A stretch of DNA of 64,000 bases from Halococcus salsus (GTDB lineage Archaea; Halobacteriota; Halobacteria; Halobacteriales; Halococcaceae). This document shows positions 1 through 64,000 of this stretch, in pieces; positions within the stretch are counted from its first letter, which is position 1; each line of letters opens with the position of its first letter. A program made the position numbers and the translations under genes. The stretch covers positions 1,043,216-1,107,215 of the forward strand of contig NZ_JAAAJC010000001.1 in NCBI RefSeq assembly GCF_009900715.1, written 5' to 3'. A model generated the notes under the pieces. That model was given only the letters and a program-made list of their open reading frames with translations. It was not told where the DNA came from and searched no databases.

Positions 1-1
1 C

Positions 2-160
2 CTCCACCCACCGAGTACGGTTCGAATCGCGCGTGGTGCGGGGCTGGACACCGAGGCACGGCCGGTCACCGAGGCCGAACTCGTCGCGTTGCTCGACGGG
101 CGGTCGGCAGGGACGGACGACGGAGCGGTCGTTCACACGGATACGGAACCGACCGACTGA
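2..160 (+). CDS. C-terminal end of an unidentified protein (partial)
   Basis: An open frame enters from the left edge and ends at TGA 158-160, giving about 52 residues. The C-terminus is acidic and haloarchaeal in style, with the segment TEAELVALLDGR followed by an Asp/Thr-rich tail. No start, domain or catalytic motif lies inside the window, so I assign no function. Third-position G/C preference in this frame supports it being coding. The 220 bases that follow hold no intact gene. Confidence 0.5.
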   Translation, partial: LHPPSTVRIARGAGLDTEARPVTEAELVALLDGRSAGTDDGAVVHTDTEPTD

Positions 161-211
161 CGCGCTCGGTCGACCGCGACCGCCGCGGACGCTCGAAAAC
201 CGAAAACCGAC

Positions 212-328
212 CTACTCGTCGTCCGTCTTGGGAGACTCGTCCATCGCCTTGAGCGTGCGCTCTTCCAGCGACGTGAGCTCGTGTTTGCGCGCCGTCCGGA
301 GCGCGTTCTCGCCGACGCCGTTCGCGTG
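212..328 (-). pseudogene. Possible remnant of a small haloarchaeal gene
   Basis: On the minus strand this frame reads as a plausible, hydrophilic, acidic C-terminus (RKHELTSLEERTLKAMDES) ending at TAG 212-214. An in-frame TAG at 329-331 interrupts it upstream, and there is no ATG, GTG or TTG near that could start a sensible protein. Either this is a decayed short gene downstream of the DUF456 gene or it is chance coding-like sequence. I could not recognise a family. Confidence 0.25.
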
Positions 329-381
329 CTAGCGACGTCGTAACGCCTGCCGATCTCGGTCGTCGAGGGCTCCAACTCCCT

Positions 382-864
382 TCAGAGGAACGCCACGGCG
401 AGCATCGCCACAAGTATCGTGAGGGTCAGGAGGACCTGAACGATCGTCGAGGTGAGCATCCCGACCACGGTGTAGGCGGCGGTCCGGGCACCCCGGATCG
501 GGTCGCCGTGGCGGTAGAACTCGGCGGCGAAGACGGTGACGACGACCCCGACCACGAGCCCGAGCGGGCCGGTGAGGAAGAAGAGGACGAGCCCAACGAC
601 CCCGGCGAGGGCGCTCGTCACCAGCGACCCGCCACCGGCGGCGGCGGAGATCGCCCCCGAGAAGTAGTCGGCGACGAACGCGAGCAGCCCGATGAGGGTG
701 AGCGCGGTGAGCAGCCCGAGCCCGGGCTGGCTGTAGCCCGTAGCGTACCAGTAGCCGTAGACGCCGACGAGCGAGAGGAGCGCGCCCGGGATCAGCGGGA
801 AGAGGCTGCCGACGACGGCGAGCACGAGGACCCCGAGGGCGACGAGCGCGAGGGGTTCGACCAT
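382..864 (-). CDS. DUF456 family small membrane protein
   Basis: A 160-residue, almost wholly hydrophobic protein with about five to six membrane segments and glycine-rich turns (SLFPLIPGALLSLVG near the N-terminus; LTGPLGLVVG mid-protein). The layout resembles DUF456 proteins, inner-membrane proteins of unknown function in bacteria and haloarchaea. I chose ATG 864 (MVEPLALVAL) because the open frame before it is polar, unlike the rest, and would overlap the upstream control region. It is transcribed away from crcB, so the two share an intergenic region of about 160 bp. Function is unknown. Confidence 0.7.
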   Translation of the reverse strand: MVEPLALVALGVLVLAVVGSLFPLIPGALLSLVGVYGYWYATGYSQPGLGLLTALTLIGLLAFVADYFSGAISAAAGGGSLVTSALAGVVGLVLFFLTGPLGLVVGVVVTVFAAEFYRHGDPIRGARTAAYTVVGMLTSTIVQVLLTLTILVAMLAVAFL

Positions 865-956
865 GTCCTGACTCTCGGGCGACGGGAGTAAACTCCACCG
901 GCCTCGGGCGTGGGAATTCCTCAACGACTAAATGCACCAGCCGCCCAGGGGCTTCA

Positions 957-1012
957 TCGGGCGATGGAGTCCGCCTGCCCCAACCGCTGGGTTTCCAGCT
1001 GATGACTCCTTC
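957..1012 (+). promoter_or_regulatory. Fluoride riboswitch (crcB motif)
   Basis: The segment folds as the crcB/fluoride aptamer. P1 pairs GGCG 960-963 with CGCC 972-975. A perfect hairpin GCTGG (986-990)/CCAGC (995-999) closes on a GTTT loop. A six-pair pseudoknot joins GGAGTC 966-971 to GACTCC 1004-1009. The conserved CTGATGACTCCT block (999-1010) and the AACCGCT linker match the known family, including the crystallised Thermotoga aptamer. A TATA-like CTAAATG at 928-934 would start transcription near 955, so the aptamer is the 5' end of the mRNA. It ends about 12 nt before the crcB start codon, which suggests control at ribosome access rather than a distant terminator (inference). Confidence 0.88.
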
Positions 1013-1023
1013 TCCAGCCAGCC

Positions 1024-1428
1024 ATGCCCGACACCCACCCGCTCCGAACGCTCGAATCGGTCGTCCTGATCGCCATCGGCGGCTTCTCCGGCTCGAATCT
1101 CAGATATTTCGTCGCCACGCTGGTCCCGGGACCGGTGGGGACGCTCGCGGTCAACGTCGTCGGGAGCTTCGTGCTCGGGTTCGTCCTCTACGAGGCGATC
1201 TACACGGGGATCCTCGCCGAACGGATGCAGCTGGTCTTCACCACGGGCTTTCTCTCCTCGCTCACGACCTACAGCACGTTCGGCGTTCAAACCGTGCTCC
1301 TCGACACGCCGCTCCTGATGGTCGGGAACGTCGTCGCGACCTACGCTCTCGGTTTCGCAGGCGTGTTCGCGGGGCGTGCGCTCGCCCGCCGTATCGAAAT
1401 CGATCCCGAACGGGGGGCGAGCGCGTGA
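1024..1428 (+). CDS. crcB1: Fluoride channel subunit CrcB (first copy)
   Basis: A 134-residue protein with four predicted membrane helices. It has the Fluc/CrcB signatures: GGFSGSNLRY near the N-terminus, GTLAVNVVGSFVLG in helix 2 and TTYSTF in the break of helix 3. Fluc channels let fluoride leave the cytoplasm and work as antiparallel dimers. Archaea and many bacteria that carry two adjacent crcB genes are thought to form heterodimers. The gene begins directly behind the fluoride riboswitch with no obvious Shine-Dalgarno sequence, and its TGA overlaps the next ATG, so both subunits are translated from one mRNA. Confidence 0.93.
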   Translation: MPDTHPLRTLESVVLIAIGGFSGSNLRYFVATLVPGPVGTLAVNVVGSFVLGFVLYEAIYTGILAERMQLVFTTGFLSSLTTYSTFGVQTVLLDTPLLMVGNVVATYALGFAGVFAGRALARRIEIDPERGASA

Positions 1429-1784
1429 TGGAGATCCATCCCGCCCACCTCGTCGGGACCGGCGGGGCCATCGGGGCGCTCTGTCGGAGCTACGTCAGCC
1501 AGCGGCTGAACACGACCTACCCGCTCGGAACGCTCACGGTCAACGTCGTCGGGAGCTTCGTGCTCGGGCTGGTGACGTTCGCCGGCGTGGGTGGCGACGT
1601 CGCGCTCCTCGTCGGGACCGGTGCCTGCGGTTCGTTCACGACGTTCTCGTCGTTCTCGGTCGAGACCTTCCAACTGGCCGAGGCCGACGACTGGGGACGG
1701 GCCGCCGCGAACGCGATCGCGAACCTCGTCGGGTCGCTCGCAGCGATCGGGCTGGCGTGGTTCCTGTTGCAGCTCGTCGGCTGA
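1428..1784 (+). CDS. crcB2: Fluoride channel subunit CrcB (second copy)
   Basis: A 118-residue Fluc/CrcB protein with four helices and the motifs GGAIGALCRSY, GTLTVNVVGSFVLG and TTFSSFSVET. Its ATG (1428-1430) overlaps the TGA of crcB1 by one base, so translation is coupled. A 31-base stretch coding VNVVGSFVLG is identical in both genes (1149-1179 and 1538-1568), pointing to an ancient tandem duplication with later conversion. It presumably pairs with CrcB1 to form the antiparallel channel. The stop lies 8 bp from the convergent tmcA stop. Confidence 0.93.
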   Translation: MEIHPAHLVGTGGAIGALCRSYVSQRLNTTYPLGTLTVNVVGSFVLGLVTFAGVGGDVALLVGTGACGSFTTFSSFSVETFQLAEADDWGRAAANAIANLVGSLAAIGLAWFLLQLVG

Positions 1785-1792
1785 ACAGCGAG

Positions 1793-4036
1793 TCAGTCGA
1801 CGTAGCGGGCACGTTCGGCCCGTGCCGCCTCGTCGCCGTAGCGTTCGATCAGTGGCTCGTAGGCGTCCCCGAGCCCACGGAGACACTCCCGAGCGGAGTC
1901 GTAGCCGAGTTCGTCGGCGACCGCCGAGGCGGGTCGTGACTGGAGCACGCGCATCACCAACAGTCGCTCCTCGCGGGCCGACAGCGCGGTGCTCTCTGGG
2001 TCGGTGAGGTGGGCGAGCGCGAGCCGTCGGAAGACGTGCGGATGGGTCTTCGCGAGCCCCGGGCCGTGGGCCGCGCTCGCGACGACCCGCCACTCGTAGG
2101 GCGAGCAGTCGTGGTCGGCGGTGACGGCGGCCCCGGCGAGGACCGCCCGAACGACGTCGGGGTCGAGGTCGCGGAGCGAGTCCGAGAGCGTGCCGCCGAC
2201 CCGCTCGACGAACCACTGCGCGTGGCGGTCGTGGAGGGCTCTGCCGTCGTCGGTGAGCGGGTCGACCATCAGGACGGAGTGTTCGCCGCTACGCTCGTTG
2301 CGTGTGGTGGCGAGGTAGACCGTCGAGAAGCCGTTTCGCCACCAGAAGTCGACCAGCTCCGGTGTCGCGCCGTAGCCCACGCCGAACCAGTCGGTCTCGA
2401 TACGTTCGCGGACCGAATCGAGGAGGTGCGACCCGAGCCCGCGCGAGCGGGCCGCGTCGTGGGTGGCGATCCGGAGCACGCGCTGGCCGACCGCGACCCC
2501 CGCCTCCTCGTCGCGGAGCTGGCTCGTGAGCACGTCCGGGAGGAGGTGGCCCTTGATCCGACTGCCCTCGTAGACCGCGCGGCGGCGGTCGGCGGGGAGC
2601 CCGCCCTCGCGTGCGAGCAACGCGACCGAGACGACGTGGTCCCGATGAAGCAGAACGTGGACCGAGACGTTCGGCGCGTCGAGCAGGCGCGCGAGGTCGT
2701 TCGGTTCGGTGCGGTAGTGGGCCGCGACGAGCAGCCCGAACGCCTCCCGGAGCCGGTGTTCGTCCGCGAGCAGGCCCCTCGAATCCAGCCGTTCGTACGT
2801 CACGGTCCCCGGGGTCGCGTCGGCGACGAGCGGGTCGACGGGGGGCCGTGCGTCGAGACACAGCGCCCGGAACGCCCAGACCTCGACCGGGTCGCCGGCG
2901 GCGTACCTGATCGGTTCGTCGAGCCGCGCTTCGGCGACGTCGAGGGCGGAGTCGTCGAGCCGGTCGCGAAAGCGGACCGAGAAGCCACGGCCCGCACCCT
3001 CGTAGCCGTGGACGGTGGTGACGAAGGCGACGTTCGGGGCACCGAGGAAGCCCGCGAGCCGGTCGACGGGGAGGGCGGCGGCCTCGTCGACCACGACGAG
3101 GTCGGCCGCCGCGGCGCTCTCGACGGCGGTGCTTGGGGACTCGAAGCGGATCCGGCCGCCGTTCGCGGCGTCGATCCGACGTGGCCGGTCGTCGCAGTCG
3201 GACTCCGCGAGCGCGTCGAGCGAACCGAGGAGTTCCCGTGCGCGCTCGAAGACCGCGCCGGCGCTCTCGAAGCCCGGCGCGGTCACAAGCACCCGCTGCC
3301 CGGCGGCGGCGAACGCGCCGGCCGCGAGTCCGGCGGCGCTCGACTTCCCGCGACCCCGGTCGGCCTCCACCACCAGCGCGTTGCCGGGGGTTCGGAGGCG
3401 CTCGAACGCGCCGAGACAGTCGGCCTGGCCGGCGGTCAGACACGCCTCGTAGGCGGCGCGCGGGAACTCGCTGTCGGCGGGGACCGACGGCATAGCTCGT
3501 GGGGACTGTGGCGACGGGTCGGTACGGCCGTCGCGCTCGACGGTCCCGGTGTCGACGTCAACGATGGCGATGCCGCGGTGAGTGCGGAGCGTCTCCACGA
3601 GGCGGGTTCTGAAGTTTCCCGTCACGTCGTCGGCCTCGAACGGCGTCACCGCGAGCGTGTCGTCGAAGCCGTCGCGTCGGTCCGGCCAGTCGTCGAGCGG
3701 CGGGGTCAGGAGGACGAACAGGCCGCCGCCGTCGACCGCACCGACCGCCCGGCCGAGCGCGTTCGGGCGGCACTCGTCGTGACAGTCGAGCACCACGCAC
3801 TCGCGGGTGGTCCCGAGGAGCGCGTCGGCGTTCTTCGGCGCGACCCGTTCGTGGCCGAGCGATCCCGACTCACGAGCGGTCACTTCCGTCGTCGCGGCGG
3901 CGTCGATACCGGCCCCAGCCAGCGCCTCGCGGGCCGCCGAGCGACACGCGTCGCGCGCACCCGCGAGCACGAGGAGCCGACGCTGGTTCGCCCGGCGTGC
4001 CTCGTCGCGGAGCGCGGCCGCGAGGGCGGCGGTCAT
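1793..4036 (-). CDS. tmcA: tRNA(Met) cytidine acetyltransferase TmcA
   Basis: A 747-residue RNA acetyltransferase that installs N4-acetylcytidine in RNA using acetyl-CoA and ATP (in E. coli at the tRNA-Met wobble base; archaeal enzymes also modify many rRNA/mRNA sites). Visible parts: an N-terminal DUF1726-like region, a helicase-type ATPase with Walker A ADRGRGKSS near residue 225 and a DEAA box (VVVDEAAALP) about 80 residues later, a GNAT domain with the acetyl-CoA loop SRGLGSHLL near 520, and a C-terminal tRNA-binding tail. ATG 4036 (MTAALAAALRDEARR) matches the usual family start; an in-frame ATG at 4099 would add 21 polar residues. Monocistronic and convergent with crcB2. Confidence 0.93.
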   Translation of the reverse strand: MTAALAAALRDEARRANQRRLLVLAGARDACRSAAREALAGAGIDAAATTEVTARESGSLGHERVAPKNADALLGTTRECVVLDCHDECRPNALGRAVGAVDGGGLFVLLTPPLDDWPDRRDGFDDTLAVTPFEADDVTGNFRTRLVETLRTHRGIAIVDVDTGTVERDGRTDPSPQSPRAMPSVPADSEFPRAAYEACLTAGQADCLGAFERLRTPGNALVVEADRGRGKSSAAGLAAGAFAAAGQRVLVTAPGFESAGAVFERARELLGSLDALAESDCDDRPRRIDAANGGRIRFESPSTAVESAAAADLVVVDEAAALPVDRLAGFLGAPNVAFVTTVHGYEGAGRGFSVRFRDRLDDSALDVAEARLDEPIRYAAGDPVEVWAFRALCLDARPPVDPLVADATPGTVTYERLDSRGLLADEHRLREAFGLLVAAHYRTEPNDLARLLDAPNVSVHVLLHRDHVVSVALLAREGGLPADRRRAVYEGSRIKGHLLPDVLTSQLRDEEAGVAVGQRVLRIATHDAARSRGLGSHLLDSVRERIETDWFGVGYGATPELVDFWWRNGFSTVYLATTRNERSGEHSVLMVDPLTDDGRALHDRHAQWFVERVGGTLSDSLRDLDPDVVRAVLAGAAVTADHDCSPYEWRVVASAAHGPGLAKTHPHVFRRLALAHLTDPESTALSAREERLLVMRVLQSRPASAVADELGYDSARECLRGLGDAYEPLIERYGDEAARAERARYVD

Positions 4037-4142
4037 ACCACCGTCTGGGAACGGACCGACATGGGTGCGTCGTTTGCCGGGTCGTCGGGTTTCTGACAAC
4101 GACCGAAAATTTTAGTCGGCTCGTCACGAACGCCGGGACGAG

Positions 4143-4457
4143 ATGGGCCCCGCGGATGCCGTGCGGGAACGACTCGACCGCCTCCGGGAGCGTTTTCACG
4201 GCGACAGCGACGGCGAATCCGAAACGTCGCCCTGGCGGCGGTACGCCTCGCTGGTGCAGATAGCGGTCGTGGTCGCGGTGGCGTTCGGCGGTGCCATCGC
4301 GAGCACCGCCTCGACCGCGTTCGATACGGGGTCGCAGGTCCTCCGTTCCGGCGGTCCGGCAGTGCTCGACGCCCTCTGGCCGGTTCTACTCGGCGTCACG
4401 CTGGTCGCGGTGGTCGTCTGTGTTATCGTGGTCGCGCTCGGCATCCGAAACGTGTAG
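4143..4457 (+). CDS. Uncharacterised two-helix membrane protein
   Basis: A 104-residue protein with a charged, helical N-terminus (residues 1-35) and two strongly hydrophobic segments (about 38-60 and 80-100) ending IRNV. I recognise no named family. It is divergent from tmcA, with an A/T-rich stretch (AAAATTTTAG at 4105-4114) at a suitable distance to be its promoter. Coding style (acidic, G/C at third positions) supports it being real. Confidence 0.6.
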   Translation: MGPADAVRERLDRLRERFHGDSDGESETSPWRRYASLVQIAVVVAVAFGGAIASTASTAFDTGSQVLRSGGPAVLDALWPVLLGVTLVAVVVCVIVVALGIRNV

Positions 4458-4495
4458 CGCGGAGTTGAGGAGGGGAAATTTCCGATGGGTCCGGC

Positions 4496-5465
4496 TCAGT
4501 CGAGGTCGACGTCGACCCACTCGCCGTCGGCGCGCGCGGACTCGTAGGCGGCCTCGGTGACTGCCGTGACGGCGAGCGCGTCACGCGCCGTCGCGGGCGG
4601 TTCCGACCCGTTCTCGATCGCGGTGATGAACGCTTCCGCCTTGGTGGTCTGGCCCTCGTGGTCGATGTACGGCACGGACTCGGTGTTCTCGGCGTCGATC
4701 TCGGTGACCTGTCGGGGCTCCCACTGGCGGCCGTCGATCGAGACCGCGCCGTCGTCGTCCCAGAGGTGGACGTGCTCGCGAACACACGGCAGGTCCCCCG
4801 AGACCGTGACGTTCGCGGTCGCGCCGTTGGCGAACTCGATCAGTACCGTAGCCTCGCTGTCGACGCGCTCCGCGTCGTCGACGAACGTCATCTTCGAGGA
4901 GACCCGCACGGGGTCGAGGCCGCTGGTCCAGAGCACCGCGTCGAGGAGGTGACTGGTCGGTCCGCCACGCGTCGACGAACCGCGGCAGCCAGTTCTGGGT
5001 GACTTCGGCCGTGATCCACCGGGGTGGCGAGTCGGCGAACCGGTCGCGGGCCGCGATGAAGGAGGGGTTGAGGTGTCGCTGGTAGCCCACCATCAAGGTC
5101 CGATCCGAGGCCTCGAACCGGTCCGCGATCTCCTCCGCGTGACCCAGGTCCGTCGCGAGGGGTTTGTCACAGAAGACGTGGAGGTCGTGGTCGAGCCCCG
5201 CCAGCACCTGCTCGTAGTGGAGGGTGTGGGGCGTGCCGATGAGGATCGCGTCGAGCGCGGTGTCGTCGAGCATCTCCCGGTAGTCGTCGTACAGTGCCTC
5301 GTCGGGCACCGAGAAGGAGTCCGCGGTTCGCTCGCGGCGTTCTTCGTCGATCTCGGTGATGGCGCTCACCGTCGCGTCCCGGTGGCGGTCGAACTGACCG
5401 CCGACGAAGGTTCCGATGTACCCGGTTCCGATGAGACCGACCCGTAGTGGAGTGTCGTCTGTCAC
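4496..5465 (-). pseudogene. Gfo/Idh/MocA oxidoreductase broken by a deletion/frameshift
   Basis: The N-terminal part (GTG start at 5465) reads as a normal NAD(P)-binding Gfo/Idh/MocA protein: GLIGTGYIG Rossmann loop, FCDKPL motif and a helix ending RFVDAWRTD. At about 4950-4957 the frame changes and continues as SHLLDAVLWTSG..., the normal second half through DGEWVDVDLD. Between WRTD and SHLL the family normally carries a roughly 12-residue segment with the GGG...D.G catalytic-loop motif. Here it is missing, and the number of lost bases is not a multiple of three. So this is a deletion plus frameshift rather than a sequencing slip alone. It lies directly downstream of the ABC operon and was probably its third dehydrogenase. 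Confidence 0.8.
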
Positions 5466-5543
5466 CCCTGAGAACGGGGGCGAACACCGCATAAGCGTGG
5501 CGAATCGGCCGCCTCAGCCGGGGTCCCCGATGGGCGTCGGCCG

Positions 5544-5747
5544 TCAGTAGAGCTGTTGTTCGCGCTCCTCTCGTTCGGCCTCGCGCGCCGCTTCCTCTTT
5601 CTCGTTGCGCCGTCCCCGCAGGTACTGCTTCGCGAGCGGGACGAACTTGTGCTTGACGTCGAGCACGAACGAGACGAGGCCGTAGGCCCAGAAGACGAAC
5701 AGCAGCGACATCCCGACGACGTAGACCAGTCCGATCTCCGTGACCAT
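5544..5747 (-). CDS. Small single-helix membrane protein of the sugar ABC operon
   Basis: A 67-residue protein with one or two N-terminal hydrophobic stretches (MSLLFVFWAYGLVSFVLDV) followed by a highly charged tail rich in Arg and Glu. The start lies 2 bp after the stop of the ABC ATPase, so it is the last intact gene of the transporter operon. Similar short proteins sit beside carbohydrate ABC operons in other haloarchaea, as far as I recall. Their role, perhaps stabilising the permease, is not known. Confidence 0.7.
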   Translation of the reverse strand: MVTEIGLVYVVGMSLLFVFWAYGLVSFVLDVKHKFVPLAKQYLRGRRNEKEEAAREAEREEREQQLY

Positions 5748-5749
5748 CG

Positions 5750-6937
5750 TCAGTCGTCGCCCTCGGCTTCGGTTCCCGTCGGGCTCTCGGTCTGGGTCGG
5801 TTTCACCAGCCCGTGTTCGAGCGCGTCGCCCGTCTCGGCGTCGAAGAGGTGGACCTTCTCGCGGTCGAGCACCACCCGCATCGTCTGGTCCTCGCTGATG
5901 TCGGAGGCGGGGTCGACGCTCATCAGGAGCTGGTTCCCGGCGGCTTCGGGGTCCTCGAGGTTGGTGTCGGCGGCCTCGTCGGCGAGCAGGAGGTAGACGA
6001 AGATCTCGTCGCCCATCGGCTCCAGCACGTCGGTCGTGACCTCGATCTCGGCGGTGGGGTTCGCGACCGACCCGGCCGCGTCGACGGGGTAGACGTCCTC
6101 GGGTCGTATCCCCATCGTGACCGAGTCGCCCTGGCTCACGTTCATCGTTCCGGGGTCGAACTGGACGTCGACGAACTCGGACTCGAAGCCGTTGCCGCCG
6201 ACGGTCCCGCGCAGGAAGTTCATGCTCGGCGAGCCGATGAAGCCCGCCACGAACTGGTTGGCCGGCTCGTTGTAGCAGGTCAGCGGCGGGGCGATCTGCT
6301 GGAGCTTACCGTCGTTGATCACCGCGATCCGGTCCGACATCGTCATCGCCTCGGCCTGGTCGTGGGTCACGTAGATGATGGTCGTCCCGAGCTCGCGGTG
6401 GATCCGCTGGAGCTCGGTCCGCATGTGGACCCGGAGCTTCGCGTCGAGGTTGGCGAGCGGTTCGTCCATCAGGAAGACGTCGGGTTCGCGAACCAGCGCG
6501 CGGGCGATCGCGACCCGCTGGCGCTGGCCGCCCGACATCTCGCTCGGCATCCGGTCGAGCATCCCCTCCATCTGGACGGTCTCGGCCGCGCGGTCGACCC
6601 GGCGGTCGGTCTCGTCCTTGTCGAAGTTCCGGAGCCGGAGCCCGAAGGAGATGTTGTCGTAGACGTCCATGTGGGGGAACAGCGCGATGTTCTGGAAGAC
6701 CATCGCGATGCCGCGGTCCTTCGGCGGGAGGTTCGTGACCTCCCGGTCGCCGATGTAGATCTCGCCCTCGGTGGGGATCGTGAGGCCGGCGACGGTCTCC
6801 ATCGTGGTCGACTTCCCACAGCCCGACGGACCGACGAGCGTGACGAACTCGCCGTCGGGGATCTCGAGGTTCATGTCGTCGACGGCAACGATGTCGTCGT
6901 AGCGTTTCGTGACGTTGTTGAGGGTGACTTGTGCCAT
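5750..6937 (-). CDS. Carbohydrate ABC transporter ATP-binding protein (MalK/UgpC type)
   Basis: A 395-residue ATPase of the CUT1 group. It has Walker A GPSGCGKST near residue 36, Q-loop, signature MSGGQRQRV, Walker B FLMDEPLANLD and switch His in YVTHDQAEAM. A C-terminal TOBE/MalK-like regulatory domain (about residues 240-380) contains GIRPEDVY. It energises import by the two permeases just upstream. The start codon is 4 bp after the MalG-type permease stop, so the genes are co-transcribed. The substrate cannot be read from the ATPase; neighbouring sugar dehydrogenases point to a sugar or sugar derivative. Confidence 0.93.
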   Translation of the reverse strand: MAQVTLNNVTKRYDDIVAVDDMNLEIPDGEFVTLVGPSGCGKSTTMETVAGLTIPTEGEIYIGDREVTNLPPKDRGIAMVFQNIALFPHMDVYDNISFGLRLRNFDKDETDRRVDRAAETVQMEGMLDRMPSEMSGGQRQRVAIARALVREPDVFLMDEPLANLDAKLRVHMRTELQRIHRELGTTIIYVTHDQAEAMTMSDRIAVINDGKLQQIAPPLTCYNEPANQFVAGFIGSPSMNFLRGTVGGNGFESEFVDVQFDPGTMNVSQGDSVTMGIRPEDVYPVDAAGSVANPTAEIEVTTDVLEPMGDEIFVYLLLADEAADTNLEDPEAAGNQLLMSVDPASDISEDQTMRVVLDREKVHLFDAETGDALEHGLVKPTQTESPTGTEAEGDD

Positions 6938-6941
6938 GGTG

Positions 6942-7877
6942 TTACTCCTTGAGCGCGCCGCTGGTGAGACCGCTGACGATTCGTTCCTGGGCGACGACCA
7001 CGAGGATCGCCACCGGGAGGACGCCGACGATGCTCGCCGCCGCCATCAGGTTGTACGATGCCGTGTACTGGGTCTGGTAGCCCAGGATACCCCAGACGAG
7101 CGGGGCCCAGTTCTGGGCCTGCCCGTCGGTCATCAGGAAGGAGAAGAAGAACTCGTTGTAGACGCTGATGAAGGTGAGCACGCCCGCGGTGGCCACGCCC
7201 GGTGCCGAGAGCGGGATGATAACCCGGAAGAGCGCACCCAGTCGGGTGGTGCCCTCGACCCGCGCGGCGTCCTCCAGTCCGTCGGGGATCTGGCCGTAGA
7301 ACGTGGGGAGGATGAAGATCGACAGCGGGAGGAACAGCGCGCTGAACGGCAGTACCATCGCCCCCGGCGTGTTGAACAGCATCGGACTGCTGAGGCCGAG
7401 GATCTCGACGTTCCCGGTGAACAGCCGGAACAGCGGGAGCAGGAACGCCGCCGGCGGGAAGTACGAGATCGCGAGCACGAGGATCATCAACAGCCCCCGG
7501 CCGGGGAACGAGAGCCGGCCGAAGACGTAGCCCGCGAGGCTCGCGAGCGCGAGGACGATGACCGTCGTCCCGAGCGCGAGCACGAAGCTGTTGAACAGGT
7601 AGATGTGGAACGGCAGGCGCTCGAAGATGGTGACGAACGCCTCGGGGTTGAACCCCTTCGGGAGCAGCCCCATGTTCACGATGGCGCTCTCGGGCGTGAG
7701 CGCCAGCACGATCAGCCAGTAGAACGGGAACAGCGTCGTGACGAGGAAGAATATCGTCACGACGTAGAACATCGCGCGGTAGGTCCGGTCGGGGTTGCTG
7801 ATCGATCCCTGAACCCACCGGGTGAGCGGTCCGGCGTCGTCGTCGGTCTGGGTGTCCCCGGCCTGTGCGCTCGCCAT
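6942..7877 (-). CDS. Carbohydrate ABC transporter permease (MalG type)
   Basis: A 311-residue inner-membrane protein with six helices and the permease EAA loop (GLEDAARVEGTTRLGALF) that contacts the ATPase. An N-terminal soluble stretch precedes helix 1 (FYVVTIFFLVTTLFPFYWLI). It lies between the MalF-type permease (1-bp gap) and the ATPase (4-bp gap) in a tightly packed operon. The family is CUT1 binding-protein-dependent permeases, which form a heterodimer with the MalF-type partner. Confidence 0.92.
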   Translation of the reverse strand: MASAQAGDTQTDDDAGPLTRWVQGSISNPDRTYRAMFYVVTIFFLVTTLFPFYWLIVLALTPESAIVNMGLLPKGFNPEAFVTIFERLPFHIYLFNSFVLALGTTVIVLALASLAGYVFGRLSFPGRGLLMILVLAISYFPPAAFLLPLFRLFTGNVEILGLSSPMLFNTPGAMVLPFSALFLPLSIFILPTFYGQIPDGLEDAARVEGTTRLGALFRVIIPLSAPGVATAGVLTFISVYNEFFFSFLMTDGQAQNWAPLVWGILGYQTQYTASYNLMAAASIVGVLPVAILVVVAQERIVSGLTSGALKE

Positions 7878-7878
7878 C

Positions 7879-8862
7879 TCAGACCCCCTCCTGGGAGTCG
7901 CGCCAGTACTTGACGATGTAGAACGAGACCACGATGGCGATGATCGCCGCCGTCACGAACGCCACCGCCGAGGCGGTGCCGTACCGTCGGGTGCTGAACG
8001 TCGAGACGACGAGACACGACAGCGACGGCACCGTGGTACAGCTCGACGTGGTCTCGATCAGCCCGTAGATCCGCATCGCGTCGATCGTCCGGAAGAGGAC
8101 CGCGACGATCACCGTCGGCAGCACCAGCGGGAAGGTGATCATCTTGAACTGCTGCCACTTCGAGGCCCCGGCGACCTTCGCGACGTCGTAGAGGCTGCGG
8201 TCGACGCTCTGGAGCCCCGCGAGGATGAGCAGGGCCATGAACGCGCTGGTCTTCCAGACGTCGGCGAGGATCAGGATGGGGAGCGCCTCGGCGCTGTCGA
8301 CCAGCGGGGTGCCGGACATCCCGAGCGCCTGGACGAGGTCGACGCCGAACCCGATGCCGGGCTGGAAGAGCAGGAAGAAGATCATCCCCTGGATCACGAT
8401 GGGGACCGCCCACGGGATGATGATGGCGACCCGGACCCAGCGCCGGCCGCGGAAGTCCTGGTCGAGCACCAGCGCCTGGCCGAAGCCGATGATCGTCTCG
8501 AAGAAGACGCTGGCGATGGTGAAAATCAGGGTGACAACGAGCGCGCTCTTGAACGGCTGTGCGGGGTCGAGGAAGGGCTGGGGCAGCGCGACGGTGTCGA
8601 GCTTTCCGGTGAGGAGGTTGACGTAGTTCTCGAAGCCGACGAACTCGCCGAGCTGGGCCGCCCCGCTGATGCTGTCGGCGTGCAGCGACATGTTGAACGT
8701 GCTCACCAGCGGCCAGAAGGCGATCACCGCGAGCACGAGGAACGCGGGGACCAGGAGGAGATAGGCGAACGCCGCCTCGCTCAGGCCCTCTACCCAGCGA
8801 ACCAGACTGGTGTACGCGCCGCCGCTCTGTGCACCTCGTTCGGTTGATTGTTCCGTTGCCAT
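7879..8862 (-). CDS. Carbohydrate ABC transporter permease (MalF type)
   Basis: A 327-residue permease with six membrane helices and an EAA loop (SLYDVAKVAGASKWQQFK). Helix 1 (FAYLLLVPAFLVLAVIAFWP) follows a 30-residue cytoplasmic lead. Between the last two helices an extra external loop carries two cysteines (SSCTTVPSLSC), unusual in halophile proteins and possibly disulphide-linked. It starts 3 bp after the binding-protein stop. Confidence 0.91.
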   Translation of the reverse strand: MATEQSTERGAQSGGAYTSLVRWVEGLSEAAFAYLLLVPAFLVLAVIAFWPLVSTFNMSLHADSISGAAQLGEFVGFENYVNLLTGKLDTVALPQPFLDPAQPFKSALVVTLIFTIASVFFETIIGFGQALVLDQDFRGRRWVRVAIIIPWAVPIVIQGMIFFLLFQPGIGFGVDLVQALGMSGTPLVDSAEALPILILADVWKTSAFMALLILAGLQSVDRSLYDVAKVAGASKWQQFKMITFPLVLPTVIVAVLFRTIDAMRIYGLIETTSSCTTVPSLSCLVVSTFSTRRYGTASAVAFVTAAIIAIVVSFYIVKYWRDSQEGV

Positions 8863-8865
8863 GGA

Positions 8866-10323
8866 TTATCCGTTGTAGTTTTCGATCGCCATGAGTTGGC
8901 TCTGAAGCGAGTCCATCGCCTGCTGTGGCGGGCTCGATCCGTCCATCCCGGCGTGGACCTGCTGGGCGATCCTCGTCGATTCCTGCGGCCAGACCACGCT
9001 GGCGGGTCGAGGAATCGAGTTCTCCCCGGCGACTTTGAGCGTGTCGATATACTTGCCGACCGTCGGGATTTGCTTCGCCTCCTTTGTCGCCAAGAGCCGT
9101 TGGTTCGGCGGCAGGAGACCGAGTATCTCGAACAGTTTGATCTGGAAGGACGGCTGTGTGAGTGCATTCACGACCTCCATCGCCTGCGCCTTCTTGGGAG
9201 TGTTCGGATTCACGCCGATATGCCACCCACCGAGCGCTGCCATCGGTCCGCCGATATTCCTGTATTCGGAGTTCTTTTCGGCGGTTGCATAGGGCATCGG
9301 CATGACGCCGAGTTTGTTCCCGAGCGCGTCCTCCGCTCCGGCGGCAGCGATCGCATACGGCCACTGACGTATGGCGACCATGTTCCCGGCTGTGAACGGA
9401 CTCAACGAGGAGTCCTCGATCCAACTGAGCACTGCTTTCGGGGAGATCTGCTCGTAACCGTCGAGCGTGCCCGGGGCGTTCGGTCCGAAGATGAACGTTT
9501 TGAGCATCTTGACCGCGTTGACGACGGGTTCCTCGTTGACCGTGACGGGCCGCTCCCCGACCGGGCCGAGGAGCGTGTCGCGGCCACCGAAATACGCACC
9601 ACCCCACGTGCTCATGTACTCGTTGAAGTTACAACACGAGAGTCCCTCGTAGATGTTCCCCTGCCAGCCGAAGCCGTAGTTGACGCCTGACTTCCTCTTC
9701 GTGTCGGCGACGATCTTCGAGAACTTCTTCCAGTGCATCGACTTGGTCGCCCAGTCTTCCTTCTCGGGGCTGTAGCCAGCTTTCTTCACCAAGTCCTTCC
9801 GATAGAGCATGCTTCCGAAGTCCACGTACATCGGGACGGCGTACAGGTTCCCGTTTGGACCCTCCGCCGTTTTGACGCTCGCTTGGAAGTAGTTGTTGTT
9901 GATCCGTTTGAGGGTCTCCTCTTCCAGTTCTTGGTTGAGGTCGAGTAGTTGTTTGCGGTTGACGTAGTTCAGGGTCCACCCGCTGTCCATATCGAGGAGG
10001 GCGGGTTCTTCGAGGTCCGCGGAGAGCCACCGGGTGTACTGGGACTGGCGCTGGTCGGTGTTCGCGGGCCCCGCGACGATCTCCAGGTCGACGTCGTTCG
10101 ACATCCCCGCCTCGCGGAGCGCCTTCTTGACCGCCGCGCTCTCGCCGGCCATGTCGTTGCTGCTTATCCACCGGATCGAGTTCGAATTCGTCTCCGTTCC
10201 GCCGACGGTACAGCCCGCGAGACTGACCGCGGCTCCCGCGACACCGGCCGTCTTCACGAACGTCCGACGGGAGACGTCCCGGCCGGACGGGATCCGCTGT
10301 GGGTCGCCTTCATCTCTCATCAT
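8866..10323 (-). CDS. Tat-exported solute-binding lipoprotein of the sugar ABC transporter
   Basis: A 485-residue extracellular binding protein of the family-1 (MalE-like) class. The N-terminus has a twin-arginine signal (SRRTFVKTAG, about residues 18-27) and a lipobox SLAGC with Cys38 as the lipid-anchored residue, the normal export route in haloarchaea. The mature protein has the two-lobed pattern with WTLNYVNRK and AGNMVAIRQWPYA segments typical of CUT1 binding proteins. It is the first gene of the operon, with a TATA box about 25 nt before the start. Two ATGs are adjacent (10323, 10320); either could be used. Confidence 0.92.
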   Translation of the reverse strand: MMRDEGDPQRIPSGRDVSRRTFVKTAGVAGAAVSLAGCTVGGTETNSNSIRWISSNDMAGESAAVKKALREAGMSNDVDLEIVAGPANTDQRQSQYTRWLSADLEEPALLDMDSGWTLNYVNRKQLLDLNQELEEETLKRINNNYFQASVKTAEGPNGNLYAVPMYVDFGSMLYRKDLVKKAGYSPEKEDWATKSMHWKKFSKIVADTKRKSGVNYGFGWQGNIYEGLSCCNFNEYMSTWGGAYFGGRDTLLGPVGERPVTVNEEPVVNAVKMLKTFIFGPNAPGTLDGYEQISPKAVLSWIEDSSLSPFTAGNMVAIRQWPYAIAAAGAEDALGNKLGVMPMPYATAEKNSEYRNIGGPMAALGGWHIGVNPNTPKKAQAMEVVNALTQPSFQIKLFEILGLLPPNQRLLATKEAKQIPTVGKYIDTLKVAGENSIPRPASVVWPQESTRIAQQVHAGMDGSSPPQQAMDSLQSQLMAIENYNG

Positions 10324-10342
10324 TATTAGGAAACCATACGCC

Positions 10343-10352
10343 TACTTATAGC
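10343..10352 (-). promoter_or_regulatory. Promoter of the sugar ABC operon
   Basis: On the minus strand the sequence CTATAAGTAG lies about 22-29 nt upstream of the binding-protein ATG at 10323. That is the distance of an archaeal TATA box from the start of a leaderless mRNA. The surrounding 10324-10360 stretch is the only A/T-rich segment nearby. Confidence 0.6.
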
Positions 10353-10407
10353 TAGTGGAGACGAGCGCACGTGGGCGGGGGTGTTTCGAGGGACGGGGGC
10401 CCGACGA

Positions 10408-11520
10408 CTACGCATCGACGTCGACCCACTCGCCGCTGGTGTCGCTCCGTTCGATGGCGTCGAGCACGCGCTGAACCCCGAACGCCGACTCGAAGGACGG
10501 CTCGAACGACTCGCCGTCGCGAACCGCCGAGAGGAACTCGTAGTCCTCGTGGACGAACGTGTGTTCCCAGCCGAGGACGTGGCCCGGCGGCCACCAGTGC
10601 TCGACGTAGGGGTCGCTCTCGTCGGTCACGAGCACCGTCTCGTAGCCCCGGCCGTCGCCGCGGAGCACGTCGAGTTCGTTGAGCCGTTCGAGCGAGAACG
10701 CGAGACTTCCCTCGGAGCCGTGGACCGCGATCGAGTGGTCGTTCTTGTGGCCCATCGCGACCCGTGAGGCCTCGAAGGTCCCCATCGCGCCGTTCTCGAA
10801 GGCGGCCTCGGCGGTGTAGGCGTCGTCGACGGTCACGGGTTTCGTCTCGCCGTCGCCCGTCGGGCGCTCCTCGACGAACGTCTGGAGGTGGCCGCTGACG
10901 CGCTCGATATCGCCGGCCTGCTCGCCGACCAGGAATCGCGCGAGGTCAACCGTGTGCGCCCCGAGGTCGCCGAGCGCGCCCGCGCCCGCGAGGTCCGCGT
11001 CCATCCGCCACGTCCAGGGGTCCTCGGGGTCGGCCCCCCAGTCCTGGAGGTAGCTCCCGCGGACCTGCCGGATCTCGCCCAGCTCGCCCGCGTCGATCAG
11101 GTTCTTCGCGTACTGGATCGCCGGCACGAACCGGTAGTTGAACGCACAGCCCGCGATGGCGTCGCTCGCCGCCGCCGCCTCGGCCATCCGCTCGGCGTCG
11201 TCGACCGTGGGGGCGAGCGGTTTCTCGCAGAATACGGGAACGTCGGCTTCGAGCGCGGCGATCGACGGTTCGGGGTGGATGTGGTTCGGCCCGAGGTTGT
11301 AGAAGACGTCGACGTCGTCGATGGCGCTCTCCCAGTCGGTTTCGGTGTGCGAGAAGCCGAACCGGTCGGCGGCGTCGGCGAGCGCGTCCTCGTCGCGGCC
11401 GACGAGGGTGTGGCGCTCGACGTCGGGCGCGTCGGGGAAGAACAGCGGGAGCCGCGCGAACGCGTTCGAGTGAGCCTTGCCCATGAACCGGTAGCCGAGG
11501 ACGCCGATATTGAGTCCCAT
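10408..11520 (-). CDS. Gfo/Idh/MocA family sugar oxidoreductase
   Basis: A 370-residue NAD(P)-dependent dehydrogenase. The N-terminal Rossmann domain has GVLGYRFMGKAHSNAF at residues 5-20 and the FCEKPLAPTV motif near 95. The C-terminal alpha/beta domain has ADLAGAGALGDLGAHTVDLA, i.e. the GxxxDxGxH catalytic loop that the broken copy at 4496-5465 lacks. Proteins of this type oxidise sugars, inositols or sugar acids. It ends 85 bp upstream of the binding-protein start, on the same strand, and probably belongs to the same regulon. Confidence 0.88.
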   Translation of the reverse strand: MGLNIGVLGYRFMGKAHSNAFARLPLFFPDAPDVERHTLVGRDEDALADAADRFGFSHTETDWESAIDDVDVFYNLGPNHIHPEPSIAALEADVPVFCEKPLAPTVDDAERMAEAAAASDAIAGCAFNYRFVPAIQYAKNLIDAGELGEIRQVRGSYLQDWGADPEDPWTWRMDADLAGAGALGDLGAHTVDLARFLVGEQAGDIERVSGHLQTFVEERPTGDGETKPVTVDDAYTAEAAFENGAMGTFEASRVAMGHKNDHSIAVHGSEGSLAFSLERLNELDVLRGDGRGYETVLVTDESDPYVEHWWPPGHVLGWEHTFVHEDYEFLSAVRDGESFEPSFESAFGVQRVLDAIERSDTSGEWVDVDA

Positions 11521-11585
11521 ATCGGGGCTACAGCCGAGGCCGTCTTAGGTTTCGGGGTCCCGCCGTCGGTCCGTGTCTCCGCCGG

Positions 11586-12674
11586 CTACCCGTCGAGACC
11601 GACCCGAGCACCCGTTGCCGCCGACTCGTAGACCGCGTCGGCGACCGCGATGTCGACCAGCCCGTGCGCCCCATCGGGCTCGATCGACTCGCCGCTCAGA
11701 ACTCTCGTCCCGAAGTACTCGAACTGCTCTTCGATCTCGTCGACGAACGGTCCCGTGAACTCGGCGTGCATCTCGCCGCGCTCGACGACGACCTCGCGGT
11801 CGACCAGCCCGCCGAACGCCGAGTCGACGAGCACCCGGCCCTCGGTGCCGACGACCTTCAGCTGGCTGTCTCGATGGGCGTTGAAACTCGCCGAGAACGA
11901 GCCTACCGCGTCGTCCGGGAAGGTGACCTGGAACGCGACGTGCTCGTCGACGCCGTCGAACGCCTCGTCCGGGGCGGCCGTCGTCGCCTGGGCCGCGACC
12001 GGGTCGGCGTCGAGCAGGTATCGAGCCGTGTTCAGAGGGTAGATCCCGAGGTCCATCAGCGCGCCGCCGCCGGCGACCTCGGGGTCGATCCGCCAGACGT
12101 CGGTGGCCGAGCCCTCCGTCCGGCCGAGGAGGTCGAGCGAGAACGCGCCGTGGACCTGGACCGGGTCGCCGATGAACCCGTCCCCGATCAGCTCCCGGAG
12201 CCGTCGGTAGGCCGGTTCGGCGTGGAGCCGGTAGGCGACCATCAGCGCCACGCCGGCGTCGTCGCAGACCTCGACCATCCGTTCGGCGCGGTCGGAGTTC
12301 ACGTCCATCGGTTTCTCACACAGGACGTGTTTTCCGTGCTCGGCGGCCGTCTCGGCGGCCGCGAGGTGGTGTGCCGGCGGTGTCGAGATGTAGACCGCGT
12401 CGTAGGCCTCGACGGCCTCGCCAGCGTGGAAGGCCTCGTAGTCGAGCGTTTCGTCGACGTCGAACCGCGAGGCGACGGTTTCGATCTTCCCCGGCGACCC
12501 GCTCACGGCGACCGTCGTCTCACACCGGGCCGTCCGTTCGATCGCCGGCAGCGCACGGTCGCGGGCGTAGCCGCCAAGGCCCACGATGGCGAGCCGGAGC
12601 GGTTCGCCGTCCGGTTCGGCCTCGGGTTCCCAGTCGCGGTCGTTGAATCCCTCGAAGTACCGCTGAAGCTCCAT
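11586..12674 (-). CDS. Gfo/Idh/MocA oxidoreductase, D-xylose 1-dehydrogenase (Gfo6)-like
   Basis: A 362-residue dehydrogenase starting MELQRYFEGFNDRDW. The start motif and overall layout resemble haloarchaeal NADP-dependent D-xylose 1-dehydrogenase (Gfo6), which also begins with a short extension before the Rossmann fold. Visible: IVGLGGYARD (residues 30-39), LCEKPM (118-123), and GGGALMDLGIYPLNTARYLLD, the family's catalytic loop. The upstream in-frame ATG at 12821 is rejected because the added 49 residues are Arg/Pro-rich and unlike halophile protein. Substrate is uncertain: xylose, another aldose or a related compound. Confidence 0.83.
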   Translation of the reverse strand: MELQRYFEGFNDRDWEPEAEPDGEPLRLAIVGLGGYARDRALPAIERTARCETTVAVSGSPGKIETVASRFDVDETLDYEAFHAGEAVEAYDAVYISTPPAHHLAAAETAAEHGKHVLCEKPMDVNSDRAERMVEVCDDAGVALMVAYRLHAEPAYRRLRELIGDGFIGDPVQVHGAFSLDLLGRTEGSATDVWRIDPEVAGGGALMDLGIYPLNTARYLLDADPVAAQATTAAPDEAFDGVDEHVAFQVTFPDDAVGSFSASFNAHRDSQLKVVGTEGRVLVDSAFGGLVDREVVVERGEMHAEFTGPFVDEIEEQFEYFGTRVLSGESIEPDGAHGLVDIAVADAVYESAATGARVGLDG

Positions 12675-12805
12675 ACGGCACCCACGTGAGTCCCCATAAT
12701 ATACCACCGGAAGCCGGCCGAGCGGTCCTCGGCGTGGTCGACCTGGGGACCGATGGGGAGTCGAAGAAAGCGCACGTATTTCACCCGGACGACGAAACGG
12801 CTGCC

Positions 12806-13771
12806 ATGTCCAACCGACCACGCCGGGTCATCGTCGATACCGACACCGCCGGCGACGACAGCCAAGCCCTCCTGCTCGCCGCCGCCACCGACCGGGTCGC
12901 GATCGAAGGGGTCACGATCGGCGCGGGCAACGTCGCGTTCGACCGGCAGGTCGAGAACGCGAAGTACACCCTCGACCTTGCGGGGGTCGACGACGTGACC
13001 GTCTACGAGGGGGCGCGGGGACCGTTGCTCGTCCCGTTCGAGCACGCCGACCACATCCACGGCGAGGGTGGACTGGGTGGCGAGCGGTTCCCCGAGACCG
13101 GCATCCCCTCGGGCGACGCCTACGGGCCCGACTTCATCGTCGAGCGGGCGCGCGAGAACCCCGGCGAGTTCACGCTGGTCTGTCTCGCGCCGCTGACGAA
13201 CGTCGCGCTCGCGCTCCGGCGGGAACCCGACCTCGGAGAGCTGCTCGATTCGGTCTGGGTGATGGGCGGGAACGCGAACTGCCCCGGCAACGTCACCCCG
13301 GCCGCCGAGTACAACTTCTGGGTCGACCCCCACGCCGCCCGGAAGGTGCTCCGCGAACTCGACGTCACGCTGTTCGACTGGGGCGTCTCCGTCCGCGACG
13401 CGACCTTCGACGGCGACACCCTCGATGGGTTCGCGGGGATCGAGACCGAGTTCGGGGAGCTGTTCGGCGAGATAGCCGACGCCGGCCGGGCGTTCAACCG
13501 GGACACCCACGGCGAGGACCAGGCGACTCAGCCCGACCCCGCCACGATGGCGGCCGTCATCGCGCCCTCGCTTGTGGAGGAGGCGGGAACGTACCACGTC
13601 GCCGTCGACGACCGCGAGGGCCTCACGCGGGGCTACTCGGCGGTCGACGAGAACGGACTCACGGAAGACGAACCCCGAACGAGAGTGATCGAATCGTTCG
13701 ACGGCGACCGCTTCGAGGCGATGTTCCGGGCGATGCTGCGCGGCGACGCGCCGGAAACCGCGCTCGAATGA
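12806..13771 (+). CDS. Inosine/uridine-preferring nucleoside hydrolase
   Basis: A 321-residue hydrolase of the IUNH family, which cleaves the N-glycosidic bond of ribonucleosides to free base and ribose using Ca2+. The metal-binding N-terminus is DTDTAGDD at residues 11-18, where the family usually reads DTDxGxDD. The VWMGGN-like segment is present as VWVMGGNANC, and the second active-site block is EYNFWVDPHAA. It is transcribed divergently from the sugar dehydrogenase, with 130 bp between them. Its presence suggests that the locus may handle nucleoside-derived pentose. Confidence 0.88.
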   Translation: MSNRPRRVIVDTDTAGDDSQALLLAAATDRVAIEGVTIGAGNVAFDRQVENAKYTLDLAGVDDVTVYEGARGPLLVPFEHADHIHGEGGLGGERFPETGIPSGDAYGPDFIVERARENPGEFTLVCLAPLTNVALALRREPDLGELLDSVWVMGGNANCPGNVTPAAEYNFWVDPHAARKVLRELDVTLFDWGVSVRDATFDGDTLDGFAGIETEFGELFGEIADAGRAFNRDTHGEDQATQPDPATMAAVIAPSLVEEAGTYHVAVDDREGLTRGYSAVDENGLTEDEPRTRVIESFDGDRFEAMFRAMLRGDAPETALE

Positions 13772-13811
13772 CCCGACAGCGGTGGGAATATTAGGATCTC
13801 CTTACAGACGA

Positions 13812-13837
13812 TGTATTGAACGTGTGGTGAGAATACA
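13812..13837. promoter_or_regulatory. A/T-rich control region of nasA copy 1
   Basis: The 230 bp between the nucleoside hydrolase and nasA copy 1 is unusually A/T-rich. It contains an inverted repeat TGTATT (13812-13817)/AATACA (13832-13837), followed by GTAATATTTCGTATTTTAA (13842-13860) and TTATAT near 13871. These are candidates for an operator and TATA elements. The resulting leader before ATG 14002 would be long, at about 100 nt. Confidence 0.4.
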
Positions 13838-14001
13838 CGGCGTAATATTTCGTATTTTAACCGGCATTCTTATATCTATCTCGCCGATACCACGCCCAAA
13901 ATGATTGGATGGCACACCGAATCGGCACGGTTCCGATCGTCTCGTGGATATCGTGACGGGCCGGGGCCCGAGGTGTCGACACGACGTGAGGGATGTGTGC
14001 C

Positions 14002-16077
14002 ATGAGCCAACCCGTCTCGACGACCTGTATGCGGTGTGCGGTCGGCTGTGGGTTCGTCCAGCGTGGTGTCGCGTCCGGTCGGGGTCTCGACACCGTCCGC
14101 GGCGACGTCACCCACCCGGTCAACGGCGGTGCCGTCTGTCATCGCGGTACCAGCGAGACGCAGGCCCCGTGTGGCGATCGGCTGACTCATCCCCTCGTCA
14201 GGGACGGCGACGAACTGGTCCCGACGTCGTGGGACATGGCGCTCGACCGGGTGGGAAACGAGTTCGAGCGGATCCTGTCGATCGACTCGAACCGACTCGC
14301 CGTCCTCGGCAGCGGGCAGCAGACGAACGAGGCGGCGTACGCGCTGGGAAAGCTGGCCCGTGGGGGGTTCGGGACGAGAAATTACGACGCGAACACGACC
14401 CTGTGTATGGCGAGCGCCGTCGTCGCTTACCGCAACGCGTTCGGGAGCGACGCGCCGCCGTGTTCGTACGACGACATCCCCGAGGCGGAGACCCACCTCG
14501 TGTGGGGCGCGAACCCCGCCGTCGCTCATCCCGTGCTGTTCGATTGGATCCACGGCAGTGCGACCCGACCCGGCAGCGAGCTGGTGGTCGTGGATCCGGT
14601 GGAGACGGCGACGGCCGAGCGTGCCGATACCCACGTGAGCCCCGCGCCGGGTGGCGACCTCGCGCTCGCCCGCGCCGTCCTCGCCCAGGTCGTCGACACC
14701 GATCGGATCGACGCGCCGTTCATCGAGCGGGCGACCACGCGGTTCGGAAAGCTCGTTCGCGACCTCCCCGACCCGGCGACCGCCGCTGCGGAGGCCGGCG
14801 TCACCCTCGACGCGGTCGAGACCATCGCCGCCGCCCTCACGCAGCGGACCCTGCTCTACTGGGGGATGGGCGTCAACCAGAGCGTCCAGGGGACCGAGAC
14901 GGCGGGTGCGCTGATCGACCTCTGTCTCGCGACCGGGAACCTCAGACCGGGGAGCGGGCCGTTCTCGCTCGCCGGGCAGGCCAACTCCCTCGGCGCACGT
15001 ACGTTCTCCTCGAAGGGAACCTGGCCGGGCCACCGTGACTTCACCGACCCCGACGAGCGCAACGCCGTCGCCGACCACTGGGGGATACCCGTCGAACGCT
15101 TGCCGGACACCACGGGCCCCGGTCCCGTGGGGATCGTCGAGGCGGCCGGCACGGACGTCGACGCCCTCTGGACGGTCGCGTCGAACCCCGTCACGGCGCT
15201 GCCCGACAAACACGCCGTCCGCGAGCGATTCGAGGACGTCTTTCTGGTGGTGCAGGACGCCTTCCGCAACGAGACGACCGAGTTCGCGGACGTGGTGTTA
15301 CCCGCGGCGACGTGGGGCGAGGTCGAGGGAACCACGACGAACATGGACCGCCGGATCTCCCGTGTCCGCGCCGCGACCGATCCCCCGAGCGGGGTCCCGA
15401 CCGACCTCGAGATCATCACGGCGCTCGGCGAGCGCCTCGCGCCGGGGCTGTTCGAGGCCACCACGCCATCGGCGGTGTTCGACGAGTGCGTCGGTCTGAC
15501 GGCGGGAACGACCGCCGACTGCTCGGGCATCAGTTACGACCGCCTCGACCGGGAGCGGGCAGTGCGCTGGCCCGCCCCCGATCCGGACTCGGCGGGCGGC
15601 TACCGCTACTGCCGCGAGACCGAGGACGGAACCGAGTGGCGGTTCCCGATGCCGACCGGTCGGGCGCGGTTCTCGTGGGGGGTCGTCGGTGACCCCGCCG
15701 AACCACCGACCGAGACGTACCCGCTGACGTTGACGACCGGACGGCGACCGGAGCGTTACAACACGGGGGTCCGCTCGCCGGGATCCGACTCGCCGACGCC
15801 GGTCGCTCGCGTCAACCCGGAGACGGCAGCGACGCTCGGCGACGACGATCCGGACCTAGAAGCCGATGTCCGGGTCGAGTCGCGCCGCGGGTCGGTGCTC
15901 GCGGCCCTCGACCCGGACCCCGCCGTCCCCGAGGGGCTGGTCTGGCTGCCGGTCCACCATCCCGCCACGAACGAACTCACCATCGCGGCGCTCGACCCCG
16001 AGTCGGCGGAGCCGAACTACAAGCAGTGCGCGGTGCGACTCGCGCCGGTCGAGCGGTGGAAACCGAAACCAGCCTGA
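14002..16077 (+). CDS. nasA: Assimilatory nitrate reductase-type molybdoenzyme, copy 1
   Basis: A 691-residue molybdopterin-guanine-dinucleotide oxidoreductase. The N-terminal [4Fe-4S] site is Cys9-x2-Cys12-x3-Cys16-x29-Cys46. Cys135 in [10 protein letters not shown] is the expected molybdenum ligand. FSLAGQANSLGARTFSS and the C-terminal [11 protein letters not shown] fit haloarchaeal NasA, a cytoplasmic ferredoxin-dependent nitrate reductase. It has no Tat signal. It lies alone on the plus strand, convergent with narK. Copy 2 (17522-19663) is collinear without gaps over the first 140 residues and matches at 41 of residues 99-140. Which copy reduces nitrate, and whether this one has drifted to another oxyanion, is unknown. 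ATG 13993 is an alternative start three codons upstream. Confidence 0.88.
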   Translation: MSQPVSTTCMRCAVGCGFVQRGVASGRGLDTVRGDVTHPVNGGAVCHRGTSETQAPCGDRLTHPLVRDGDELVPTSWDMALDRVGNEFERILSIDSNRLAVLGSGQQTNEAAYALGKLARGGFGTRNYDANTTLCMASAVVAYRNAFGSDAPPCSYDDIPEAETHLVWGANPAVAHPVLFDWIHGSATRPGSELVVVDPVETATAERADTHVSPAPGGDLALARAVLAQVVDTDRIDAPFIERATTRFGKLVRDLPDPATAAAEAGVTLDAVETIAAALTQRTLLYWGMGVNQSVQGTETAGALIDLCLATGNLRPGSGPFSLAGQANSLGARTFSSKGTWPGHRDFTDPDERNAVADHWGIPVERLPDTTGPGPVGIVEAAGTDVDALWTVASNPVTALPDKHAVRERFEDVFLVVQDAFRNETTEFADVVLPAATWGEVEGTTTNMDRRISRVRAATDPPSGVPTDLEIITALGERLAPGLFEATTPSAVFDECVGLTAGTTADCSGISYDRLDRERAVRWPAPDPDSAGGYRYCRETEDGTEWRFPMPTGRARFSWGVVGDPAEPPTETYPLTLTTGRRPERYNTGVRSPGSDSPTPVARVNPETAATLGDDDPDLEADVRVESRRGSVLAALDPDPAVPEGLVWLPVHHPATNELTIAALDPESAEPNYKQCAVRLAPVERWKPKPA

Positions 16078-16205
16078 GCCGAACGATCGGAACGACCGGG
16101 ACCTGACACTCGTTACTTGTGGACGGATCGGATATCGTCGGCGACCCGTCGAAACCCGCACGCGGACGACCCGTTGGTCGAGAGAAAAAGACGTGTGGCG
16201 GCCGG

Positions 16206-17525
16206 TCAGTCGTCGCTGGTCGGCTGGCCGTCGTCGGTCCGGTCGAGCAAGCCGTCGACGTTCGCGCGACGAGCGATCCGGGGCCGGTAGACCCACGCGT
16301 TGATCCCCACGATCGGGACCATCACGACGAGCGCGACGAGCGCGTAGCCGAGGTGGAGGTTCGGCATGAGCGTCGAGGCGTAGACCAGCGGGAAGGCGAT
16401 CCCCCCGACGGTACCGATCCCGCCGACGACGCCCGAGACCGTCCCCGAGCTGTTCGGGAACATCGCGGGGACCTGCGCGAAGATCGCGCCCTCGGCGAAC
16501 GCACACGCCGCCCCGACGAGGAAGCCCGCCCCGACCGCGAGCAACAGCACGCCCGAGAGCCCCGCCAGCGTCATCCCGATCATCGTGACGACGATGAGCG
16601 CGAGCGAGACGAACGTCCACTGTTCGCGGTAGCGACCCTCGAAGAACGGCAGGATGTCCCGCTCTCGCCGGGCGAGCACGTCGCTGATGTAGCCCCCGAA
16701 CGGCCGGAGCAGCCCCGCCGCGAGCGAGAACGTCGCCGCGAACGTGCTCGCGAGCACGAGGTCGCTCGTCCCGAAGCCCTCGCGGTAGTAGGTCGCGAGC
16801 CAGCCGTTCATCGAGAGTTCGAGCCCGAAGCTCATGAGGTAGCCGAGCGCGAGCACCACGGTGCCGTACCGTGTGGCGGTGTAGATCCACTGTTTGAGGC
16901 TGGCGTTGTCGGCGGTGGCCCGACGGCGCTCCTCGCTCGACGCCGCCTCGCCGACCGCGTAGTAGACGACCGCGAGCAGGATCGAGACCACGCCGGTGTA
17001 GAAGAAAGCCGCCCGCCAGTTGGTCTCGAACAACGGGCCGCTCCAGTCCGCGCCGAAGATCCGCGGGAGCAGCAGTGCCCCCGCCGCCGCCCCCGCGTTC
17101 CCGATCCCGGCGTAGACGCCCTCGGCGGTGCCGAGGCGCTCCTCCTCGAACCACTCCGAGACGTGTTGGATGCCGATCACGAACGTGATCCCCGCGGTGG
17201 CGACGATCAGACGGACGACGAAGAAGAGCGCGTAGCTCTGGGCGAACGCGCTGACGATCGAGAAGACGCCGACGTAGCCGAGCACGATCGCGAAGACGAC
17301 GGGGGCACCGTACTTGTCGGAGAGCCAGCCGGTCAGGATCCGACCGAACGGCGCGAGCCAGATGTTCGCGCTCGCGAGGAGGCCGATCTCGGCGAGCGAG
17401 AGCCCGAACTCCTCGGCCATCGGGCCCGTGAACGGCGCGAACGAGAACCAGATCAGAAAGGAGAAGTTGAAGCTCACGGTCGCGAGCAACAACGTCCGCC
17501 ACTTCGTCATCCTGACGAGGCTCAT
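16206..17525 (-). CDS. narK: Nitrate/nitrite transporter NarK (MFS)
   Basis: A 439-residue major-facilitator protein with 12 predicted helices. N-terminal helix [18 protein letters not shown] and the [13 protein letters not shown] segment correspond to the NNP-family nitrate signature regions. It imports nitrate or exchanges nitrate and nitrite. The ATG overlaps the nasA copy 2 stop (ATGA, 17522-17525), so it is translated with that gene as the last member of the nirA-DUF6360-nasA-narK operon. Confidence 0.9.
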
Positions 17526-19663
17526 CTGCTCACCTCGCCATCGCTACCGCGTGGACGTGACACCCCGCCGTCGTGGAGCACCGCGCGGGCGGCACCGGAG
17601 TCGGCCCACTGGTCGGCGGCGACGAGGCGGACCGCACACTGCTTGTAGTTGGGTTCGTTCGACTCGGGGTCGGTGGCGGGGATCGTGAGCCGGTTGGTCG
17701 CGGGGTGGTGGACCGGCAGCCAGACCATCCCTTCCGGGATCGCCGCGTCGGGAACCGCCGACACCGGGACCGAAGCCCGTCTCGATTCGACGGTCAGCCG
17801 GTCGTCACCGGGTTCGGCGAACCGGTCGAGTGTCGTCGGGTTGACGCGCGCGACGGGGTCGCCGGGTTCGTCGACCGAATCGCGGGTTCTGACGCCGGTG
17901 TTGTAGGCGTCGGCCTCGCGGGCCGTCGTCAGGGTGAGCGGGTACTCGTCGGTCGTCGGTTCGGGAACCCCTCCACCGAATCCGGTCGAGAAGCGTGCGC
18001 GGCCCGTCGCGGTCGGAAATTCCCAGCTACCCGACCCCGAATCGGGGTCGTAGTAGCGGTAGCCACCCGATGAGTCGGGGTCGGGGGCGGGCCAGCGCAC
18101 CGCCCGCTCGCGCTCCAAGCGCTCGTAACTGATGCCCGAACAGTCGGCGTCGGTTCCCGCCGTGAGCGCGACGAACTCCTCGAAGACTCCTTTCGGGTCG
18201 TGTGCGTCGAACAGTCCGGGAACGAGCCGGTCCCCGACGGTCGTGACGATGTCGAGGTCGGTTCTGACTTCCGAGGGTGGCTCGGTCGCGGCGCGGACCC
18301 GCGAGACGGTCCGTTCCATGTTCATGGTGGTGCCTTCGGACTCCCCCCACGTCGCCGCCGGCAACACCACGTCGGCGAGGTCGGCCGTCTCGCTGCGGAA
18401 GGCGTCCTGCACGACCAGGAAGACGTCGTCGAGGCGGTCCCGGGCGGCCGTCGCGTCGGGGAGCCCCGCGACCGGGTTCGTCGCCACCGCCCAGACCGCC
18501 TCGACCGGCCCGTCGTCGATGGCCTCGACGACCCCCACGGGACCGGGACCGGTGTCCGCCGGGAGCCGTTCTTCCGGGATTCCCCACGCGTCCGCGACAG
18601 CGGTGCGCTCGTCGGAGTCCGCGAAGTCGCGGTGGCCCGGCCACGTTCCCTTCGACGAACAGACGCGGGTTCCCATCGAGTTGGCTTGGCCGGTGAGCGA
18701 GAACGGCCCGCTCCCCGGTCTGAGGTTCCCGGTCGCGAGACAGAGGTCGATCAGCGCCCGCGCGGTCGCCGTCCCGCGGCTGCTCTGGTTGACCCCCATT
18801 CCCCAGTAGAGCAACGTCGGGTCGGCGAGCGCCTCAACGAGCGTGTCCACGACGTCCATCGGGACACCAGCGGTCGCGGCCGCCGACTCGGCGACCGGAA
18901 GCTCATCACGGAGCGCGTCGAACCTGTCGGTGGCGTTCTCGACGAATTCGCGATCCACGAGGTCGCGGTCAAGGGTACGAGCGAGAACCGCACGCGCGAG
19001 CGCGAGGTCGCCGCCCGGTGCGAGGCCGACGTGAGTGTCGGCCCGTTCGGCCGTCTCCGTCTCGATTGGATCCACGACGACGAGCCGGCTTCCCTCTTCG
19101 CGGGCGCTCTCCGCGATCCAGCGAAACATGACGGGGTGGGCGACGGCGGGGTTCGCGCCCCACACGAGGTGTGTTTTCGCCTTCGGAACGTCCTCGTAGG
19201 TGCAGGGTGGGGCATCACTCCCGAAGGCGTCGTAGTAGGCCGTCACCGCACTCGCCATACACAGGGTCGTGTTCGCATCGTAGAACCTGGTTCCAAAGCC
19301 ACCACGAGCGAGCTTGCCCAGCGCGTACGCCGCCTCGTTCGTCTGCTGCCCGCTGCCCAGCACCGCGAGACCGTCCGGATCGGTTTCGAGAACGTTCTCG
19401 AACGCCGTGGCCACCCGGTCGAGCGCCACGTCCCACGTCGTCGAGACGAGTTCGCCGTCGCGGCGGACCTTGGGCCGGGTCAGCCACTCGCCGCTTGGAT
19501 TCGCGCTCTCGCGGATGCCGCGCGGGCACGCGAGCCCCTGGTTCACGGGGTGGGCGACGTCGCCCCGGACCGACGCGATACCGTGGCCGAGGTCGACCCC
19601 CTCGTGGACGTGCCCACAGCCGACCGCACACCGCATGCACGTCGTCGGGACCGGCTCGCCCAT
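17522..19663 (-). CDS. nasA: Assimilatory nitrate reductase, copy 2 (operon copy)
   Basis: A 713-residue molybdoenzyme starting [17 protein letters not shown]. The [4Fe-4S] ligands are Cys9, 12, 16 and 46 and the Mo ligand is Cys135 ([10 protein letters not shown]), exactly aligned with copy 1. Further on, [17 protein letters not shown] and [11 protein letters not shown] match the same family. It reduces nitrate to nitrite in the cytoplasm, probably with ferredoxin. The genes before (DUF6360, 1 bp away) and after (narK, 4-bp overlap) show tight coupling with nitrite reduction and transport. The open frame continues far upstream in Arg/Pro-rich sequence, but that part is antisense or out of frame with DUF6360 and nirA and is not protein. 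Confidence 0.92.
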
Positions 19664-19664
19664 C

Positions 19665-19958
19665 TCACCCCCTCCTGCTGACCATCGCCTCGCCCCGCTC
19701 TGCGGCCGCCGCGGCGGCTTCGAGGTCGGCCGCGAGCGTCCGGGCTTGGTCGGGCGCGAGCGGAATTCGGTCGACGTGGTGCGGGAGCACTTCGGTGCTG
19801 CCGTCGAGTTCGAAGCCGAGTTCGACGTGGTCCTCGCCCCGCGGCGATTCGACGTCGAGGACGGCGATCGATTCGCGGGCCCAGCCGTCGCCCTCGGCGC
19901 GCGCCGGGAGGTGGTCGAACGTGGTTCGCGAGGTGACGTCGAGGAAGCGCCGATGCAT
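19665..19958 (-). CDS. DUF6360 family protein of the nitrate operon
   Basis: A 97-residue soluble protein beginning MHRRFLDVTSRTTFDHL and ending in an Ala/Glu-rich helix. I recognise it as the haloarchaeal DUF6360 type, which sits between nitrite and nitrate reductase genes in several haloarchaea. It lies 1 bp from both neighbours' coding ends. Function is unknown; a chaperone, electron-transfer adaptor or cofactor-insertion role in NasA/NirA maturation is inference from position. It has no cysteines, so it is not itself an iron-sulphur protein. Confidence 0.72.
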   Translation of the reverse strand: MHRRFLDVTSRTTFDHLPARAEGDGWARESIAVLDVESPRGEDHVELGFELDGSTEVLPHHVDRIPLAPDQARTLAADLEAAAAAAERGEAMVSRRG

Positions 19959-19959
19959 C

Positions 19960-21726
19960 TCAATCGTCGGCCTCCATCGGCGTGCCGTCGGCGGCGGTCG
20001 GGGCCGGCCCCTCGCCGTCGTCGAATGGGTACCACGACTGCTTCGCGTCGGTGAGACACGGGTCCACGTAGTCGGTCTCCTCGGGCTGGGCGAGTTCGGC
20101 GATAGTGCCGTCGCCCGTGGACTCGACCCACTCCCGGAAGGTCTGGCCGTCGTCCCGGAGCGCCACGAACCCGTCGAGGAGGTTCTTGATCATCCCCGGT
20201 GCCTCGTCGGCCGGCACGCGCTGGTGGACCCAGTCGATGAACGCGGGGTCCGGGCCGATGCCGCCGCCCACGCCGATGTCCATCGCCTCGACCATCTCGC
20301 CGTCCTTCCGGGCGCGCATCCCCTGGAGCCCGATGTCGGCGGTCAGCGCCTGCCCGCAGTCGGCGGTACAGCCCGAGAAGTGCATCTTGACCTGGGAGAC
20401 GTCGTCGGGCATGTCGACGTTCGCCTGGAGCCACCGGAGCGTCGCTGCCATCCGGGCCTTGGTTTCGGTGAGCGCGAGCGAACAGAACTCCGTGCCCGTA
20501 CACGCCATCGCCCCGCGGGTGAACACGTCGGGGTCCGGCGAGTGGACGTCGAGCAGTGGCTCGGCGAGCAGCTCGTCGAGCTTCGCCTCGGGAACGTCCA
20601 TCACGAGCGGGTTCTGTCGGCGGGTGAGTCTGACTTCCCCCGAACCGTACTCGTCGGCGAGGTCGGCGAGTTCGAGCGCCTCGTCGGCGGGCACCCGTCC
20701 CACGGGCGTGTTCAACCCCACGTAGTACCGCCCGTCGGGCTGTTCGTGGACGCCGACGTGGTCGTGGCGGCCCGCCTCGTCGGACCGACCGGCATTGTAG
20801 GTGTACTCCTTTCTGAGGTCCGTCCCGCCGTACGCGAGATCGAAGTCGACCTTCTCGGCCATCGCCTCGCGGATCTTCTCGGTACCCCAGTCGTCGACGA
20901 AGAATCTGGACCTGTTTTTGCTCCGGTTTTCACGATTCCCCTCGGCGTGGTAGAGTTCGACGAACGCTCGGACCGCGTCGTAGGCGTGCTCGGGTTCGAC
21001 GAAGACGTCGAGCGAGCGCGCCCGCCGGGGTTCACGCCCACCGAGGCCGCCACCGACCCGCATGTTGAAGCCTCTGACTGTTTCCCCATCGACCAGCTTT
21101 CGTGCGGGTTCGAGCGCCACGCCGTTGATCGAGTCCTGGGCACAGCCCTCGCGACAGCCCGTGACCGAGATGTTGAACTTCCGGGGCATGTTCGCGAGCG
21201 CGTTGTCGCCCCGGAGGTCGTTCTGGATCTCGTCGAGCAGCGGCCGCGTCTCGACGTACTCGTGGGCGTCCTTCCCAGCGACCGGACAGCCCGAGACGTT
21301 CCGCATGGTGTCCCCGCCGGACGAGCGACTGGAGACACCCACGGCTTCGAGTTTCTCCCATATCTCGGGGATGTCTTCGAGTTTGATCCAGTGGAGCTGG
21401 ACCGACTGGCGGGTGGTGAGGTCGATCCAGCCGTTGCCGAACTCGGGGTTGTCAACGGGTCCGGTCGCGTACTCCGCGGCGACCTCGGCGATGGCACGGA
21501 GTTGGCCGGGTTCGAGGACCCCCCCGCAGTTGGTGAGCCGCATCATGAAGTAGCTCTCCTGGCCCGAGCGGTGGTGGAAGACCCCCCAGAACTTGAACCG
21601 CGAGAACCACACCTCGCGTTCGTCCTCGGGGATCGACTCCCAGCCCGATTCGGCGAACTCGATCAGTTTCTCGCGCACCTCGTCGCCGTACAACCCCGCC
21701 TTCCAGTCCTCCTTTTTGTGGGTCAT
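19960..21726 (-). CDS. nirA: Ferredoxin-nitrite reductase (assimilatory)
   Basis: A 588-residue siroheme/[4Fe-4S] enzyme that reduces nitrite to ammonium with six electrons from ferredoxin. It has two nitrite/sulfite-reductase half-domains. The cofactor cysteines appear as CTGTEFC (C-x5-C, near residue 410) and SGCTADCG (C-x3-C, near 453), shared with the heme. The substrate-side arginines lie in TTRQSVQLHW and NVSGCP. The neighbours (nasA, narK) favour nitrite over sulfite. ATG 21726 (MTHKKEDWKAGLYG) fits the family; an in-frame ATG at 21762 would run into the inverted repeats of the control region. First gene of the operon. Confidence 0.92.
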   Translation of the reverse strand: MTHKKEDWKAGLYGDEVREKLIEFAESGWESIPEDEREVWFSRFKFWGVFHHRSGQESYFMMRLTNCGGVLEPGQLRAIAEVAAEYATGPVDNPEFGNGWIDLTTRQSVQLHWIKLEDIPEIWEKLEAVGVSSRSSGGDTMRNVSGCPVAGKDAHEYVETRPLLDEIQNDLRGDNALANMPRKFNISVTGCREGCAQDSINGVALEPARKLVDGETVRGFNMRVGGGLGGREPRRARSLDVFVEPEHAYDAVRAFVELYHAEGNRENRSKNRSRFFVDDWGTEKIREAMAEKVDFDLAYGGTDLRKEYTYNAGRSDEAGRHDHVGVHEQPDGRYYVGLNTPVGRVPADEALELADLADEYGSGEVRLTRRQNPLVMDVPEAKLDELLAEPLLDVHSPDPDVFTRGAMACTGTEFCSLALTETKARMAATLRWLQANVDMPDDVSQVKMHFSGCTADCGQALTADIGLQGMRARKDGEMVEAMDIGVGGGIGPDPAFIDWVHQRVPADEAPGMIKNLLDGFVALRDDGQTFREWVESTGDGTIAELAQPEETDYVDPCLTDAKQSWYPFDDGEGPAPTAADGTPMEADD

Positions 21727-21759
21727 TGTAGGATCAGTCCCCCGATACCGGTGATTCTT

Positions 21760-21782
21760 CACGTATAACGTGTTTCGACACG
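21760..21782. promoter_or_regulatory. Two overlapping inverted repeats in the nirA leader
   Basis: CACGT-ATA-ACGTG (21760-21772) is a perfect inverted repeat. It overlaps CGTGT-TTCG-ACACG (21769-21782), another perfect one with a stable TTCG loop. Both lie between the probable nirA TATA box and its ATG, so they may be a repressor or activator site, or a mutually exclusive hairpin pair in the mRNA leader. No equivalent pair is seen at nasA copy 1. Confidence 0.5.
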
Positions 21783-21811
21783 GTGTTCGTCACGCTTCGA
21801 CCCAGGGAGGA

Positions 21812-21826
21812 GTGTATAAATAAATC
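21812..21826 (-). promoter_or_regulatory. Probable nirA operon promoter
   Basis: On the minus strand this reads ATTTATTTATACACT, the best TATA-like element upstream of nirA. Transcription starting about 25 nt downstream would give a leader of about 60 nt carrying the inverted repeats at 21760-21782. Confidence 0.5.
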
Positions 21827-21994
21827 TGGCCACCAAAATCCCCAATTTATTTCCCGTTCTCGGAGCCATCCGTCCAATACACTATGAATGCGGGATTATT
21901 CGGTTTTGTATAAGGTCTTCGTACACAAGTCGAGCGCTCGGGGCCGCCGTCGGTATCTCAACCTACATAACCCCCGAGCGCGTACCGACGTTCA

Positions 21995-22294
21995 ATGGCC
22001 GACCGAGTGTTCAACCGGGAGACGCTGCTCGACCTCACGGTCAACTTCATACCGATGGGGATGATCATCTTCTTCTTCGCGCTGTTCATCCTGGCGGACC
22101 CCTTCCCGGCCGACGCGATGGCCGTCGGGACCAGCCTCGGCCTGCTCGTGATCCCGTTCGTGGTGCTCGCGATCACCACCTACGTCACGGGTCGGATCAT
22201 CGCCGAGGCCGACCAGACCGGCCGTTCGGGGACCGCGGCCAAGATCAGCAGCATCGCCACGGGGATGGACCACGAAGCGGACGACGAGGCGTAG
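21995..22294 (+). CDS. DUF6684-like two-helix membrane protein of the oxidase cluster
   Basis: A 99-residue protein with two transmembrane helices (PMGMIIFFFALFILADPF and LGLLVIPFVVLAITTYVTG) and an acidic cytoplasmic tail. It resembles the short haloarchaeal proteins (DUF6684) found beside heme-copper oxidase genes. Its stop abuts the stop of the convergent gene at 22295. A role as a small oxidase-associated subunit is inferred from position only. Confidence 0.65.
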   Translation: MADRVFNRETLLDLTVNFIPMGMIIFFFALFILADPFPADAMAVGTSLGLLVIPFVVLAITTYVTGRIIAEADQTGRSGTAAKISSIATGMDHEADDEA

Positions 22295-22516
22295 TCAGGC
22301 CCGTTCGCGCCAGACCAGCCCGCCCCCGGCGACCATCACGAGGAAGCCGACGACCGAGACCGCGAGCGTCGGGACGAACGCGATGGCGTGGATCTCGGCC
22401 CACGCGTACACGGCGATACCCACGAGCGCGACGAGGTAGCCGGTGGTGACCGCGGCCAATCCGAAGGCGGTTCTCCAAGAGGGCTCCAGCACCGGCGGGG
22501 ATTCGGGCGACGACAT
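22295..22516 (-). CDS. Small two-helix membrane protein of the oxidase cluster
   Basis: A 73-residue protein with helices at about 17-40 (GLAAVTTGYLVALVGIAVYA) and 46-68, ending WRERA. It is convergent with the previous gene with no intergenic base, and divergent from coxC. I recognise no specific family. Its place within the cytochrome-oxidase cluster suggests an accessory role. Confidence 0.6.
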   Translation of the reverse strand: MSSPESPPVLEPSWRTAFGLAAVTTGYLVALVGIAVYAWAEIHAIAFVPTLAVSVVGFLVMVAGGGLVWRERA

Positions 22517-22625
22517 GAGGAGGTTCGTTTCCCTCCACGGGCACCGGCGTCATTTAGTTTGTGAAGCCGTACCCGTCGACGGCCGCAGGCGGGGTGTTTT
22601 TATCGCTCTCGACGCAATCGGGGGC

Positions 22626-23483
<858 letters not shown>

Positions 23484-23930
23484 CGTCCTCCCCGCGCTGA
23501 AGGGCGAGGATTCCCACGGCCGCACCGCAACGCTGGGTTGGGCGTTTCAGATTCGTGGACGGAGATTCGTGCGCCTACAGGAAGTGCCACGCCCCAGTAC
23601 TCCTCTCGTTCGGGACGCCACACCCGGAGTGACCGTCCAAGGTACTGGTTGTAGTTGCCCGAGCTGTTGTTCGGGTTGCGAGCGGGTGTTCTGTCTGTGC
23701 AGGCATTCCACCCGGTGGCTCGTGTGGATGTGATTGTCGTGTAGTTGGATGTGGCGGTGGGTGCTGCTACTGCGTATGACTCACTCCCTCTAGGGTTCGC
23801 CTGCAACCCTTCCAAGCGAAACAGAAGCTAGGACTTTCGCATGCACGTCAACAGTAGTTAGTAGCGCAGAAGTTTTGTTCAGTCTCAGCACCGTGACGGT
23901 GAGGCGTTAGCGCCTGATTTTCACGTGAAA
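23484..23930 (-). mobile_element. Decayed IS200/IS605 (IS1341-type) element or PATE-like relic
   Basis: The left border, read on the minus strand, is the conserved haloarchaeal right end of TnpB-type elements: GAATCCTCGCCCTTCAGCGC followed by GGGGAGGACGTCAA, a stem with a TTCA-like loop. This is the 3' scaffold of the TnpB guide RNA (omega RNA). The minus-strand bases 23530-23800 resemble a degraded 3' part of a tnpB gene: stops and frame changes occur, and no intact OrfB motif (zinc ribbon, DED) is left. The other border carries a cluster of palindromes (23889-23930). No TnpA. It fits a palindrome-associated element such as the PATEs described in Haloquadratum. This stretch has no gene. Confidence 0.65.
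23889..23930. repeat. Three consecutive perfect inverted repeats
   Basis: CACCGT-G-ACGGTG (23889-23901), AGGCG-TTAG-CGCCT (23902-23915) and the 12-bp palindrome TTTCACGTGAAA (23919-23930) follow each other almost without gap, directly after the coxB stop. They could be the hairpin end of the adjacent IS605-type relic, a coxB transcription terminator, or both. Confidence 0.75.
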
Positions 23931-23931
23931 T

Positions 23932-24747
23932 TCAGACCGGCGGTGCGGCGACCGACCCGGTGACGTTGGTCGCGTTCTCCGCGCTCACCCGTGTCGGGAC
24001 GTCGGTTCGGTTCTGGTTTGACAACCAGGCCTGGTATCGGTCTTGGCTCACGACCGTGAGGTTGGCGTACATCCGGGAGTGGCCCGCCCCACAGAACTCC
24101 GAACAGTAGACCCGGTAGGTGCCCGGTTCGGTGATGTTCGTCCGGATGGTGTTGTACTGGCCGGGGATGGTGTCCATCTTCAGCCCGAGTTCGGGCGCGT
24201 GGAAGGCGTGCAACACGTCACGTGACGTCAGGTGGTAGTAGACGTCCGTGTTCGCTGGGACGACCGTGGTGTTGTCGGTCGTGACGTTCTCCTCGGGGTA
24301 GACGAAGTCCCACCCCCATTGGTAGGCGATGGTGCGAACGATGACCGCGTCGTCGTCGTTCGCGGGCATGACGGCCCCTTCGAGGTTCTGGTCGCCGCCG
24401 AGGGCCTGCTCCTGTTCGGTGAGCGAGGGCGAGATGTACGGGTCCGTGAGGATGTTGTACGACGCGAACCCGACGAACAGCAGGATGATCGCGGTGGCGA
24501 TCGTCCACGTGATCTCGAGCGAGCGGTTCTCCTTCGTCGGCGATGGGTCGTCGTTGTCCTTGTGTTTCCAGACGGCGTAGAACAGGATCACCTCGACGAG
24601 TATCGCGAGCGGCACGGCGACGTAGAGGAGCTGCCGGTTCAGGCTCTCGATCAGGGTCTTGTTGATCGACTGCGCGGCGACCGGCTCGACAGCGATCGTC
24701 AGGAACGCCGTCAGCGCCACCCCGGCCGTCGCCTGTCTGCGGTTCAT
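23932..24747 (-). CDS. coxB: Cytochrome c oxidase-type subunit II
   Basis: A 271-residue subunit II. It has an N-terminal signal-like helix, two membrane helices (about 38-60 and 80-100), and an extracellular cupredoxin domain. The CuA site is present: YCSEFCGAGHSRM (C-x3-C-x3-H-x2-M near 212-225) with the earlier His in HAFHAPELG. So it accepts electrons from an external copper protein or cytochrome rather than quinol. An Asn/Thr-rich C-terminus offers N-glycosylation sequons (NRT, NAT, NVT). Confidence 0.93.
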   Translation of the reverse strand: MNRRQATAGVALTAFLTIAVEPVAAQSINKTLIESLNRQLLYVAVPLAILVEVILFYAVWKHKDNDDPSPTKENRSLEITWTIATAIILLFVGFASYNILTDPYISPSLTEQEQALGGDQNLEGAVMPANDDDAVIVRTIAYQWGWDFVYPEENVTTDNTTVVPANTDVYYHLTSRDVLHAFHAPELGLKMDTIPGQYNTIRTNITEPGTYRVYCSEFCGAGHSRMYANLTVVSQDRYQAWLSNQNRTDVPTRVSAENATNVTGSVAAPPV

Positions 24748-24857
24748 CGAGCTACGATCGGGGGGCCCCGCACAAGTATCTGCTGTCGTCGGCCAGAACC
24801 GTCGGCCCGCGGTTCCCCGGGCGAGGGGCTTTTGCTACCCCGGCCGTAATCGCTCGC

Positions 24858-25391
24858 ATGGCCGACACGGGCTCACTCGTCGAAGAGGTTACCGGCGAAT
24901 CCGAAAGCAAAGCGCGGGGCGACCTCCGACGCATCGTGGTGGGCGGGCTCGTCGGCGGGATCGCCGGCGGGCTCGGTACGCTGGCCTTCTCGGCGGTGCT
25001 GGCCCTCGCCCTCTTTCTCGACGCGTTCGACCCCGTCCAGTTCGGCGAGATGGCCGTCATGGCCGGGCTGAGCGACCCGCTCGCGGGTGAGGGCGACCCG
25101 GTGCTCGGCTACCTCATCTTCGTCGGCGGCGGGATGACGACGTGGCCGTTCCTGTTCGCGGCGCTCCACGAGTACCTCCCCGGCTGGCGGATGGCGGTCT
25201 CCGGGATCACGTTCGCGGCGATCGGCTGGGCGGGCTTCGCGATCGCCTTCTACAGCCCCAACGTGAGCCTCCCGATGTTCCTCGTGTTGACCTTCATCGG
25301 GCAGTGTCTCTACGGGCTGGTCATGGGACTGGCCTTCGAGTACGCCGAACCGCGTACCGACATCGCCTTCGTCGGAACGACGTTTCAATAA
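24858..25391 (+). CDS. DUF6789-like membrane protein
   Basis: A 177-residue protein with an N-terminal soluble lead and four helices (VVGGLVGGIAGGLGTLAFSA, LGYLIFVGGGMTTWPFLFAA, MAVSGITFAAIGWAGFAIAF, FLVLTFIGQCLYGLVMGLAF). It resembles the DUF6789 haloarchaeal membrane family often seen near terminal oxidase genes. It sits between coxB and coxA on the opposite strand and splits the oxidase locus. No catalytic residues are obvious. Confidence 0.6.
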   Translation: MADTGSLVEEVTGESESKARGDLRRIVVGGLVGGIAGGLGTLAFSAVLALALFLDAFDPVQFGEMAVMAGLSDPLAGEGDPVLGYLIFVGGGMTTWPFLFAALHEYLPGWRMAVSGITFAAIGWAGFAIAFYSPNVSLPMFLVLTFIGQCLYGLVMGLAFEYAEPRTDIAFVGTTFQ

Positions 25392-25406
25392 CCGTTCGAC
25401 CGGGGT

Positions 25407-25928
25407 CTACCGGCGGCCGCGAAGCCGGTTCACCGCGACCGTCGCCACCGCGAGGAAGAGCAAACCGATCGTCGCACCCGTCGAGGAGTAGGAGGCCTCG
25501 GCGGCCGTGATGGTGTCACCGACCACGCCGCCGGTCGGGTTCGCGGGCGCACCGCCCGTGGCGGCCGCCCAGTCGGCATCGCTCACGACGACCTCCTGGT
25601 ACTCCTCGAAGTGTTCGGTCCCGAGGTCGTCGATGAGGGTATCGAGCTCCGCCCGCGTGTCCGCATCGAGGTCCGGGATCTGGTCGGCGTCGTAGGGGCC
25701 GTCCCGCGCCGCGAAGAGCGCGTTGAGACTGAGCTCGCCCCGGCGGTCGACGACCGGGAGGTAGAGGTCGTCGAGCGAGTCGGGCTCCTCGAAGCCCGAG
25801 GCCGACACCAGGAACCGGTCGGCGGCGGCCGAGAGGTCGCTCGTGTCGAAGTCTTGTGCGGTCGGGAACACCCAGTCGTTCCTGGTGGTCCCCGTGAATC
25901 GTGGTCGGTGGATCGAGTACTCGGTCAT
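25407..25928 (-). CDS. Uncharacterised tail-anchored protein downstream of coxA
   Basis: A 173-residue protein. The first 145 residues are soluble and acidic (Asp/Glu-rich, with SDLSAAADRFLVSASGFEEP), and the end is one hydrophobic helix (ATIGLLFLAVATVAVNRLRG) with a basic cytosolic tail. It starts 3 bp after the stop of the preceding gene, so it is the third gene of coxA-25932-25407. I recognise no family. An oxidase assembly or accessory subunit is inferred from the operon alone. Confidence 0.65.
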   Translation of the reverse strand: MTEYSIHRPRFTGTTRNDWVFPTAQDFDTSDLSAAADRFLVSASGFEEPDSLDDLYLPVVDRRGELSLNALFAARDGPYDADQIPDLDADTRAELDTLIDDLGTEHFEEYQEVVVSDADWAAATGGAPANPTGGVVGDTITAAEASYSSTGATIGLLFLAVATVAVNRLRGRR

Positions 25929-25931
25929 GGA

Positions 25932-26504
25932 TTAGTTGAACCATCGCCGGAGCCCGGGGGCGGCCGAGAGGCCGAGCCCCACGACGACCCCGACGATGCT
26001 GAGCGGCACGTTGAACGCGGTCTCGTCGACGCAGTCGTCGAGCGACGCGACGACGGTGTAGTACGACTCGCCCTCGTAGGTTACGACGGAGCCGTTGCGA
26101 AGCTCCTCGAAGTGCGCCGTCCGTCCGTCGAGCTCGGCCTCCTGGAGCGCGCTCGTTCGGGCCTCATCGAAGGTCTCCTGCTCCATCGGCGTGAGTTCGT
26201 CGTAGGAGAACTGCCTGAAGTTCGGCGGCTCGTCGCCGGCCGTGAGCTCCGCGGTGTCCGCCGGCGAGTAGACCTCGACGACCGGTCTGTCACAGAGCCC
26301 GTAGGTCGGCTGGATCGCGGCGTAGGGTCCGAGGATGACGCCGCCGATGCTGGCCGAGAGGATGATCATCCCCACGAACGATATCGTGTAGGTCTGGAAC
26401 GACCGGCTGGTCATCGTTCGCCAGAAGCTCCGGACGACGGGTGCGAAGTGCTCCTGGAAGTCCCCGTGGTCCTCGCCGTGGAGGTCCTTCTCGTCGTCGC
26501 TCAT
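25932..26504 (-). CDS. Uncharacterised membrane protein co-translated with coxA
   Basis: A 190-residue protein starting MSDDEKDLHGEDHGD, with an N-terminal helix (TYTISFVGMIILSASIGGVI), an external domain of about 110 residues with two cysteines (GLCDRP, DDCVDE) and a C-terminal helix. The ATG overlaps the coxA stop (ATGA 26501-26504). The longer frame to 26597 is antisense-like Arg-rich sequence inside coxA and is rejected. The topology (domain outside, held by two helices) would place it beside the CuA domain of subunit II. Confidence 0.68.
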   Translation of the reverse strand: MSDDEKDLHGEDHGDFQEHFAPVVRSFWRTMTSRSFQTYTISFVGMIILSASIGGVILGPYAAIQPTYGLCDRPVVEVYSPADTAELTAGDEPPNFRQFSYDELTPMEQETFDEARTSALQEAELDGRTAHFEELRNGSVVTYEGESYYTVVASLDDCVDETAFNVPLSIVGVVVGLGLSAAPGLRRWFN

Positions 26505-28309
26505 CCGTCGGTCCCGGGGGTTTCGTCCGCCTCGATTCCGTCCGAACCGCCGTCGGTGGCGTAGCGCTCGGCGAGCTGCTTCTCGAACCACTGCCACTCA
26601 CGGGTGAACTGCCCGGTCTCCTTCAGGTCCCAAACGTCGGCCTCGGTGACACGCTCGCCCGCCCAGTACGAGCGGAGCATGTTGTAGAGCCAGAGCAGGA
26701 CGCTGATCCCGATGACGTACGCGCCGATGGTGGTGATCTCCATCAGCCCCGTGAACTCGGCGGGGTAGGTGGCGTATCGGCGGGGAAGCCCGAGCGCGCC
26801 GGTGATGAGCATCGCGCCGAAGGTCACGATCACCCCGATGACCATCGTGACCGCCTGGAAACGTGCGAGCGGCTGGTTGTACATCTTCCCCGTGATGATC
26901 GGGAACCAGTAGTAGCTCGCGGCCATCATCATGAACGGGATCACGCCCATCAGGATCATGTGGAAGTGACCCACGACGTAGTAGGTGTCGTGATAGAGGA
27001 TGTCGACGGGGATCGCCGCGAGGAACACGCCCGTGATGCCGCCGATCACGAACGTGCTCAGCCCGCCAACGCAGAACAGCATGGGGGCGGTCAGCCTGAC
27101 CCGCCCCTTCCAGATCGTGGTGATCCAGTTGAACTCCTTGATCGCGCTCGGGATCGCGATGGCAAGTGAAACCGCCATGAAGCTCGCGCGGATCCGGGGG
27201 TCGATACCCGTCGTGAACATGTGGTGGGCCCAGACGCCGAACGAGAGCACGCCGATCGCGAACGTCGAGTAGATCACGAACCGGCGACCGAACAGGGTCC
27301 GACCCGAGAACTTCGGGAGGATGAGGCTCATCAGCCCGAAGCCCGGTAACACGATGATGTAGACCTCCGGATGGCCCCAGAACCAGAAGATGTGTTGCCA
27401 GAGGATCGCCCCGCCCTGTTCGAGCGCGAAGAACGTCGTCCCGAAGTTTCGGTCGAGCAGGAGCATGATGAGCGCGCTCCCGAGCACCGAGAACGCCAGC
27501 AGGGCGATCCCGGCGGTCGTGACGAGCGTCCAGGTGAAGAGGTCGAGGTCGGCCCACGACACCTCGTCGCTCTTCTCGGTGAACACCGTGACGATGAAGT
27601 TGACCGACGCGAGCACCGTCGCGATCCCCGAGAGGTGGAGGCCGAGTAACAGGAAGTCGACCTGCGGGTTGGCCGACTGGAGCGACAGCGGCGCGTACAT
27701 GTACCAGCCGATCTCGGGCGGCTGGATCGCGAACAGGAAGTCGATCGCGTCGACCGGGACGATCAGCCCGAGGAACTTCGCCGTCATGTTGACGATGAGG
27801 CCGCCGCGGATCAGCACGAGCGCGGGCGGCAGCATCCAGAAGCCGAGCAGGTTGATCCGGGGGAAGGCGAGGTCGTCGGCCCCGATGAGGAGCGGGAGGA
27901 AGTAGTTCGCGATGCCGAAGAAGACGGGCGTAACGAACAGGATCAGCATCGTCAGCCCGTGGGTGGTGAAGAGGGCGTCGTAGGTACCCGCGGTCCAGAC
28001 GTCGGCCTGCGGGGTGAGGAGTTCGGTCCGGATCATCATCGCGTCGACGCCGCCCCAGATCGCGGCGATCGTCCCGAAGACGATGTACATGATCCCGATG
28101 TCGCGGTGGTCGGTGGTGGTGAGCCAGCGCGTGATGCCGCCGACCTTCGCCTCGGTCTCGGCCCCCGTCTCGGTGCCGGCGCTCTCGGGGAGGAATCCCC
28201 CGTCGGTCGCCGGTCTGCCGGCCGTGGTCTGGGCGGTGTACGACCGCCAGACGAAGCCCGCGAGCGCGAGGCCGAGCACGGCGGCGACGAGGATCGTCGC
28301 GTTCAGCAT
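26501..28309 (-). CDS. coxA: Cytochrome c oxidase-type subunit I
   Basis: A 602-residue heme-copper oxidase subunit I. The low-spin heme His is in TTHGLTML. The CuB/Tyr site is WGHPEVY (about residues 310-316), the CuB histidines are WAHHMFTTG (near 360), and the high-spin/low-spin heme His pair is in HDTYYVVGHFHMI (about 440-452). The glutamate of the HPEVY helix and the K-channel lysine (AIKEFNW) are kept. An N-terminal extra helix precedes TTDHRDIG. It pumps protons while reducing O2 to water. First gene of a three-gene set. Confidence 0.95.
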   Translation of the reverse strand: MLNATILVAAVLGLALAGFVWRSYTAQTTAGRPATDGGFLPESAGTETGAETEAKVGGITRWLTTTDHRDIGIMYIVFGTIAAIWGGVDAMMIRTELLTPQADVWTAGTYDALFTTHGLTMLILFVTPVFFGIANYFLPLLIGADDLAFPRINLLGFWMLPPALVLIRGGLIVNMTAKFLGLIVPVDAIDFLFAIQPPEIGWYMYAPLSLQSANPQVDFLLLGLHLSGIATVLASVNFIVTVFTEKSDEVSWADLDLFTWTLVTTAGIALLAFSVLGSALIMLLLDRNFGTTFFALEQGGAILWQHIFWFWGHPEVYIIVLPGFGLMSLILPKFSGRTLFGRRFVIYSTFAIGVLSFGVWAHHMFTTGIDPRIRASFMAVSLAIAIPSAIKEFNWITTIWKGRVRLTAPMLFCVGGLSTFVIGGITGVFLAAIPVDILYHDTYYVVGHFHMILMGVIPFMMMAASYYWFPIITGKMYNQPLARFQAVTMVIGVIVTFGAMLITGALGLPRRYATYPAEFTGLMEITTIGAYVIGISVLLWLYNMLRSYWAGERVTEADVWDLKETGQFTREWQWFEKQLAERYATDGGSDGIEADETPGTDG

Positions 28310-28524
28310 GGCACGGTCGTATCGAGAACGGCCGCCCGCTCGATGCTTTCGCTTGCCGATTCAAGCGATTGCGCCTGCCGTCTCGGTGCGAACGCGGAAC
28401 GATGCATACCCGGAACTGGAGCGGTGGGGGTAAATACCCAGCGGAGTCCCGACTTCGTTTCCGGTAACCGGCCGACCCGAGCCGGATCGCGGGGACGAAT
28501 CTCCGCCTCGTCCCCGCCCGTGGG

Positions 28525-30354
28525 TCACGTCGATTGCGTCTGGAACGGCTCGACGGCCCCGCCGGTTTCGGCCTCGTGGAGGTAGAGCGCGCTGTTGACG
28601 AGCCCGATGTGACTGAACGCCTGTGGGTAGTTCCCCAGCAGTTCGCCCGAGTCCGGGTCGATCTCCTCGGAGACGAGCCCGAGCGGGCTGGTGTAGCCAC
28701 AGAGGGTGTCGTAGATCTCCCGCGCGCGGTCGACCTCGCCCAGCAGCGCGAGGCAGTTCACGAGCCAGAACGAACACAGCACGAAGGTTCCCTCTTGGCC
28801 GGGGAGGTCGTCGTCCTCGTAACGATAGACCAGCCCGTCGTCGGTGGTGAGTTCCTCGCGGATCGCCTCGATGGTACCCTGGATCCGGGGGTCGTCGAAA
28901 TCGAGAAAGCCCGAGAGCGGGAGCAGGAGCAGCGAGCCGTCGAGTTGGTCGTCGTCGAAGGCTTGCGTGAACGTGTTGCGCTCCTCGTCGAAGCCGCGTT
29001 CGATGACGGTCTCCTTGATCGTCTCCCTGTCGGCCCGCCAGTCGTCGAGCGGCGCGTCGAAGCCGTGTTCCTCGGCCATCTCGATCGCGCGGTCGATCGC
29101 GACCCAACACATCGCCTTCGAGTGGACGAACTGTTTCGGCCCGCTCCGCATCTCCCAGATGCCCGCGTCGGGGCGCTCCCACGCCTCGCGAACGAACTCG
29201 ACGATCTCCCGGATCGCGGTCCAGTCGTCGCCCGCGATCTCCCGGTCCGACCACGAGAGCTGGTGGATCGCGAGCACGAGCTCGCCGTACATGCCGAGCT
29301 GGAGCTGGTCGGCCGCGCCGTTGCCGATCCGCACGGGTGAGGACTCCCGATAGCCTTCGAGGTGGTCGAGCTCGGTCTCCTCGTAGGTCGAGTCGTGTTG
29401 GAGGCCGTAGAGGGGCTGCATCTCGCTCGGGTCGACCTCGCGGCTCAGTCGGAGGAAGTCGTCGAGGTAGTCGACGGCCTCCTGGATGTCGCTGAGGTTG
29501 GCGAAGGCTCGCACCGTGAACGCACCGTCGCGGATCCAGTTGTACCGGTAGTCCCAGTTTCGGACCCCGCCGAGCACTTCGGGGAGCGACGTCGTGGGTG
29601 CGGCGGTGATCCCGCTGGTTCCCTGGTAGGTGAGGAGCTTGAGCGCGAGCTCCGAACGCACCACGGCGTCGTGGTTGTAGCCCGCGAACGGGCAGTCCTC
29701 GCCGTCACAGGCGTGGGTCCAACCGCGCCAGAACTCCACGGTGTCGTCGAGCAGCCGCTCGCACGCCTCGGGCTCCCGGGGAGCCCGGGTCCCGTATTCG
29801 AGCACGAACCACTCGGGGTCGTGCTCGTCGAGCGACCACGACGCGCTCGCCGAATCACCGTCGGCGTCGAGGTCGACCGGGCTCGACAGCGCGATCCGGC
29901 GGGCCTCGCCGGTCGCCACCACGCCGTCGTCGATCGACTCGACCTGGGTCTCGGAGCGGGCGTAGTCGAACCGTGGTTCGAACGCGACCTCGAGGTCCAC
30001 GCTGCCGTCGGTGCAGGCCACCTCGCGATAGAGCCCGCGAACTTTCGGCTGGTTGCCGTCGTTACCGGCCGAGAGCGGCATGAAGTCGGTCACCGTCGCG
30101 GTCCCGGTGTCGGTGTGGAAAGTGGTCTGGAGGACGTTCGTCCGCTCCATGTACTGCTGTTCCGACTCGAACTCGCCGGTGGGTTGGATGGTGAATCGGC
30201 CGCCCCGGTCGGCGTCGAGGACCGCCGCGAAGACCGACGAGGAGTTGAGCCGCGGGAGGCAGCACCAGTCGATCGCGCCGTCGCGACCGACGAGCGCGCA
30301 GGTCTCGAGGTTGCCGATCAGCCCGTAGTCGGCGAGCGGTTTGTACCCGCTCAT
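28525..30354 (-). CDS. Glycoside hydrolase family 15 protein (glucoamylase/trehalase type)
   Basis: A 609-residue GH15 enzyme. Residues 1-220 form the beta-sandwich with the family's start (YKPLADYGLIGN, GAIDWCCLPRLNS). Residues 250-600 form the (alpha/alpha)6 barrel. The catalytic acid is Glu in GIWEMRSGPKQFVHSK (near 399) and the base is Glu in QEGTFVLCSFW (near 518). NWDYRYNWIRDG is the substrate-binding loop. Cytoplasmic, with no signal peptide. Archaeal relatives include trehalases and glucodextranases, so the substrate (alpha-glucan or trehalose) is open. ATG 30354 (MSGYKPLAD) is preferred over 30378. Downstream of the coxA promoter region but on its own. Confidence 0.9.
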   Translation of the reverse strand: MSGYKPLADYGLIGNLETCALVGRDGAIDWCCLPRLNSSSVFAAVLDADRGGRFTIQPTGEFESEQQYMERTNVLQTTFHTDTGTATVTDFMPLSAGNDGNQPKVRGLYREVACTDGSVDLEVAFEPRFDYARSETQVESIDDGVVATGEARRIALSSPVDLDADGDSASASWSLDEHDPEWFVLEYGTRAPREPEACERLLDDTVEFWRGWTHACDGEDCPFAGYNHDAVVRSELALKLLTYQGTSGITAAPTTSLPEVLGGVRNWDYRYNWIRDGAFTVRAFANLSDIQEAVDYLDDFLRLSREVDPSEMQPLYGLQHDSTYEETELDHLEGYRESSPVRIGNGAADQLQLGMYGELVLAIHQLSWSDREIAGDDWTAIREIVEFVREAWERPDAGIWEMRSGPKQFVHSKAMCWVAIDRAIEMAEEHGFDAPLDDWRADRETIKETVIERGFDEERNTFTQAFDDDQLDGSLLLLPLSGFLDFDDPRIQGTIEAIREELTTDDGLVYRYEDDDLPGQEGTFVLCSFWLVNCLALLGEVDRAREIYDTLCGYTSPLGLVSEEIDPDSGELLGNYPQAFSHIGLVNSALYLHEAETGGAVEPFQTQST

Positions 30355-30545
30355 CGCGTTCGTAGAACCGGCATCCACTGTTCGACGGACGATGCGGCAG
30401 CCGGAACGGCGGTCGGTCTCATTTGTAGATCGATCGACCGTGCGACGGGTATATGCTTCTATCCCCGTTCCCCTGGGGTCTTAGCCGATGTGTATTCGCA
30501 AGCCGGTCGGATAACTCCACCACGGTCGGAGGTCTTGACAGTCGT

Positions 30546-30587
30546 ATGACCGAACACACACCACGAATCCGGAGGGTGGAATCGTGA
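30546..30587 (+). other. Possible 13-codon leader ORF coupled to the SDR gene
   Basis: ATG 30546 opens a 13-codon frame (MTEHTPRIRRVES) whose TGA (30585-30587) overlaps the GTG start of the SDR gene as GTGA. GGAGGGTGG inside it is the SDR gene's ribosome site. Overlap of this kind is the normal coupling geometry, so the SDR may be translated by coupled initiation. It may also be chance. Confidence 0.3.
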
Positions 30588-31618
30588 CGGCAGACGACGC
30601 CGACGTGGTCGTCATCACCGGTGCGACCTCGGGGATCGGACGGGCCACAGCTCGAAAATCCGGCGAGGACGGCGCACGCGTCGGCCTGCTCGCGCGGGGC
30701 GAGGACGGACTCGACGCCACGAAAGCGGATGTCGAAGAAGCGGGCGGCGAGGCGCTCGCGGTGCCGACCGACGTCACCGAGCACGAGGCGGTCGAGGACG
30801 CCGCCGACGAGATAGAGAACGAGTTCGGCCCGATCGACGTCTGGATCAACGACGCGATGACGACCGTCTTCGCGGAGTTCCTCGACGTCGATCCCGAGGA
30901 GTACAACCGCGTTACCGAGGTCACCTACCTCGGGGCCGTCAACGGCTCGCGGGCCGCGCTCTCCAGGATGGTCCCGCGCGACGAGGGGAAGCTCGTCCAG
31001 GTCGGGTCGGCGATGTCGTATCGGGGGATCCCGCTCCAGTCGGCCTACAGCGGCTCGAAGTTCGCGATCCGCGGGATGACCGAGTCCCTCCGCACGGAGC
31101 TGATCCACAACGATTCGGACGTGGACGTCTCGATGGTCCAGCTCCCGGGGCTCAACACCCCGCAGTTCGAGCACTGCCGAGGCCACGTCGACGAGTATCC
31201 CCAGCCCGTCCCGCCGATCTACCAGCCCGAGATCGCCGCCGACGCGATCCACTGGGTCGCCTATCACGACCGGCGAGAGCTCTACGTCGGCCGCGCGTCG
31301 CTGAAGACCATCTGGGGGAACAAGCTCGTGCCGTGGTTCGTCGACCACTACCTCGCGCGGACCGCCTACAGCGGCCAGTTCTCGGACCTCGACTACGACC
31401 CCGACCGCCCCGACAACCTCTTCGACCCCATCGAGGGCGACGCGGGCGCGCACGGCCCGTTCGACGACCGCGCGATCCCCATCAGCCGCCAGCTCCAGCT
31501 CGCGAAACACCGTCGGTCGATCGGCGTCGTCGCGGCACTGCTCCTCACGCTGTTCGCCCGCCTCCGGCTCGGCGGGAGTGACGACGATTCCGGGACTGGA
31601 TCGGACGAGACCGAATGA
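30584..31618 (+). CDS. Short-chain dehydrogenase/reductase with C-terminal hydrophobic segment
   Basis: A 344-residue SDR. The NAD(P) loop is TGATSGIG (about residues 12-19) and the active site is S...YSGSK (SAYSGSKFA). The usual NNAG is replaced by NDAM, which is uncommon and may alter the fold around the nicotinamide. A C-terminal 100-residue extension ends with a hydrophobic helix (GVVAALLLTLFARLRLGG) that could hold it at the membrane. GTG start with Shine-Dalgarno GGAGGG 9-14 nt upstream. Similar SDRs with an extended C-terminus are found in haloarchaea; substrate unknown. Confidence 0.82.
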   Translation: MTADDADVVVITGATSGIGRATARKSGEDGARVGLLARGEDGLDATKADVEEAGGEALAVPTDVTEHEAVEDAADEIENEFGPIDVWINDAMTTVFAEFLDVDPEEYNRVTEVTYLGAVNGSRAALSRMVPRDEGKLVQVGSAMSYRGIPLQSAYSGSKFAIRGMTESLRTELIHNDSDVDVSMVQLPGLNTPQFEHCRGHVDEYPQPVPPIYQPEIAADAIHWVAYHDRRELYVGRASLKTIWGNKLVPWFVDHYLARTAYSGQFSDLDYDPDRPDNLFDPIEGDAGAHGPFDDRAIPISRQLQLAKHRRSIGVVAALLLTLFARLRLGGSDDDSGTGSDETE

Positions 31619-31947
31619 GACGACTCGCCGTCGCGCGCTGCGTCTACGGCGCGTTGCTGGTCGTCGCGTCGGGACCCGTCGTCGGACGCGTCGCCGGCAA
31701 GCGGCCGTCGCGGGCCGTGGCTGTCGGTCGTCTCCTGGGTGCGAGACACGTTCTCCAGGCGCTCACGGTGGGCCGAACGCGCTCCGAAGCGTGGGAAAAC
31801 GCCGGTGTGGGTGTCGACGTGCTCCACGCGCTCAGCATGCTGCTTTTCGCCGGCTACAGCGAGAACTACCGTCGGCTCGCGGCGCTCGATGCACTCGTCG
31901 CGGGCGCGTGGGCGGCGAGCGCGTGGCTCGCCGCTCGACGTTCGTAA
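31615..31947 (+). CDS. Uncharacterised membrane protein coupled to the SDR gene
   Basis: A 110-residue protein with about three hydrophobic stretches (VYGALLVVASGPVVG, VLHALSMLLFAG, LDALVAGAWAASAWLAA) separated by Arg-rich loops. ATG overlaps the SDR stop (ATGA 31615-31618). It probably works with or near the SDR enzyme at the membrane. I know no family for it. Confidence 0.6.
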   Translation: MRRLAVARCVYGALLVVASGPVVGRVAGKRPSRAVAVGRLLGARHVLQALTVGRTRSEAWENAGVGVDVLHALSMLLFAGYSENYRRLAALDALVAGAWAASAWLAARRS

Positions 31948-31978
31948 ACGGTCCTTCCAAAAACGGTGCGTCGACGGC

Positions 31979-33382
31979 TTAGCTCAGCGGGAGGAACGTC
32001 GAGAACAGCACGGTGAAGGCGAAGCCGAACACCGAGACGAGCGTCGTGGCGACGCTCCACGTCTTGAGGGTCTCGACCTGCGTGAGCCCGCCGAGCTCCT
32101 TGATGATCCAGAAGCCGCTGTCGTTGTACCACGAGAAGGTCGTCGCGCCCGCGCCGATCGCCATCACGAGGTAGGCGGCGTTCGGCTCGAACCCGCCGGC
32201 GAGCGGAGCGACGATCCCGGCGGTCGTGAGGATCGCGACGGTCGCCGAGCCCTGGACGATGCGGACCGCGGTCGCGATCACCCACGCGGTGACGAGGATA
32301 CCGAGCCCGAACCCGCTGAGGATGCCCGCGATGTACTCACCGATGCCCGCGGCGGCGAGCATCGCCCCGAACGCGCCACCCGCGGCGGTGATCGCCGCGA
32401 TGTTCCCACCGCTCTGGAGCGCCTGCGTGAGCTCCTCGCCCCAGTCGGTTCGGTCGAGGGAGCTCTCGCGGTAGTAGGTGATCGCCGCCACGACCGCCGC
32501 GAGCGTCAGCGAGAGGTTCACGTCGCCGATGAAGCTCATGACCGCGCCGAGCTGGCCACCGACGCCGAAGATGTTGCTCGCGGTGGTGTTCGCCCCGATG
32601 AAGCCGACGGCGATGACGATCGGCAGGAGGGACTCGACGATCCCCGGCAGCCGGTCGGTCGACTTCGAACTCATCGTCTCGAGTTCGTCGGTCGTCATCC
32701 CCATCGAGTCCCGGAGCGGGATGTCCATCCGGCTGTTGATCCACTTCCCGAAGCCGATGCTGACGAACGCGGCGGTCGGGAGCCCGACCAGCAGGCCGAC
32801 CACGATGGTCGTCCCGAGGTTCGCGCTGAGCTGGTCCGCGGCCGCGAGCGGGCCGGGCGTCGGCGGCACGAACCCGTGGGTGACGACCCCTGCACCGGCG
32901 ACGGCGATGAGATAGAGCGTGTAGTTGTCCTCCATTCGCGCCGCCGCGGTACGCGCGAGCGGCGTCAGGAGGTAGAGGACGTTGTCGAAGAAGACCGGGA
33001 TCGCGATCACGAAACTGCTGCCGAACAGCGAGTACTCGGCGCGGTCCCGCCCGGTGAGCGACTCGAACCCGCGGACGATCCGCTGGGCGGCACCGCTTTC
33101 GGTCATCGACTTCCCGATTATCGCCGCCATCAGGATCGGGATCCCGATACCGACCATGTTCTCACCGAACGCCTCCGCGATCCGCGTCGGGACGTTCCCG
33201 AGCGCGACCTGTGGCGCGACCAGTCCGACGGCGAACGCGGCGATTATCAGCCCGAGAAACGCCGGGACGTCAAGCCACGCCAACAGAAGGATGACGATGA
33301 TCGTGCCGACGAGCAGCGCCAGGAGCGGCGCTGGAACGATACCTGTCTGAAGCAGTCCGGATCCTACCTCGTTAATACCCAT
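31979..33382 (-). CDS. GntP family gluconate-type permease
   Basis: A 467-residue secondary transporter with about 12-14 helices. GntP features: the N-terminal PAFLGLIIAAFAVGL, the pairs IIGKSMTESGAAQRI and AIPVFFDNVLYLLTPLA, and VPPTPGPLAAADQL. The family imports gluconate or other hexonates/hydroxy-acids with protons. No kinase or dehydratase is next to it, so the real substrate is unknown. ATG 33382 (MGINEVGSGLLQTG) has a TATA box about 25-32 nt upstream, which supports this start over 33475. Confidence 0.9.
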   Translation of the reverse strand: MGINEVGSGLLQTGIVPAPLLALLVGTIIVILLLAWLDVPAFLGLIIAAFAVGLVAPQVALGNVPTRIAEAFGENMVGIGIPILMAAIIGKSMTESGAAQRIVRGFESLTGRDRAEYSLFGSSFVIAIPVFFDNVLYLLTPLARTAAARMEDNYTLYLIAVAGAGVVTHGFVPPTPGPLAAADQLSANLGTTIVVGLLVGLPTAAFVSIGFGKWINSRMDIPLRDSMGMTTDELETMSSKSTDRLPGIVESLLPIVIAVGFIGANTTASNIFGVGGQLGAVMSFIGDVNLSLTLAAVVAAITYYRESSLDRTDWGEELTQALQSGGNIAAITAAGGAFGAMLAAAGIGEYIAGILSGFGLGILVTAWVIATAVRIVQGSATVAILTTAGIVAPLAGGFEPNAAYLVMAIGAGATTFSWYNDSGFWIIKELGGLTQVETLKTWSVATTLVSVFGFAFTVLFSTFLPLS

Positions 33383-33405
33383 CAACGACGATTCTACACA
33401 ACCCC

Positions 33406-33414
33406 TATTTAAAT
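33406..33414 (-). promoter_or_regulatory. Promoter of the GntP permease gene
   Basis: The minus strand reads ATTTAAATA, 25-32 nt upstream of ATG 33382, as expected for the TATA box of a leaderless transcript. It is embedded in G/C-rich surroundings. Confidence 0.6.
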
Positions 33415-33561
33415 CTGTGATCGACGCCCGGAACGGCGGAAAAACCATGTGTCTATAATGAAGAACTAAAAACATGATTCGTCGAGAAACTGTGACGGAT
33501 ATAGAGCCGCCGTCACGACCGCCCCGTGGAGACGACGGTCGAGCACGTACGAACGGGGACG

Positions 33562-34353
33562 CTACCCCTCCTCGCGGAGGAGATACTCTCGTGCCGCCGC
33601 GACGGTCAGGGGAAGTTCGGCCGTGTCGAGGATCCCCTCGAAGAGCCGCACCGTCGCCGGCGGTCGGAGCCCGTTCTCGGCCAGCAGCGAGCCGTCCGTC
33701 AGGACGTCCCGAACGGAACCGTCCGCGACGACGGTGCCGTCCCGTCCGACGACGACAACGCGCTCGGCGACCGCGGGGACGGCGTCGAGCGATGGCGTGA
33801 ACAGCACCACGGTCCCCTCGTGGTCGGTCACCAGCTGTCGGATTCGCTCCCGGTAGTGGGCGTCGACGGCACCGAACGGTTCGTCGAGCAGGAGGACGTC
33901 GGGGTCGAACGCGAGCACGCTCGCGAACGCCGCCCGCTGCTTCTCGCCGCCCGAAAGCCGAAACGGCGGTCGGTCCAGCAGCCCACGAAGTCCGAGTTCG
34001 TCGGCGAGCGCCGCCACCCGCCGGTCCGCCGTCTCCCGTGGTATCCCGAGCTGTGCCGGGCCGTACTCGAGGTCCTCGCGGACGGTGGTGTTGAAGAGGT
34101 AGTCGTTCGGGTCCTGGAGTAGCACGCCGAGCCGGTCCCTGACCGCTTCGGCGTCGGTCGTCTCACCGAAGTACTCCACCACCCCGGCGGATGGATCGAC
34201 GAGCCCGCCGAGGAGAAGCTGGAGCGTGCTCTTGCCCGACCCGTTCGCGCCCACGACCGCGACCCGTTCGCCCGCCTCGATGGCGAGCGTGACGTCCCGG
34301 ATCGCCGTCGTTCCGTCCGGATACTCGTGTGTCAGCTCCCGCGCCTCGATCAC
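33562..34353 (-). CDS. Nickel/cobalt ECF transporter ATPase (NikO/CbiO)
   Basis: A 263-residue ATPase: Walker A GANGSGKST, signature LSGGEKQRAAF, Walker B LLLDEPFGAVDAHY, with YPDGTTAIRDVTLAIEAGE at the front typical of ECF A-components. It drives nickel or cobalt uptake by the M, N and Q proteins. GTG 34353 overlaps the stop of the Q gene (GTGA); an alternative GTG at 34362 would add three residues. Last gene of the operon. Confidence 0.9.
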   Translation of the reverse strand: MIEARELTHEYPDGTTAIRDVTLAIEAGERVAVVGANGSGKSTLQLLLGGLVDPSAGVVEYFGETTDAEAVRDRLGVLLQDPNDYLFNTTVREDLEYGPAQLGIPRETADRRVAALADELGLRGLLDRPPFRLSGGEKQRAAFASVLAFDPDVLLLDEPFGAVDAHYRERIRQLVTDHEGTVVLFTPSLDAVPAVAERVVVVGRDGTVVADGSVRDVLTDGSLLAENGLRPPATVRLFEGILDTAELPLTVAAAREYLLREEG

Positions 34354-35162
34354 GGACTCCACCGTATCACCCCCGACCCGACGACGGCGACGACGGCCAG
34401 CGCGACCAGCGCGTAGTCGGCGCCGTCGAGGCTTCGCGACCGGCCGTAGGGGGATGGCGGTCGCGCACCACCACGGGCCCGCATCCCGCGGCCGACGCGT
34501 TCGCCACGGTCGAGGGTTCGCAACAGGAAGGTGCCCGCGATCCCCCGCGCGTCGCGCCAACCATCACGGAGGCCCGAGTCCCCGGTCGTCCGGCTGTTCC
34601 GTGCGAGGATCAGCCGTTGTAGTTCGTCGAAGAACAGGAATAGGTACCGATAGGTGACGGCGATGGTCCAGACGAGCGCGACCGGGATCCGGAGCGCCCG
34701 CATCGCCGCGACCACGGCCGAGAACCGGGTCGTCATCACGACCAACGACAGGAGGGCGACACCGACCCCGACACGCAACGTGAACAGGACGACGTACGCG
34801 ACGCCTACCTCGGTGACGGTCACGCCGACCACCTCTACGAGTGGGTCGCCTGGAAGCAATACGATCTGCGGGAGGACGACGAGCGCGGACGCGAGCGGGA
34901 CGACCGCCGAGCGTGCGAGGAGTCGGCGCAGCGGGACGGCGGACAGCCGCGCGAGCGCGACCGTCACGAGACCGAGCGCGACCACGACCGCGAGCGTTCG
35001 CGTGAGCATCGTGGCCAGCGCGAGCCCCGTCATCGAGAGAAGCGAGACGCGGGGGTCGCGGCGCTGTAAGAAACCGTCGTCGGTCGCGACCCGTTCGGCG
35101 GCGAAGACGGCTCGGAGCGCGGTCGTGATCGTTTCGACGGACGCCGCGACGACCCCGGTCAC
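34350..35162 (-). CDS. Nickel/cobalt ECF transporter transmembrane protein (NikQ/CbiQ)
   Basis: A 270-residue T-component with five to six helices and the coupling motif region ALRIPVALVWTIAVTYRYLF (A-R-x-P in CbiQ proteins) and RARGGARPP at the second coupling helix. It connects the ATPase to the M/N substrate-capture subunits. Its ATG overlaps the previous gene (ATGA 35159-35162). Confidence 0.88.
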   Translation of the reverse strand: MTGVVAASVETITTALRAVFAAERVATDDGFLQRRDPRVSLLSMTGLALATMLTRTLAVVVALGLVTVALARLSAVPLRRLLARSAVVPLASALVVLPQIVLLPGDPLVEVVGVTVTEVGVAYVVLFTLRVGVGVALLSLVVMTTRFSAVVAAMRALRIPVALVWTIAVTYRYLFLFFDELQRLILARNSRTTGDSGLRDGWRDARGIAGTFLLRTLDRGERVGRGMRARGGARPPSPYGRSRSLDGADYALVALAVVAVVGSGVIRWSP

Positions 35163-35458
35163 CGTTCGAGGAGCCGACCGACCCCGACGGCGACACCGAG
35201 GGTCAGCGCCGTCCCGACGAGCGCCGAGACCAGCGTACCGAGCGGCGCGCCGAGACCGGGGACCGCGTAGTCAGGGAGGAACCCGGCGTGGAGCGTGACG
35301 GCGGCATCGCCAGCACCCGTCGCCTCGGCGGCGTTCTCGAGCGGTTCGGCGTAGCCGACGGCCCCCGATGCCCACCCGAAGACCGGAGCCAAGAGGACGA
35401 GAACGAGGATACCGAGACACGCCCGGCGAACCCACGGGTTCGTTCGGACGGCGCTCAC
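35159..35458 (-). CDS. CbiN/PDGLE-type small subunit of the nickel/cobalt transporter
   Basis: A 99-residue protein with helices at both ends (ACLGILVLVLLAPVFGWAS and LVSALVGTALTLGVAVGVG) around an external loop, the topology of CbiN/NikN proteins. The usual PDGLE sequence is present only as AEPLEN, so the assignment rests on topology and operon position. Overlaps both neighbours by 4 bp. Confidence 0.78.
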   Translation of the reverse strand: MSAVRTNPWVRRACLGILVLVLLAPVFGWASGAVGYAEPLENAAEATGAGDAAVTLHAGFLPDYAVPGLGAPLGTLVSALVGTALTLGVAVGVGRLLER

Positions 35459-36111
35459 AGGTCCACCTCCGGCGAGACCGGTTCGTCCGCGAACCGTCCG
35501 AGGACGAGGTCCGGTCGGGCGTTCACGACGGAGCCGTAGACGGCGGCCGTGATCGCCCCCTCGACGAGTCCCAGCAACGCGTGGCCGACGACCATGACGG
35601 GAACGGTCACACCGAGTTCGTAGGCGAACGCCGACGAGGCACCGACGGCGACCCCGACCACGAGCGCCGAAACCGTGATCGCCGCCCAGCCGGCCACGAA
35701 CGCCGCGCCGTTCTCGTGCACCCTCCGCAGGAGTCGGAAGAGCACGTAGCCAACGAGCACGTCGACCACGGCCATCGTGAAGAGGTTCGCGCCGAGCGCG
35801 ATGATGCCGCCGTCGCCGAAGACGAGCGCCTGGATCGTGACGACGGCCGTCATGGCGAGGACACCGAGGTACGGCCCGAGGAGGATGCCGGCGAACGCAC
35901 CGCCGACGAAGTGGGCGCTGGTTCCGCCGGGGATCGGCCAGTTCAGCATCTGGGCGGCGAAGATACCGGCCGCCACGACGCCGAGTAACGGGGTCCGCTC
36001 GTCACCGAGTTCGCCGCGAGCACGGACGACCGCGACACCGACCGCCATCCCCGTTCCGAGCCAGAGGAGGCCCGCAACCCAGGGGTCGAGAAACCCATCC
36101 GGAATGTGCAT
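35455..36111 (-). CDS. Nickel/cobalt ECF transporter substrate-binding membrane protein (NikM/CbiM)
   Basis: A 218-residue membrane protein starting MHIPDGFLDP. In CbiM/NikM the amino-terminus itself and His2 bind the metal, so ATG 36111 is the functional start and the open frame to 36123 must be rejected. Later PGGTSAHFVGGAFAGILLG provides the other conserved His. It has about seven helices. First gene of the transporter operon. The neighbouring NikR argues for Ni2+ as the main substrate, though Co2+ cannot be excluded. Confidence 0.92.
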   Translation of the reverse strand: MHIPDGFLDPWVAGLLWLGTGMAVGVAVVRARGELGDERTPLLGVVAAGIFAAQMLNWPIPGGTSAHFVGGAFAGILLGPYLGVLAMTAVVTIQALVFGDGGIIALGANLFTMAVVDVLVGYVLFRLLRRVHENGAAFVAGWAAITVSALVVGVAVGASSAFAYELGVTVPVMVVGHALLGLVEGAITAAVYGSVVNARPDLVLGRFADEPVSPEVDL

Positions 36112-36141
36112 TCGTACCCGCACCCACCCTCAGCACGGCGA

Positions 36142-36169
36142 TAATACTTTTGGTCGCCATCGTAATACT
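36142..36169. promoter_or_regulatory. Direct repeats between nikM and nikR (promoter/operator)
   Basis: The heptamer TAATACT occurs at 36142-36148 and again at 36163-36169, 21 bp apart (two turns of the helix). The first copy lies about 31-37 nt upstream of the NikM start on the minus strand, where a TATA box is expected. The spacing suits a dimeric or tetrameric ribbon-helix-helix regulator such as NikR. Confidence 0.5.
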
Positions 36170-36238
36170 GGATGGTGTGACATCGTTTCGACATCGTAGT
36201 ACCCAGCGACCGACCGGCTGCTCGGGAGGCATCGAGTC

Positions 36239-36655
36239 GTGAGCGAGGAGATCGAGCGGATGAGCGTCACGCTTCCGCCAAGCCTCCTCGACGAGTTCGA
36301 CACCGTCGTGGACGTCGGCGAGTACGACAGCCGGTCCGAGGCGACGAGGGACGCCCTCCGCGCGTTCGTCACCGAGTTCAACCAGCAGACCGACCTCTCC
36401 GGGGCCCTCAGCGGGACGGTGGTCGTGCTCTACGAACACGACCACAGCGGTGTGAGCGACGCGATGACCGAGCTCCAGCACGACTTCACCGAGACGATCA
36501 TCGCGGTCCACCACGTCCACCTCAGCGACCACCTCTGTCTGGAGTCGATCGCCGTCGACGGAACCGGGGAGCGGATCGAGGCGTTGCTGTCCCGGATCCG
36601 GCCGCTGAAGGGCGTCCACCAGGTCAAACTCACCGTCGTCGAGGCGGACCGATAG
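36239..36655 (+). CDS. nikR: Nickel-responsive transcriptional regulator NikR
   Basis: A 138-residue repressor. Residues 1-50 are the ribbon-helix-helix DNA-binding domain (RMSVTLPPSLLDEFD) and the rest is an ACT-like metal-binding domain. The four nickel ligands of E. coli NikR (His76, His87, His89, Cys95) appear with identical spacing as His81, His92, His94 and Cys100 (HHVHLSDHLC). It should shut off the adjacent transporter when nickel is plentiful. GTG start at 36239 with GGGAGG 9-14 nt upstream. Divergent from nikM. Confidence 0.93.
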   Translation: MSEEIERMSVTLPPSLLDEFDTVVDVGEYDSRSEATRDALRAFVTEFNQQTDLSGALSGTVVVLYEHDHSGVSDAMTELQHDFTETIIAVHHVHLSDHLCLESIAVDGTGERIEALLSRIRPLKGVHQVKLTVVEADR

Positions 36656-36699
36656 CGACGGGGTAGTGAAATATGCCGTCTCCGGACGGTCTCGAACGA

Positions 36700-36912
36700 C
36701 TACTCGTCGTCGTCGATGATGCGGTAGATCTTGATCCCGCTTCGCTTCCCGACGGGTGTCCGCGACCCGGGTCTGAGGAAGTAGTGGTCGTCGGTGAGGT
36801 CGATGGTGTACTCCCCGCCGGCGTCGTAGGCCTTGAACTTCCCCGGTTCGAGGGTTTCGAGCGTCTCCACGGTGTCCACCAGTTCGGTTTTCTCGCTGTC
36901 GAAAGGTTGCAT
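36700..36912 (-). CDS. Uncharacterised 70-residue haloarchaeal protein
   Basis: A small acidic soluble protein (MQPFDSEKTELVDTVETLET...) with a beta-rich middle (GEYTIDLTDDHYFLRPGSRT) and an Asp/Glu tail. The fold might be a small SH3-like or OB-like barrel, but I recognise no family. Convergent with nikR and transcribed toward it. The preceding A/T-rich TTTAAGATAC at 36938-36947 could be its promoter. Confidence 0.6.
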   Translation of the reverse strand: MQPFDSEKTELVDTVETLETLEPGKFKAYDAGGEYTIDLTDDHYFLRPGSRTPVGKRSGIKIYRIIDDDE

Positions 36913-36987
36913 TGGTGTCCTCTATCGGTGTCACGGCCTTTAAGATACTGGTCCCTGGCCCGCCGGTCGCCCGCGACGCGCCGTCGG

Positions 36988-37722
36988 TCAGTCGTCCGTC
37001 GCGGGGTCGTGGAGAACGAACTCGATCCGATCGACGTTCGCGCCCTTCGAGGTCCGGTCGGTGATCTGGATCTCGCCGAGTTCGGCCAGGGAGTCGACGT
37101 GGGTGCCGCCGCAGGGACAAACGTCGATGTCGCCGATCGAGACCGCCCGGAGCGGGTCGACGCTCTCGGGGATCAGGTCGAGGTTAGTCCGGCCCTCGGG
37201 CGTCTCCTCTTCGAGCGCCGCCCGCGACCGGTTCTCCTTTCGAACTGGGAGGTCGCGCGCGATGAGGTCGTTCGCGCGCTCCTCGATCGCCCGGAGGTCG
37301 GACTCGTCGAAGTCCGCCGGTTCGAAGTCGATACGGGCGTGGTCGGGGTAGACCTGATTGCCCGCCGTGCTCGCGTCGTAGTCGTCGAGGACGACCTTCG
37401 AGACGACGTGCTGGGCGGTGTGGTATCGCATGTGGGCGTGGCGGCGCTCCCAGTCGAGGTCGCCGTGGACCGCGGTTCCCACTTCGGGGACGTCACCGTC
37501 CAGTTCGTGTCGGATCTCGCCGTGGTCCTTGCGGACGTCGACGACGCGCGCCTCGCCGCCGTCCCACGAGAGCGTGCCGTGGTCGGGTGGCTGGCCGCCG
37601 CCCTCCTTGTAGAACAGCGTCCGGTCAAGCACGACGCTCGGGCCGGCCCCGTCGGCGGCGACGACCTCCGCGTCGAACGTGCGCTGGTACTCCCCGGCCG
37701 GGAGGTAGAGCTCCTCGGTCAT
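36988..37722 (-). CDS. alaX: Alanyl-tRNA editing protein AlaX
   Basis: A 244-residue free-standing editing domain that hydrolyses Ser-tRNA(Ala). Zinc ligands are His101 and His105 (HTAQH) and Cys200/His206 in CPCGGTHV. The GGGQPPDHGTL segment is the glycine-rich motif of AlaX-M, the middle-sized type. It stands alone, with its promoter facing the membrane-protein gene at 37838. Confidence 0.92.
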   Translation of the reverse strand: MTEELYLPAGEYQRTFDAEVVAADGAGPSVVLDRTLFYKEGGGQPPDHGTLSWDGGEARVVDVRKDHGEIRHELDGDVPEVGTAVHGDLDWERRHAHMRYHTAQHVVSKVVLDDYDASTAGNQVYPDHARIDFEPADFDESDLRAIEERANDLIARDLPVRKENRSRAALEEETPEGRTNLDLIPESVDPLRAVSIGDIDVCPCGGTHVDSLAELGEIQITDRTSKGANVDRIEFVLHDPATDD

Positions 37723-37807
37723 GGGCCCGATCCGCGCCGGATAAGTATGGGTGTTCGCTCTCGAACGAGCCCCTTGGGCCCGGGGGTCTGACGACCGTCT
37801 GACGTGG

Positions 37808-37816
37808 TTTTATATA
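37808..37816 (+). promoter_or_regulatory. Promoter of the gene at 37838
   Basis: TTTTATATA ends about 22 nt before ATG 37838, the usual spacing of an archaeal TATA box in a leaderless gene. Confidence 0.6.
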
Positions 37817-37837
37817 CCCATCTTTCCACACGGGAGT

Positions 37838-38203
37838 ATGTCGCGTCGTTACCCGGGTACGGGGTCGTCGCGGGTCCCCGTCGTCGGGGCCCTCGGACGC
37901 ACTGATTCGGTCGATCGAGCGAGCGTCGTCGGCAGCGCACCGGTGATCGCCGGCACGGGATTCGTGCTGAGCCGTGCGGTCGCCATGGTCGTCGCCGGCG
38001 GCTCGGGGCTGACGTTCCTCTGGGGACTGGTCATCGGCCTCGGGTTCGCCACCGCCGGCGTCGTGGTGCTGGCGTCGAGCGAACGAACCGGCGACCGGAT
38101 GGGACCGGGTCGGTCGCCAGTCGAACGGATCCCGCTCACGACCGCCGGCGGCGTGCTGTTGCTCTCGCTGCTCACCGGCGTCGTGCTCGGCACCGTACTC
38201 TGA
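37838..38203 (+). CDS. Uncharacterised three-helix membrane protein upstream of the CHAT gene
   Basis: A 121-residue protein. A soluble, basic N-terminus (MSRRYPGTGSSRVPVVG) is followed by hydrophobic segments at about 30-50, 52-78 and 98-120. ATG 37838 has a good TATA box upstream. It precedes the CHAT gene by 132 bp on the same strand. Whether it is a partner or substrate of that protein is untested. No known family. Confidence 0.6.
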   Translation: MSRRYPGTGSSRVPVVGALGRTDSVDRASVVGSAPVIAGTGFVLSRAVAMVVAGGSGLTFLWGLVIGLGFATAGVVVLASSERTGDRMGPGRSPVERIPLTTAGGVLLLSLLTGVVLGTVL

Positions 38204-38335
38204 ACGCCCGCGACGGTCGTAGCCCGGACCGTCCTCGCCACCGAAACCCGTGAATTTTTAACGGTGCGGCGTATCTCGACGCCAGTGACAACGGCGGGAC
38301 CGACGACGGACGAGATGACGATGCGCTGGTGATAG

Positions 38336-40411
38336 ATGGGAACCGTGTTCTTCGAACCCGACGCCGAAGGCGGACTCGCGGTGGTGGACCCGGTAGAGCG
38401 GCACCGATACGTGCTCTCGACACCGGAGTCGGTCACGCCCGAGCCCGCCGAAACGGAGTCGTTCGAACGCCCGGTCGAGGCCGCCGTCTCGGTCCGCACC
38501 AGTTCGTTCTCGCTGCCGAACATCGTACTCGCCACCGTCCGTGACGGAAACGACGTGGTCGCCCACGCCGAACACTTCGCGGACGAGCACCTGCCCGAGG
38601 GAACCTACAGCATCGAGCTGAGCGCCCCGATAAAACTCTACTTCGTGGTCGAGAGCTCGGTGGACCTGACCGCCGACGCCGAACGGATGTCGATCGAGTT
38701 CGGCGAGGAAGCCGACGTATTGGTGGGCGCGCGCTCACACCACGACCGGCCGGCGGCGACGGTGACGACGACGTCGGACCCGGAGCACATGATGCAAGCG
38801 ATTTCGACATTCGGTTCGGCACTCAAGACCACCTCGCCCGAGCGCTCGTATCCGACCCTTCGAGGACACCCACCGACGGTCGAACTCGGCGAGGAGATCG
38901 ATCTCGCGGGGCTCGAACCGCCCGACACTGGGGTGACGATCGAAGTTCCCGCCGACCTCCGGTCGGTGTTCGTGGTCGCGCCGCTAGCGTACTACCTCGG
39001 CGCGCGAGTGGTTCCGGGCGACCCACCCCGAATCCGGACCGAGACGGGATTCGAGTACGAACTGGACGGCCCTGCCGGCTTCGAGACCACCGTCGAACGC
39101 ACCCTCAAGCGCGTCTTCTTCCTCGACTGTCTCTGCCGGTCCGAGGGTCGGTCGCCGGTCGACCTCCACGAGCGGTCGGCGCTGGAGTCGACGCTGGGGC
39201 TCGATTTCGGCGCGCTCTACGACCGTCCGCTGGCGGCCCGGCTCGAAGCCGCCCTCGACATCCCCTACGAAACCATCGAGCCACACCTTCCCCAGTGGAA
39301 GCTCACCGCCCACGTCGAACCGACCCCCGACAGCGTCGAGATGCTCCCCTTCCTCGTCGACGACCTCGCCGTCGTTCGGTCGCCGCACACCCACGAGGTC
39401 GCGGTCTCGAACGTCTGGGCCGCCACGCTCGACGAGTTCCTTCGGGGGAGCCGTTCCGAGACGAGCCGGGGCGTCGCCGCCAGCTCTACCGACCCTCCAC
39501 AGTTCGTCCGGCTCGCGGCGGCGGACTCGCTCGAACAGGCGTGGATCGGCGACGGCACGCCGCTGGGCGCGAGCAAGGCCACGACTGAAGCCCATCGGAA
39601 CCGACTCGACCGCACGCCGACCGAGGGCGACAGCACCGTGCGAGTGGTCTGCAACAATGCCGAGATGGGCGAGGAACAGGGGCTGGTCGATACGATCTAC
39701 GGCGACCGCGACCTCCCGTTCGACGTCGCCGTCGAGCGCGACCTCACCGTCGACGAACTCCGCGAGGCCCTCGCGGAGCGAACCGACCTCCTCCACTACA
39801 TCGGCCACATCGACGGGACCGGTTTCGAGTGTCTCGACGGGGCGCTCGACGCCGCGACGTTGGACTCGGTCGGGGTCGACGCCTTCCTGCTCAACGCCTG
39901 TCAGTCCTACGAGCAGGGGATGAGCCTGATACGGAAGGGTTCCATCGGTGGCATCGTCACCCTCTCCGACGTCTTGAACCGGAACGCGGTGGCGATGGGC
40001 CGGGCGTTCGCGGGGTTGCTCAACGCCGGCTTCCCGCTGCGGGCCGCCCTCGAGATCGCCCGCGACGAGATCATCGTCGGCGGCCAGTACCTCGTGGTCG
40101 GGGACGGTGGGTTCACCATCGCTCACGCCGAGAGCGGGACGCCGAACCTCTACGTGGCCGAGCGGGCGGACGACGGGCTCCGGGTCGAACACCGGACCTA
40201 CCCGACGGCCGAGCGCGGGATGGGGAGCCTCTTCGTCCCCTGCGTCGACGGCGAGAGCGAGTACCACCTCTCGTCGGGGACGGTCAGGACGTTCGAGTGC
40301 TCGGTCGCCGAGCTCGAACGGCTGCTGGCGGCCGAGGGGGTCCCGGCGAAGGTCGACGGCGACCTCCACTGGGACGGCCGGTTCGTGGCGGCCGACTACG
40401 GACCCGAGTAA
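38336..40411 (+). CDS. CHAT domain protease-like protein
   Basis: A 691-residue protein with a C-terminal CHAT (caspase-HetF associated with TPRs) domain, about residues 440-640. The caspase-type pair is visible: His491 in DLLHYIGHIDG and Cys522 in FLLNACQSYEQG, with IGGIVTLSDVLNRNAVAMGRA after it. The N-terminal 430 residues are a beta-rich region without TPRs that I cannot assign. Haloarchaea carry a distinctive CHAT family of this size and function unknown. Bacterial CHAT enzymes include separase-like and Craspase proteases that act in defence and cell death. An A/T-rich AATTTTTAA at 38253-38261 may be the promoter. The regulator TbsP follows. Confidence 0.85.
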   Translation: MGTVFFEPDAEGGLAVVDPVERHRYVLSTPESVTPEPAETESFERPVEAAVSVRTSSFSLPNIVLATVRDGNDVVAHAEHFADEHLPEGTYSIELSAPIKLYFVVESSVDLTADAERMSIEFGEEADVLVGARSHHDRPAATVTTTSDPEHMMQAISTFGSALKTTSPERSYPTLRGHPPTVELGEEIDLAGLEPPDTGVTIEVPADLRSVFVVAPLAYYLGARVVPGDPPRIRTETGFEYELDGPAGFETTVERTLKRVFFLDCLCRSEGRSPVDLHERSALESTLGLDFGALYDRPLAARLEAALDIPYETIEPHLPQWKLTAHVEPTPDSVEMLPFLVDDLAVVRSPHTHEVAVSNVWAATLDEFLRGSRSETSRGVAASSTDPPQFVRLAAADSLEQAWIGDGTPLGASKATTEAHRNRLDRTPTEGDSTVRVVCNNAEMGEEQGLVDTIYGDRDLPFDVAVERDLTVDELREALAERTDLLHYIGHIDGTGFECLDGALDAATLDSVGVDAFLLNACQSYEQGMSLIRKGSIGGIVTLSDVLNRNAVAMGRAFAGLLNAGFPLRAALEIARDEIIVGGQYLVVGDGGFTIAHAESGTPNLYVAERADDGLRVEHRTYPTAERGMGSLFVPCVDGESEYHLSSGTVRTFECSVAELERLLAAEGVPAKVDGDLHWDGRFVAADYGPE

Positions 40412-40714
40412 GTACAGCTGTTGGTCGCCGAGGGGTCTCGTCGCGCGAGCGCCGTGGTCGGTTCGACACCGGACTGGGAACGGGCTCCCGACACCGACCC
40501 TCGTTCGTCCGACATAGCGGGCGGAGCGACGACCAACGGATTCATAAGCGTTGTTGATCCTTTCGAACAGGATCCCCCGTGGTCCCCGAGGACGAACGAG
40601 CGGTTTTTATCCGAAATTTATGCACGATTCGGGTTACGGTTCCGGAAAATCCGGGCATTTCAGACCGGGATGGCCAGTGAAATTAAATACCGCGAACGCC
40701 TAGTGGTCAGTCGC
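40412..40714 (+). promoter_or_regulatory. Intergenic control region before tbsP
   Basis: About 300 bp without a gene. AATTAAAT at 40681-40688 is a TATA box 27-34 nt before the tbsP ATG. CCGGA-AAA-TCCGG at 40642-40654 is a perfect inverted repeat just upstream of it and could be an operator, for example for autoregulation. A second A/T-rich patch (GGTTTTTATCCGAAATTTAT, 40603-40622) may hold another promoter. Nothing else is recognisable in 40412-40600. Confidence 0.5.
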
Positions 40715-41551
40715 ATGAGTTCCCAGAACCTGATCGAGACGGACGTTGCGAACATCTACCGCGCCGCGCTCGCCGACGCGGCCGGCGAGTCGTTCGTGGT
40801 CGCGGCGTCGGCGACGTCGGTCGAACGCCTGGTGTCGGTGCTCGACGACCTCGACGACCCGCCGACGGTTCGGCTGTTCGCCCGCGAGGACACGTTGAAG
40901 ACGGTGATGGACGACTTCATCGTGGCCAGCACCGCCGCCGACCTCATCGAGAACGAAACCCTCTCGCTCCGCATCGCCGACGGCGACGGCATGAGCCCGC
41001 TGGTGATCACCGAGGGGACGGTGTTCTCGGTCGTCACCGCGGGTGGACGGGTTGCCGGGCTCGCCACCGACGACGAGACGTTCAGCGAGACCGCCCGCGA
41101 GGAGTACGCGGACGCGTGGGCGGACGCCGCCCCCTACACGCTCCGGACCCCGCCGCTCTCGCGCGTGCGAGCGACGATGGAGGAGTCGTTCGGCCCCGAG
41201 ATGGTGGCCGATTTCGACGGGGTGCTGGCCTCGCTCGACACCGCACGCGGCGGCGACGACGGGCTCGACGAGGTCACGATCAGCCTGCTCGTCGCGGCCA
41301 AGAACGAGGAGCTCCTCTACGACATCTCGAAGTGGGGCGAGGACACCGGCGTGGCGAGCAAGGCCACGTTCTCGCGAACCAAGACCCGGCTCGAAGAGAT
41401 GGACCTGATCCACACCACGAAGGTCCCGATCGACGTCGGTCGACCACGGCTCCGGCTCCTGCTCGGCGACGAGCGCCTCGCCGACGCCGACGCCGACGAG
41501 CTCGCGTCGGTCGCCGGGGGGCTCCTCTCGGCGAACGGTGCGGCCGCCTGA
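40715..41551 (+). CDS. tbsP: Transcriptional regulator TbsP (DUF5821)
   Basis: A 278-residue regulator. The N-terminal two thirds is a ligand- or protein-binding domain. The C-terminus is a winged helix: LLVAAKNEELLYDISKWGED, SKATFSRTKTRLEEM and IDVGRPRLRLLLG. It closely resembles Haloferax volcanii TbsP, which together with TrmB controls glycolytic/gluconeogenic genes such as gapII. Leaderless start at 40715; longer frames to 40421 lie in the promoter region and are rejected. Located directly behind the CHAT gene. Confidence 0.78.
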   Translation: MSSQNLIETDVANIYRAALADAAGESFVVAASATSVERLVSVLDDLDDPPTVRLFAREDTLKTVMDDFIVASTAADLIENETLSLRIADGDGMSPLVITEGTVFSVVTAGGRVAGLATDDETFSETAREEYADAWADAAPYTLRTPPLSRVRATMEESFGPEMVADFDGVLASLDTARGGDDGLDEVTISLLVAAKNEELLYDISKWGEDTGVASKATFSRTKTRLEEMDLIHTTKVPIDVGRPRLRLLLGDERLADADADELASVAGGLLSANGAAA

Positions 41552-41568
41552 GGTCCGTTCTCGACGGG

Positions 41569-41742
41569 CTACCCGAGTACGACCGGGATCCCGAAGACGA
41601 CCACCAACCCGATCAGCAACACGACGAACCCGATCCCCGCCGCCCGCGCCGAGAACGGGCTCATCGGGGCGGTCTCCCGGGGGTCGTCCGCCGCGTTCGA
41701 GGCCAGTCCGCCGCCGGTCGTCGTCGTCATGTTGTCGTCCAT
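41569..41742 (-). CDS. Small single-helix membrane protein
   Basis: A 57-residue protein with a polar N-terminus (MDDNMTTTTGGG) and one C-terminal helix (GIGFVVLLIGLVVVFGIPVV). A second Met four codons on (41730) is also possible. Haloarchaea have many such short proteins with an ETAPMSPF-like stretch before the helix. Divergent from hisF; function unknown. Confidence 0.6.
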   Translation of the reverse strand: MDDNMTTTTGGGLASNAADDPRETAPMSPFSARAAGIGFVVLLIGLVVVFGIPVVLG

Positions 41743-41825
41743 GCCGGGGGCGAGGGGTGGGGGGAGTAAGTGCTTCGCGGTGACGGCAGGGCTTTTACCG
41801 CCGGTCGCCGACCATCCGGTATCGA

Positions 41826-42638
41826 ATGCTGACAAAGCGCATCATTCCCTGTATCGACGTCGACCTCGACGAGGACGGCGAGCCAGCGGTCTACACCGGC
41901 GTGAACTTCGAGGACCTGACCTACTCCGGCGACCCGGTCGAGATGGCCCGGGAGTACAACGCCGCCGGCGCGGACGAGTTCGTCTTCCTCGACATCACCG
42001 CCTCGGCCGACGGCCGCGCGACGATGCTCGACGTCGTGTCGCGGGTGGCCGACGAGGTGTTCATCCCCCTGACCGTGGGCGGCGGTATTCGGACTCGGGA
42101 CGACATCAAGGAGACGCTTCGGGCGGGGGCGGACAAGGTCTCGATCAACACGGCGGCGCTCGACAGACCCGAACTCATCACGGAGGGGGCGGCGGCCTTC
42201 GGGAACCAGTGTATCGTGATCTCGGTCGACGCCCGTCGACGGTTCGACGGCGAGGGCGACCACTATACGACCGTGGACGGCGAGTCGTGCTGGTTCGAGT
42301 GTACGGTGAAGGGCGGGCGCGAGGGCACCGGCGTCGACGTCGTGACGTGGGCGCGCGAGGCCGAGGACCGAGGGGCGGGCGAACTGTTCGTCAACTCGAT
42401 CGACGCCGACGGCACGAAGGACGGCTACGACGTTCCGCTCACGCGAGCGGTCTGTGAGACCGTCTCGACACCGGTGATCGCCTCCTCGGGCTGTGGCGGA
42501 CCCGGCGACATGGACGAGGTGTTCACCGAGGCGGGCGCGGACGCTGCGCTCGCGGCTTCTATCTTTCACTTCGGCGAGTACTCCATCGGGGAGGTCAAGG
42601 AGTACCTCGCCGACCACGACGTTCCGGTCCGGCGTTAG
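41826..42638 (+). CDS. hisF: Imidazole glycerol phosphate synthase cyclase subunit HisF
   Basis: A 270-residue TIM barrel that with HisH converts PRFAR and ammonia to imidazole glycerol phosphate and AICAR in histidine biosynthesis. Catalytic Asp11 (PCIDVD) and Asp135 (ISVDARR) are present, and phosphate loops LTVGGGIRT and [10 protein letters not shown] are complete. The loop after strand 1 has a short haloarchaeal insertion ([13 protein letters not shown]), so the usual lysine of that loop is absent. Stands alone; no other his gene is in the window. Confidence 0.95.
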
Positions 42639-42681
42639 CGGTCCATCCGCATCGTCGAACGCCGGATCGAGTCATGCCGGT

Positions 42682-42909
42682 TCACTCGGTCAACGGAAGC
42701 ACGATCCCGAACAGCAGCACCGAGAGGAAGGCGACGACGATCCCGAGCGCCTCGCTGTCGACCAGTAGCTGTTCCTCCCAGCCGGGGAACGGACCGACGA
42801 GCGGTTGGAGGAGGACCAGCCCGAGGACGCCGAGCGCGAACAGCCCGACGCCGAGGCCGAAGCCGCCTTTCGTGAGCCGTTCGTAGTCGAGGTCGCCGTA
42901 GCGCGCCAT
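42682..42909 (-). CDS. Small two-helix haloarchaeal membrane protein
   Basis: A 75-residue protein starting MARYGDLDYERLTKGGF, with helices GLGVGLFALGVLGLVLL and GIVVAFLSVLLFGIVLPL around a short loop. The start motif YGDLDY..LTK is one I have seen repeatedly in haloarchaeal small membrane proteins; the family is uncharacterised. The 42910-43017 extension of the frame is rejected because it overlaps the divergent gene at 42995. Convergent with hisF. Confidence 0.65.
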   Translation of the reverse strand: MARYGDLDYERLTKGGFGLGVGLFALGVLGLVLLQPLVGPFPGWEEQLLVDSEALGIVVAFLSVLLFGIVLPLTE

Positions 42910-42994
42910 CGTGTGGGGACCACGACCGCTATCGAATATAGTCGTTTCGTCGCGAAACACAACGGCTTTGCGTCGGGGTGGGGACGGGGTGGTC

Positions 42995-43231
42995 ATGTTC
43001 GAAGCCCTCATCGGCACCGCCGCCGAGGCGGGGACCGTCGCGGTGCGGGCGGCCGTCGCGGTCGTCGCCGCGTTCGCGGGCGTGTTCGTCGAGCTGAACG
43101 GTCTCCGGACCCTCGGAGCCGGCGATCAGGTCGCCGGAGTCTGGATGGCGGCCGTCGGCTGTCTGTTGCTCGTGGTCTGTGTCGTCCTCGCGCGCGACCT
43201 GGTGCGTGGCGTCGGAAGCTCGACCAGCTAA
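42995..43231 (+). CDS. Small two-helix membrane protein
   Basis: A 78-residue hydrophobic protein (AVRAAVAVVAAFAGVFVELN and GVWMAAVGCLLLVVCVVLA). Divergent from the previous gene. Start ATG 42995 follows GGGACGGGGTGG, a weak ribosome site. No family recognised. Confidence 0.55.
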   Translation: MFEALIGTAAEAGTVAVRAAVAVVAAFAGVFVELNGLRTLGAGDQVAGVWMAAVGCLLLVVCVVLARDLVRGVGSSTS

Positions 43232-43239
43232 CGACCGCT

Positions 43240-43359
43240 TTACGGCAGGCGGTCGACGTTGACCTCCATCGTCCCGGGGAACCGTCGGAGCCGTGCGTAG
43301 ACGACCACTCCGAGCCCGAGGCCGGCGGCGACGCCGACGAAGAAGACGAGTTCGTTCAT
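43240..43359 (-). CDS. Very small membrane protein (39 residues)
   Basis: A single N-terminal helix (MNELVFFVGVAAGLGLGVVV) followed by a short basic and then acidic tail. The ATG overlaps the stop of the zinc-ribbon gene upstream (ATGA 43356-43359), so the two form a coupled pair. The coupling and the clean membrane segment make a real product likely. Confidence 0.5.
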   Translation of the reverse strand: MNELVFFVGVAAGLGLGVVVYARLRRFPGTMEVNVDRLP

Positions 43360-43520
43360 GCGGGCGGCGGTCCCGTTCGGGTGTCCTCGACCGAGCGAAG
43401 CTTCGATTCGCCGCAGCTCGGACAGCCGCTCGCACCGATCCGGTATCGGTTCCCGCTGCCGTCGAGCGCGGTGATACAGAACTCGCCGCAGTCGGAACAC
43501 TGCATCAGGTCTCGTCTCAT
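43356..43520 (-). CDS. Small zinc-ribbon protein
   Basis: A 54-residue protein with CSDCGEFC and CPSCGE, two CxxC knuckles about 28 residues apart, i.e. a rubredoxin-like/zinc-ribbon fold. ATG 43520 or 43505 may start it; longer reading to 43676 is unlikely. It overlaps the membrane peptide gene downstream. Function unknown; haloarchaeal genomes hold many such mini-proteins. Confidence 0.6.
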   Translation of the reverse strand: MRRDLMQCSDCGEFCITALDGSGNRYRIGASGCPSCGESKLRSVEDTRTGPPPA

Positions 43521-43815
43521 ACCCGACACACGCGGCTCGGTACTAAGGGGGCGAGCCATCCCCGTCCCGAAAGTGGAAGTGCCGGAGGGGACGGGGGTGG
43601 CACGAACGAGCCGCCGGACGACCGTTGCGCCCGAAAGAACGGTGGCGGTCGTCCCGCCAGCGGTGCCGTACACCACGTAGCGGCGGCGCGAATGTGGTCC
43701 CGGTCGTCTGGAGAGACGCTCTCCGCTTCGATATCGCCATCCTCAGAGAGGGGACGTTCACTTTCACTCCGGCGTTGCCGCCGGCTTATCCCGCCGAATC
43801 CCCTCGTGTGATCCA

Positions 43816-44208
43816 ATGAGCACGACCACATCGTACGACGACGCGCTCGCGACGCGACCGTTCAAGCACGCGATCGACAGGCGCGACCGGCGGGCGCTCT
43901 CCGAGCGGCTGGTCGTCCTCGAACACGGGCCGGGTATCTACGAGGTCTACAGCGAGGACGGCACCGAGTACCTCGTGGACATCCGAACCCCGTCGTGTAC
44001 CTGTCCGGACTTCATGTACCGCGAGGCTGATTGCAAGCACATCCGTCGCGCCCGGATCGAAGCCGGCGAGCACGACCTCGACTCGCTCGCCGCGACGGTC
44101 GAGGAAACCATCGGGAAACTCGACGACCACATCGCGAACCTCGCCGCGCAGCGTGCCGAGCTCGTGCGTCTCCAGCGCGACATCGAGCGGTTCGCTGACG
44201 ACGCCTAA
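43816..44208 (+). CDS. SWIM zinc-finger protein
   Basis: A 130-residue protein with a SWIM domain: Cys61-x-Cys63-x9-Cys73-x-His75 (CTCPDF..CKHI). SWIM domains bind nucleic acid or protein and in archaea often pair with recombination or regulatory proteins. The C-terminal 45 residues form an acidic helix that could be a coiled coil. Monocistronic; ATG follows a TATA-poor region. Confidence 0.82.
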   Translation: MSTTTSYDDALATRPFKHAIDRRDRRALSERLVVLEHGPGIYEVYSEDGTEYLVDIRTPSCTCPDFMYREADCKHIRRARIEAGEHDLDSLAATVEETIGKLDDHIANLAAQRAELVRLQRDIERFADDA

Positions 44209-44260
44209 ACCAGTCTCCGGCGTCTTCACCACCGATTCGACGGCGACAGCCGGTGTCCGG

Positions 44261-45529
44261 CTACAGACCGCCGCCGGTGATCGCGCCGATCACGCTCTGG
44301 GCCGAGGAGACGCCGAGCACGACCGAGAGGACCACGAGCACGGCACCGACGGCGTTCAGCGCCGGCCCGTTCGTGTGCTCGCCCAGCAGGCCCGTGCTGT
44401 TCGCCGCCCAGACGAGACAGACCGCGGTGATCGGGAGGCCGATCACGCCGTTGAGCGCCGGGAACAACACGATCATGTCCACGACACTCAACCCGAAGAA
44501 GGCCGCCACAAGCGGCGAGAGCGCGCTGACCCCGATACCGATGATGTAGACGATCCGGAAGAGCCGGTCGTCGCTGTCCACGTCCCGCCCGGTGGCCTGC
44601 GGGATGATGTAGGCGGGCGTCCACATGATGGGGACGATGCTGTTGAACGCCGCGACGATCGCCCCGACGAGGAAGAGGACCAACGCCCAGTCGCCGAGGA
44701 CGTCGGCCAGCGCCCGTCCGGGCGTGATGAACGTCGCTATCTCCGTGATCCCGGCCGGCCGGAGCACCGCCGCCGTCGCGATCACGATCGCCATCGTGAC
44801 GACCCCGCCGATGGCGTAGCCGACGCCGAGGTCCAGCCGCATCGTCGGGATCGCGAACTCGTCGGTCCACCCCTTCTCCCGAACCAGGATGGATTCGAGG
44901 AAGAAGTTGGGCCAGAGCGCGGTGGTTCCGAGGATGCTCGCGACGAGCGTGAGCGCGCCGATGTCCGGGATCCCGGGCACGAACCCGCCGGCGACGCCAC
45001 CGATGGAGGGACCGCTCCCGACCGCGACGACGACGTAGGCGATCAACAGCCCGAACATCATCGTGATCATGACCTTCTCGACCGCGTCGTAGCCGAGGAT
45101 GCCGACGACGATCGCGAGGACCCCGCAGGCGACCGCGATCGGTTGCCACTGGATCGCCCCGCCGAGCAGCACGGAGACCCCCTCGCCGACGGCGGCCGTG
45201 AGCGCGAGCCCCCACGCGATACAGCCGACCGAGAGCACGAGCGCGAGCGCCGTCGCTACCGGCGTGCCGACCCGCTCGTGGATGAACGTCATCAGCGGTT
45301 TGCCGAAGATCCCGAGGCGCGCGCTGATGTACTGGGCGATGAACCCGAGGACCACCGCCCCCACGACCGCCCAAAGCAGCGCGTAGCCGTACTGGACACC
45401 GGCCGAGCTCGCGATGAAGACCGACCCCGAGCCGAAGTAGCTCGCGACCATCACGAACGCGAGACCGTATTTGTCGAAGAAGTCACCGCCGGGAACCCCA
45501 TCGACCCCGGCCTCCCTGTTTTCACTCAT
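44261..45529 (-). CDS. NRAMP-like divalent-metal transporter family protein with altered site
   Basis: A 422-residue protein with 11 predicted helices and the fold pattern of NRAMP (MntH) transporters. In NRAMP the metal site is made by DPGN in helix 1 and a methionine motif (A/M-P-H) in helix 6. Here the equivalent positions read YFGSGSVFIAS and TALWPNFFLES, so neither is kept. It may carry another substrate (Mg2+, Al3+ and other lineages of the superfamily also lack DPGN). A/T-rich AAAAAATTAATATA lies just upstream of the start on this strand. Confidence 0.82.
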   Translation of the reverse strand: MSENREAGVDGVPGGDFFDKYGLAFVMVASYFGSGSVFIASSAGVQYGYALLWAVVGAVVLGFIAQYISARLGIFGKPLMTFIHERVGTPVATALALVLSVGCIAWGLALTAAVGEGVSVLLGGAIQWQPIAVACGVLAIVVGILGYDAVEKVMITMMFGLLIAYVVVAVGSGPSIGGVAGGFVPGIPDIGALTLVASILGTTALWPNFFLESILVREKGWTDEFAIPTMRLDLGVGYAIGGVVTMAIVIATAAVLRPAGITEIATFITPGRALADVLGDWALVLFLVGAIVAAFNSIVPIMWTPAYIIPQATGRDVDSDDRLFRIVYIIGIGVSALSPLVAAFFGLSVVDMIVLFPALNGVIGLPITAVCLVWAANSTGLLGEHTNGPALNAVGAVLVVLSVVLGVSSAQSVIGAITGGGL

Positions 45530-45711
45530 GCTACGTATATTAATTTTTTACTGTCATATTCTGCCGAGCGATACTGCTGGCGACCGTCGACGACGAGATA
45601 TGGATAACGTATATCTGACGAAGTGGGACGGTACTGATAAGCGCACTGTTTGCGAGCGGCGGTACTCAGCGGGTACGTGGGCGGTGTATACCGGTTTCGG
45701 CGAACGGAGCG

Positions 45712-45855
45712 CTACTTTCGTGGACGAACCCCGGTCTTCGCGAGCCGGTACGGTGTGGCGACCATGGGCTTCCGGTAGCGTTCGCGGAGGTGGTCAACGA
45801 TCCGATATTTCGTGTTGCTGTTCAGTTCGGCCAGGTGGTTTCGGAGCCGGGTCAT
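45712..45855 (-). CDS. Possible 47-residue basic protein
   Basis: A short minus-strand frame starting MTRLRNHLAELNSNTKYR and ending at TAG 45712-45714. It is basic, with a predicted helix and a VDHLRERYRK segment, unlike random reading of this G/C-rich DNA. It has no clear ribosome site. It lies in the 410-bp region between the NRAMP-like gene and the TauE gene, where no larger gene is seen. It might be a truncated helix-turn-helix remnant. Confidence 0.35.
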   Translation of the reverse strand: MTRLRNHLAELNSNTKYRIVDHLRERYRKPMVATPYRLAKTGVRPRK

Positions 45856-45941
45856 GGGTCAGTTTCCGCGCACGATGCGAGTTCGTCCTGGTACTTGGAT
45901 GTTTTGGCGGCACCCGGGGACGGCGCGGATCGTTGCCGCGT

Positions 45942-46724
45942 CTACAGGACGAGCGTGGGTGCGACGAGGACCAGAACGCCGCCGAGGACCACCTTCAGCC
46001 GTGCGGGGTCGACGAAGTGGGCGACCTTCCACCCGACGAGCACCCCCGCGAGCAGTGGAACGCCGACCAAAATGGCGAGCGGGCCCGAGACGGCTCCCTG
46101 GGCGAGGTAGCCGAGCGCGGCGAACGTCGCGATGAACACGCCCTGGGCCTGGGCGACCGCGACGGCGCTCAACATCGGCACGCCGAGCAACACGAGCGCC
46201 GGGACGGCGATCACCGGGCCGCCGACGCCGAGGAGGCCGCTGAACCCCCCGAGCACCGCGCCGACCACGAAGTAGCCCGTCCGGCCGGCGGTCGTTTCGA
46301 GGTCCAGCGAGTAGACCGCGCTCAGCCCCCGGAGCTCCCGGTAGACGATGACGAGCCCCGCGATCCCGGTGAGCAGCCCGAGCAGCACGCCGAACAGGTC
46401 GCGGGAGACCGATCCGTTCAGCCACGCCCCGACCACGGCCCCGCCGATGCTCCCGCCGCAGAGCAGCCCGGTCAGCGAGAGCCGCTCCCTGGAGAGCTCG
46501 CCGGAGCGAACGTAGGCGGCGGTTCCGACCACCCCGGTGGCGATGAACGCGACCTGGACGGTGCCGGCGATGACGTCCGAGCCGATGTCGGTGAGCGTGT
46601 AGAGCGCGATCGTGAGGAAGATCCCGCCGGGTCCGATCGCGGTGATACCGACACCCGAGGCGAACGCGACGAGCACGAGCCCGACGGTCAGTCCGAGCCC
46701 GAGCCACACCACCGAACTAATCAC
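45942..46724 (-). CDS. TauE/SafE (TSUP) family permease
   Basis: A 260-residue protein with eight helices in two repeats. The family's glycine motifs are GITAIGPGGIFL in the first repeat and GGFSGLLGVGGPVIAVPAL in the second. The family exports or imports sulfite, sulfoacetate or other small sulfur anions. No sulfur enzyme lies directly beside it apart from the cystathionine synthase-type gene 1.3 kb away. Substrate unknown. Confidence 0.85.
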   Translation of the reverse strand: MISSVVWLGLGLTVGLVLVAFASGVGITAIGPGGIFLTIALYTLTDIGSDVIAGTVQVAFIATGVVGTAAYVRSGELSRERLSLTGLLCGGSIGGAVVGAWLNGSVSRDLFGVLLGLLTGIAGLVIVYRELRGLSAVYSLDLETTAGRTGYFVVGAVLGGFSGLLGVGGPVIAVPALVLLGVPMLSAVAVAQAQGVFIATFAALGYLAQGAVSGPLAILVGVPLLAGVLVGWKVAHFVDPARLKVVLGGVLVLVAPTLVL

Positions 46725-46818
46725 GGTCGATTCGAGGACGGGTCTCGACGCGGATGAAGGGCCGGATCCGGTGACGTGGACCCGTCGTGACCGCCGGTCG
46801 TTCGGCGTTCGACACCGC

Positions 46819-47889
46819 TCAGGCCGTCCCGTCCGGAACGACGAGTTTCTTGAGTCCCTCGGTGTTGCCCATCCGTTCGAACGCGCCTTCCAGCCCGTCG
46901 AGCCCGATCTCCTCGGTGACGAGCGGGTCGACGTCGATCCGGTCGTTCCGGAGAAGCGTCACCGCGCGCTCGAAGGATTCCTGGGTCAGCGCGAACGTCC
47001 CGACCATGCTGACCTCGTCGAAGTAGAGGTCGAACGGCGAGAACTCCATCGTGGCGTCCTGTGGCGGAACGCCGGCGACCAGCGTGCGCCCGCCCTTGCC
47101 GGTCATGGCGCGGGCCTGTTCGATCGTCGCCGTCTGCCCGACGACCTCCGCCGCGACGTCGACCGGCCCGTCGACCGCCGTGACCTGCTCGACCGCGTCG
47201 CCGTCGGCAGGGTCGACCGCGTGGTCGGCCCCGAGTTCGAGCGCGAGTTCCCGACGACCCGCGTCGAGCTCCGAGACGATGATCTCCCCCGCGCCGGCGA
47301 CCCGGAAGCTCTGGACCATGAGAAGGCCGATCGGACCCGCGCCGATGACGGCCACCGTGTCGCCGGTCGTGAGGTCCGCCCGGTCGACGGCGTGGACACA
47401 GCACGCGAGCGGTTCGGCGAGCGCGGCCGTTCGGACCGGGAGGTCGCCGCAGTCGACGACGACCGACGCCGGGGCGGCGACGTACTCGGCGAACGAGCCG
47501 TCCCGAATGGTGTTCCCGGCCCCGCCGATCGAGGTGTTGTCCGCACAGAGGTTCGTCTCGCCGCGCTTGCACGCCGGACAGGCGTTGCAGGGGACCGTCG
47601 GATTGAGCGTGACACGGTCGCCGACGGCGACGGTCGTGACGTTCCCGCCCACCTCGACGACCTCGCCCGCGGTCTCGTGGCCGAGCACGAGCGGCGTCGG
47701 GGCCTCGAACGAGCCGTGGTACATGTGGTAGTCGGTCATGCAGACGCCGCACGCGCCCACCCGGATCAGTACGTCGTCGTCGGCGACGGTCGGGCGCGGG
47801 CGGTCCTGAACCTCGACCTCGCCGACCGCCGTGAGCACCGACGCACGCATCCGCTCCGCTCGCCCGTCGTCCGAATCGGTGTCGTTCAT
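46819..47889 (-). CDS. Zinc-dependent alcohol/sorbitol-type dehydrogenase
   Basis: A 356-residue medium-chain dehydrogenase. Catalytic zinc ligands are Cys50 (GACGVCMTDYH) and His71/Glu72 (GHE). The structural zinc is held by Cys101, 104, 107 and 115. The Rossmann loop is VIGAGPIGLL, and Glu/Asp (ELDAG) after strand 2 suggests NAD preference. It likely acts on a polyol or sugar (sorbitol/xylitol/threonine type); no substrate can be chosen from sequence. Ends 95 bp from the TauE start, same direction. Confidence 0.88.
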   Translation of the reverse strand: MNDTDSDDGRAERMRASVLTAVGEVEVQDRPRPTVADDDVLIRVGACGVCMTDYHMYHGSFEAPTPLVLGHETAGEVVEVGGNVTTVAVGDRVTLNPTVPCNACPACKRGETNLCADNTSIGGAGNTIRDGSFAEYVAAPASVVVDCGDLPVRTAALAEPLACCVHAVDRADLTTGDTVAVIGAGPIGLLMVQSFRVAGAGEIIVSELDAGRRELALELGADHAVDPADGDAVEQVTAVDGPVDVAAEVVGQTATIEQARAMTGKGGRTLVAGVPPQDATMEFSPFDLYFDEVSMVGTFALTQESFERAVTLLRNDRIDVDPLVTEEIGLDGLEGAFERMGNTEGLKKLVVPDGTA

Positions 47890-48049
47890 GCGACCACCAC
47901 AGCCACGAACGACTTCCGACTTTCGCTGATCGTCATCATCGAACCACGGAGTGACCCTGGCCGTCCACCTTCGTCACACGCGGCCGGTCGTGCGATCCAA
48001 CGGCGCGATAGTCGTGACCGAACGCTTCACCGGCATCGTCGAGACGACA

Positions 48050-49210
48050 TCACCGCGCAACGGCGTCCAGCCCTCGTTCGACGTCCGCCACCAGGTCCGC
48101 GCTCCGTTCGATGCCGACGCTGAGCCGGACGAGGCCGGCGTCGATCCCGGCCGCGTCGAGTTCGGTGGGGGCGAGGTCCTGGTGGGTCATCGCCGCGGGG
48201 ACCTCGATGAGGCTCTCGACCCCGCCGAGGCTCTCGGCGATCGTGACCGTCTCCAGCGCCGCGACGAACGCGACCGCGTCCTCGACGCCGCCCGCGAGCT
48301 CGAACGACAACATCCCGCCGAAGTCGGCCATCTGTTCGGCGGCGACCTCGTGGCCGGGGTGAGAGGCGAGCCCCGGATAGTGGACCCGTTCGACGGCGTC
48401 GTGACCGTCGAGCAGGTCGGCGAGGAGCGCCGCGTTGTGGCAGTGGCGGTCCATCCGCGCGTCCAGGGTCTTGATCCCCCGCCGAATCAGGAACGCCTCG
48501 AACGGGCCGATGATCGCACCGCGGGTGTACTGGATCCGCCAGATCCGCTCGGCGAGCGCGTCGTCGTCGGTCGCTACCGCGCCCGCGATGGCGTCGGAGT
48601 GACCACCGAGGTACTTCGTGAGCGACTCGACGACGAGGTCCGCCCCGAGCTCGACCGGGCGCTGGAGGGCGGGCGACGCGAACGTGTTGTCGACCGCGAG
48701 GAGGGCGTCGGCCTCATGGGCGATGGCCGCCGTCGTCTCCAGGTCGGTGATCCGGAGGAGTGGGTTCGTCGGGCTCTCGGCGTAGACGAGCGCGGTGTCC
48801 TCCCCGACCGCCTCGCGAACCGCGTCGGGGTCGGTGACGTCGACGTAGCTCACCTCGATCCCGTAGCGCGGGTAGAACTCGGCGAGCAGGTCGTAGGTCT
48901 CGGCGTAGAGGCTGTTGCCCGCGACGACGTGGTCGCCCGCCGAGAGCAGGGAGAAGACCGCGTCGATCGCCGCCATGCCGCTGGCGAACACCCGCGCGTG
49001 GGCCGCGCCTTCGAGGTCCGCCACCACCGTTTCGAGGTCGGCCCGCGTCGGGGCCGCCATCCGCGAGTAGCGGTACTCCCCGCGCTCGCTCGGTGAGTCG
49101 TACCGGTAGGTCGCGTTGGCGTAGATCGGCGTCACCAGCGCGTCGTTCGTCTCGCGCTCGCCCGCGTGGATCGAGGCCGTGTCGAGTCGGTCGTCGTCGT
49201 TCCCCGTCAT
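48050..49210 (-). CDS. Cystathionine gamma-synthase/lyase-type PLP enzyme
   Basis: A 386-residue Cys/Met-metabolism PLP enzyme. The cofactor lysine is Lys199 (VVESLTKYLGGHSD), with YSRMAAPTRADLE and AVDNTFASP ahead of it. The final SVGIERSADLVADVERGL is typical. It can make cystathionine from O-acetyl/succinyl-homoserine or release cysteine/homocysteine; sequence alone does not decide. The MetE-like gene at 54315 suggests methionine-related metabolism nearby. Confidence 0.88.
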   Translation of the reverse strand: MTGNDDDRLDTASIHAGERETNDALVTPIYANATYRYDSPSERGEYRYSRMAAPTRADLETVVADLEGAAHARVFASGMAAIDAVFSLLSAGDHVVAGNSLYAETYDLLAEFYPRYGIEVSYVDVTDPDAVREAVGEDTALVYAESPTNPLLRITDLETTAAIAHEADALLAVDNTFASPALQRPVELGADLVVESLTKYLGGHSDAIAGAVATDDDALAERIWRIQYTRGAIIGPFEAFLIRRGIKTLDARMDRHCHNAALLADLLDGHDAVERVHYPGLASHPGHEVAAEQMADFGGMLSFELAGGVEDAVAFVAALETVTIAESLGGVESLIEVPAAMTHQDLAPTELDAAGIDAGLVRLSVGIERSADLVADVERGLDAVAR

Positions 49211-49411
49211 TCGCCCGTCACGGTCTCCCGCTCGATTCGCTCGTTCTCCATCCCCGCCCTCGCTCGTCGAGTGGTCGCGAACCGAACCGTCGTTGTCAGT
49301 CGTTTCGTCGTTTCACAGGCCATACACGGCGACGTATTCGGCATCCGCCAAAATCGTTGTGTTCGGCGCGAGCTCGACCCCCGAGACGAGTCGGTTCCCG
49401 AGTCCGGCCTC

Positions 49412-50587
49412 TCACGCGGTGAACAGCCGGCGGGGGAACTCCGCGAGGGTCTCGACGCCCGTCGCGGTCACCCGGAACGTCTCGCTGAGCTCGACGCCGA
49501 ACTCGTCGAACCAGAGGGCTGGAATAGTATGAAAAGTCATGTCCTCCTCCAGCACCGTCTCGTCGCCCGGTCGGAGGCTGGCGGTGTGTTCACCCCAGTC
49601 CGGTGGGTAGCCGAGCCCGACCGAGTACCCGATACGGTCGGCCTTCTCGATACCGTGCTTCGCGACCTCCTCGCGCCAGGCCTCCTCGACGGTCTCGCAG
49701 GTGACGCCGGGTTTGACCGTATCGAGCGCGGCCTCCAGACCGTCGACGACGATCGTCGCGGTCTCGGCGATCGCCTCGGGTGGATCGCCGACGAACGTCG
49801 TTCGGGCGAGCGGCGAGTGATAGCGGTGGCGACAGCCCGAGAGCTCGATGACGACGGGGTCACCCTCCGAAAACGGCTCGTCGGTCCAGGTCAGGTGGGG
49901 TGCGCCGGTGTAGTCGCCCGACGGGAGGAGCGGGACGATCGAGGGATAGTCCCCGCCGTAGTCCTCGGTGCCGTCGATCAGTGCCCCGTAGATGGCCTCG
50001 GCCGCCTCGTACTCCGGGACGCCTTCCTCGATGGCGTCGAGCCCGGCTTCCATCGCGTTCTCGGAGATCCGGGCGGCCTGGCGCATGTATTCGAGTTCCT
50101 GCTCGGATTTCTTCACCCGGACCCAGTTGACGAGCAGCGTGGCGTCGGTGAACTCGGCCTCGGGGAGTTGGTCCTGAAGCCGGGTGTAGGACTTCGCCGT
50201 GAAGTAGTAGGCGTCCATCTCGAGCCCGATCCGGCCGTCACCGACCCCGAGATCACCGAGGACGTCGGCGACGACGTCCATCGGGTGGAGGTCGTGGGGC
50301 GAGTGGACGTGGTCGTCACTGTACGCGCGGATGTCCGCCTCGGGGAGGGTCGTCGTCGCGCGCGCCCCGATGGCGTCCATCTGCCGGCCGACCCAGACGG
50401 GGTCGTGATCCTGCGCGACGACTACGCCCTGGTGGACGTAGAACGACCAGCCGTCGTAGCCGGTGAGGTAGTTCATGTTCGCCGGGTCGGTGACGAACAC
50501 CGCGTCCAGTTCCGCCTCGGCCAGGCGTTCCCTCGTCCGCGCGATCCGTCGGTCGTACTCGGCACTGTCGAAAACGTCCCCTGGCAT
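49412..50587 (-). CDS. M24 creatinase-like hydrolase similar to ectoine hydrolase DoeA
   Basis: A 391-residue pita-bread enzyme. Its sequence (ANMNYLTGYDGWSFYVHQG, GGDYPSIVPLLPSGD, HTIPALWFDEFG) strongly recalls DoeA, which opens the ring of ectoine. The metal ligands of true aminopeptidase P are missing: the DxG...SDxTRT segment reads ELSGCRHRYHSPLART. It therefore belongs to the metal-free creatinase/DoeA branch, with the catalytic His in GAPHLTW. It is divergent from a BCCT compatible-solute transporter. A related amide substrate (creatine, hydroxyectoine) is possible. ATG 50587 is the family-like start. Confidence 0.82.
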   Translation of the reverse strand: MPGDVFDSAEYDRRIARTRERLAEAELDAVFVTDPANMNYLTGYDGWSFYVHQGVVVAQDHDPVWVGRQMDAIGARATTTLPEADIRAYSDDHVHSPHDLHPMDVVADVLGDLGVGDGRIGLEMDAYYFTAKSYTRLQDQLPEAEFTDATLLVNWVRVKKSEQELEYMRQAARISENAMEAGLDAIEEGVPEYEAAEAIYGALIDGTEDYGGDYPSIVPLLPSGDYTGAPHLTWTDEPFSEGDPVVIELSGCRHRYHSPLARTTFVGDPPEAIAETATIVVDGLEAALDTVKPGVTCETVEEAWREEVAKHGIEKADRIGYSVGLGYPPDWGEHTASLRPGDETVLEEDMTFHTIPALWFDEFGVELSETFRVTATGVETLAEFPRRLFTA

Positions 50588-50863
50588 GCTGTCTCTCGGT
50601 CGTTTCGACCAGTAGGTACATAGTAGCTCGTGTCCGCTCACTCGGTCGTTCCGACACGCGCTGCCGACGGATGATTCACGGTCGTGTCCGACTCTCCTGG
50701 ACGGTTGCACACGACCCGCCGACCGAAATGCCGATCTCCACAACAGTTAACCTGATCGCTTCGGTCAGTACGGTGGTAGTCAGCAGATGACACATCTCTC
50801 ACTTCTCTCCCCTCACCGCCCCCGTCCCGTCGGTGACCGATCGTCCCGATGCGGGCGAACTAG

Positions 50864-52513
50864 ATGGCGGACGGAGGCACGGTCGCGATGAGCCGGTCCG
50901 ACGGATCCGGGCCGGTCGCGGCGTTCGTCGACGAGGTCGAGCCGGTCGTCTTCGCGTTCGGCGCGGGGCTCACCCTGCTGTTCGTCGTCCTCTTCGCGCT
51001 CGCCCCCCAGACCGCCGCCGACCTCGTCTCGGGCGCGAACGGGTTCGTGCTCGCGCACTTCAACTGGGCCTTCCTCATCGTGATGCTGTTCTTCGTCGCG
51101 TTCCTGTTCTTCCTCATCCTCGGGCCGTGGGGGAACCTCCGGTTCGGCGACGACCCGCCGGAGTACAGTTTCGTCTCTTACTTCACGATGATGTACTCGG
51201 CGGGGCTCGCCGCGGGCATCGTCTTCTGGGGACCGGCCGAAGCGTTGCTCCACTACGCGACCGTCCCGCCGCTCTACGGTGGCGTGGCGGACGCGTCGGC
51301 CGCCGCGATGCCGATCGCGGTCCAGTACTCGATGTTTCACTGGGCGCTGACCCAGTGGTCGTGTTTCACGGTGATGGGGCTCGGGATCGGCTACTACGTC
51401 TACAACCACGGCGCACCGTTGCGCGTCTCCTCGGTCCTCACGCCGTTCATCGGGGCGGAGAACGTCGCCGACAGCTACTGGGCGAAGCTCATCGACATCG
51501 TCGCCGTCTTCGCCACCCTCGGCGGCGTCTCGACCTCGCTCGGGTTCATCGGGAGCCAGTTCCTCACCGGCCTCCGGTTCCAGTGGGGCATCCAAGTCGG
51601 GGACGTCGGGACGGTCGTCGTCATCACCACCATGACGGTGGTCTTCACTCTCTCGGTGGTGCTCGGCGTCGACAAGGGCATCCGCCGGCTCTCGAACTTC
51701 AACATGGGGCTGTTCGCCGTGTTGTTGGTCGCCACGCTCGTCATCGGGCCGACGTGGTTCGTCCTCCAGCTCGGAACCGACGCGCTCGGTGGGTTCGTCA
51801 CCGACTTCGTCGCGATGAGCCTCTTCATCGACACCGCGAGCAACGGCGAGTGGGCGAACGCCTGGACGGTCTTCTACTGGGCGTGGCCGCTCGCGTGGTC
51901 GCCGTTCGCGGGGCTGTTCATCGCGCGGATCTCGCGCGGGCGCTCCGTTCGTGAAGTGGCCTTCACCGGGATCGGGGCGACCGGGATCGCGACCACGCCG
52001 TGGTTCATCGTGCTCGGCGGCACCGGCGTCTGGCTCCAGCACTCGGGCGGCGCGAATCTCCTCGGACCGATCAACCGGCTCGGCGAGTCGGTCTCGGGCT
52101 ACGTGCTCTACGGCGCGCTCCCGGGCGGCATGTTCCTGTTGGCGGGCTTTCTCGTGCTCGTCACGACCTTCTTCATCACGTCGGCGGACTCCTCGACGCT
52201 CGCCGTCTCGATGATGACCACCGGCGGCGAGGAGCACCCCTCGACGGTCATCCGGGTCTTCTGGGGGCTGATGTTGGGTGCGGTCGCGTCGGTGCTGATG
52301 GTCATCGGCGGCGTCGACGCGCTCCAGTCCGCCGCGATCATCACCGGCGGCCCGTTCGCCATCGTCTGCCTCGTCGCGGTCGTCGGGCTCGCGAAGTCGT
52401 TCCGCGAGCAGTACGGCAACCTTCTCTTCCAGGAGGAGACGGTCATCTTCGGTCGCGACCGGTCCGCGGACGGAACGACGAGCGACCAGGGGACCACGGA
52501 GAACGACGACTGA
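50864..52513 (+). CDS. BCCT family betaine/choline/ectoine transporter
   Basis: A 549-residue protein with 12 helices. The BCCT core is WALTQWSCFTVMGLGIGYY (the tryptophan-rich helix that binds trimethylammonium or zwitterionic solutes), GGVSTSLGFIGSQFLTGL and FYWAWPLAWSPFAGLFIARI. It takes up compatible solutes with Na+ or H+. The divergent DoeA-like gene suggests ectoine or a similar solute as cargo (inference). ATG 50864 or 50888 may be the start. Confidence 0.9.
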   Translation: MADGGTVAMSRSDGSGPVAAFVDEVEPVVFAFGAGLTLLFVVLFALAPQTAADLVSGANGFVLAHFNWAFLIVMLFFVAFLFFLILGPWGNLRFGDDPPEYSFVSYFTMMYSAGLAAGIVFWGPAEALLHYATVPPLYGGVADASAAAMPIAVQYSMFHWALTQWSCFTVMGLGIGYYVYNHGAPLRVSSVLTPFIGAENVADSYWAKLIDIVAVFATLGGVSTSLGFIGSQFLTGLRFQWGIQVGDVGTVVVITTMTVVFTLSVVLGVDKGIRRLSNFNMGLFAVLLVATLVIGPTWFVLQLGTDALGGFVTDFVAMSLFIDTASNGEWANAWTVFYWAWPLAWSPFAGLFIARISRGRSVREVAFTGIGATGIATTPWFIVLGGTGVWLQHSGGANLLGPINRLGESVSGYVLYGALPGGMFLLAGFLVLVTTFFITSADSSTLAVSMMTTGGEEHPSTVIRVFWGLMLGAVASVLMVIGGVDALQSAAIITGGPFAIVCLVAVVGLAKSFREQYGNLLFQEETVIFGRDRSADGTTSDQGTTENDD

Positions 52514-52562
52514 GCGCGTCGCCCGCGACCGACAACACCCTTCGGACCGAGTCCGTGGCCGG

Positions 52563-53333
52563 TCAGATGGTGCTCGTCATGCCGCCGTCGATGACGAGCG
52601 ATTCGCCGGTGACGTAGCCCGCGAGGTCGCTCGCGAGGAACACCGCCGCTCGGCCGATGTCGTCGGGCTGGCCGACGCGGTCGAGCGCGATCTTCTCCCG
52701 GAACTCGTCCTCGTCGTCGGTGCCGATCATCGGGGTGTCCTCGGTCGTCATCGTCGTCTCGATCAGTCCCGGGTGGATCGCGTTGACCCGGACGTCGGGC
52801 GCGAGCGCGTCGGCGAGCGAGTACGTGAGCGTCCGGACGGCACCCTTCGACGTGCCGTAGGTCGGGTGGTCGCCGATCCCCTGGAGGCCCTCGGCGCTGG
52901 AGACGTTGATGATGCTTCCGCCACCCGTCTCGGCCATCCGCTCCGCGGCGACCTGCGCCCCCATGAACGTTCCCTTCGCGTTCACGTCCATCATGTCGTC
53001 GTACGCGTCTTCGTCGACGTCGGTGAACGCCTCGTCCCGGCTGTAGCCGGCGTTGTTGACCATGACGTCGATCCCGCCGAATTCCTCGGCGGCCTCGACG
53101 GCATCGACTATCTCCTCACGTTCGGTCACGTCACAGTGGACGAACGTCGCACGGCCCTCGGTTTCGTCCTCGATCCGCTCGTGGGTCGGCGCGCCGCCCT
53201 CTCGGGGGGATTCGCGGATGTCGGCGACGACGACGGCCGCGCCGTGGCGGGCGAGCGAGAGCGCGATCCCGCGGCCGATCCCGCTCGCAGCGCCGGTGAC
53301 GACGGCCGTTCGGTCCGCTACAAGTTCGGTCAT
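52563..53333 (-). CDS. Short-chain dehydrogenase/reductase
   Basis: A 256-residue classical [11 protein letters not shown] (about residues 14-21), NNAGYS, the Ser of INVSSAEG and the YGTSK catalytic pair, then [12 protein letters not shown] and a C-terminal [13 protein letters not shown]. It resembles glucose/3-oxoacyl dehydrogenases; substrate open. Convergent with the BCCT gene. VADIRES after strand 2 favours NAD. Confidence 0.9.
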
Positions 53334-53400
53334 ACCACACTGCGGTCCGTTTCCTCGAAAAGATACCGGGTTGCTCGTGCCGGCCGTGCGCCTGGGCGGC

Positions 53401-53571
53401 TCAGTTCGCGACGAGGCGCGCCAGCCAGACGATCGGGATCACCGGGATCGCGAGCCCGGTCACGAGGAGGAACACGGCGATGATTACCTTCTCGAGACGG
53501 CTCGAACCGCCCCAGATCGATCGCCACATGTCGTCGATCGCTTCCGCGGTTCGCTGAATGAGTCCTGCCAT
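53401..53571 (-). CDS. Small single-helix membrane protein (56 residues)
   Basis: [20 protein letters not shown] is an amphipathic lead, followed by one membrane helix ([20 protein letters not shown]). Short membrane proteins of this style are widespread in haloarchaea and lack a role. The start was set at ATG 53571. The much longer frame running to 54267 is antisense to the LOG gene and is not protein. Confidence 0.6.
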
Positions 53572-53667
53572 AGGGGACCCAACTCGCTCCGGCGGGGTAA
53601 ACCTTCCCGCTCGGAACGAGCCACAGCAGATCAGACGGCACTTCGTTTCCCGGCGAAAACGGTGGAC

Positions 53668-54252
53668 ATGGACCGTCTCTGTGTCTACTGCGGATCGAGT
53701 ATCGGTGCCCGACCGGCGTATCGAGACGCCGCCACGGAACTCGGGCGAACGCTCGCGGACCGTGGGATCGGATTGGTCTACGGTGGTGGCGACGTCGGAC
53801 TGATGGGTGCGGTCGCGGACGCGACGCTCGACGCGGGTGGCGAGGCCCACGGCGTGATCCCGGCGTCGCTCGTCGATGCCGAGGTCGCCCACGACGGGCT
53901 CACGGAACTCGACGTCGTCGATTCGATGCACGCGCGAAAACAGCGGATGGTCGACCTCGCCGACGGGTTCGTCGCGCTTCCCGGCGGTTTCGGCACCCTC
54001 GAAGAGCTCACCGAGGTCCTCACCTGGACCCAGCTCGGGCTCCACGACAACCCGTGTGGACTGTTGAACGTCGCGGACTACTACGCCGACCTCGCGGCGT
54101 TCTTCGACCATCAGGTGACCGAGGAGTTCGTGAGCCCGGCCCACCGGGCGATGGTCATCGTCGAGAACGACCCCGAAGCGCTCCTCGACCGGTTCGCCGA
54201 GTACGAGGCCCCGCCGCTGAAGGACGTGCTCGACAGCCCCGACGAGACCTGA
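53668..54252 (+). CDS. TIGR00730/LOG family Rossmann protein
   Basis: A 194-residue protein with the lysine-decarboxylase-like (LOG) motifs: [10 protein letters not shown] (residues 38-47), SMHARKQRM (86-94, conserved Met-x-x-Arg-Lys) and PGGFGTLEE (105-113). Plant and bacterial LOG enzymes release cytokinin-like bases from nucleotide monophosphates by phosphoribohydrolysis. The archaeal role is probably AMP or other nucleotide salvage. It precedes the MetE-like gene by about 60 bp, same strand. Confidence 0.9.
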
Positions 54253-54314
54253 TCTCCCGAGGGACAAGTACCGCTGGTTACATCAACACGCGCTTCGATA
54301 ACCCGAGTGAATAC

Positions 54315-55466
54315 ATGGGAGACGACCGTCGGATCCGGACGACGCACGTCGGGAGCCTGCCGCGGCCCCCGGAGCTGCTCGACCTCCTCACCGACCGCCA
54401 GGACGGCGAGGCGGTGGACGAAACGGAGTGGGAGACGACCGTCGCGGACGCCACGCGCGACGTCGTCGAACGCCAGGCCGAGACGGGGCTCGACATCGCC
54501 AACAACGGCGAGCAGTCCCGGGTCTCGTTCAACTGGTACGTCAAGGACCGCCTCAGCGGTATCGAGGGGGAACGCGAACAGGAGCTCTGGGCGGACCTCC
54601 AGGACTACCCCGACTACGCCGACCAGACCTTCCGAACGGACGTGATCGACCTCGCGATGCAGCCGGTCGTCGCCGACGCGATCGAGTACACCGGCCACGA
54701 GGAGGCCGAAGCCGAGATCGAGGGCTTCCGGGCCGCCCTCGCCGACACCGACGCCGACTTCGAGGACACGTTCATGACCTCGGCCTCGCCGAGCGTCGTC
54801 ACCGCGACCCACGTCAACGACTACTACGACACCCACGAGGCGTACCTCACCGCCGCCGCCGACGCGATGCAGGAAGAGTACGAGATCGTCGCCGACGCCG
54901 GGCTCACCCTCCAGATCGACGCGCCGGAACTCCTCACCGCCGGCCAGACCGAAGCCCTCGCGGACGCGTCCATCGAGGACGTCAAACAGGTCACGCGCCG
55001 GAACGTCGAGGCGCTCAACGGCGCGCTCGAAAACGTCCCCGCCGAGCAGGTCCGGCTGCACACCTGCTGGGGGAGCTACGAGGGCCCCGGCCACCTCGAC
55101 GCCGACCTCGCCGAGATGCTGCCGGTCATCTACGAAGCCGACATCACGGGGCTGAGCATCGAGCAGGCCAACCCCCGCCACCAGCACGAGTACCGTGCGT
55201 TCGCCGAACACCCGGTCCCGGACGGCTGGACGCTCGTGCCCGGCGTGGTGGACGTGAAGACGAACATCATCGACCACCCGCAGACGATCGCCGACCGCTT
55301 GGAGCGCGTCGCGAACGCGGTCGACGACGACACCCCGCTCGTCGCGGCCCCCGACTGTGGCTTCGGGACCCAGGCCGGGTTGGGAATGGTCAACCCCGAG
55401 ATCGCGTGGGCGAAACTCGGTGCACTGGTCGAGGGCGCGGCGATCGCGACCGAACGGCTCTACTGA
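54315..55466 (+). CDS. Cobalamin-independent methionine synthase-like protein (MetE C-terminal domain)
   Basis: A 383-residue TIM-barrel protein equivalent to the C-terminal half of MetE. It starts RTTHVGSLPRP. Zinc ligands are visible as H-x-C in LHTCWGSYEG and the last Cys in APDCGFGTQ. Archaeal short forms can methylate homocysteine or work on corrinoid/coenzyme-M-type donors; the related epoxyalkane:CoM transferase shares the fold. ATG 54315 is in the family position. Confidence 0.85.
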   Translation: MGDDRRIRTTHVGSLPRPPELLDLLTDRQDGEAVDETEWETTVADATRDVVERQAETGLDIANNGEQSRVSFNWYVKDRLSGIEGEREQELWADLQDYPDYADQTFRTDVIDLAMQPVVADAIEYTGHEEAEAEIEGFRAALADTDADFEDTFMTSASPSVVTATHVNDYYDTHEAYLTAAADAMQEEYEIVADAGLTLQIDAPELLTAGQTEALADASIEDVKQVTRRNVEALNGALENVPAEQVRLHTCWGSYEGPGHLDADLAEMLPVIYEADITGLSIEQANPRHQHEYRAFAEHPVPDGWTLVPGVVDVKTNIIDHPQTIADRLERVANAVDDDTPLVAAPDCGFGTQAGLGMVNPEIAWAKLGALVEGAAIATERLY

Positions 55467-55856
55467 CTGGTCCGAAGCGAATTCCTGATTTTGGCGGAGA
55501 TGGTGTGTCGGCGACGACCGCGAGTAACCCGTTGCAAACGAGAGACCGCACCGCTAACCACCACGCGACAGCCACGAGCCTCCCCAGCCGATTCACTTCA
55601 CTCGCTTCGCTCGTTTCGTTCATCCCTCGCACAGTGTTCGCGGCCGCGCGCTCACGTCCGTTCGCGCACGACCGCCAGCGCGCGCCAACCGTCCGCCACC
55701 GTACCGACAGCAACCACACCGCCACCGCACAGCCCGACCGTAACCGTGCTGCACCCCGCGTCCGCCGACTGCACCGCTCGGCGGCTGACGGGTCCGAAAA
55801 GCGAGCTGGGACACAGCGACTGCTCTGGAAACGGTGAAAAGGGGGAAGCGGTGTGT
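55467..55856. repeat. Gene-free region with a haloarchaeal interspersed-type sequence
   Basis: About 390 bp without a supportable gene. The stretch 55590-55700 contains TTCACTCGCTTCGCTCG-like runs (CACTTCACTCGCTTCGCTCG, then GCACAGTGTTCGCGGCCGCG). I have met these many times between genes of haloarchaea, so it may be a dispersed repeat. Open frames across it are Arg/Pro/Ser-rich and unlike halophile proteins. No tRNA fold was seen. Confidence 0.4.
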
Positions 55857-56150
55857 TCAGGCCGCGGGCGCTGCGGACTCGAAAGCCTCGTGGAAGGCCG
55901 TCGTCATGTCGTTGACCCGCTCGGTGCCGGCTTCGAGCGCGTCGAGCGGGGCGGTTCCGGGTTCGGTTCGGATCACGAGTATCGGGTCGGTCTGGCCACC
56001 CGACTGCTCGGGGTTCATGTCGTAGGTCGCGGCGGAGACGCCCTCGACTTCGAGGAGCGCGCCCTTGAGGACGTTCATGAACGTGTGGTCCTCGCCAGCG
56101 ATCTCGATCGAGAGTTCGGTGTCGTCGTTTTCGATGACGCGGAGGTCCAT
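55857..56150 (-). CDS. rpoL: DNA-directed RNA polymerase subunit L (Rpo11)
   Basis: A 97-residue subunit. [21 protein letters not shown] and the [24 protein letters not shown] core are the archaeal Rpo11/RPB11 dimerisation domain that pairs with subunit D to start polymerase assembly. The C-terminus has the family's long helix. Lies upstream of an interspersed-type region, without other polymerase genes. Confidence 0.95.
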
Positions 56151-56233
56151 ACACCTCCTTCGTCGTCGCGCGCTTCAACCTGACGAATCCCGGCGCGCGA
56201 CAGAGTGAAACCCCTCGCTGTCCAGTCGTCGGT

Positions 56234-57943
56234 ATGACCTCGCCGTGGGCGGTGCTCGCACGCATTGTCCTGGTGCTCGCGGTCGTGGGGTCGGTGGTCG
56301 CGGTCGCGCGTCTCGACGACGAGCGCTGGGGCGAGCACCTCCAGGCATGGTTCGTCTACGGTATCCCGTGGGGGTCGCTTCTGACCGTGGGGTTCGTCCT
56401 CGCGGTCTACCTGGTCGTCCAGGGCGGCCTCACGTCGTGGGGAAACCCCGTCTCGCTCCCGTTCCGTGCGTGGTCGTACCGCTACCCGCTGGGGATGGCC
56501 GTCGCGCCGTTCGCCCACGTCGGCCCGAGCCACCTCGTGGGCAACCTCGTCGGCACGCTCGCGCTCGCGCCGCTCGCGGAGTACGCGTGGGGCCACTACC
56601 CGCCGACGCGCGACCGGGCTCGGGGCTCGGCCGTTCCGAGCGCCCGAGCCGAAGACGCGTTCGTGACGAGTCCCCGTGCTCGAATCCTCGCCGTGCCCGT
56701 CGCCGCGGTCGCAGTGGGGCTGTTCACCGGCCTGTTCTCGATCGGACCGATCATCGGCTTCTCGGGTGTGGTGTTCGCGTTCGCGGGGTTCACGCTGGTT
56801 CGCTACCCGCTCGCCACCGTGGTGGTGTTCGCGGCGAGCGGGGTGATCCAGCAGGTGTACGTCGCGCTCCGGAACCCGGTGGTCGAGACGGGCGCGAGCG
56901 GTGGCGGCTACGGGCTCCCGTGGTGGGCGACGGTCGCGATACAGGCCCACGCCCTCGGGTTACTGGCAGGAGTCGTCATCGGGGTCGCGGTGTTCCGCCG
57001 ACGCGAACGGCTGCCGTCGGCGGGGCGACTCTGGCTCGGCACGCTGGTGTTCGCCATCGGGCAGTCGCTCTGGGCGGTCTACTGGTTCCGCGGCAACGGC
57101 CAGTTCGTCCTCTTTCGAGCCCTCGGGGTGGCGCTGGTGTTCGCGCTCGCGTTGCTCGTCGCGGCGAGCGTCGCAACTCCCGGTCGGGCCAGGGGTGTCC
57201 GGGGTGTCCGACACGTCCGTCGAATCGTCGGCATCGAGCGCCGTGCAGGGGCGGCGATGGTGCTCCTGCTCGCGCTCGCGGTGCTCGCCGCGCCCGCGGT
57301 TCCCGTGAACCTCACGACGACCACCGCGACCGGAACAGCGCTCGCCCAAGACGACGGGTCCGCCACCGGAACGATGGACCGGGTTCAGGTCCGGGATTAC
57401 ACGGTCTACTACGCCGAGAACGTCACGAACCGGATGGTCTCGGTGGTCGACGTGTCGGCGTTCGGCGAGTCGACGACGGTGAACGCGAGCGGGGTGATCG
57501 TCGAGAGCGGACAGCGGAGCCTCTGGACCACCGGGGTCGAGGAGTCACGGCTCGCCTTCGCCGGCTGTGCCACGGTCGGCGTCGGCGGCCTCGGCTGGCG
57601 GGAGTCGGTCCACGTCTCCCGAACCGGCTGGAAGGCGATCGGCGGCGGCCACGCCTACAAGGTCCGGTTCGGTCGTGGCAACGACAGCCGACTCGCCTAT
57701 CTCTCGGGTCCGGCCACCGCCGACGTCACGGTCGCGAACCGGAACGTCTCGGTCGTCCCGCGCCGCGAGGGCTTCGGGGTCGTGGTCTCTCGGGCGAACG
57801 AGACCGTCGACCGCGTGAAACTCCCCGCGAACGGGACGACCGCCCGTGCGGGTGGCCTGAGCTTCGACCGGACCGGCGGTGACCTGTTCGTCGCCGTCGA
57901 CGGAACCAGAGTCCGGGTGGCCAGCCGCGAAACATACAAATGA
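56234..57943 (+). CDS. Rhomboid intramembrane protease with exported C-terminal domain
   Basis: A 569-residue protein. The rhomboid core occupies residues 35-255: His100/Asn104 in GPSHLVGNLVG, nucleophile Ser177 in GFSGVVFAFAG and general base His239 in AIQAHALGLLAG. It has further helices near 260-310 and another (AAMVLLLALAVLAAPAVPVN) near 340. After that, about 220 residues are Thr/Asn/Val-rich and lack helices (an exported beta domain with N-glycosylation sequons). The extra domain is not part of ordinary rhomboids. Divergent from rpoL. Confidence 0.87.
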   Translation: MTSPWAVLARIVLVLAVVGSVVAVARLDDERWGEHLQAWFVYGIPWGSLLTVGFVLAVYLVVQGGLTSWGNPVSLPFRAWSYRYPLGMAVAPFAHVGPSHLVGNLVGTLALAPLAEYAWGHYPPTRDRARGSAVPSARAEDAFVTSPRARILAVPVAAVAVGLFTGLFSIGPIIGFSGVVFAFAGFTLVRYPLATVVVFAASGVIQQVYVALRNPVVETGASGGGYGLPWWATVAIQAHALGLLAGVVIGVAVFRRRERLPSAGRLWLGTLVFAIGQSLWAVYWFRGNGQFVLFRALGVALVFALALLVAASVATPGRARGVRGVRHVRRIVGIERRAGAAMVLLLALAVLAAPAVPVNLTTTTATGTALAQDDGSATGTMDRVQVRDYTVYYAENVTNRMVSVVDVSAFGESTTVNASGVIVESGQRSLWTTGVEESRLAFAGCATVGVGGLGWRESVHVSRTGWKAIGGGHAYKVRFGRGNDSRLAYLSGPATADVTVANRNVSVVPRREGFGVVVSRANETVDRVKLPANGTTARAGGLSFDRTGGDLFVAVDGTRVRVASRETYK

Positions 57944-58032
57944 TATGTCACCAAAACTCCGTATCGACCTGTACTCGTTGCGCAGGCAACCCGAAGGAAT
58001 AGAACGGTCGAGCCCTATCGAGAGGAACGACC

Positions 58033-58317
58033 GTGTACGACCGCACCTCGATTCCCTCCAGACCGCTCGAACGGCCGGACGTCGACCGGATCCGCGCCCA
58101 GCCCGACGTCGAGTCGGTTATCTCGCTCGGGACGGCCCCGCTCGACGGGCGCTCGTCCCGGGAACCGGACGCGACGAAACGACTGGTGCTCCTGACCGGG
58201 CGGACGGTCTCCGCGCTCGAATACGACGGTGTCGACTGGTCGAGGGAGATCCTCGAAACCGACGCCGACCGGGGCGACCAGCTTCGGTGTGCGCTCGACC
58301 TGCTGCACAACCACTGA
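58033..58317 (+). CDS. Uncharacterised 94-residue protein
   Basis: A small soluble protein from GTG 58033, with AGAGGAACG (58021-58029) as a possible ribosome site upstream. It contains RPDVDRIRAQPDVESVISLG and ends LDLLHNH. Acidic and haloarchaeal in style. No family recognised. It ends close to the convergent methyltransferase gene. Confidence 0.5.
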   Translation: MYDRTSIPSRPLERPDVDRIRAQPDVESVISLGTAPLDGRSSREPDATKRLVLLTGRTVSALEYDGVDWSREILETDADRGDQLRCALDLLHNH

Positions 58318-58353
58318 CCACCGGCACGGGAGCCGTGAACCGAGACCGACGGC

Positions 58354-58977
58354 TCAGTCCCACTCGATACGGAACAGCTCGGCGTCGATGGTGCGCGTCT
58401 CCTCGTCGTGGAACGCGAACCGGTTCGGGAGGTCGAGTTCGGTACGGAACTTCCTCGTAACTGTGCCGTCGTTGTCGGCGGCGAACGACTCCACGAACGT
58501 CTGGCTCCCGGCGTTGTGGACCGAGTAGGAGACGTCGCCGAGGCGGGCGGCGGCCGCGAGGAACTCGCGGTCGGCGTGGGCGTTGTCGTTCTGGGCACCG
58601 AACGGGGGGTTCATCACGACGGTCGTACGGTCGGATGGGTCGAGCGGCGCGTCGGTGGCGTCGGCCCGAACCCACGAGACGTCCGCCGCGGTGCCGACCC
58701 GACGGCGGTTCTCGACCGCGGTCCGGAGCGGGTCGATGTCGACGTCGAGGCCAACGACACCGGTCGGGCCGCGGAGCGCGGCCGCGAGCGCGAGCATCCC
58801 GGTCCCCGTCCCGAGGTCGACCACCAGCCGGTCCTCGATGTCGCCCTGGAGGTCGGCGTCGTGGACGAGGCGGGCGGCCAGCTCCGGCGGGGTCCGGTAC
58901 TGTTCGAGCGAGACCCGCGGGTTCTCGAAGCCGGCGACCACGGCGAGCTGCTGGGCCAGCGCACTCACGGAGCTCAT
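58354..58977 (-). CDS. METTL5-like RNA methyltransferase
   Basis: A 207-residue Rossmann methyltransferase. The SAM-binding loop is VVDLGTGTGMLA (about residues 50-61), GLDVDIDP binds the ribose, and the catalytic NPPF (near 121) marks exocyclic N6-adenine methylation. Eukaryotic METTL5 methylates 18S rRNA, and archaeal homologues likely methylate 16S rRNA. The FENPRVSLEQYRTPPELAARL leader is the family start. Confidence 0.87.
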   Translation of the reverse strand: MSSVSALAQQLAVVAGFENPRVSLEQYRTPPELAARLVHDADLQGDIEDRLVVDLGTGTGMLALAAALRGPTGVVGLDVDIDPLRTAVENRRRVGTAADVSWVRADATDAPLDPSDRTTVVMNPPFGAQNDNAHADREFLAAAARLGDVSYSVHNAGSQTFVESFAADNDGTVTRKFRTELDLPNRFAFHDEETRTIDAELFRIEWD

Positions 58978-59073
58978 CGGGTACGACCTACCGACCGCGA
59001 CGAGGAAAGCGTTTGGAGATCCGTCTGGGCCGTCGCCGGGGATTAAGTCGCTGGTGACCGTCGATCACGCACG

Positions 59074-60018
59074 ATGTCCTCGGAACTCGATCCCCAAGTC
59101 CGTGCGCTGCTCGATACCTTGGACGAACAGCGCGCGCCACCGACCTACGGTGTCTCGGTCGAGACCGCACGCGACCAGCTCGAAGAGCTGTTCTCCGCGG
59201 CCGACCCCGAGCCCGTCGGGGAGGTTCGAAACTTCGATATCCAGGGGCCAGCGGGTCCGCTCCCGGTGCGGCTCTACGCCCCCGAGGCCGCCGACGGCCC
59301 GCTCCCGGTGTTCGTGACCTTCCACGGCGGTGGCTGGGTCATCGGGAGCCTCGACACCCACGACGCGGTGTGTCGCGGGATCGCCAACGAGGCCGACTGC
59401 CTCGTGCTCTCGGTGGACTACCGGCTCGCGCCCGAACACCCCTTCCCGGCGGCGGTCGAGGACTGCTACGCCGCGACCGAGTGGGCCGCCGAGTTCGCGC
59501 CCGAGATCGGCGGCGACCCCGATCGGATCGCGGTGGGCGGCGACAGCGCCGGCGGCAACCTCACCGCCGCCGTCAGCCTCATGGCGCGCGACCAGGGTGG
59601 CCCCGACCTGTGTCACCAGTCGCTGATCTACCCGGCGGTCGCCTCGCCCCCGCTCCACGAGTTCGACTCCTACGCGGAGAACGGCGAGGGTTACTTCCTC
59701 GAACGCGACGACATGGCGTGGTTCTACGAGCGGTACATCCCGCGCGCGACCGATGCCCGCAACGAGTACGCCGCGCCACTGCTCGCCCGCGACCTCGCGG
59801 ACCTTCCCCCGGCGACGCTCATCACCGGTGGGTTCGACCCGCTCCGCGACGAGGGCTATGCCTACGCCGACCGCCTCCGCGACGCGGGCGTGGCGGTCGA
59901 ACACGAGCACTTCGAGGGGATGATCCACGGCTTCATCAGCATGACCGACGTCATCGACCGGAGCCGTGACGCGATCGAGGTGGTGGCGGAGGGGCTTCGG
60001 AACTCCTTCGAGACGTAG
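59074..60018 (+). CDS. Alpha/beta hydrolase (hormone-sensitive lipase family)
   Basis: A 314-residue esterase. The oxyanion loop is HGGGW (about residues 84-88), nucleophile Ser near 157 in GGDSAGGN, acid Asp near 255 (GGFDPLRDEG) and His near 285 (GMIHGF). An N-terminal cap of about 70 residues precedes the sheet. Acts on short acyl esters; natural substrate unknown. Monocistronic. Confidence 0.92.
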   Translation: MSSELDPQVRALLDTLDEQRAPPTYGVSVETARDQLEELFSAADPEPVGEVRNFDIQGPAGPLPVRLYAPEAADGPLPVFVTFHGGGWVIGSLDTHDAVCRGIANEADCLVLSVDYRLAPEHPFPAAVEDCYAATEWAAEFAPEIGGDPDRIAVGGDSAGGNLTAAVSLMARDQGGPDLCHQSLIYPAVASPPLHEFDSYAENGEGYFLERDDMAWFYERYIPRATDARNEYAAPLLARDLADLPPATLITGGFDPLRDEGYAYADRLRDAGVAVEHEHFEGMIHGFISMTDVIDRSRDAIEVVAEGLRNSFET

Positions 60019-60066
60019 CGCCACGACGGTGCAAATGACGAGACGACATCGTCGTCGGCTGCGAGG

Positions 60067-60079
60067 TTTTATATTTTTA
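60067..60079 (+). promoter_or_regulatory. Promoter of the gene at 60097
   Basis: TTTTATATTTTTA ends about 18 nt before ATG 60097, so the TATA core is 22-29 nt upstream of a leaderless start. Confidence 0.6.
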
Positions 60080-60096
60080 GAACTCGTCTGTATTGT

Positions 60097-60342
60097 ATGA
60101 AATATCTCCCACCACGCTGGCAGGTCCGGGAGTGGGTGTCGCTGGTTCCGTACATCGCGTTGGCGTATCTACTCCTCTACGTCGGTTTCAGCGGTGTCGA
60201 ACTGGCTCTCACCCAGGAATCGTTCGTTCGCTACTTCCTTTCGGTTCCGAACAGCATGGCGTACGACCTCTTCCTCGTGTCGCTTCTCATCACCGTTCCG
60301 TACGCCCTGTACCGAACGTGGGAGTGGTACCTCGACGGGTGA
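60097..60342 (+). CDS. Small membrane protein with lower G+C codon use
   Basis: An 81-residue protein with aromatic-rich helices (WVSLVPYIALAYLLLYVGFS; AYDLFLVSLLITVPYALYR) and basic ends. Its codon use includes more A/T-ending codons than its neighbours, perhaps recent arrival. A clear TATA box precedes it. No family recognised. Confidence 0.6.
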   Translation: MKYLPPRWQVREWVSLVPYIALAYLLLYVGFSGVELALTQESFVRYFLSVPNSMAYDLFLVSLLITVPYALYRTWEWYLDG

Positions 60343-60476
60343 GTCGCTCTGCCTCGACTAACATCGATCATTCGGTCGCCGAGGTCCTCACGCCGTTCCA
60401 GCCAGCAAGCGTCGCACGGGCCGACTCCCGGTCAACACGTTTACGATGTCGTGTGTGACGAGCGATTGACCAGTCT

Positions 60477-62345
60477 TCAGGGCCCGTATGCCACCCCGCC
60501 GTTCCGGAAGTCCGCCGCCCCGGTGTACTCACCTGTCTGCTGATCGATCTGGATCGCCATCACGTTACCCAGCGTCGTAAAGGGCGAGACATCGTAGCCC
60601 CGCTCGCGAAGCCCGTCCTGGACTTCTTCGGGAACGGAGGCTTCGGGATAGACCGTCGGCCCGGAGTTGCCGTAGAAGCGCGGCTCGGCGACCGCCTCCG
60701 CGAGGTCCATGTCGAACGCCACGAGATTGAGTATCACCTCCGCGACCGTCGTGATGATGGTCGTGCCGCCGGGCGAGCCCACAGTCAAAAACGGCTCGCC
60801 GTCCCGGAAGACGATGGTGGGGCTCGTGGAACTGAGCGGGCGTTTCAACGGCTGGACCTCGTTCGGCCCGCCAGGCTGGGCGTCGAAGTCGGTGAGTTCG
60901 TTGTTGAGCATGAACCCGTAGTCGGGCACCATCAGCCCGCTCCCGAACAGCTGCTCGATAGTGCTCGTCCACGAGACGAGGTTGCCATCCGCGTCGGCGG
61001 TGGTGAAGTGGGTCGTACTCCCGAGCGGGTTCGCTATCGACGGGCGCGGCGCATCCTGAATCGCCCCCACGTCGTCGAGGGTGAGCGGGTCGATGGCGTA
61101 GGGTGACCCGGGCTGGTAGCTCCACGGGTCGCCGGGCTCCTGCGTCCCGGGGGTCGCCTGCTCGTAGTTTATCATCCCGCGGCGTTCGTCGAGATACTCC
61201 GGGTCCAGCAGCCCCTGCCACGGCGCGTCCACGAACTGCTTGTCACCCATGTACTCGCCGCGGTCGGCGTAGGCGAGTTTGAAGACCTCGGCGAGCCGCT
61301 GGTAGACCTCGATCGACTGCCGGTCGTACTGGCCGAGGTCGAGCGGTTCGAGCAGCGAGAGGATCTGAGCGATCGTCAGCCCGCCGGAGCTCGGCAGCGG
61401 CTGGGTTCGGACCGTGACGTCGCCGTACTCGACGTACTCCGGGGTGTCGATCGTGACGTTGTACGCCCCGAGGTCGGCGGTGGTCATGCTCCCGCCGTTC
61501 TCCTGGACGGTCTCGGCGAGCGCTTCGCCGATCTCCCCTTTGTAGATAGCGCCGACGCCCTCGTCGGCGATCGTCTCGAACGTCGACGCGAGGTCGGGCT
61601 GGACGAGGTCGTCGCCGACGTCGAGCGGCTCGCCGCCGGGGGCGAACACCGCGCGGGCGGCGTCGTTGAATTTACCATACTCTTCGGCGATCGTGCGAGC
61701 GAGGTAGTCGTCGACCCGGGCTCCGTTGGCGAGGTCGATGGCAGGCTGGATCAGCTCTTCGACCTCGCGGGTGCCGAAGCGTTTCAGCGCGACGTCGCAC
61801 GCCTTGAACGTTCCGGGGACTCCAACCGCCTGGCCGAGGGTGATGCGCGTCTCGAACGGGATCGGCTCGCCGTCGTCGAGGAACATGTCGGGCGTCGCAC
61901 CGAAGGGTGCGCGCTCGCGGTTGTCGATCGAGTAGAGTTCGTCCTCCTCGGCGTCGTAGACCACCATGAACCCGCCGCCGCCGAGGCCCGATGTGTGGGG
62001 CTGGACGGCGTTGAGCGCGAACTGGACCGCGACCGCCGCATCGACCGCGTTGCCGCCCGCGTCGAGCACGTCGGTGCCGGCCGTGACCGCCCGCGGATCG
62101 CTCGCCGCCACTATCCCGTCGCTACTGGTGGCCGTGTCGACCCGCTCGATCCGCTCGCGTTCGTCGTCCCAGGCGGACGCGCGGCCGGCGCTCATCGAGA
62201 GTGCCCCCGCCCCGAGTGCGACGGCCGATCCCTTCAGAAACGTTCGTCGGTCGCTTCCCGATCGGGTTTTCGGCTCCCGATCCGCGAGTTCGCTCGCTGG
62301 TGAATCCGTTACCGTCGATGTCCCGTCATCGTCGTGCTGTGACAT
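60477..62345 (-). CDS. ggt: Tat-exported gamma-glutamyltransferase
   Basis: A 622-residue Ntn-hydrolase. The Tat signal is SDRRTFLKGSAVALGAGALS (about 30-50), followed by an exported mature protein that self-cleaves at the catalytic Thr (near residue 443, STTHFTTADADGN) into large and small subunits. LPSSGGLTI and SPGGTTIITTV line the gamma-glutamyl pocket. It transfers or hydrolyses gamma-glutamyl groups outside the cell (glutathione, gamma-glutamylcysteine, poly-gamma-glutamate). ATG 62345. Confidence 0.92.
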   Translation of the reverse strand: MSQHDDDGTSTVTDSPASELADREPKTRSGSDRRTFLKGSAVALGAGALSMSAGRASAWDDERERIERVDTATSSDGIVAASDPRAVTAGTDVLDAGGNAVDAAVAVQFALNAVQPHTSGLGGGGFMVVYDAEEDELYSIDNRERAPFGATPDMFLDDGEPIPFETRITLGQAVGVPGTFKACDVALKRFGTREVEELIQPAIDLANGARVDDYLARTIAEEYGKFNDAARAVFAPGGEPLDVGDDLVQPDLASTFETIADEGVGAIYKGEIGEALAETVQENGGSMTTADLGAYNVTIDTPEYVEYGDVTVRTQPLPSSGGLTIAQILSLLEPLDLGQYDRQSIEVYQRLAEVFKLAYADRGEYMGDKQFVDAPWQGLLDPEYLDERRGMINYEQATPGTQEPGDPWSYQPGSPYAIDPLTLDDVGAIQDAPRPSIANPLGSTTHFTTADADGNLVSWTSTIEQLFGSGLMVPDYGFMLNNELTDFDAQPGGPNEVQPLKRPLSSTSPTIVFRDGEPFLTVGSPGGTTIITTVAEVILNLVAFDMDLAEAVAEPRFYGNSGPTVYPEASVPEEVQDGLRERGYDVSPFTTLGNVMAIQIDQQTGEYTGAADFRNGGVAYGP

Positions 62346-62518
62346 ACCGTACGAACGTGTCGTGCTACCGTCTTAAATCCACAGCACGATCGACAGCCTC
62401 GGACCGTCGCGATGACGTCGATCCACGGTCTTCGCGACTGGATTACCGGTACCCGAAACGGCCTAGGTTTCCTCCGGTTCCGTCACCGTTTTTCGCGGTC
62501 GGCGGCTACGCGGAATCG

Positions 62519-63619
62519 ATGACGGAGGACCTGTTTACGCCGCTTTCGTTGCGCGAGACCGAAGCCCGGAATCGGGTGATGGTCTCGCCGATGTGTCAGT
62601 ACTCGTGTGAAGACCGTGACGGGATGGCCTCGAACTGGCATCTCGTTCATCTGGGAAGTCGCGCGGTCGGCGGGGCCGGCATCGTGATGACCGAAGCCAC
62701 CGCCGTCGAACCTCGTGGGCGGATATCGCCCGAGGACCTCGGCATCTGGAGCGACGAGCACGGCGAAGCGCTCGCGCCGACCGCCGAGTTCATCGCCGAC
62801 CAGGGGTCGGTCCCGGCGATCCAGCTGGCTCACGCCGGTCGGAAGGCCGCGACGAGCCGGCCGTGGGAGGGGCACGACCCGCTCCAGCCCGACGAGGGTG
62901 GCTGGGAGGTGCTCGCACCGAGCGACGACGCGTGGGACTACGGCGACCAGGAGTCCCCGCCGCTGAAGAAGGCCGACCAGGACGACATCGAGGGCGTGAT
63001 CGACTCCTTCCGCGAGAGCGCCGAACGCGCGCTCGACGCCGGCTTCGAGGTCGCGGAGGTCCACGCGGCCCACGGCTACCTCCTCCACGAGTTCCTCTCG
63101 CCGGTCACGAACCACCGCGAGGACGACTACGGGGGCAGCTTCGAGAACCGCGCGCGCTTGGTTCGGGAAGTCACCGAGGCGGTGCGCGAGGTCTGGCCCG
63201 ACGACAAACCCGTCTTCGTTCGTATCTCGGCGACCGACTGGATCGAGGGGCAGGAATCGTGGGACCCCGACCAGTCCGCACGGCTCGCGGACGTGCTCTA
63301 CGAGGCCGGCGCGGACCTGCTCGACGTGAGTGCCGGCGGGGCCGACCCCGCTCAGGAAGTCCCCCACTCCGGGCCGAACTACCAGGTGCCCTACGCCGAG
63401 CACATCAGCGAACAGAAGGAGAGCGACATCGCGATCGGCGCGGTCGGCGGGATCGAGACCGCCGAACAGGCCGATGCGATCGTTCGCAACGACCGCGCGG
63501 ACCTCGCGATCCTCGCGCGCGAACACCTTCGTGACCCCTACTTCTCGCTCCACGCCGCCGACACGCTCGACCAGTCCGAGGAGGCCCCGGTGCCGGACCA
63601 GTACCGCCGCGGGTTCTGA
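62519..63619 (+). CDS. NADH:flavin oxidoreductase, old yellow enzyme (YqjM type)
   Basis: A 366-residue FMN TIM barrel that reduces activated C=C bonds with NAD(P)H. YqjM-group marks: VSPMCQYSC (the Cys that tunes FMN), [14 protein letters not shown], the HAGRKA active-site His segment, and [16 protein letters not shown] with the catalytic pair. The C-terminal FMN phosphate loop is [15 protein letters not shown] 62519 ([13 protein letters not shown]). Upstream sequence in frame is basic and rejected. Confidence 0.92.
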
Positions 63620-63701
63620 TCTCTTCGGCGGTTCTAATCCCCCGGCCGTCTCGACTGCCGGTGCCGAAAGAGGTTATCGTGTTCCATTCGTTTTCCGGGA
63701 C

Positions 63702-64000
63702 GTGGCAACGAACAACCAGAGCGACACGTTCGACATCGGCGGCGAGGACACGGTTCACCGACTCGGCTTCGGCGCGATGCGACTCACAGGAGAAGACATC
63801 ATCGGGCCGCCGGAGGACGAGGCGGCGGCGAAGGACGTCCTCCACCGCGCGACCGACCTCGGCGTCGACTTCATCGACACCGCCGACTCCTACGGGCCGG
63901 CGGTCTCCGAGCGCCTGATCGGCGAGGCGCTCGCGCCCTACGACGACGCCTTCGTGGCGACCAAAGGTGGCCTCTGGCGCGACGACCGCGACGGTTCGTG
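63702..64000 (+). CDS. Aldo/keto reductase (truncated by window end)
   Basis: The 99 codons present read as an aldo/keto reductase N-terminus from GTG 63702. [11 protein letters not shown] is the family start, [13 protein letters not shown] contains the conserved Asp and Tyr of the catalytic tetrad, and FVATKGGLW brings the Lys. The frame stays open to the right edge. Probably reduces carbonyls with NADPH. It follows the old yellow enzyme by 82 bp and may be co-expressed. Confidence 0.88.

Follow-up and report, generated by a model that had tools for sequence, protein, structure and literature searches.

A fluoride riboswitch aptamer immediately upstream of crcB1 in Halococcus salsus and its probable action at the start of translation

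Identity and distribution of the aptamer

A putative fluoride-binding RNA lies almost against the start codon of crcB1 in the 64,000-nt stretch of Halococcus salsus DNA analyzed here (the window), which raises the question of the level at which an RNA in such a place would act. Comparison of related loci led us to favor, at a probability of roughly 70%, a fluoride riboswitch that forms nearly the whole 5' leader of the crcB1-crcB2 mRNA and most likely turns translation of crcB1 on.

In order to evaluate the fluoride aptamer fold claimed in the original prediction, the covariance-model search proposed there was run on the whole window with cmscan. RF01734 (Rfam Fluoride) matched positions 951-1018 of the forward strand with 49.3 bits, above the gathering score of 34 (E 1.2e-10), and the model was covered in full, positions 1-64 of 64. 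Fluoride was the sole Rfam family above its gathering score in the 64-kb window, with one match. When only 800-1200 was scanned the E-value was 7.8e-13 and no other Rfam family came close, and a genome scan returned one RF01734 match in the whole of H. salsus. Based on this match and on pseudoknot covariation in 65 homologues, the aptamer was assigned to 957-1010 (+). It comprises P1 (960-963/972-975, lengthened by G959-U976 and C958-G977), the P3 hairpin (986-990 GCTGG/995-999 CCAGC), a pseudoknot of six pairs (966-971 GGAGTC/1004-1009 GACTCC) and the conserved core CTGATGACTCCT (equal to CUGAUGACUCCU) at 999-1010, within which the linchpin A1002-U1010 falls. All these helices and the conserved block, like the TATA-like element and the ATG, were found where they had been predicted. 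In Thermotoga petrophila numbering, which we take to correspond as A6 = A964, U38 = U1000, A40-U48 = A1002-U1010 and U41 = U1003, every residue required in the known structures is in place. The A40-U48 linchpin and the importance of U41 are confirmed in PMC11077080. The full-length match and the intact core residues thus bear out the claimed fold, and by these sequence criteria the RNA was confirmed as a fluoride riboswitch aptamer of the RF01734 class.

The aptamer had been placed 12 nt before the crcB1 ATG; the place held, but the gap is 13 nt when the count begins after T1010, the final T of the core. The gene that follows, crcB1 (1024-1428, +), encodes a 134-aa CrcB/Fluc fluoride channel subunit and is a fluoride-resistance gene (Pfam PF02537, 68.4 bits, E 7.7e-19). 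It is followed by crcB2 (1428-1784, +), encoding a second subunit of 118 aa (PF02537, 92.5 bits, E 2.5e-26; TIGR00494 above cut-off), whose start overlaps the crcB1 stop as TGATG. Both proteins scored above the Pfam CRCB cut-off, and the archaeal host and the crcB1-crcB2 pair that had been claimed were supported alike, the latter by Pfam. A divergent gene for a DUF456 membrane protein, recognized by its protein domain, occupies 864-382 (-). Farther off, at 4496-5492 (-), a Gfo/Idh/MocA-like oxidoreductase recognized by eye seems to be broken into two ORFs in different frames (4581-5492 and 4496-4936), by a frameshift or a sequencing error.

Of 391 genomes in the class Halobacteria, Rfam detected the RNA in 66. 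About 80 relatives were compared in all, and the main comparison was made on 65 haloarchaeal loci with an aptamer 5' of crcB1. Pseudoknot pairs were formed in 100% of these 65 loci, as compared to 0.34-0.69 once the strands were slid against each other. The third pair occurs as A-U, C-G, G-C and G-U, pairs four to six also vary in a compensating manner, and P1 is kept, a G-C to A-U change included. The distance from the UCCU end of the aptamer to the crcB1 ATG was 10-19 nt in 63 of 65 loci, with a median of 14. That the H. salsus copy is a decayed or fortuitous RNA devoid of function is very improbable: relatives do carry lost or decayed copies (aptamer absent at L070 in genome G209, relics at L073 and L085), but the window copy scores 49.3 bits with all core residues intact, and its place and spacing are conserved in the genus.

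One large family belonging to the same taxonomic order (loci L033-L067 and L134-L153, for example L061) carries a variant aptamer with the loop AUGGGGCCC and the 3' strand UGACGGUCCCU. In it U41 is replaced by C, the pseudoknot is rebuilt with one G-U pair, and P3 is often long. The variant scores 25-39 bits, mostly below the Rfam cut-off, and a covariance model based on it matched 103 of the 391 genomes as compared to the 66 matched with Rfam. U41A abolishes the response of the Bacillus cereus switch (PMC11077080). Aptamer-like leaders GGCCGACGACUCC also precede crcB1 in L044 and in L100:1437-1503 (Halomarina halobia, NZ_CP119992.1); they carry U38C and U41C, plus U7C in Halomarina, with P1 and the pseudoknot largely retained, and may represent either decay or another variant.

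Several aptamers were found in other surroundings. L013 is an orphan lacking a nearby crcB, and L007 is an orphan followed by roughly a dozen codons that look like the remains of a crcB1; the matches at L068 and L069, which are without CrcB, are probably due to chance. At L006:1086-1390 (G296), and in a sister copy in G358, a further fluoride aptamer lies 415 nt 5' of the one at crcB. The ORF that follows it encodes a 68-aa product that probably crosses the membrane twice and matches no Pfam family, a candidate for a new fluoride-linked small protein. In other archaea of the phylum (L106, L112, L115, L125) aptamers lie 5' of a putative prenyltransferase-like protein (CPDGGYCFYRLNEPNAADTF), and some genomes in this group hold 5-8 fluoride aptamers.

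Transcript start and the space before the start codon

The original prediction set the start of transcription at the aptamer itself by means of a TATA-like element. This box, CTAAATG at 928-934 (+), has AT-rich counterparts at equal spacing in the genus and the class. Alignment on GGCGATG revealed AT enrichment at -34 to -30 across the class; all members of the genus have a TATA-like box at about -33 to -31, even though the sequence between box and aptamer is not conserved. The centre of an archaeal TATA box usually lies about 25 nt from the transcription start. Because the AT-rich box keeps a fixed distance from the aptamer across the class, the crcB mRNA would begin near A956 (predicted start region 955-958, +), about 4 nt before P1. 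The leader would then measure about 68 nt and be almost wholly aptamer. The fixed spacing in genus and class thereby lends indirect support to the start that had been proposed.

The best-studied bacterial fluoride switches use a terminator (PMC11077080, PMC13273304). Those of B. cereus and T. petrophila share with the window RNA the aptamer, the pseudoknot and the A40-U48 linchpin, and pass the 3' strand of the pseudoknot into an intrinsic terminator (PMC11077080), whereas no terminator hairpin with a U-run overlapping the aptamer 3' strand was found in the window. No T-run of 4 or more occurs at 950-1450, and none of 5 or more between the aptamer and ATG+60 in the 65 loci. A terminator scan of the window stretch returned no terminator-like site, and a sigma-70 scan returned nothing. 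The claim that no terminator precedes the ATG accordingly held for the window and, by T-run counts, for the class, and the lack of a U-run fits a switch of a non-terminator type. These counts also bear on a transcriptional switch, in which polymerase would halt soon after its start, in the leader or the coding region, when fluoride is absent, through an intrinsic signal or through FttA/aCPSF1, and fluoride would prevent the halt. The bacterial precedent speaks for it, but with no such T-runs, an empty terminator scan and only 10-19 nt from aptamer to ATG, we consider it unlikely, although a factor-dependent stop within the coding region may leave no such trace in the sequence.

Masking of a Shine-Dalgarno sequence was rejected as a general mechanism since SD-like 4-mers occur in only 7 of 65 aptamer leaders versus 8 of 26 aptamer-less ones. 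In the window's genus, L014, L016, L020, L022 and L027 have a GGAG able to pair with a CUCC of the aptamer. An upstream ORF read from AUGs within the aptamer (AUG 964 to UGA 1000-1002; AUG 1002 in the frame of crcB2) was likewise rejected; the frame is not kept, as it varies with aptamer length (48-52 nt and more), and the ORF is therefore a coincidence.

Pairing between the aptamer and the start region

Leaders of aptamer-bearing crcB1 genes carry CAGCC at -5 to -1, at about 80% per position, which is complementary to the GGCUG strand of the aptamer. AGC(C/T)ATG was present in 37 of 63 aptamer-bearing crcB1 genes and in 0 of 26 crcB1 genes from the same class that lack an aptamer, and it was seen in several families. 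None of 40 other genes of the window had it. It recurred in 12 of 19 held-out loci, which were fetched later with the variant-aptamer model and nearly all belong to one family, so that they confirm the motif but are not independent. About 40% of the aptamer loci are without AGC(C/T)ATG. L070 (G209), in the window's genus, retains the crcB pair and has lost both the aptamer and the CAGCC before the ATG, which provides a natural control pair. The association also weighs on another reading, namely that nucleases reach the 5' end or leader of the mRNA while the aptamer is unfolded and are kept off by a 5' end folded with fluoride. The predicted 5' end lies directly at P1, so folding would bury it, but control of stability would leave the aptamer-linked CAGCC beside the start codon unexplained, and we regard it as slightly more unlikely still than a transcriptional switch.

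Folding began at the 3' strand of P3 and extended to ATG+15. In many lineages this predicted a hairpin that joins GGCUGA(U/C)GAC of the aptamer to the bases just 5' of the AUG, for example GGCUGACGG...CGUCAGCC-AUG in L046 and L061 and GGCUGAUG...CAUCAGCC-AUG in L002. As the hairpin uses the 3' side of P3 together with bases of A6-U38, the linchpin and the pseudoknot, it would exclude the ligand-bound fold. Between aptamer strand and leader, the register ending at the ATG gave a pairing of 0.68 across its nine positions, with 0.81-0.95 for the first five, as compared to 0.25-0.53 in all other registers, and 25 of 64 leaders exceeded 95% of their own shuffles. For the variant core, duplex energy was better where a locus owned that core than where it did not (p 1e-4; this and all other p-values given here are inflated by the relatedness of the loci), and the complementarity of owning loci exceeded that of aptamer-less leaders (p 8e-5). 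With the canonical core the contrast between own and other loci was absent (p 0.7), yet its leaders still surpassed aptamer-less ones (p 0.0035). Within one genus, aptamer GAUGAC with leader GUCAUC (L017/L018) is replaced by GACGAC with GUCGUC in L044. Locking of the aptamer was predicted to raise accessibility of the start by a mean of 0.19, as compared to 0.11 with shuffled spacers (p 8e-4). The masking helices differ between lineages.

Taken as sequence comparisons, these CAGCC data favor a switch that turns translation ON through an anti-start sequence and mostly does without a Shine-Dalgarno motif. The original prediction had held that the switch must act on translation or by an archaea-specific mechanism; translation is indeed favored, but "must" is too strong, with control of mRNA stability and an early factor-dependent stop each keeping a small probability. 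Control could also be translational with CAGCC as an inherited leader or a start-context preference that does not pair, the aptamer blocking or exposing the nearby start sterically. Related loci do share ancestry, only 4-5 bases pair in many leaders and the window's own pairing is weak. The motif is nonetheless found in 0 of 26 aptamer-less crcB1 genes and 0 of 40 other genes while occurring in several families, the complementarity tracks the variant core, and L044 carries a compensating change. This explanation is therefore given a minor share, larger than that of the transcriptional one.

In the window the leader at 1011-1023 (+) is the candidate anti-aptamer, that is, the expression platform, and holds the CAGCC specific to aptamer-bearing crcB1 genes at 1019-1023, adjoining the ATG, and a second CCAGC at 1014-1018. 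It pairs only as GCUG (998-1001) with CAGC, 4 bp at about -5 kcal/mol, because the P3 strand reads CCAGCUG. The predicted accessibility gain was 0.28, which was not significant versus shuffles (p 0.20). Another pairing was found post hoc. The start region CCAUGCCCGA (1022-1031, +) is complementary to UCGGGC(G)AUGG at 957-967, made up of the 5' strand of P1 and the first pseudoknot bases, and the duplex, at -15.7 kcal/mol, covers the AUG. This energy was matched neither by any of 40 other starts in the window (best -9.7) nor by any of 26 aptamer-less crcB1 starts. Within the genus the helix is common only to the near-identical L015, and it is not favored in the whole-transcript ensemble, where A1024 and U1025 are mostly unpaired. 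For these reasons it is put forward as a lead only for a mask over the start.

Translational control by way of the start region would proceed as follows. When fluoride is absent, one of two aptamer strands would pair around the AUG, either UGAUGAC together with the 3' side of P3 or AUGG together with the 5' strand of P1, and ribosomes would be kept away by the pairing. Fluoride would lock the pseudoknot and the A40-U48 linchpin, thus occupying the aptamer strands, leaving the start region free and allowing CrcB1 to be made. Synthesis of CrcB2 would follow through translational coupling at the TGATG overlap. As a Shine-Dalgarno sequence is usually absent, the start region itself would be the controlled element. 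For H. salsus we infer the ON direction, the translational level and the identity of the masking helix.

Relation to known switches and significance

The crcB motif was described from bacteria and archaea (Weinberg 2010; PMC2864571). The window RNA shares with the RF01734 family the full aptamer, the core residues and the site upstream of crcB, and differs in its haloarchaeal host and in a platform that consists of a very short leader without a terminator. The fluoride switches of Burkholderia pseudomallei and Pseudomonas syringae, named translational variants (PMC13273304), likewise have no terminator, with control proposed at translation. The haloarchaeal loci differ from them in that an SD-like motif is found in only 7 of 65 aptamer leaders, and therefore the surroundings of the start codon, rather than a Shine-Dalgarno sequence, would be masked.

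The Thermococcus kodakarensis fluoride switch is described as "presumably regulating the translation" in the passages of PMC8241225 and PMC11549558 that cite Speed 2018. Both switches are thus archaeal, natural and, as far as those passages go, presumed translational. T. kodakarensis is a hyperthermophile and its RNA sits upstream of TK0513, not directly of crcB (PMC4247193), whereas the window RNA directly precedes crcB1. Since that report came earlier, a translational fluoride switch in haloarchaea would not be the first in archaea. A 2021 paper names the T. kodakarensis switch as the only experimentally established natural archaeal riboswitch (PMC8241225), and our literature search turned up no work on haloarchaeal fluoride switches. 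The aptamer class is already known in both domains, and what would be new, if confirmed, is the haloarchaeal platform. A distinct platform of this kind, with a transcript starting at the aptamer, 10-19 nt to the AUG, CAGCC as an anti-start that pairs with the P3/core strand, control of start access largely without a Shine-Dalgarno sequence and the U41C variant in one large family, is proposed tentatively, at somewhat short of even odds.

Translation in haloarchaea often proceeds with no Shine-Dalgarno sequence or with a dispensable one. For this reason a natural switch acting by concealment of the start region would, if true, be of value in showing RNA control of initiation in haloarchaea. It would also offer a ready-made natural inducible element for haloarchaeal genetics.

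Follow-up and report, generated by a model that had tools for sequence, protein, structure and literature searches.

Beside the gene for the transcriptional regulator TbsP, the 64,000-nucleotide stretch of Halococcus salsus DNA analysed here (the window) carries a gene for a CHAT-like protein, with a small membrane protein encoded further upstream. The question raised by this locus is whether the CHAT-like protein and TbsP work together or are simply neighbours. The coordinates and strands originally predicted for the three open reading frames were all correct, and the features of the locus, in window coordinates, are as follows.

37838..38203, + strand: 121-aa membrane protein, a family-restricted marker of the genus's TbsP locus whether or not CHAT is present
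38252..38261, + strand: TATA-like box of the CHAT gene, identified by eye
38336..40411, + strand: putative CHAT-type cysteine protease, 691 aa, B clade, in the seat upstream of TbsP
38336..38746, + strand: predicted beta-sandwich domain, residues 1-137 (AlphaFold), with a weak, non-significant resemblance to the galactose-mutarotase-like supersandwich
38747..39289, + strand: alpha/beta region, residues 138-318, fold unassigned, with invariant R176, L217, A223, D264 and R268
39536..40126, + strand: CHAT (clan CD, caspase-fold) domain, residues 401-597
39806..39808, + strand: codon of the catalytic His491 (LHYIGH)
39899..39901, + strand: codon of the catalytic Cys522 (LLNACQSY)
40672..40689, + strand: conserved TbsP promoter element, here GGCCAGTGAAATTAAATA, the TATA region of TbsP itself, between CHAT and TbsP
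40715..41551, + strand: TbsP transcriptional regulator (NF047393 equivalog; PF19138 and PF23336)

The window protein misses the curated cut-off of the Pfam CHAT family (PF12770; 16.3 bits against 24). We assign it as CHAT despite this score because two haloarchaeal relatives lie above the cut-off (G072, 34.1 bits; G064, 28.1 bits), because hhalign comparison of the protease family with 16 canonical archaeal CHAT domains gave a probability of 97.6 (E 3.7e-12, 181 columns), with the catalytic His and Cys aligned to the canonical dyad, and because SAVED-CHAT, separase, DdvA, Craspase TPR-CHAT and caspases are all structural matches to the AlphaFold model. The model reached E 2.6e-6 against SAVED-CHAT in Foldseek and Z 13-16 against CHAT and separase chains in VIA; a sequence search of the PDB returned no significant match to any chain. 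The window protein is thus predicted from its model to adopt the clan CD caspase-haemoglobinase fold, and its assignment as a CHAT-type (clan CD) putative protease is solid. Purifying selection acts on the gene, as comparison with the same-locus copy of G085 gave a dN/dS of 0.23 across 396 codons.

As originally predicted, and with the residue numbers then given, the His491/Cys522 pair is intact. Loss of these residues from most orthologues had been named as an outcome that would count against the prediction; instead, both are present in 148 of 150 relatives, the exceptions being L139, which has neither, and L170 2047-3963, which ends before the Cys column. Asn520, two residues before the Cys, is likewise found in 148/150. 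It resembles the neutral Gln of caspases, which offers no more than a hint with respect to cleavage after Asp.

The N-terminal part, already described as unassigned, comprises around 400 residues matching no Pfam family, TPR and SAVED included, and its model retrieved nothing in Foldseek at E 1e-3. In the structure prediction proposed for this region, AlphaFold gave a beta-sandwich for residues 1-137, and residues 138-318 received no assigned fold. The best VIA match to the N-terminal model (Z 7.7, 122 residues, rmsd 3.3) falls within the uninformative range of the tool, and almost all VIA rows cover residues 1-137; that none gives a fold for residues 138-318 says nothing for novelty.

Among known systems, the best fold match is the transmembrane anti-sigma factor DdvA (8rw5, 8rot; Z 16.2, 168 residues, rmsd 2.7), an example of a CHAT-like domain inside a transcription regulator. 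Unlike DdvA, the window protein lacks any strong membrane segment, its highest 19-residue hydropathy being 1.38, and archaea are not known to have sigma factors. The clan CD fold is held in common with separases (5fby, 9hn0; Z 15.3) and with caspases 3, 7 and 8 (Z about 10). Craspase TPR-CHAT (Csx29; 7y85; model Z 13.8, 161 residues) and SAVED-CHAT (8tl0; Z 14.4, 168 residues) share the caspase-fold domain and the His/Cys dyad, whereas the N-terminal beta-sandwich and alpha/beta region of the window protein appear unlike either. In contrast to both systems, it also lies outside any CRISPR or known defence context, in a family centred on haloarchaea.

The 121-aa protein encoded upstream had been described as a three-helix membrane protein and offered as a target of the protease. 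The helices are plausible, since three or four hydrophobic windows overlap one another within residues 36-78 and 103-121, but the second proposal is not supported by the protein's distribution. The protein occurs in 14/195 genomes, all within the window's family, and in four of them (G005, G034, G099 and G133; L082 was among the loci compared) it adjoins TbsP with no CHAT gene present. It therefore belongs to the TbsP seat and not to CHAT, and is probably not the target of the protease. We rejected it more generally as a CHAT partner, since it goes with TbsP regardless of CHAT and is missing outside the family.

The identity of the downstream gene as TbsP was confirmed by a score of 384.4 bits against NF047393 (equivalog cut-off 300). 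CHAT family members were found in 269/293 Halobacteriales genomes, and a CHAT gene lies directly upstream of TbsP in 42 of the 58 TbsP loci examined, covering 34/45 genera and 10/11 families; these loci were picked by hand, most of them from the genome listed first for their genus, and several genera contribute two or more. The linkage, on whose conservation the original prediction had been staked, therefore holds across haloarchaea. The CHAT sets of 102 and 150 rows are likewise non-random, leaning towards best hits and approximately one per genus; CHAT frames shorter than 450 aa (11 in one set) and duplicates (6) were dropped before counting, with the same rule applied to the second set. The A clade, which is ancient, contains 38 proteins that are TbsP-linked in every case, mostly within a folD-glyA-CHAT-TbsP-YcaO block.

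Such linkage could arise if CHAT and TbsP were simply neighbours in an inherited gene order, the CHAT protein being a housekeeping protease unrelated to TbsP and the arrangement in the window's genus a product of chance or a recombination artefact. Several observations favour this explanation and count against coupling. Because the A-clade linkage is nested in the larger conserved block, where glyA beside TbsP is as conserved as CHAT and gene order is evidently slow to change, it could on its own be inherited. The remaining 16 of the 58 TbsP loci lack CHAT with no obvious consequence, so each gene can do without the other close by. CHAT and TbsP also have separate promoters, and no TbsP residue was found that separates CHAT-linked from CHAT-less genomes. 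An element spotted by eye in most TbsP promoters was matched upstream of CHAT in 0/42 cases by one regex, a weak test in that the expression misses the window's own element; it scored only 39/58 TbsP promoters, being too strict and applied to a region positioned by the earliest start codon in the reading frame.

Against simple neighbourhood stands the window's genus, in which both the A clade and its block have been lost, yet the seat upstream of TbsP is occupied, in the same position and orientation, by distantly related B-clade proteases. These are copies from a gcvP locus: in the tree the window copy pairs with the gcvP-locus copy of its own genome (L143), while L081, L134 and L008 pair with another gcvP-locus copy (L146). 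Placing all nine TbsP-linked rows of a 26-row tree in one clade gave a p-AU of 1e-139, and placing the four from the window's genus together gave 7e-43, the groups having been defined with the first tree already in view. A common origin of all TbsP-linked copies is strongly rejected by these sequence trees; the tree demands two insertions, or one with gene conversion, and a chance same-strand insertion directly upstream of TbsP is roughly estimated at 1 in several thousand per event (approximately 3,500 genes). A CHAT gene also lies adjacent to, and divergent from, a gene for a TbsP paralogue (DUF5821) on a Halobaculum salinum plasmid, the sole case of a B-clade CHAT beside a TbsP-family gene among 83 flanked non-linked CHATs. 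We consider it doubtful that the two are simple neighbours. Re-creation of the adjacency by a different clade argues for functional coupling and not inherited synteny, and CHAT and TbsP probably work together. The earlier interpretation thus stands for a dyad-intact CHAT linked to TbsP and is unsupported for the membrane target, while the stress or cell-fate role first suggested is a possible one.

These data allow us to favour, with somewhat more than even confidence, a model where the window gene encodes a regulated, sequence-specific CHAT cysteine protease with an intact dyad that shares a pathway with TbsP. The N-terminal beta-sandwich and alpha/beta region would respond to a signal of metabolism or stress, or to a bound partner, by switching on the C-terminal CHAT domain, which may then cleave a single cytosolic protein or a small set of them. 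TbsP, which reportedly represses a gluconeogenic gene in Haloferax, would either set the dosage of the protease or itself be modified by it, and the proteolytic event would thereby be coupled to the carbon and one-carbon state of the cell.

A narrower alternative is that the substrate is TbsP, or a CHAT-linked protein of the TbsP family, which would be cut in a linker to switch its regulon, much as Craspase cuts Csx30. The linker joining TbsP_N to the HTH core (TARGDGDGLDEV, residues 176-187) is almost invariant, the adjacency has been re-created, and CHAT domains control transcription elsewhere, in the anti-sigma factor DdvA and in Craspase. However, this linker is equally conserved where the TbsP locus lacks CHAT, and HTH function explains its conservation just as well. 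We regard cleavage of TbsP as unlikely. An abortive or defence protease is very improbable, for although CHAT domains are known in CRISPR and other defence effectors, PADLOC models gave no family match at E <= 1, the family is near-universal in Halobacteriales and not patchy, searches gave no phage record and no confirmed viral contig carrying it, and the A-clade locus is stable among folD, glyA and YcaO genes.

The shared-pathway model also bears on an older observation from the same group of organisms. A published study describes very strong caspase-like activity in haloarchaea, its authors asking for the responsible protein, and reportedly assigns the activity of H. volcanii to no gene (PMC3615174). 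A clan CD protease would be the missing piece, and the B-clade copy, of which each Haloferax-like genome has exactly one (15/15), is a concrete candidate. Open-access literature searches returned no paper on the haloarchaeal CHAT family, on a CHAT gene for the caspase-like activity of H. volcanii, on the locus tag HVO_2861 or on DUF7504, and within that literature a haloarchaeal protease of the caspase/separase type seems unstudied. It is an improbable, if far-reaching, extension that the family both accounts for the H. volcanii activity and forms at the TbsP locus a protease-transcription factor switch, rebuilt at least twice from different clades. If true, such a switch would tie regulated proteolysis into the central carbon and one-carbon metabolism of the cell. 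The repeated pairing of CHAT with a metabolic regulator suggests that regulated proteolysis may be a layer of archaeal transcription control.

Elsewhere, B-clade members may work with another partner, in many cases DUF7504, which adjoins 31/83 CHATs that are not TbsP-linked compared with 0/42 that are, and is nearly absent from the window's genus. We rejected DUF7504 as a universal CHAT partner as it adjoins only those 31; by sequence it has no relative in the PDB at E <= 1. L040, which has no Pfam match, is a member of a second gene cluster that lies upstream of B-clade CHATs at 13 loci.

The window's CHAT gene and its neighbours are arranged as follows:

37838-38203, forward strand, 121-aa membrane protein
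38336-40411, forward strand, 691-aa CHAT-like protein
40715-41551, forward strand, TbsP

Neighbourhood conservation across haloarchaea, proposed as a check with the original prediction, was evaluated at 58 TbsP loci drawn from 56 genomes, for the most part a single one for each genus. The linkage held, with CHAT directly upstream of TbsP on the same strand at 42 of these loci, which span 34 of 45 genera and 10 of 11 families. In genera other than the window's, the two genes are part of a block in which folD and glyA lie divergently upstream and YcaO is often found downstream. glyA often still adjoins TbsP at CHAT-less loci, indicating that CHAT was lost from this seat rather than moved.

A FastTree phylogeny of 150 proteins separated clade A (38 rows), clade B (109 haloarchaeal rows) and an outgroup of three. 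All 38 clade A rows are TbsP-linked; in clade B only four are, all from the window's genus. At the five loci of this genus neither glyA nor YcaO was found near TbsP, so the old block has disappeared; HisF and a DUF7550 gene come after TbsP instead in the window and in G005, another genome of the genus. The window copy clusters with a second copy from its own genome (L143, 74% identity), and L081, L134 and L008, the other three TbsP-linked proteins of the genus, cluster with L146; L143, L145 and L146 share one common locus, beside a gene read by eye as gcvPA. IQ-TREE on 26 rows rejected the grouping of all nine TbsP-linked rows into one clade (p-AU 1e-139), and likewise that of the genus's own four (p-AU 7e-43). 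The arrival of B-clade proteases in the TbsP seat was therefore independent of clade A, and within the genus it took place either twice or a single time with gene conversion afterwards. G005, G034, G099 and G133, four further genomes of the genus, have no CHAT in this seat, and their membrane protein gene touches TbsP. The CHAT gene of G061 is interrupted by contig ends. G069 has the membrane protein and TbsP on separate contigs, both of which also carry a CHAT gene or a piece of one.

DUF7504 adjoins 31 of 83 flanked CHAT genes without TbsP linkage (24 of these immediately upstream in the same orientation), in contrast to 0 of 42 TbsP-linked ones. It occurs in 107 of 117 Halobacteriales genomes and is almost absent from the window's genus, with one weak match in the window's genome and none in G005, G034 and G099. 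The lineage in which both clade A and DUF7504 were lost is the one with a B protease beside TbsP, which fits a change of partner, in one lineage only. The re-created adjacency gives, in our view, the strongest indication that CHAT and TbsP are functionally coupled, which we consider probable. TbsP may control the protease, the protease may cut TbsP, or regulation may merely be shared. No TbsP residue distinguishes linked from unlinked genomes, and the TbsP inter-domain linker is nearly invariant in both alike.

In most of the haloarchaea examined, TbsP is part of a one-carbon/YcaO block: at L083, L087, L088 and most clade A loci it is preceded by folD and glyA and followed by a SagD-like YcaO protein (PF02624). 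A DUF7550 small protein (41569-41835, reverse strand) and HisF (41826-42638, forward strand) come after it in the window and in G005 (L082), at the position usually held by YcaO in other genera. On a Halobaculum salinum plasmid (L141, 4990-8091), CHAT is divergent from a DUF5821 regulator, a TbsP paralogue, beside a histidine-utilisation operon; the hut-DUF5821 locus of H. halophilum (L142) has a prolyl oligopeptidase in its place. By eye, most of the 58 TbsP promoters carry an unusually conserved element, approximately GGCCANNAAAATTAARTA, 25-45 bases before the start codon (40672-40689 in the window), with or without adjacent CHAT. It may be a site of autoregulation that overlaps the TATA box. 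Upstream of CHAT it was matched in 0 of 42 cases, a weak test. TbsP matches number 11 in the window's genome, 11 in G061 and G069, 10 in G099 and 1-4 in most other genomes; the TbsP/DUF5821 family is expanded in the window's genus.

The window protein scored below the Pfam CHAT cut-off (16.3 bits versus 24), which two haloarchaeal relatives pass, and so a 23-row family alignment was built and compared, profile to profile, with 16 canonical CHAT domains from other archaea. The two matched with a probability of 97.6 (E 3.7e-12) and their His and Cys motifs aligned; the numbering originally given, His491 and Cys522, agrees with ours. That the protein has a CHAT fold and an intact dyad is close to certain, and protease activity is likely. 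The family is a novel and apparently unstudied variant within a known kind of enzyme. An AlphaFold model (18-row alignment, mean pLDDT 68.7, pTM 0.43) matched SAVED-CHAT, separases, DdvA, Craspase TPR-CHAT and procaspase-3, mostly over residues 404-597 (VIA Z: DdvA 16.2, separase 15.3, Craspase 13.8, caspases ~10). Confidence is low at residues 320-415. Modelled alone, residues 1-318 form a beta-sandwich (1-137) and an alpha/beta region (pLDDT 89.7), for which a fold search returned no significant match.

At least one CHAT copy, and often two to four, is present in 269 of 293 Halobacteriales genomes. A phylum-wide draw yielded relatives in 51 of 294 genomes, four of them outside Halobacteriales, from a single family and at 24-29% identity. 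All 25 plasmid records with a relative are haloarchaeal by name; none was found among phage records and none could be confirmed on viral contigs. Loss of His or Cys in most orthologues, raised originally as evidence against the proposed protease module, was not seen: 148 of 150 distinct relatives keep both, the exceptions being L139, from outside haloarchaea, with neither, and a frame ending before Cys. Comparison of the window gene with the same-locus copy in G085 indicates purifying selection (dN/dS 0.23, 396 codons). Distant relatives L137, L138 and L139 come from f25, a non-halobacterial family of the phylum; L139 is the one that has lost both catalytic residues.

Genus g51 we take to be Haloferax, as the best match of an H. 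volcanii DHFR (91-93% in four genomes, 78% in two others; G241, the seventh sampled, gave none within the E 1e-50 limit). All 15 g51 genomes carry exactly one CHAT gene, which has intact dyad motifs and lies between DUF7504, immediately upstream, and a convergent HalX response regulator downstream; L119, the g51 TbsP locus examined, is without CHAT. This protein is a candidate for the caspase-like activity of H. volcanii, and only that, since CHAT enzymes need not cleave tetrapeptides. The paper reporting this dominant, zVAD-sensitive activity, which cleaves LEVD, VEID and IETD, gives a second reason for caution by itself raising the proteasome as a possibility, and asks that the responsible protein be identified (PMC3615174). 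Genus g26 carries tandem arrays of one B subclade, with three genes at L198 (3179-10037) and two at L170 (2047-6883).
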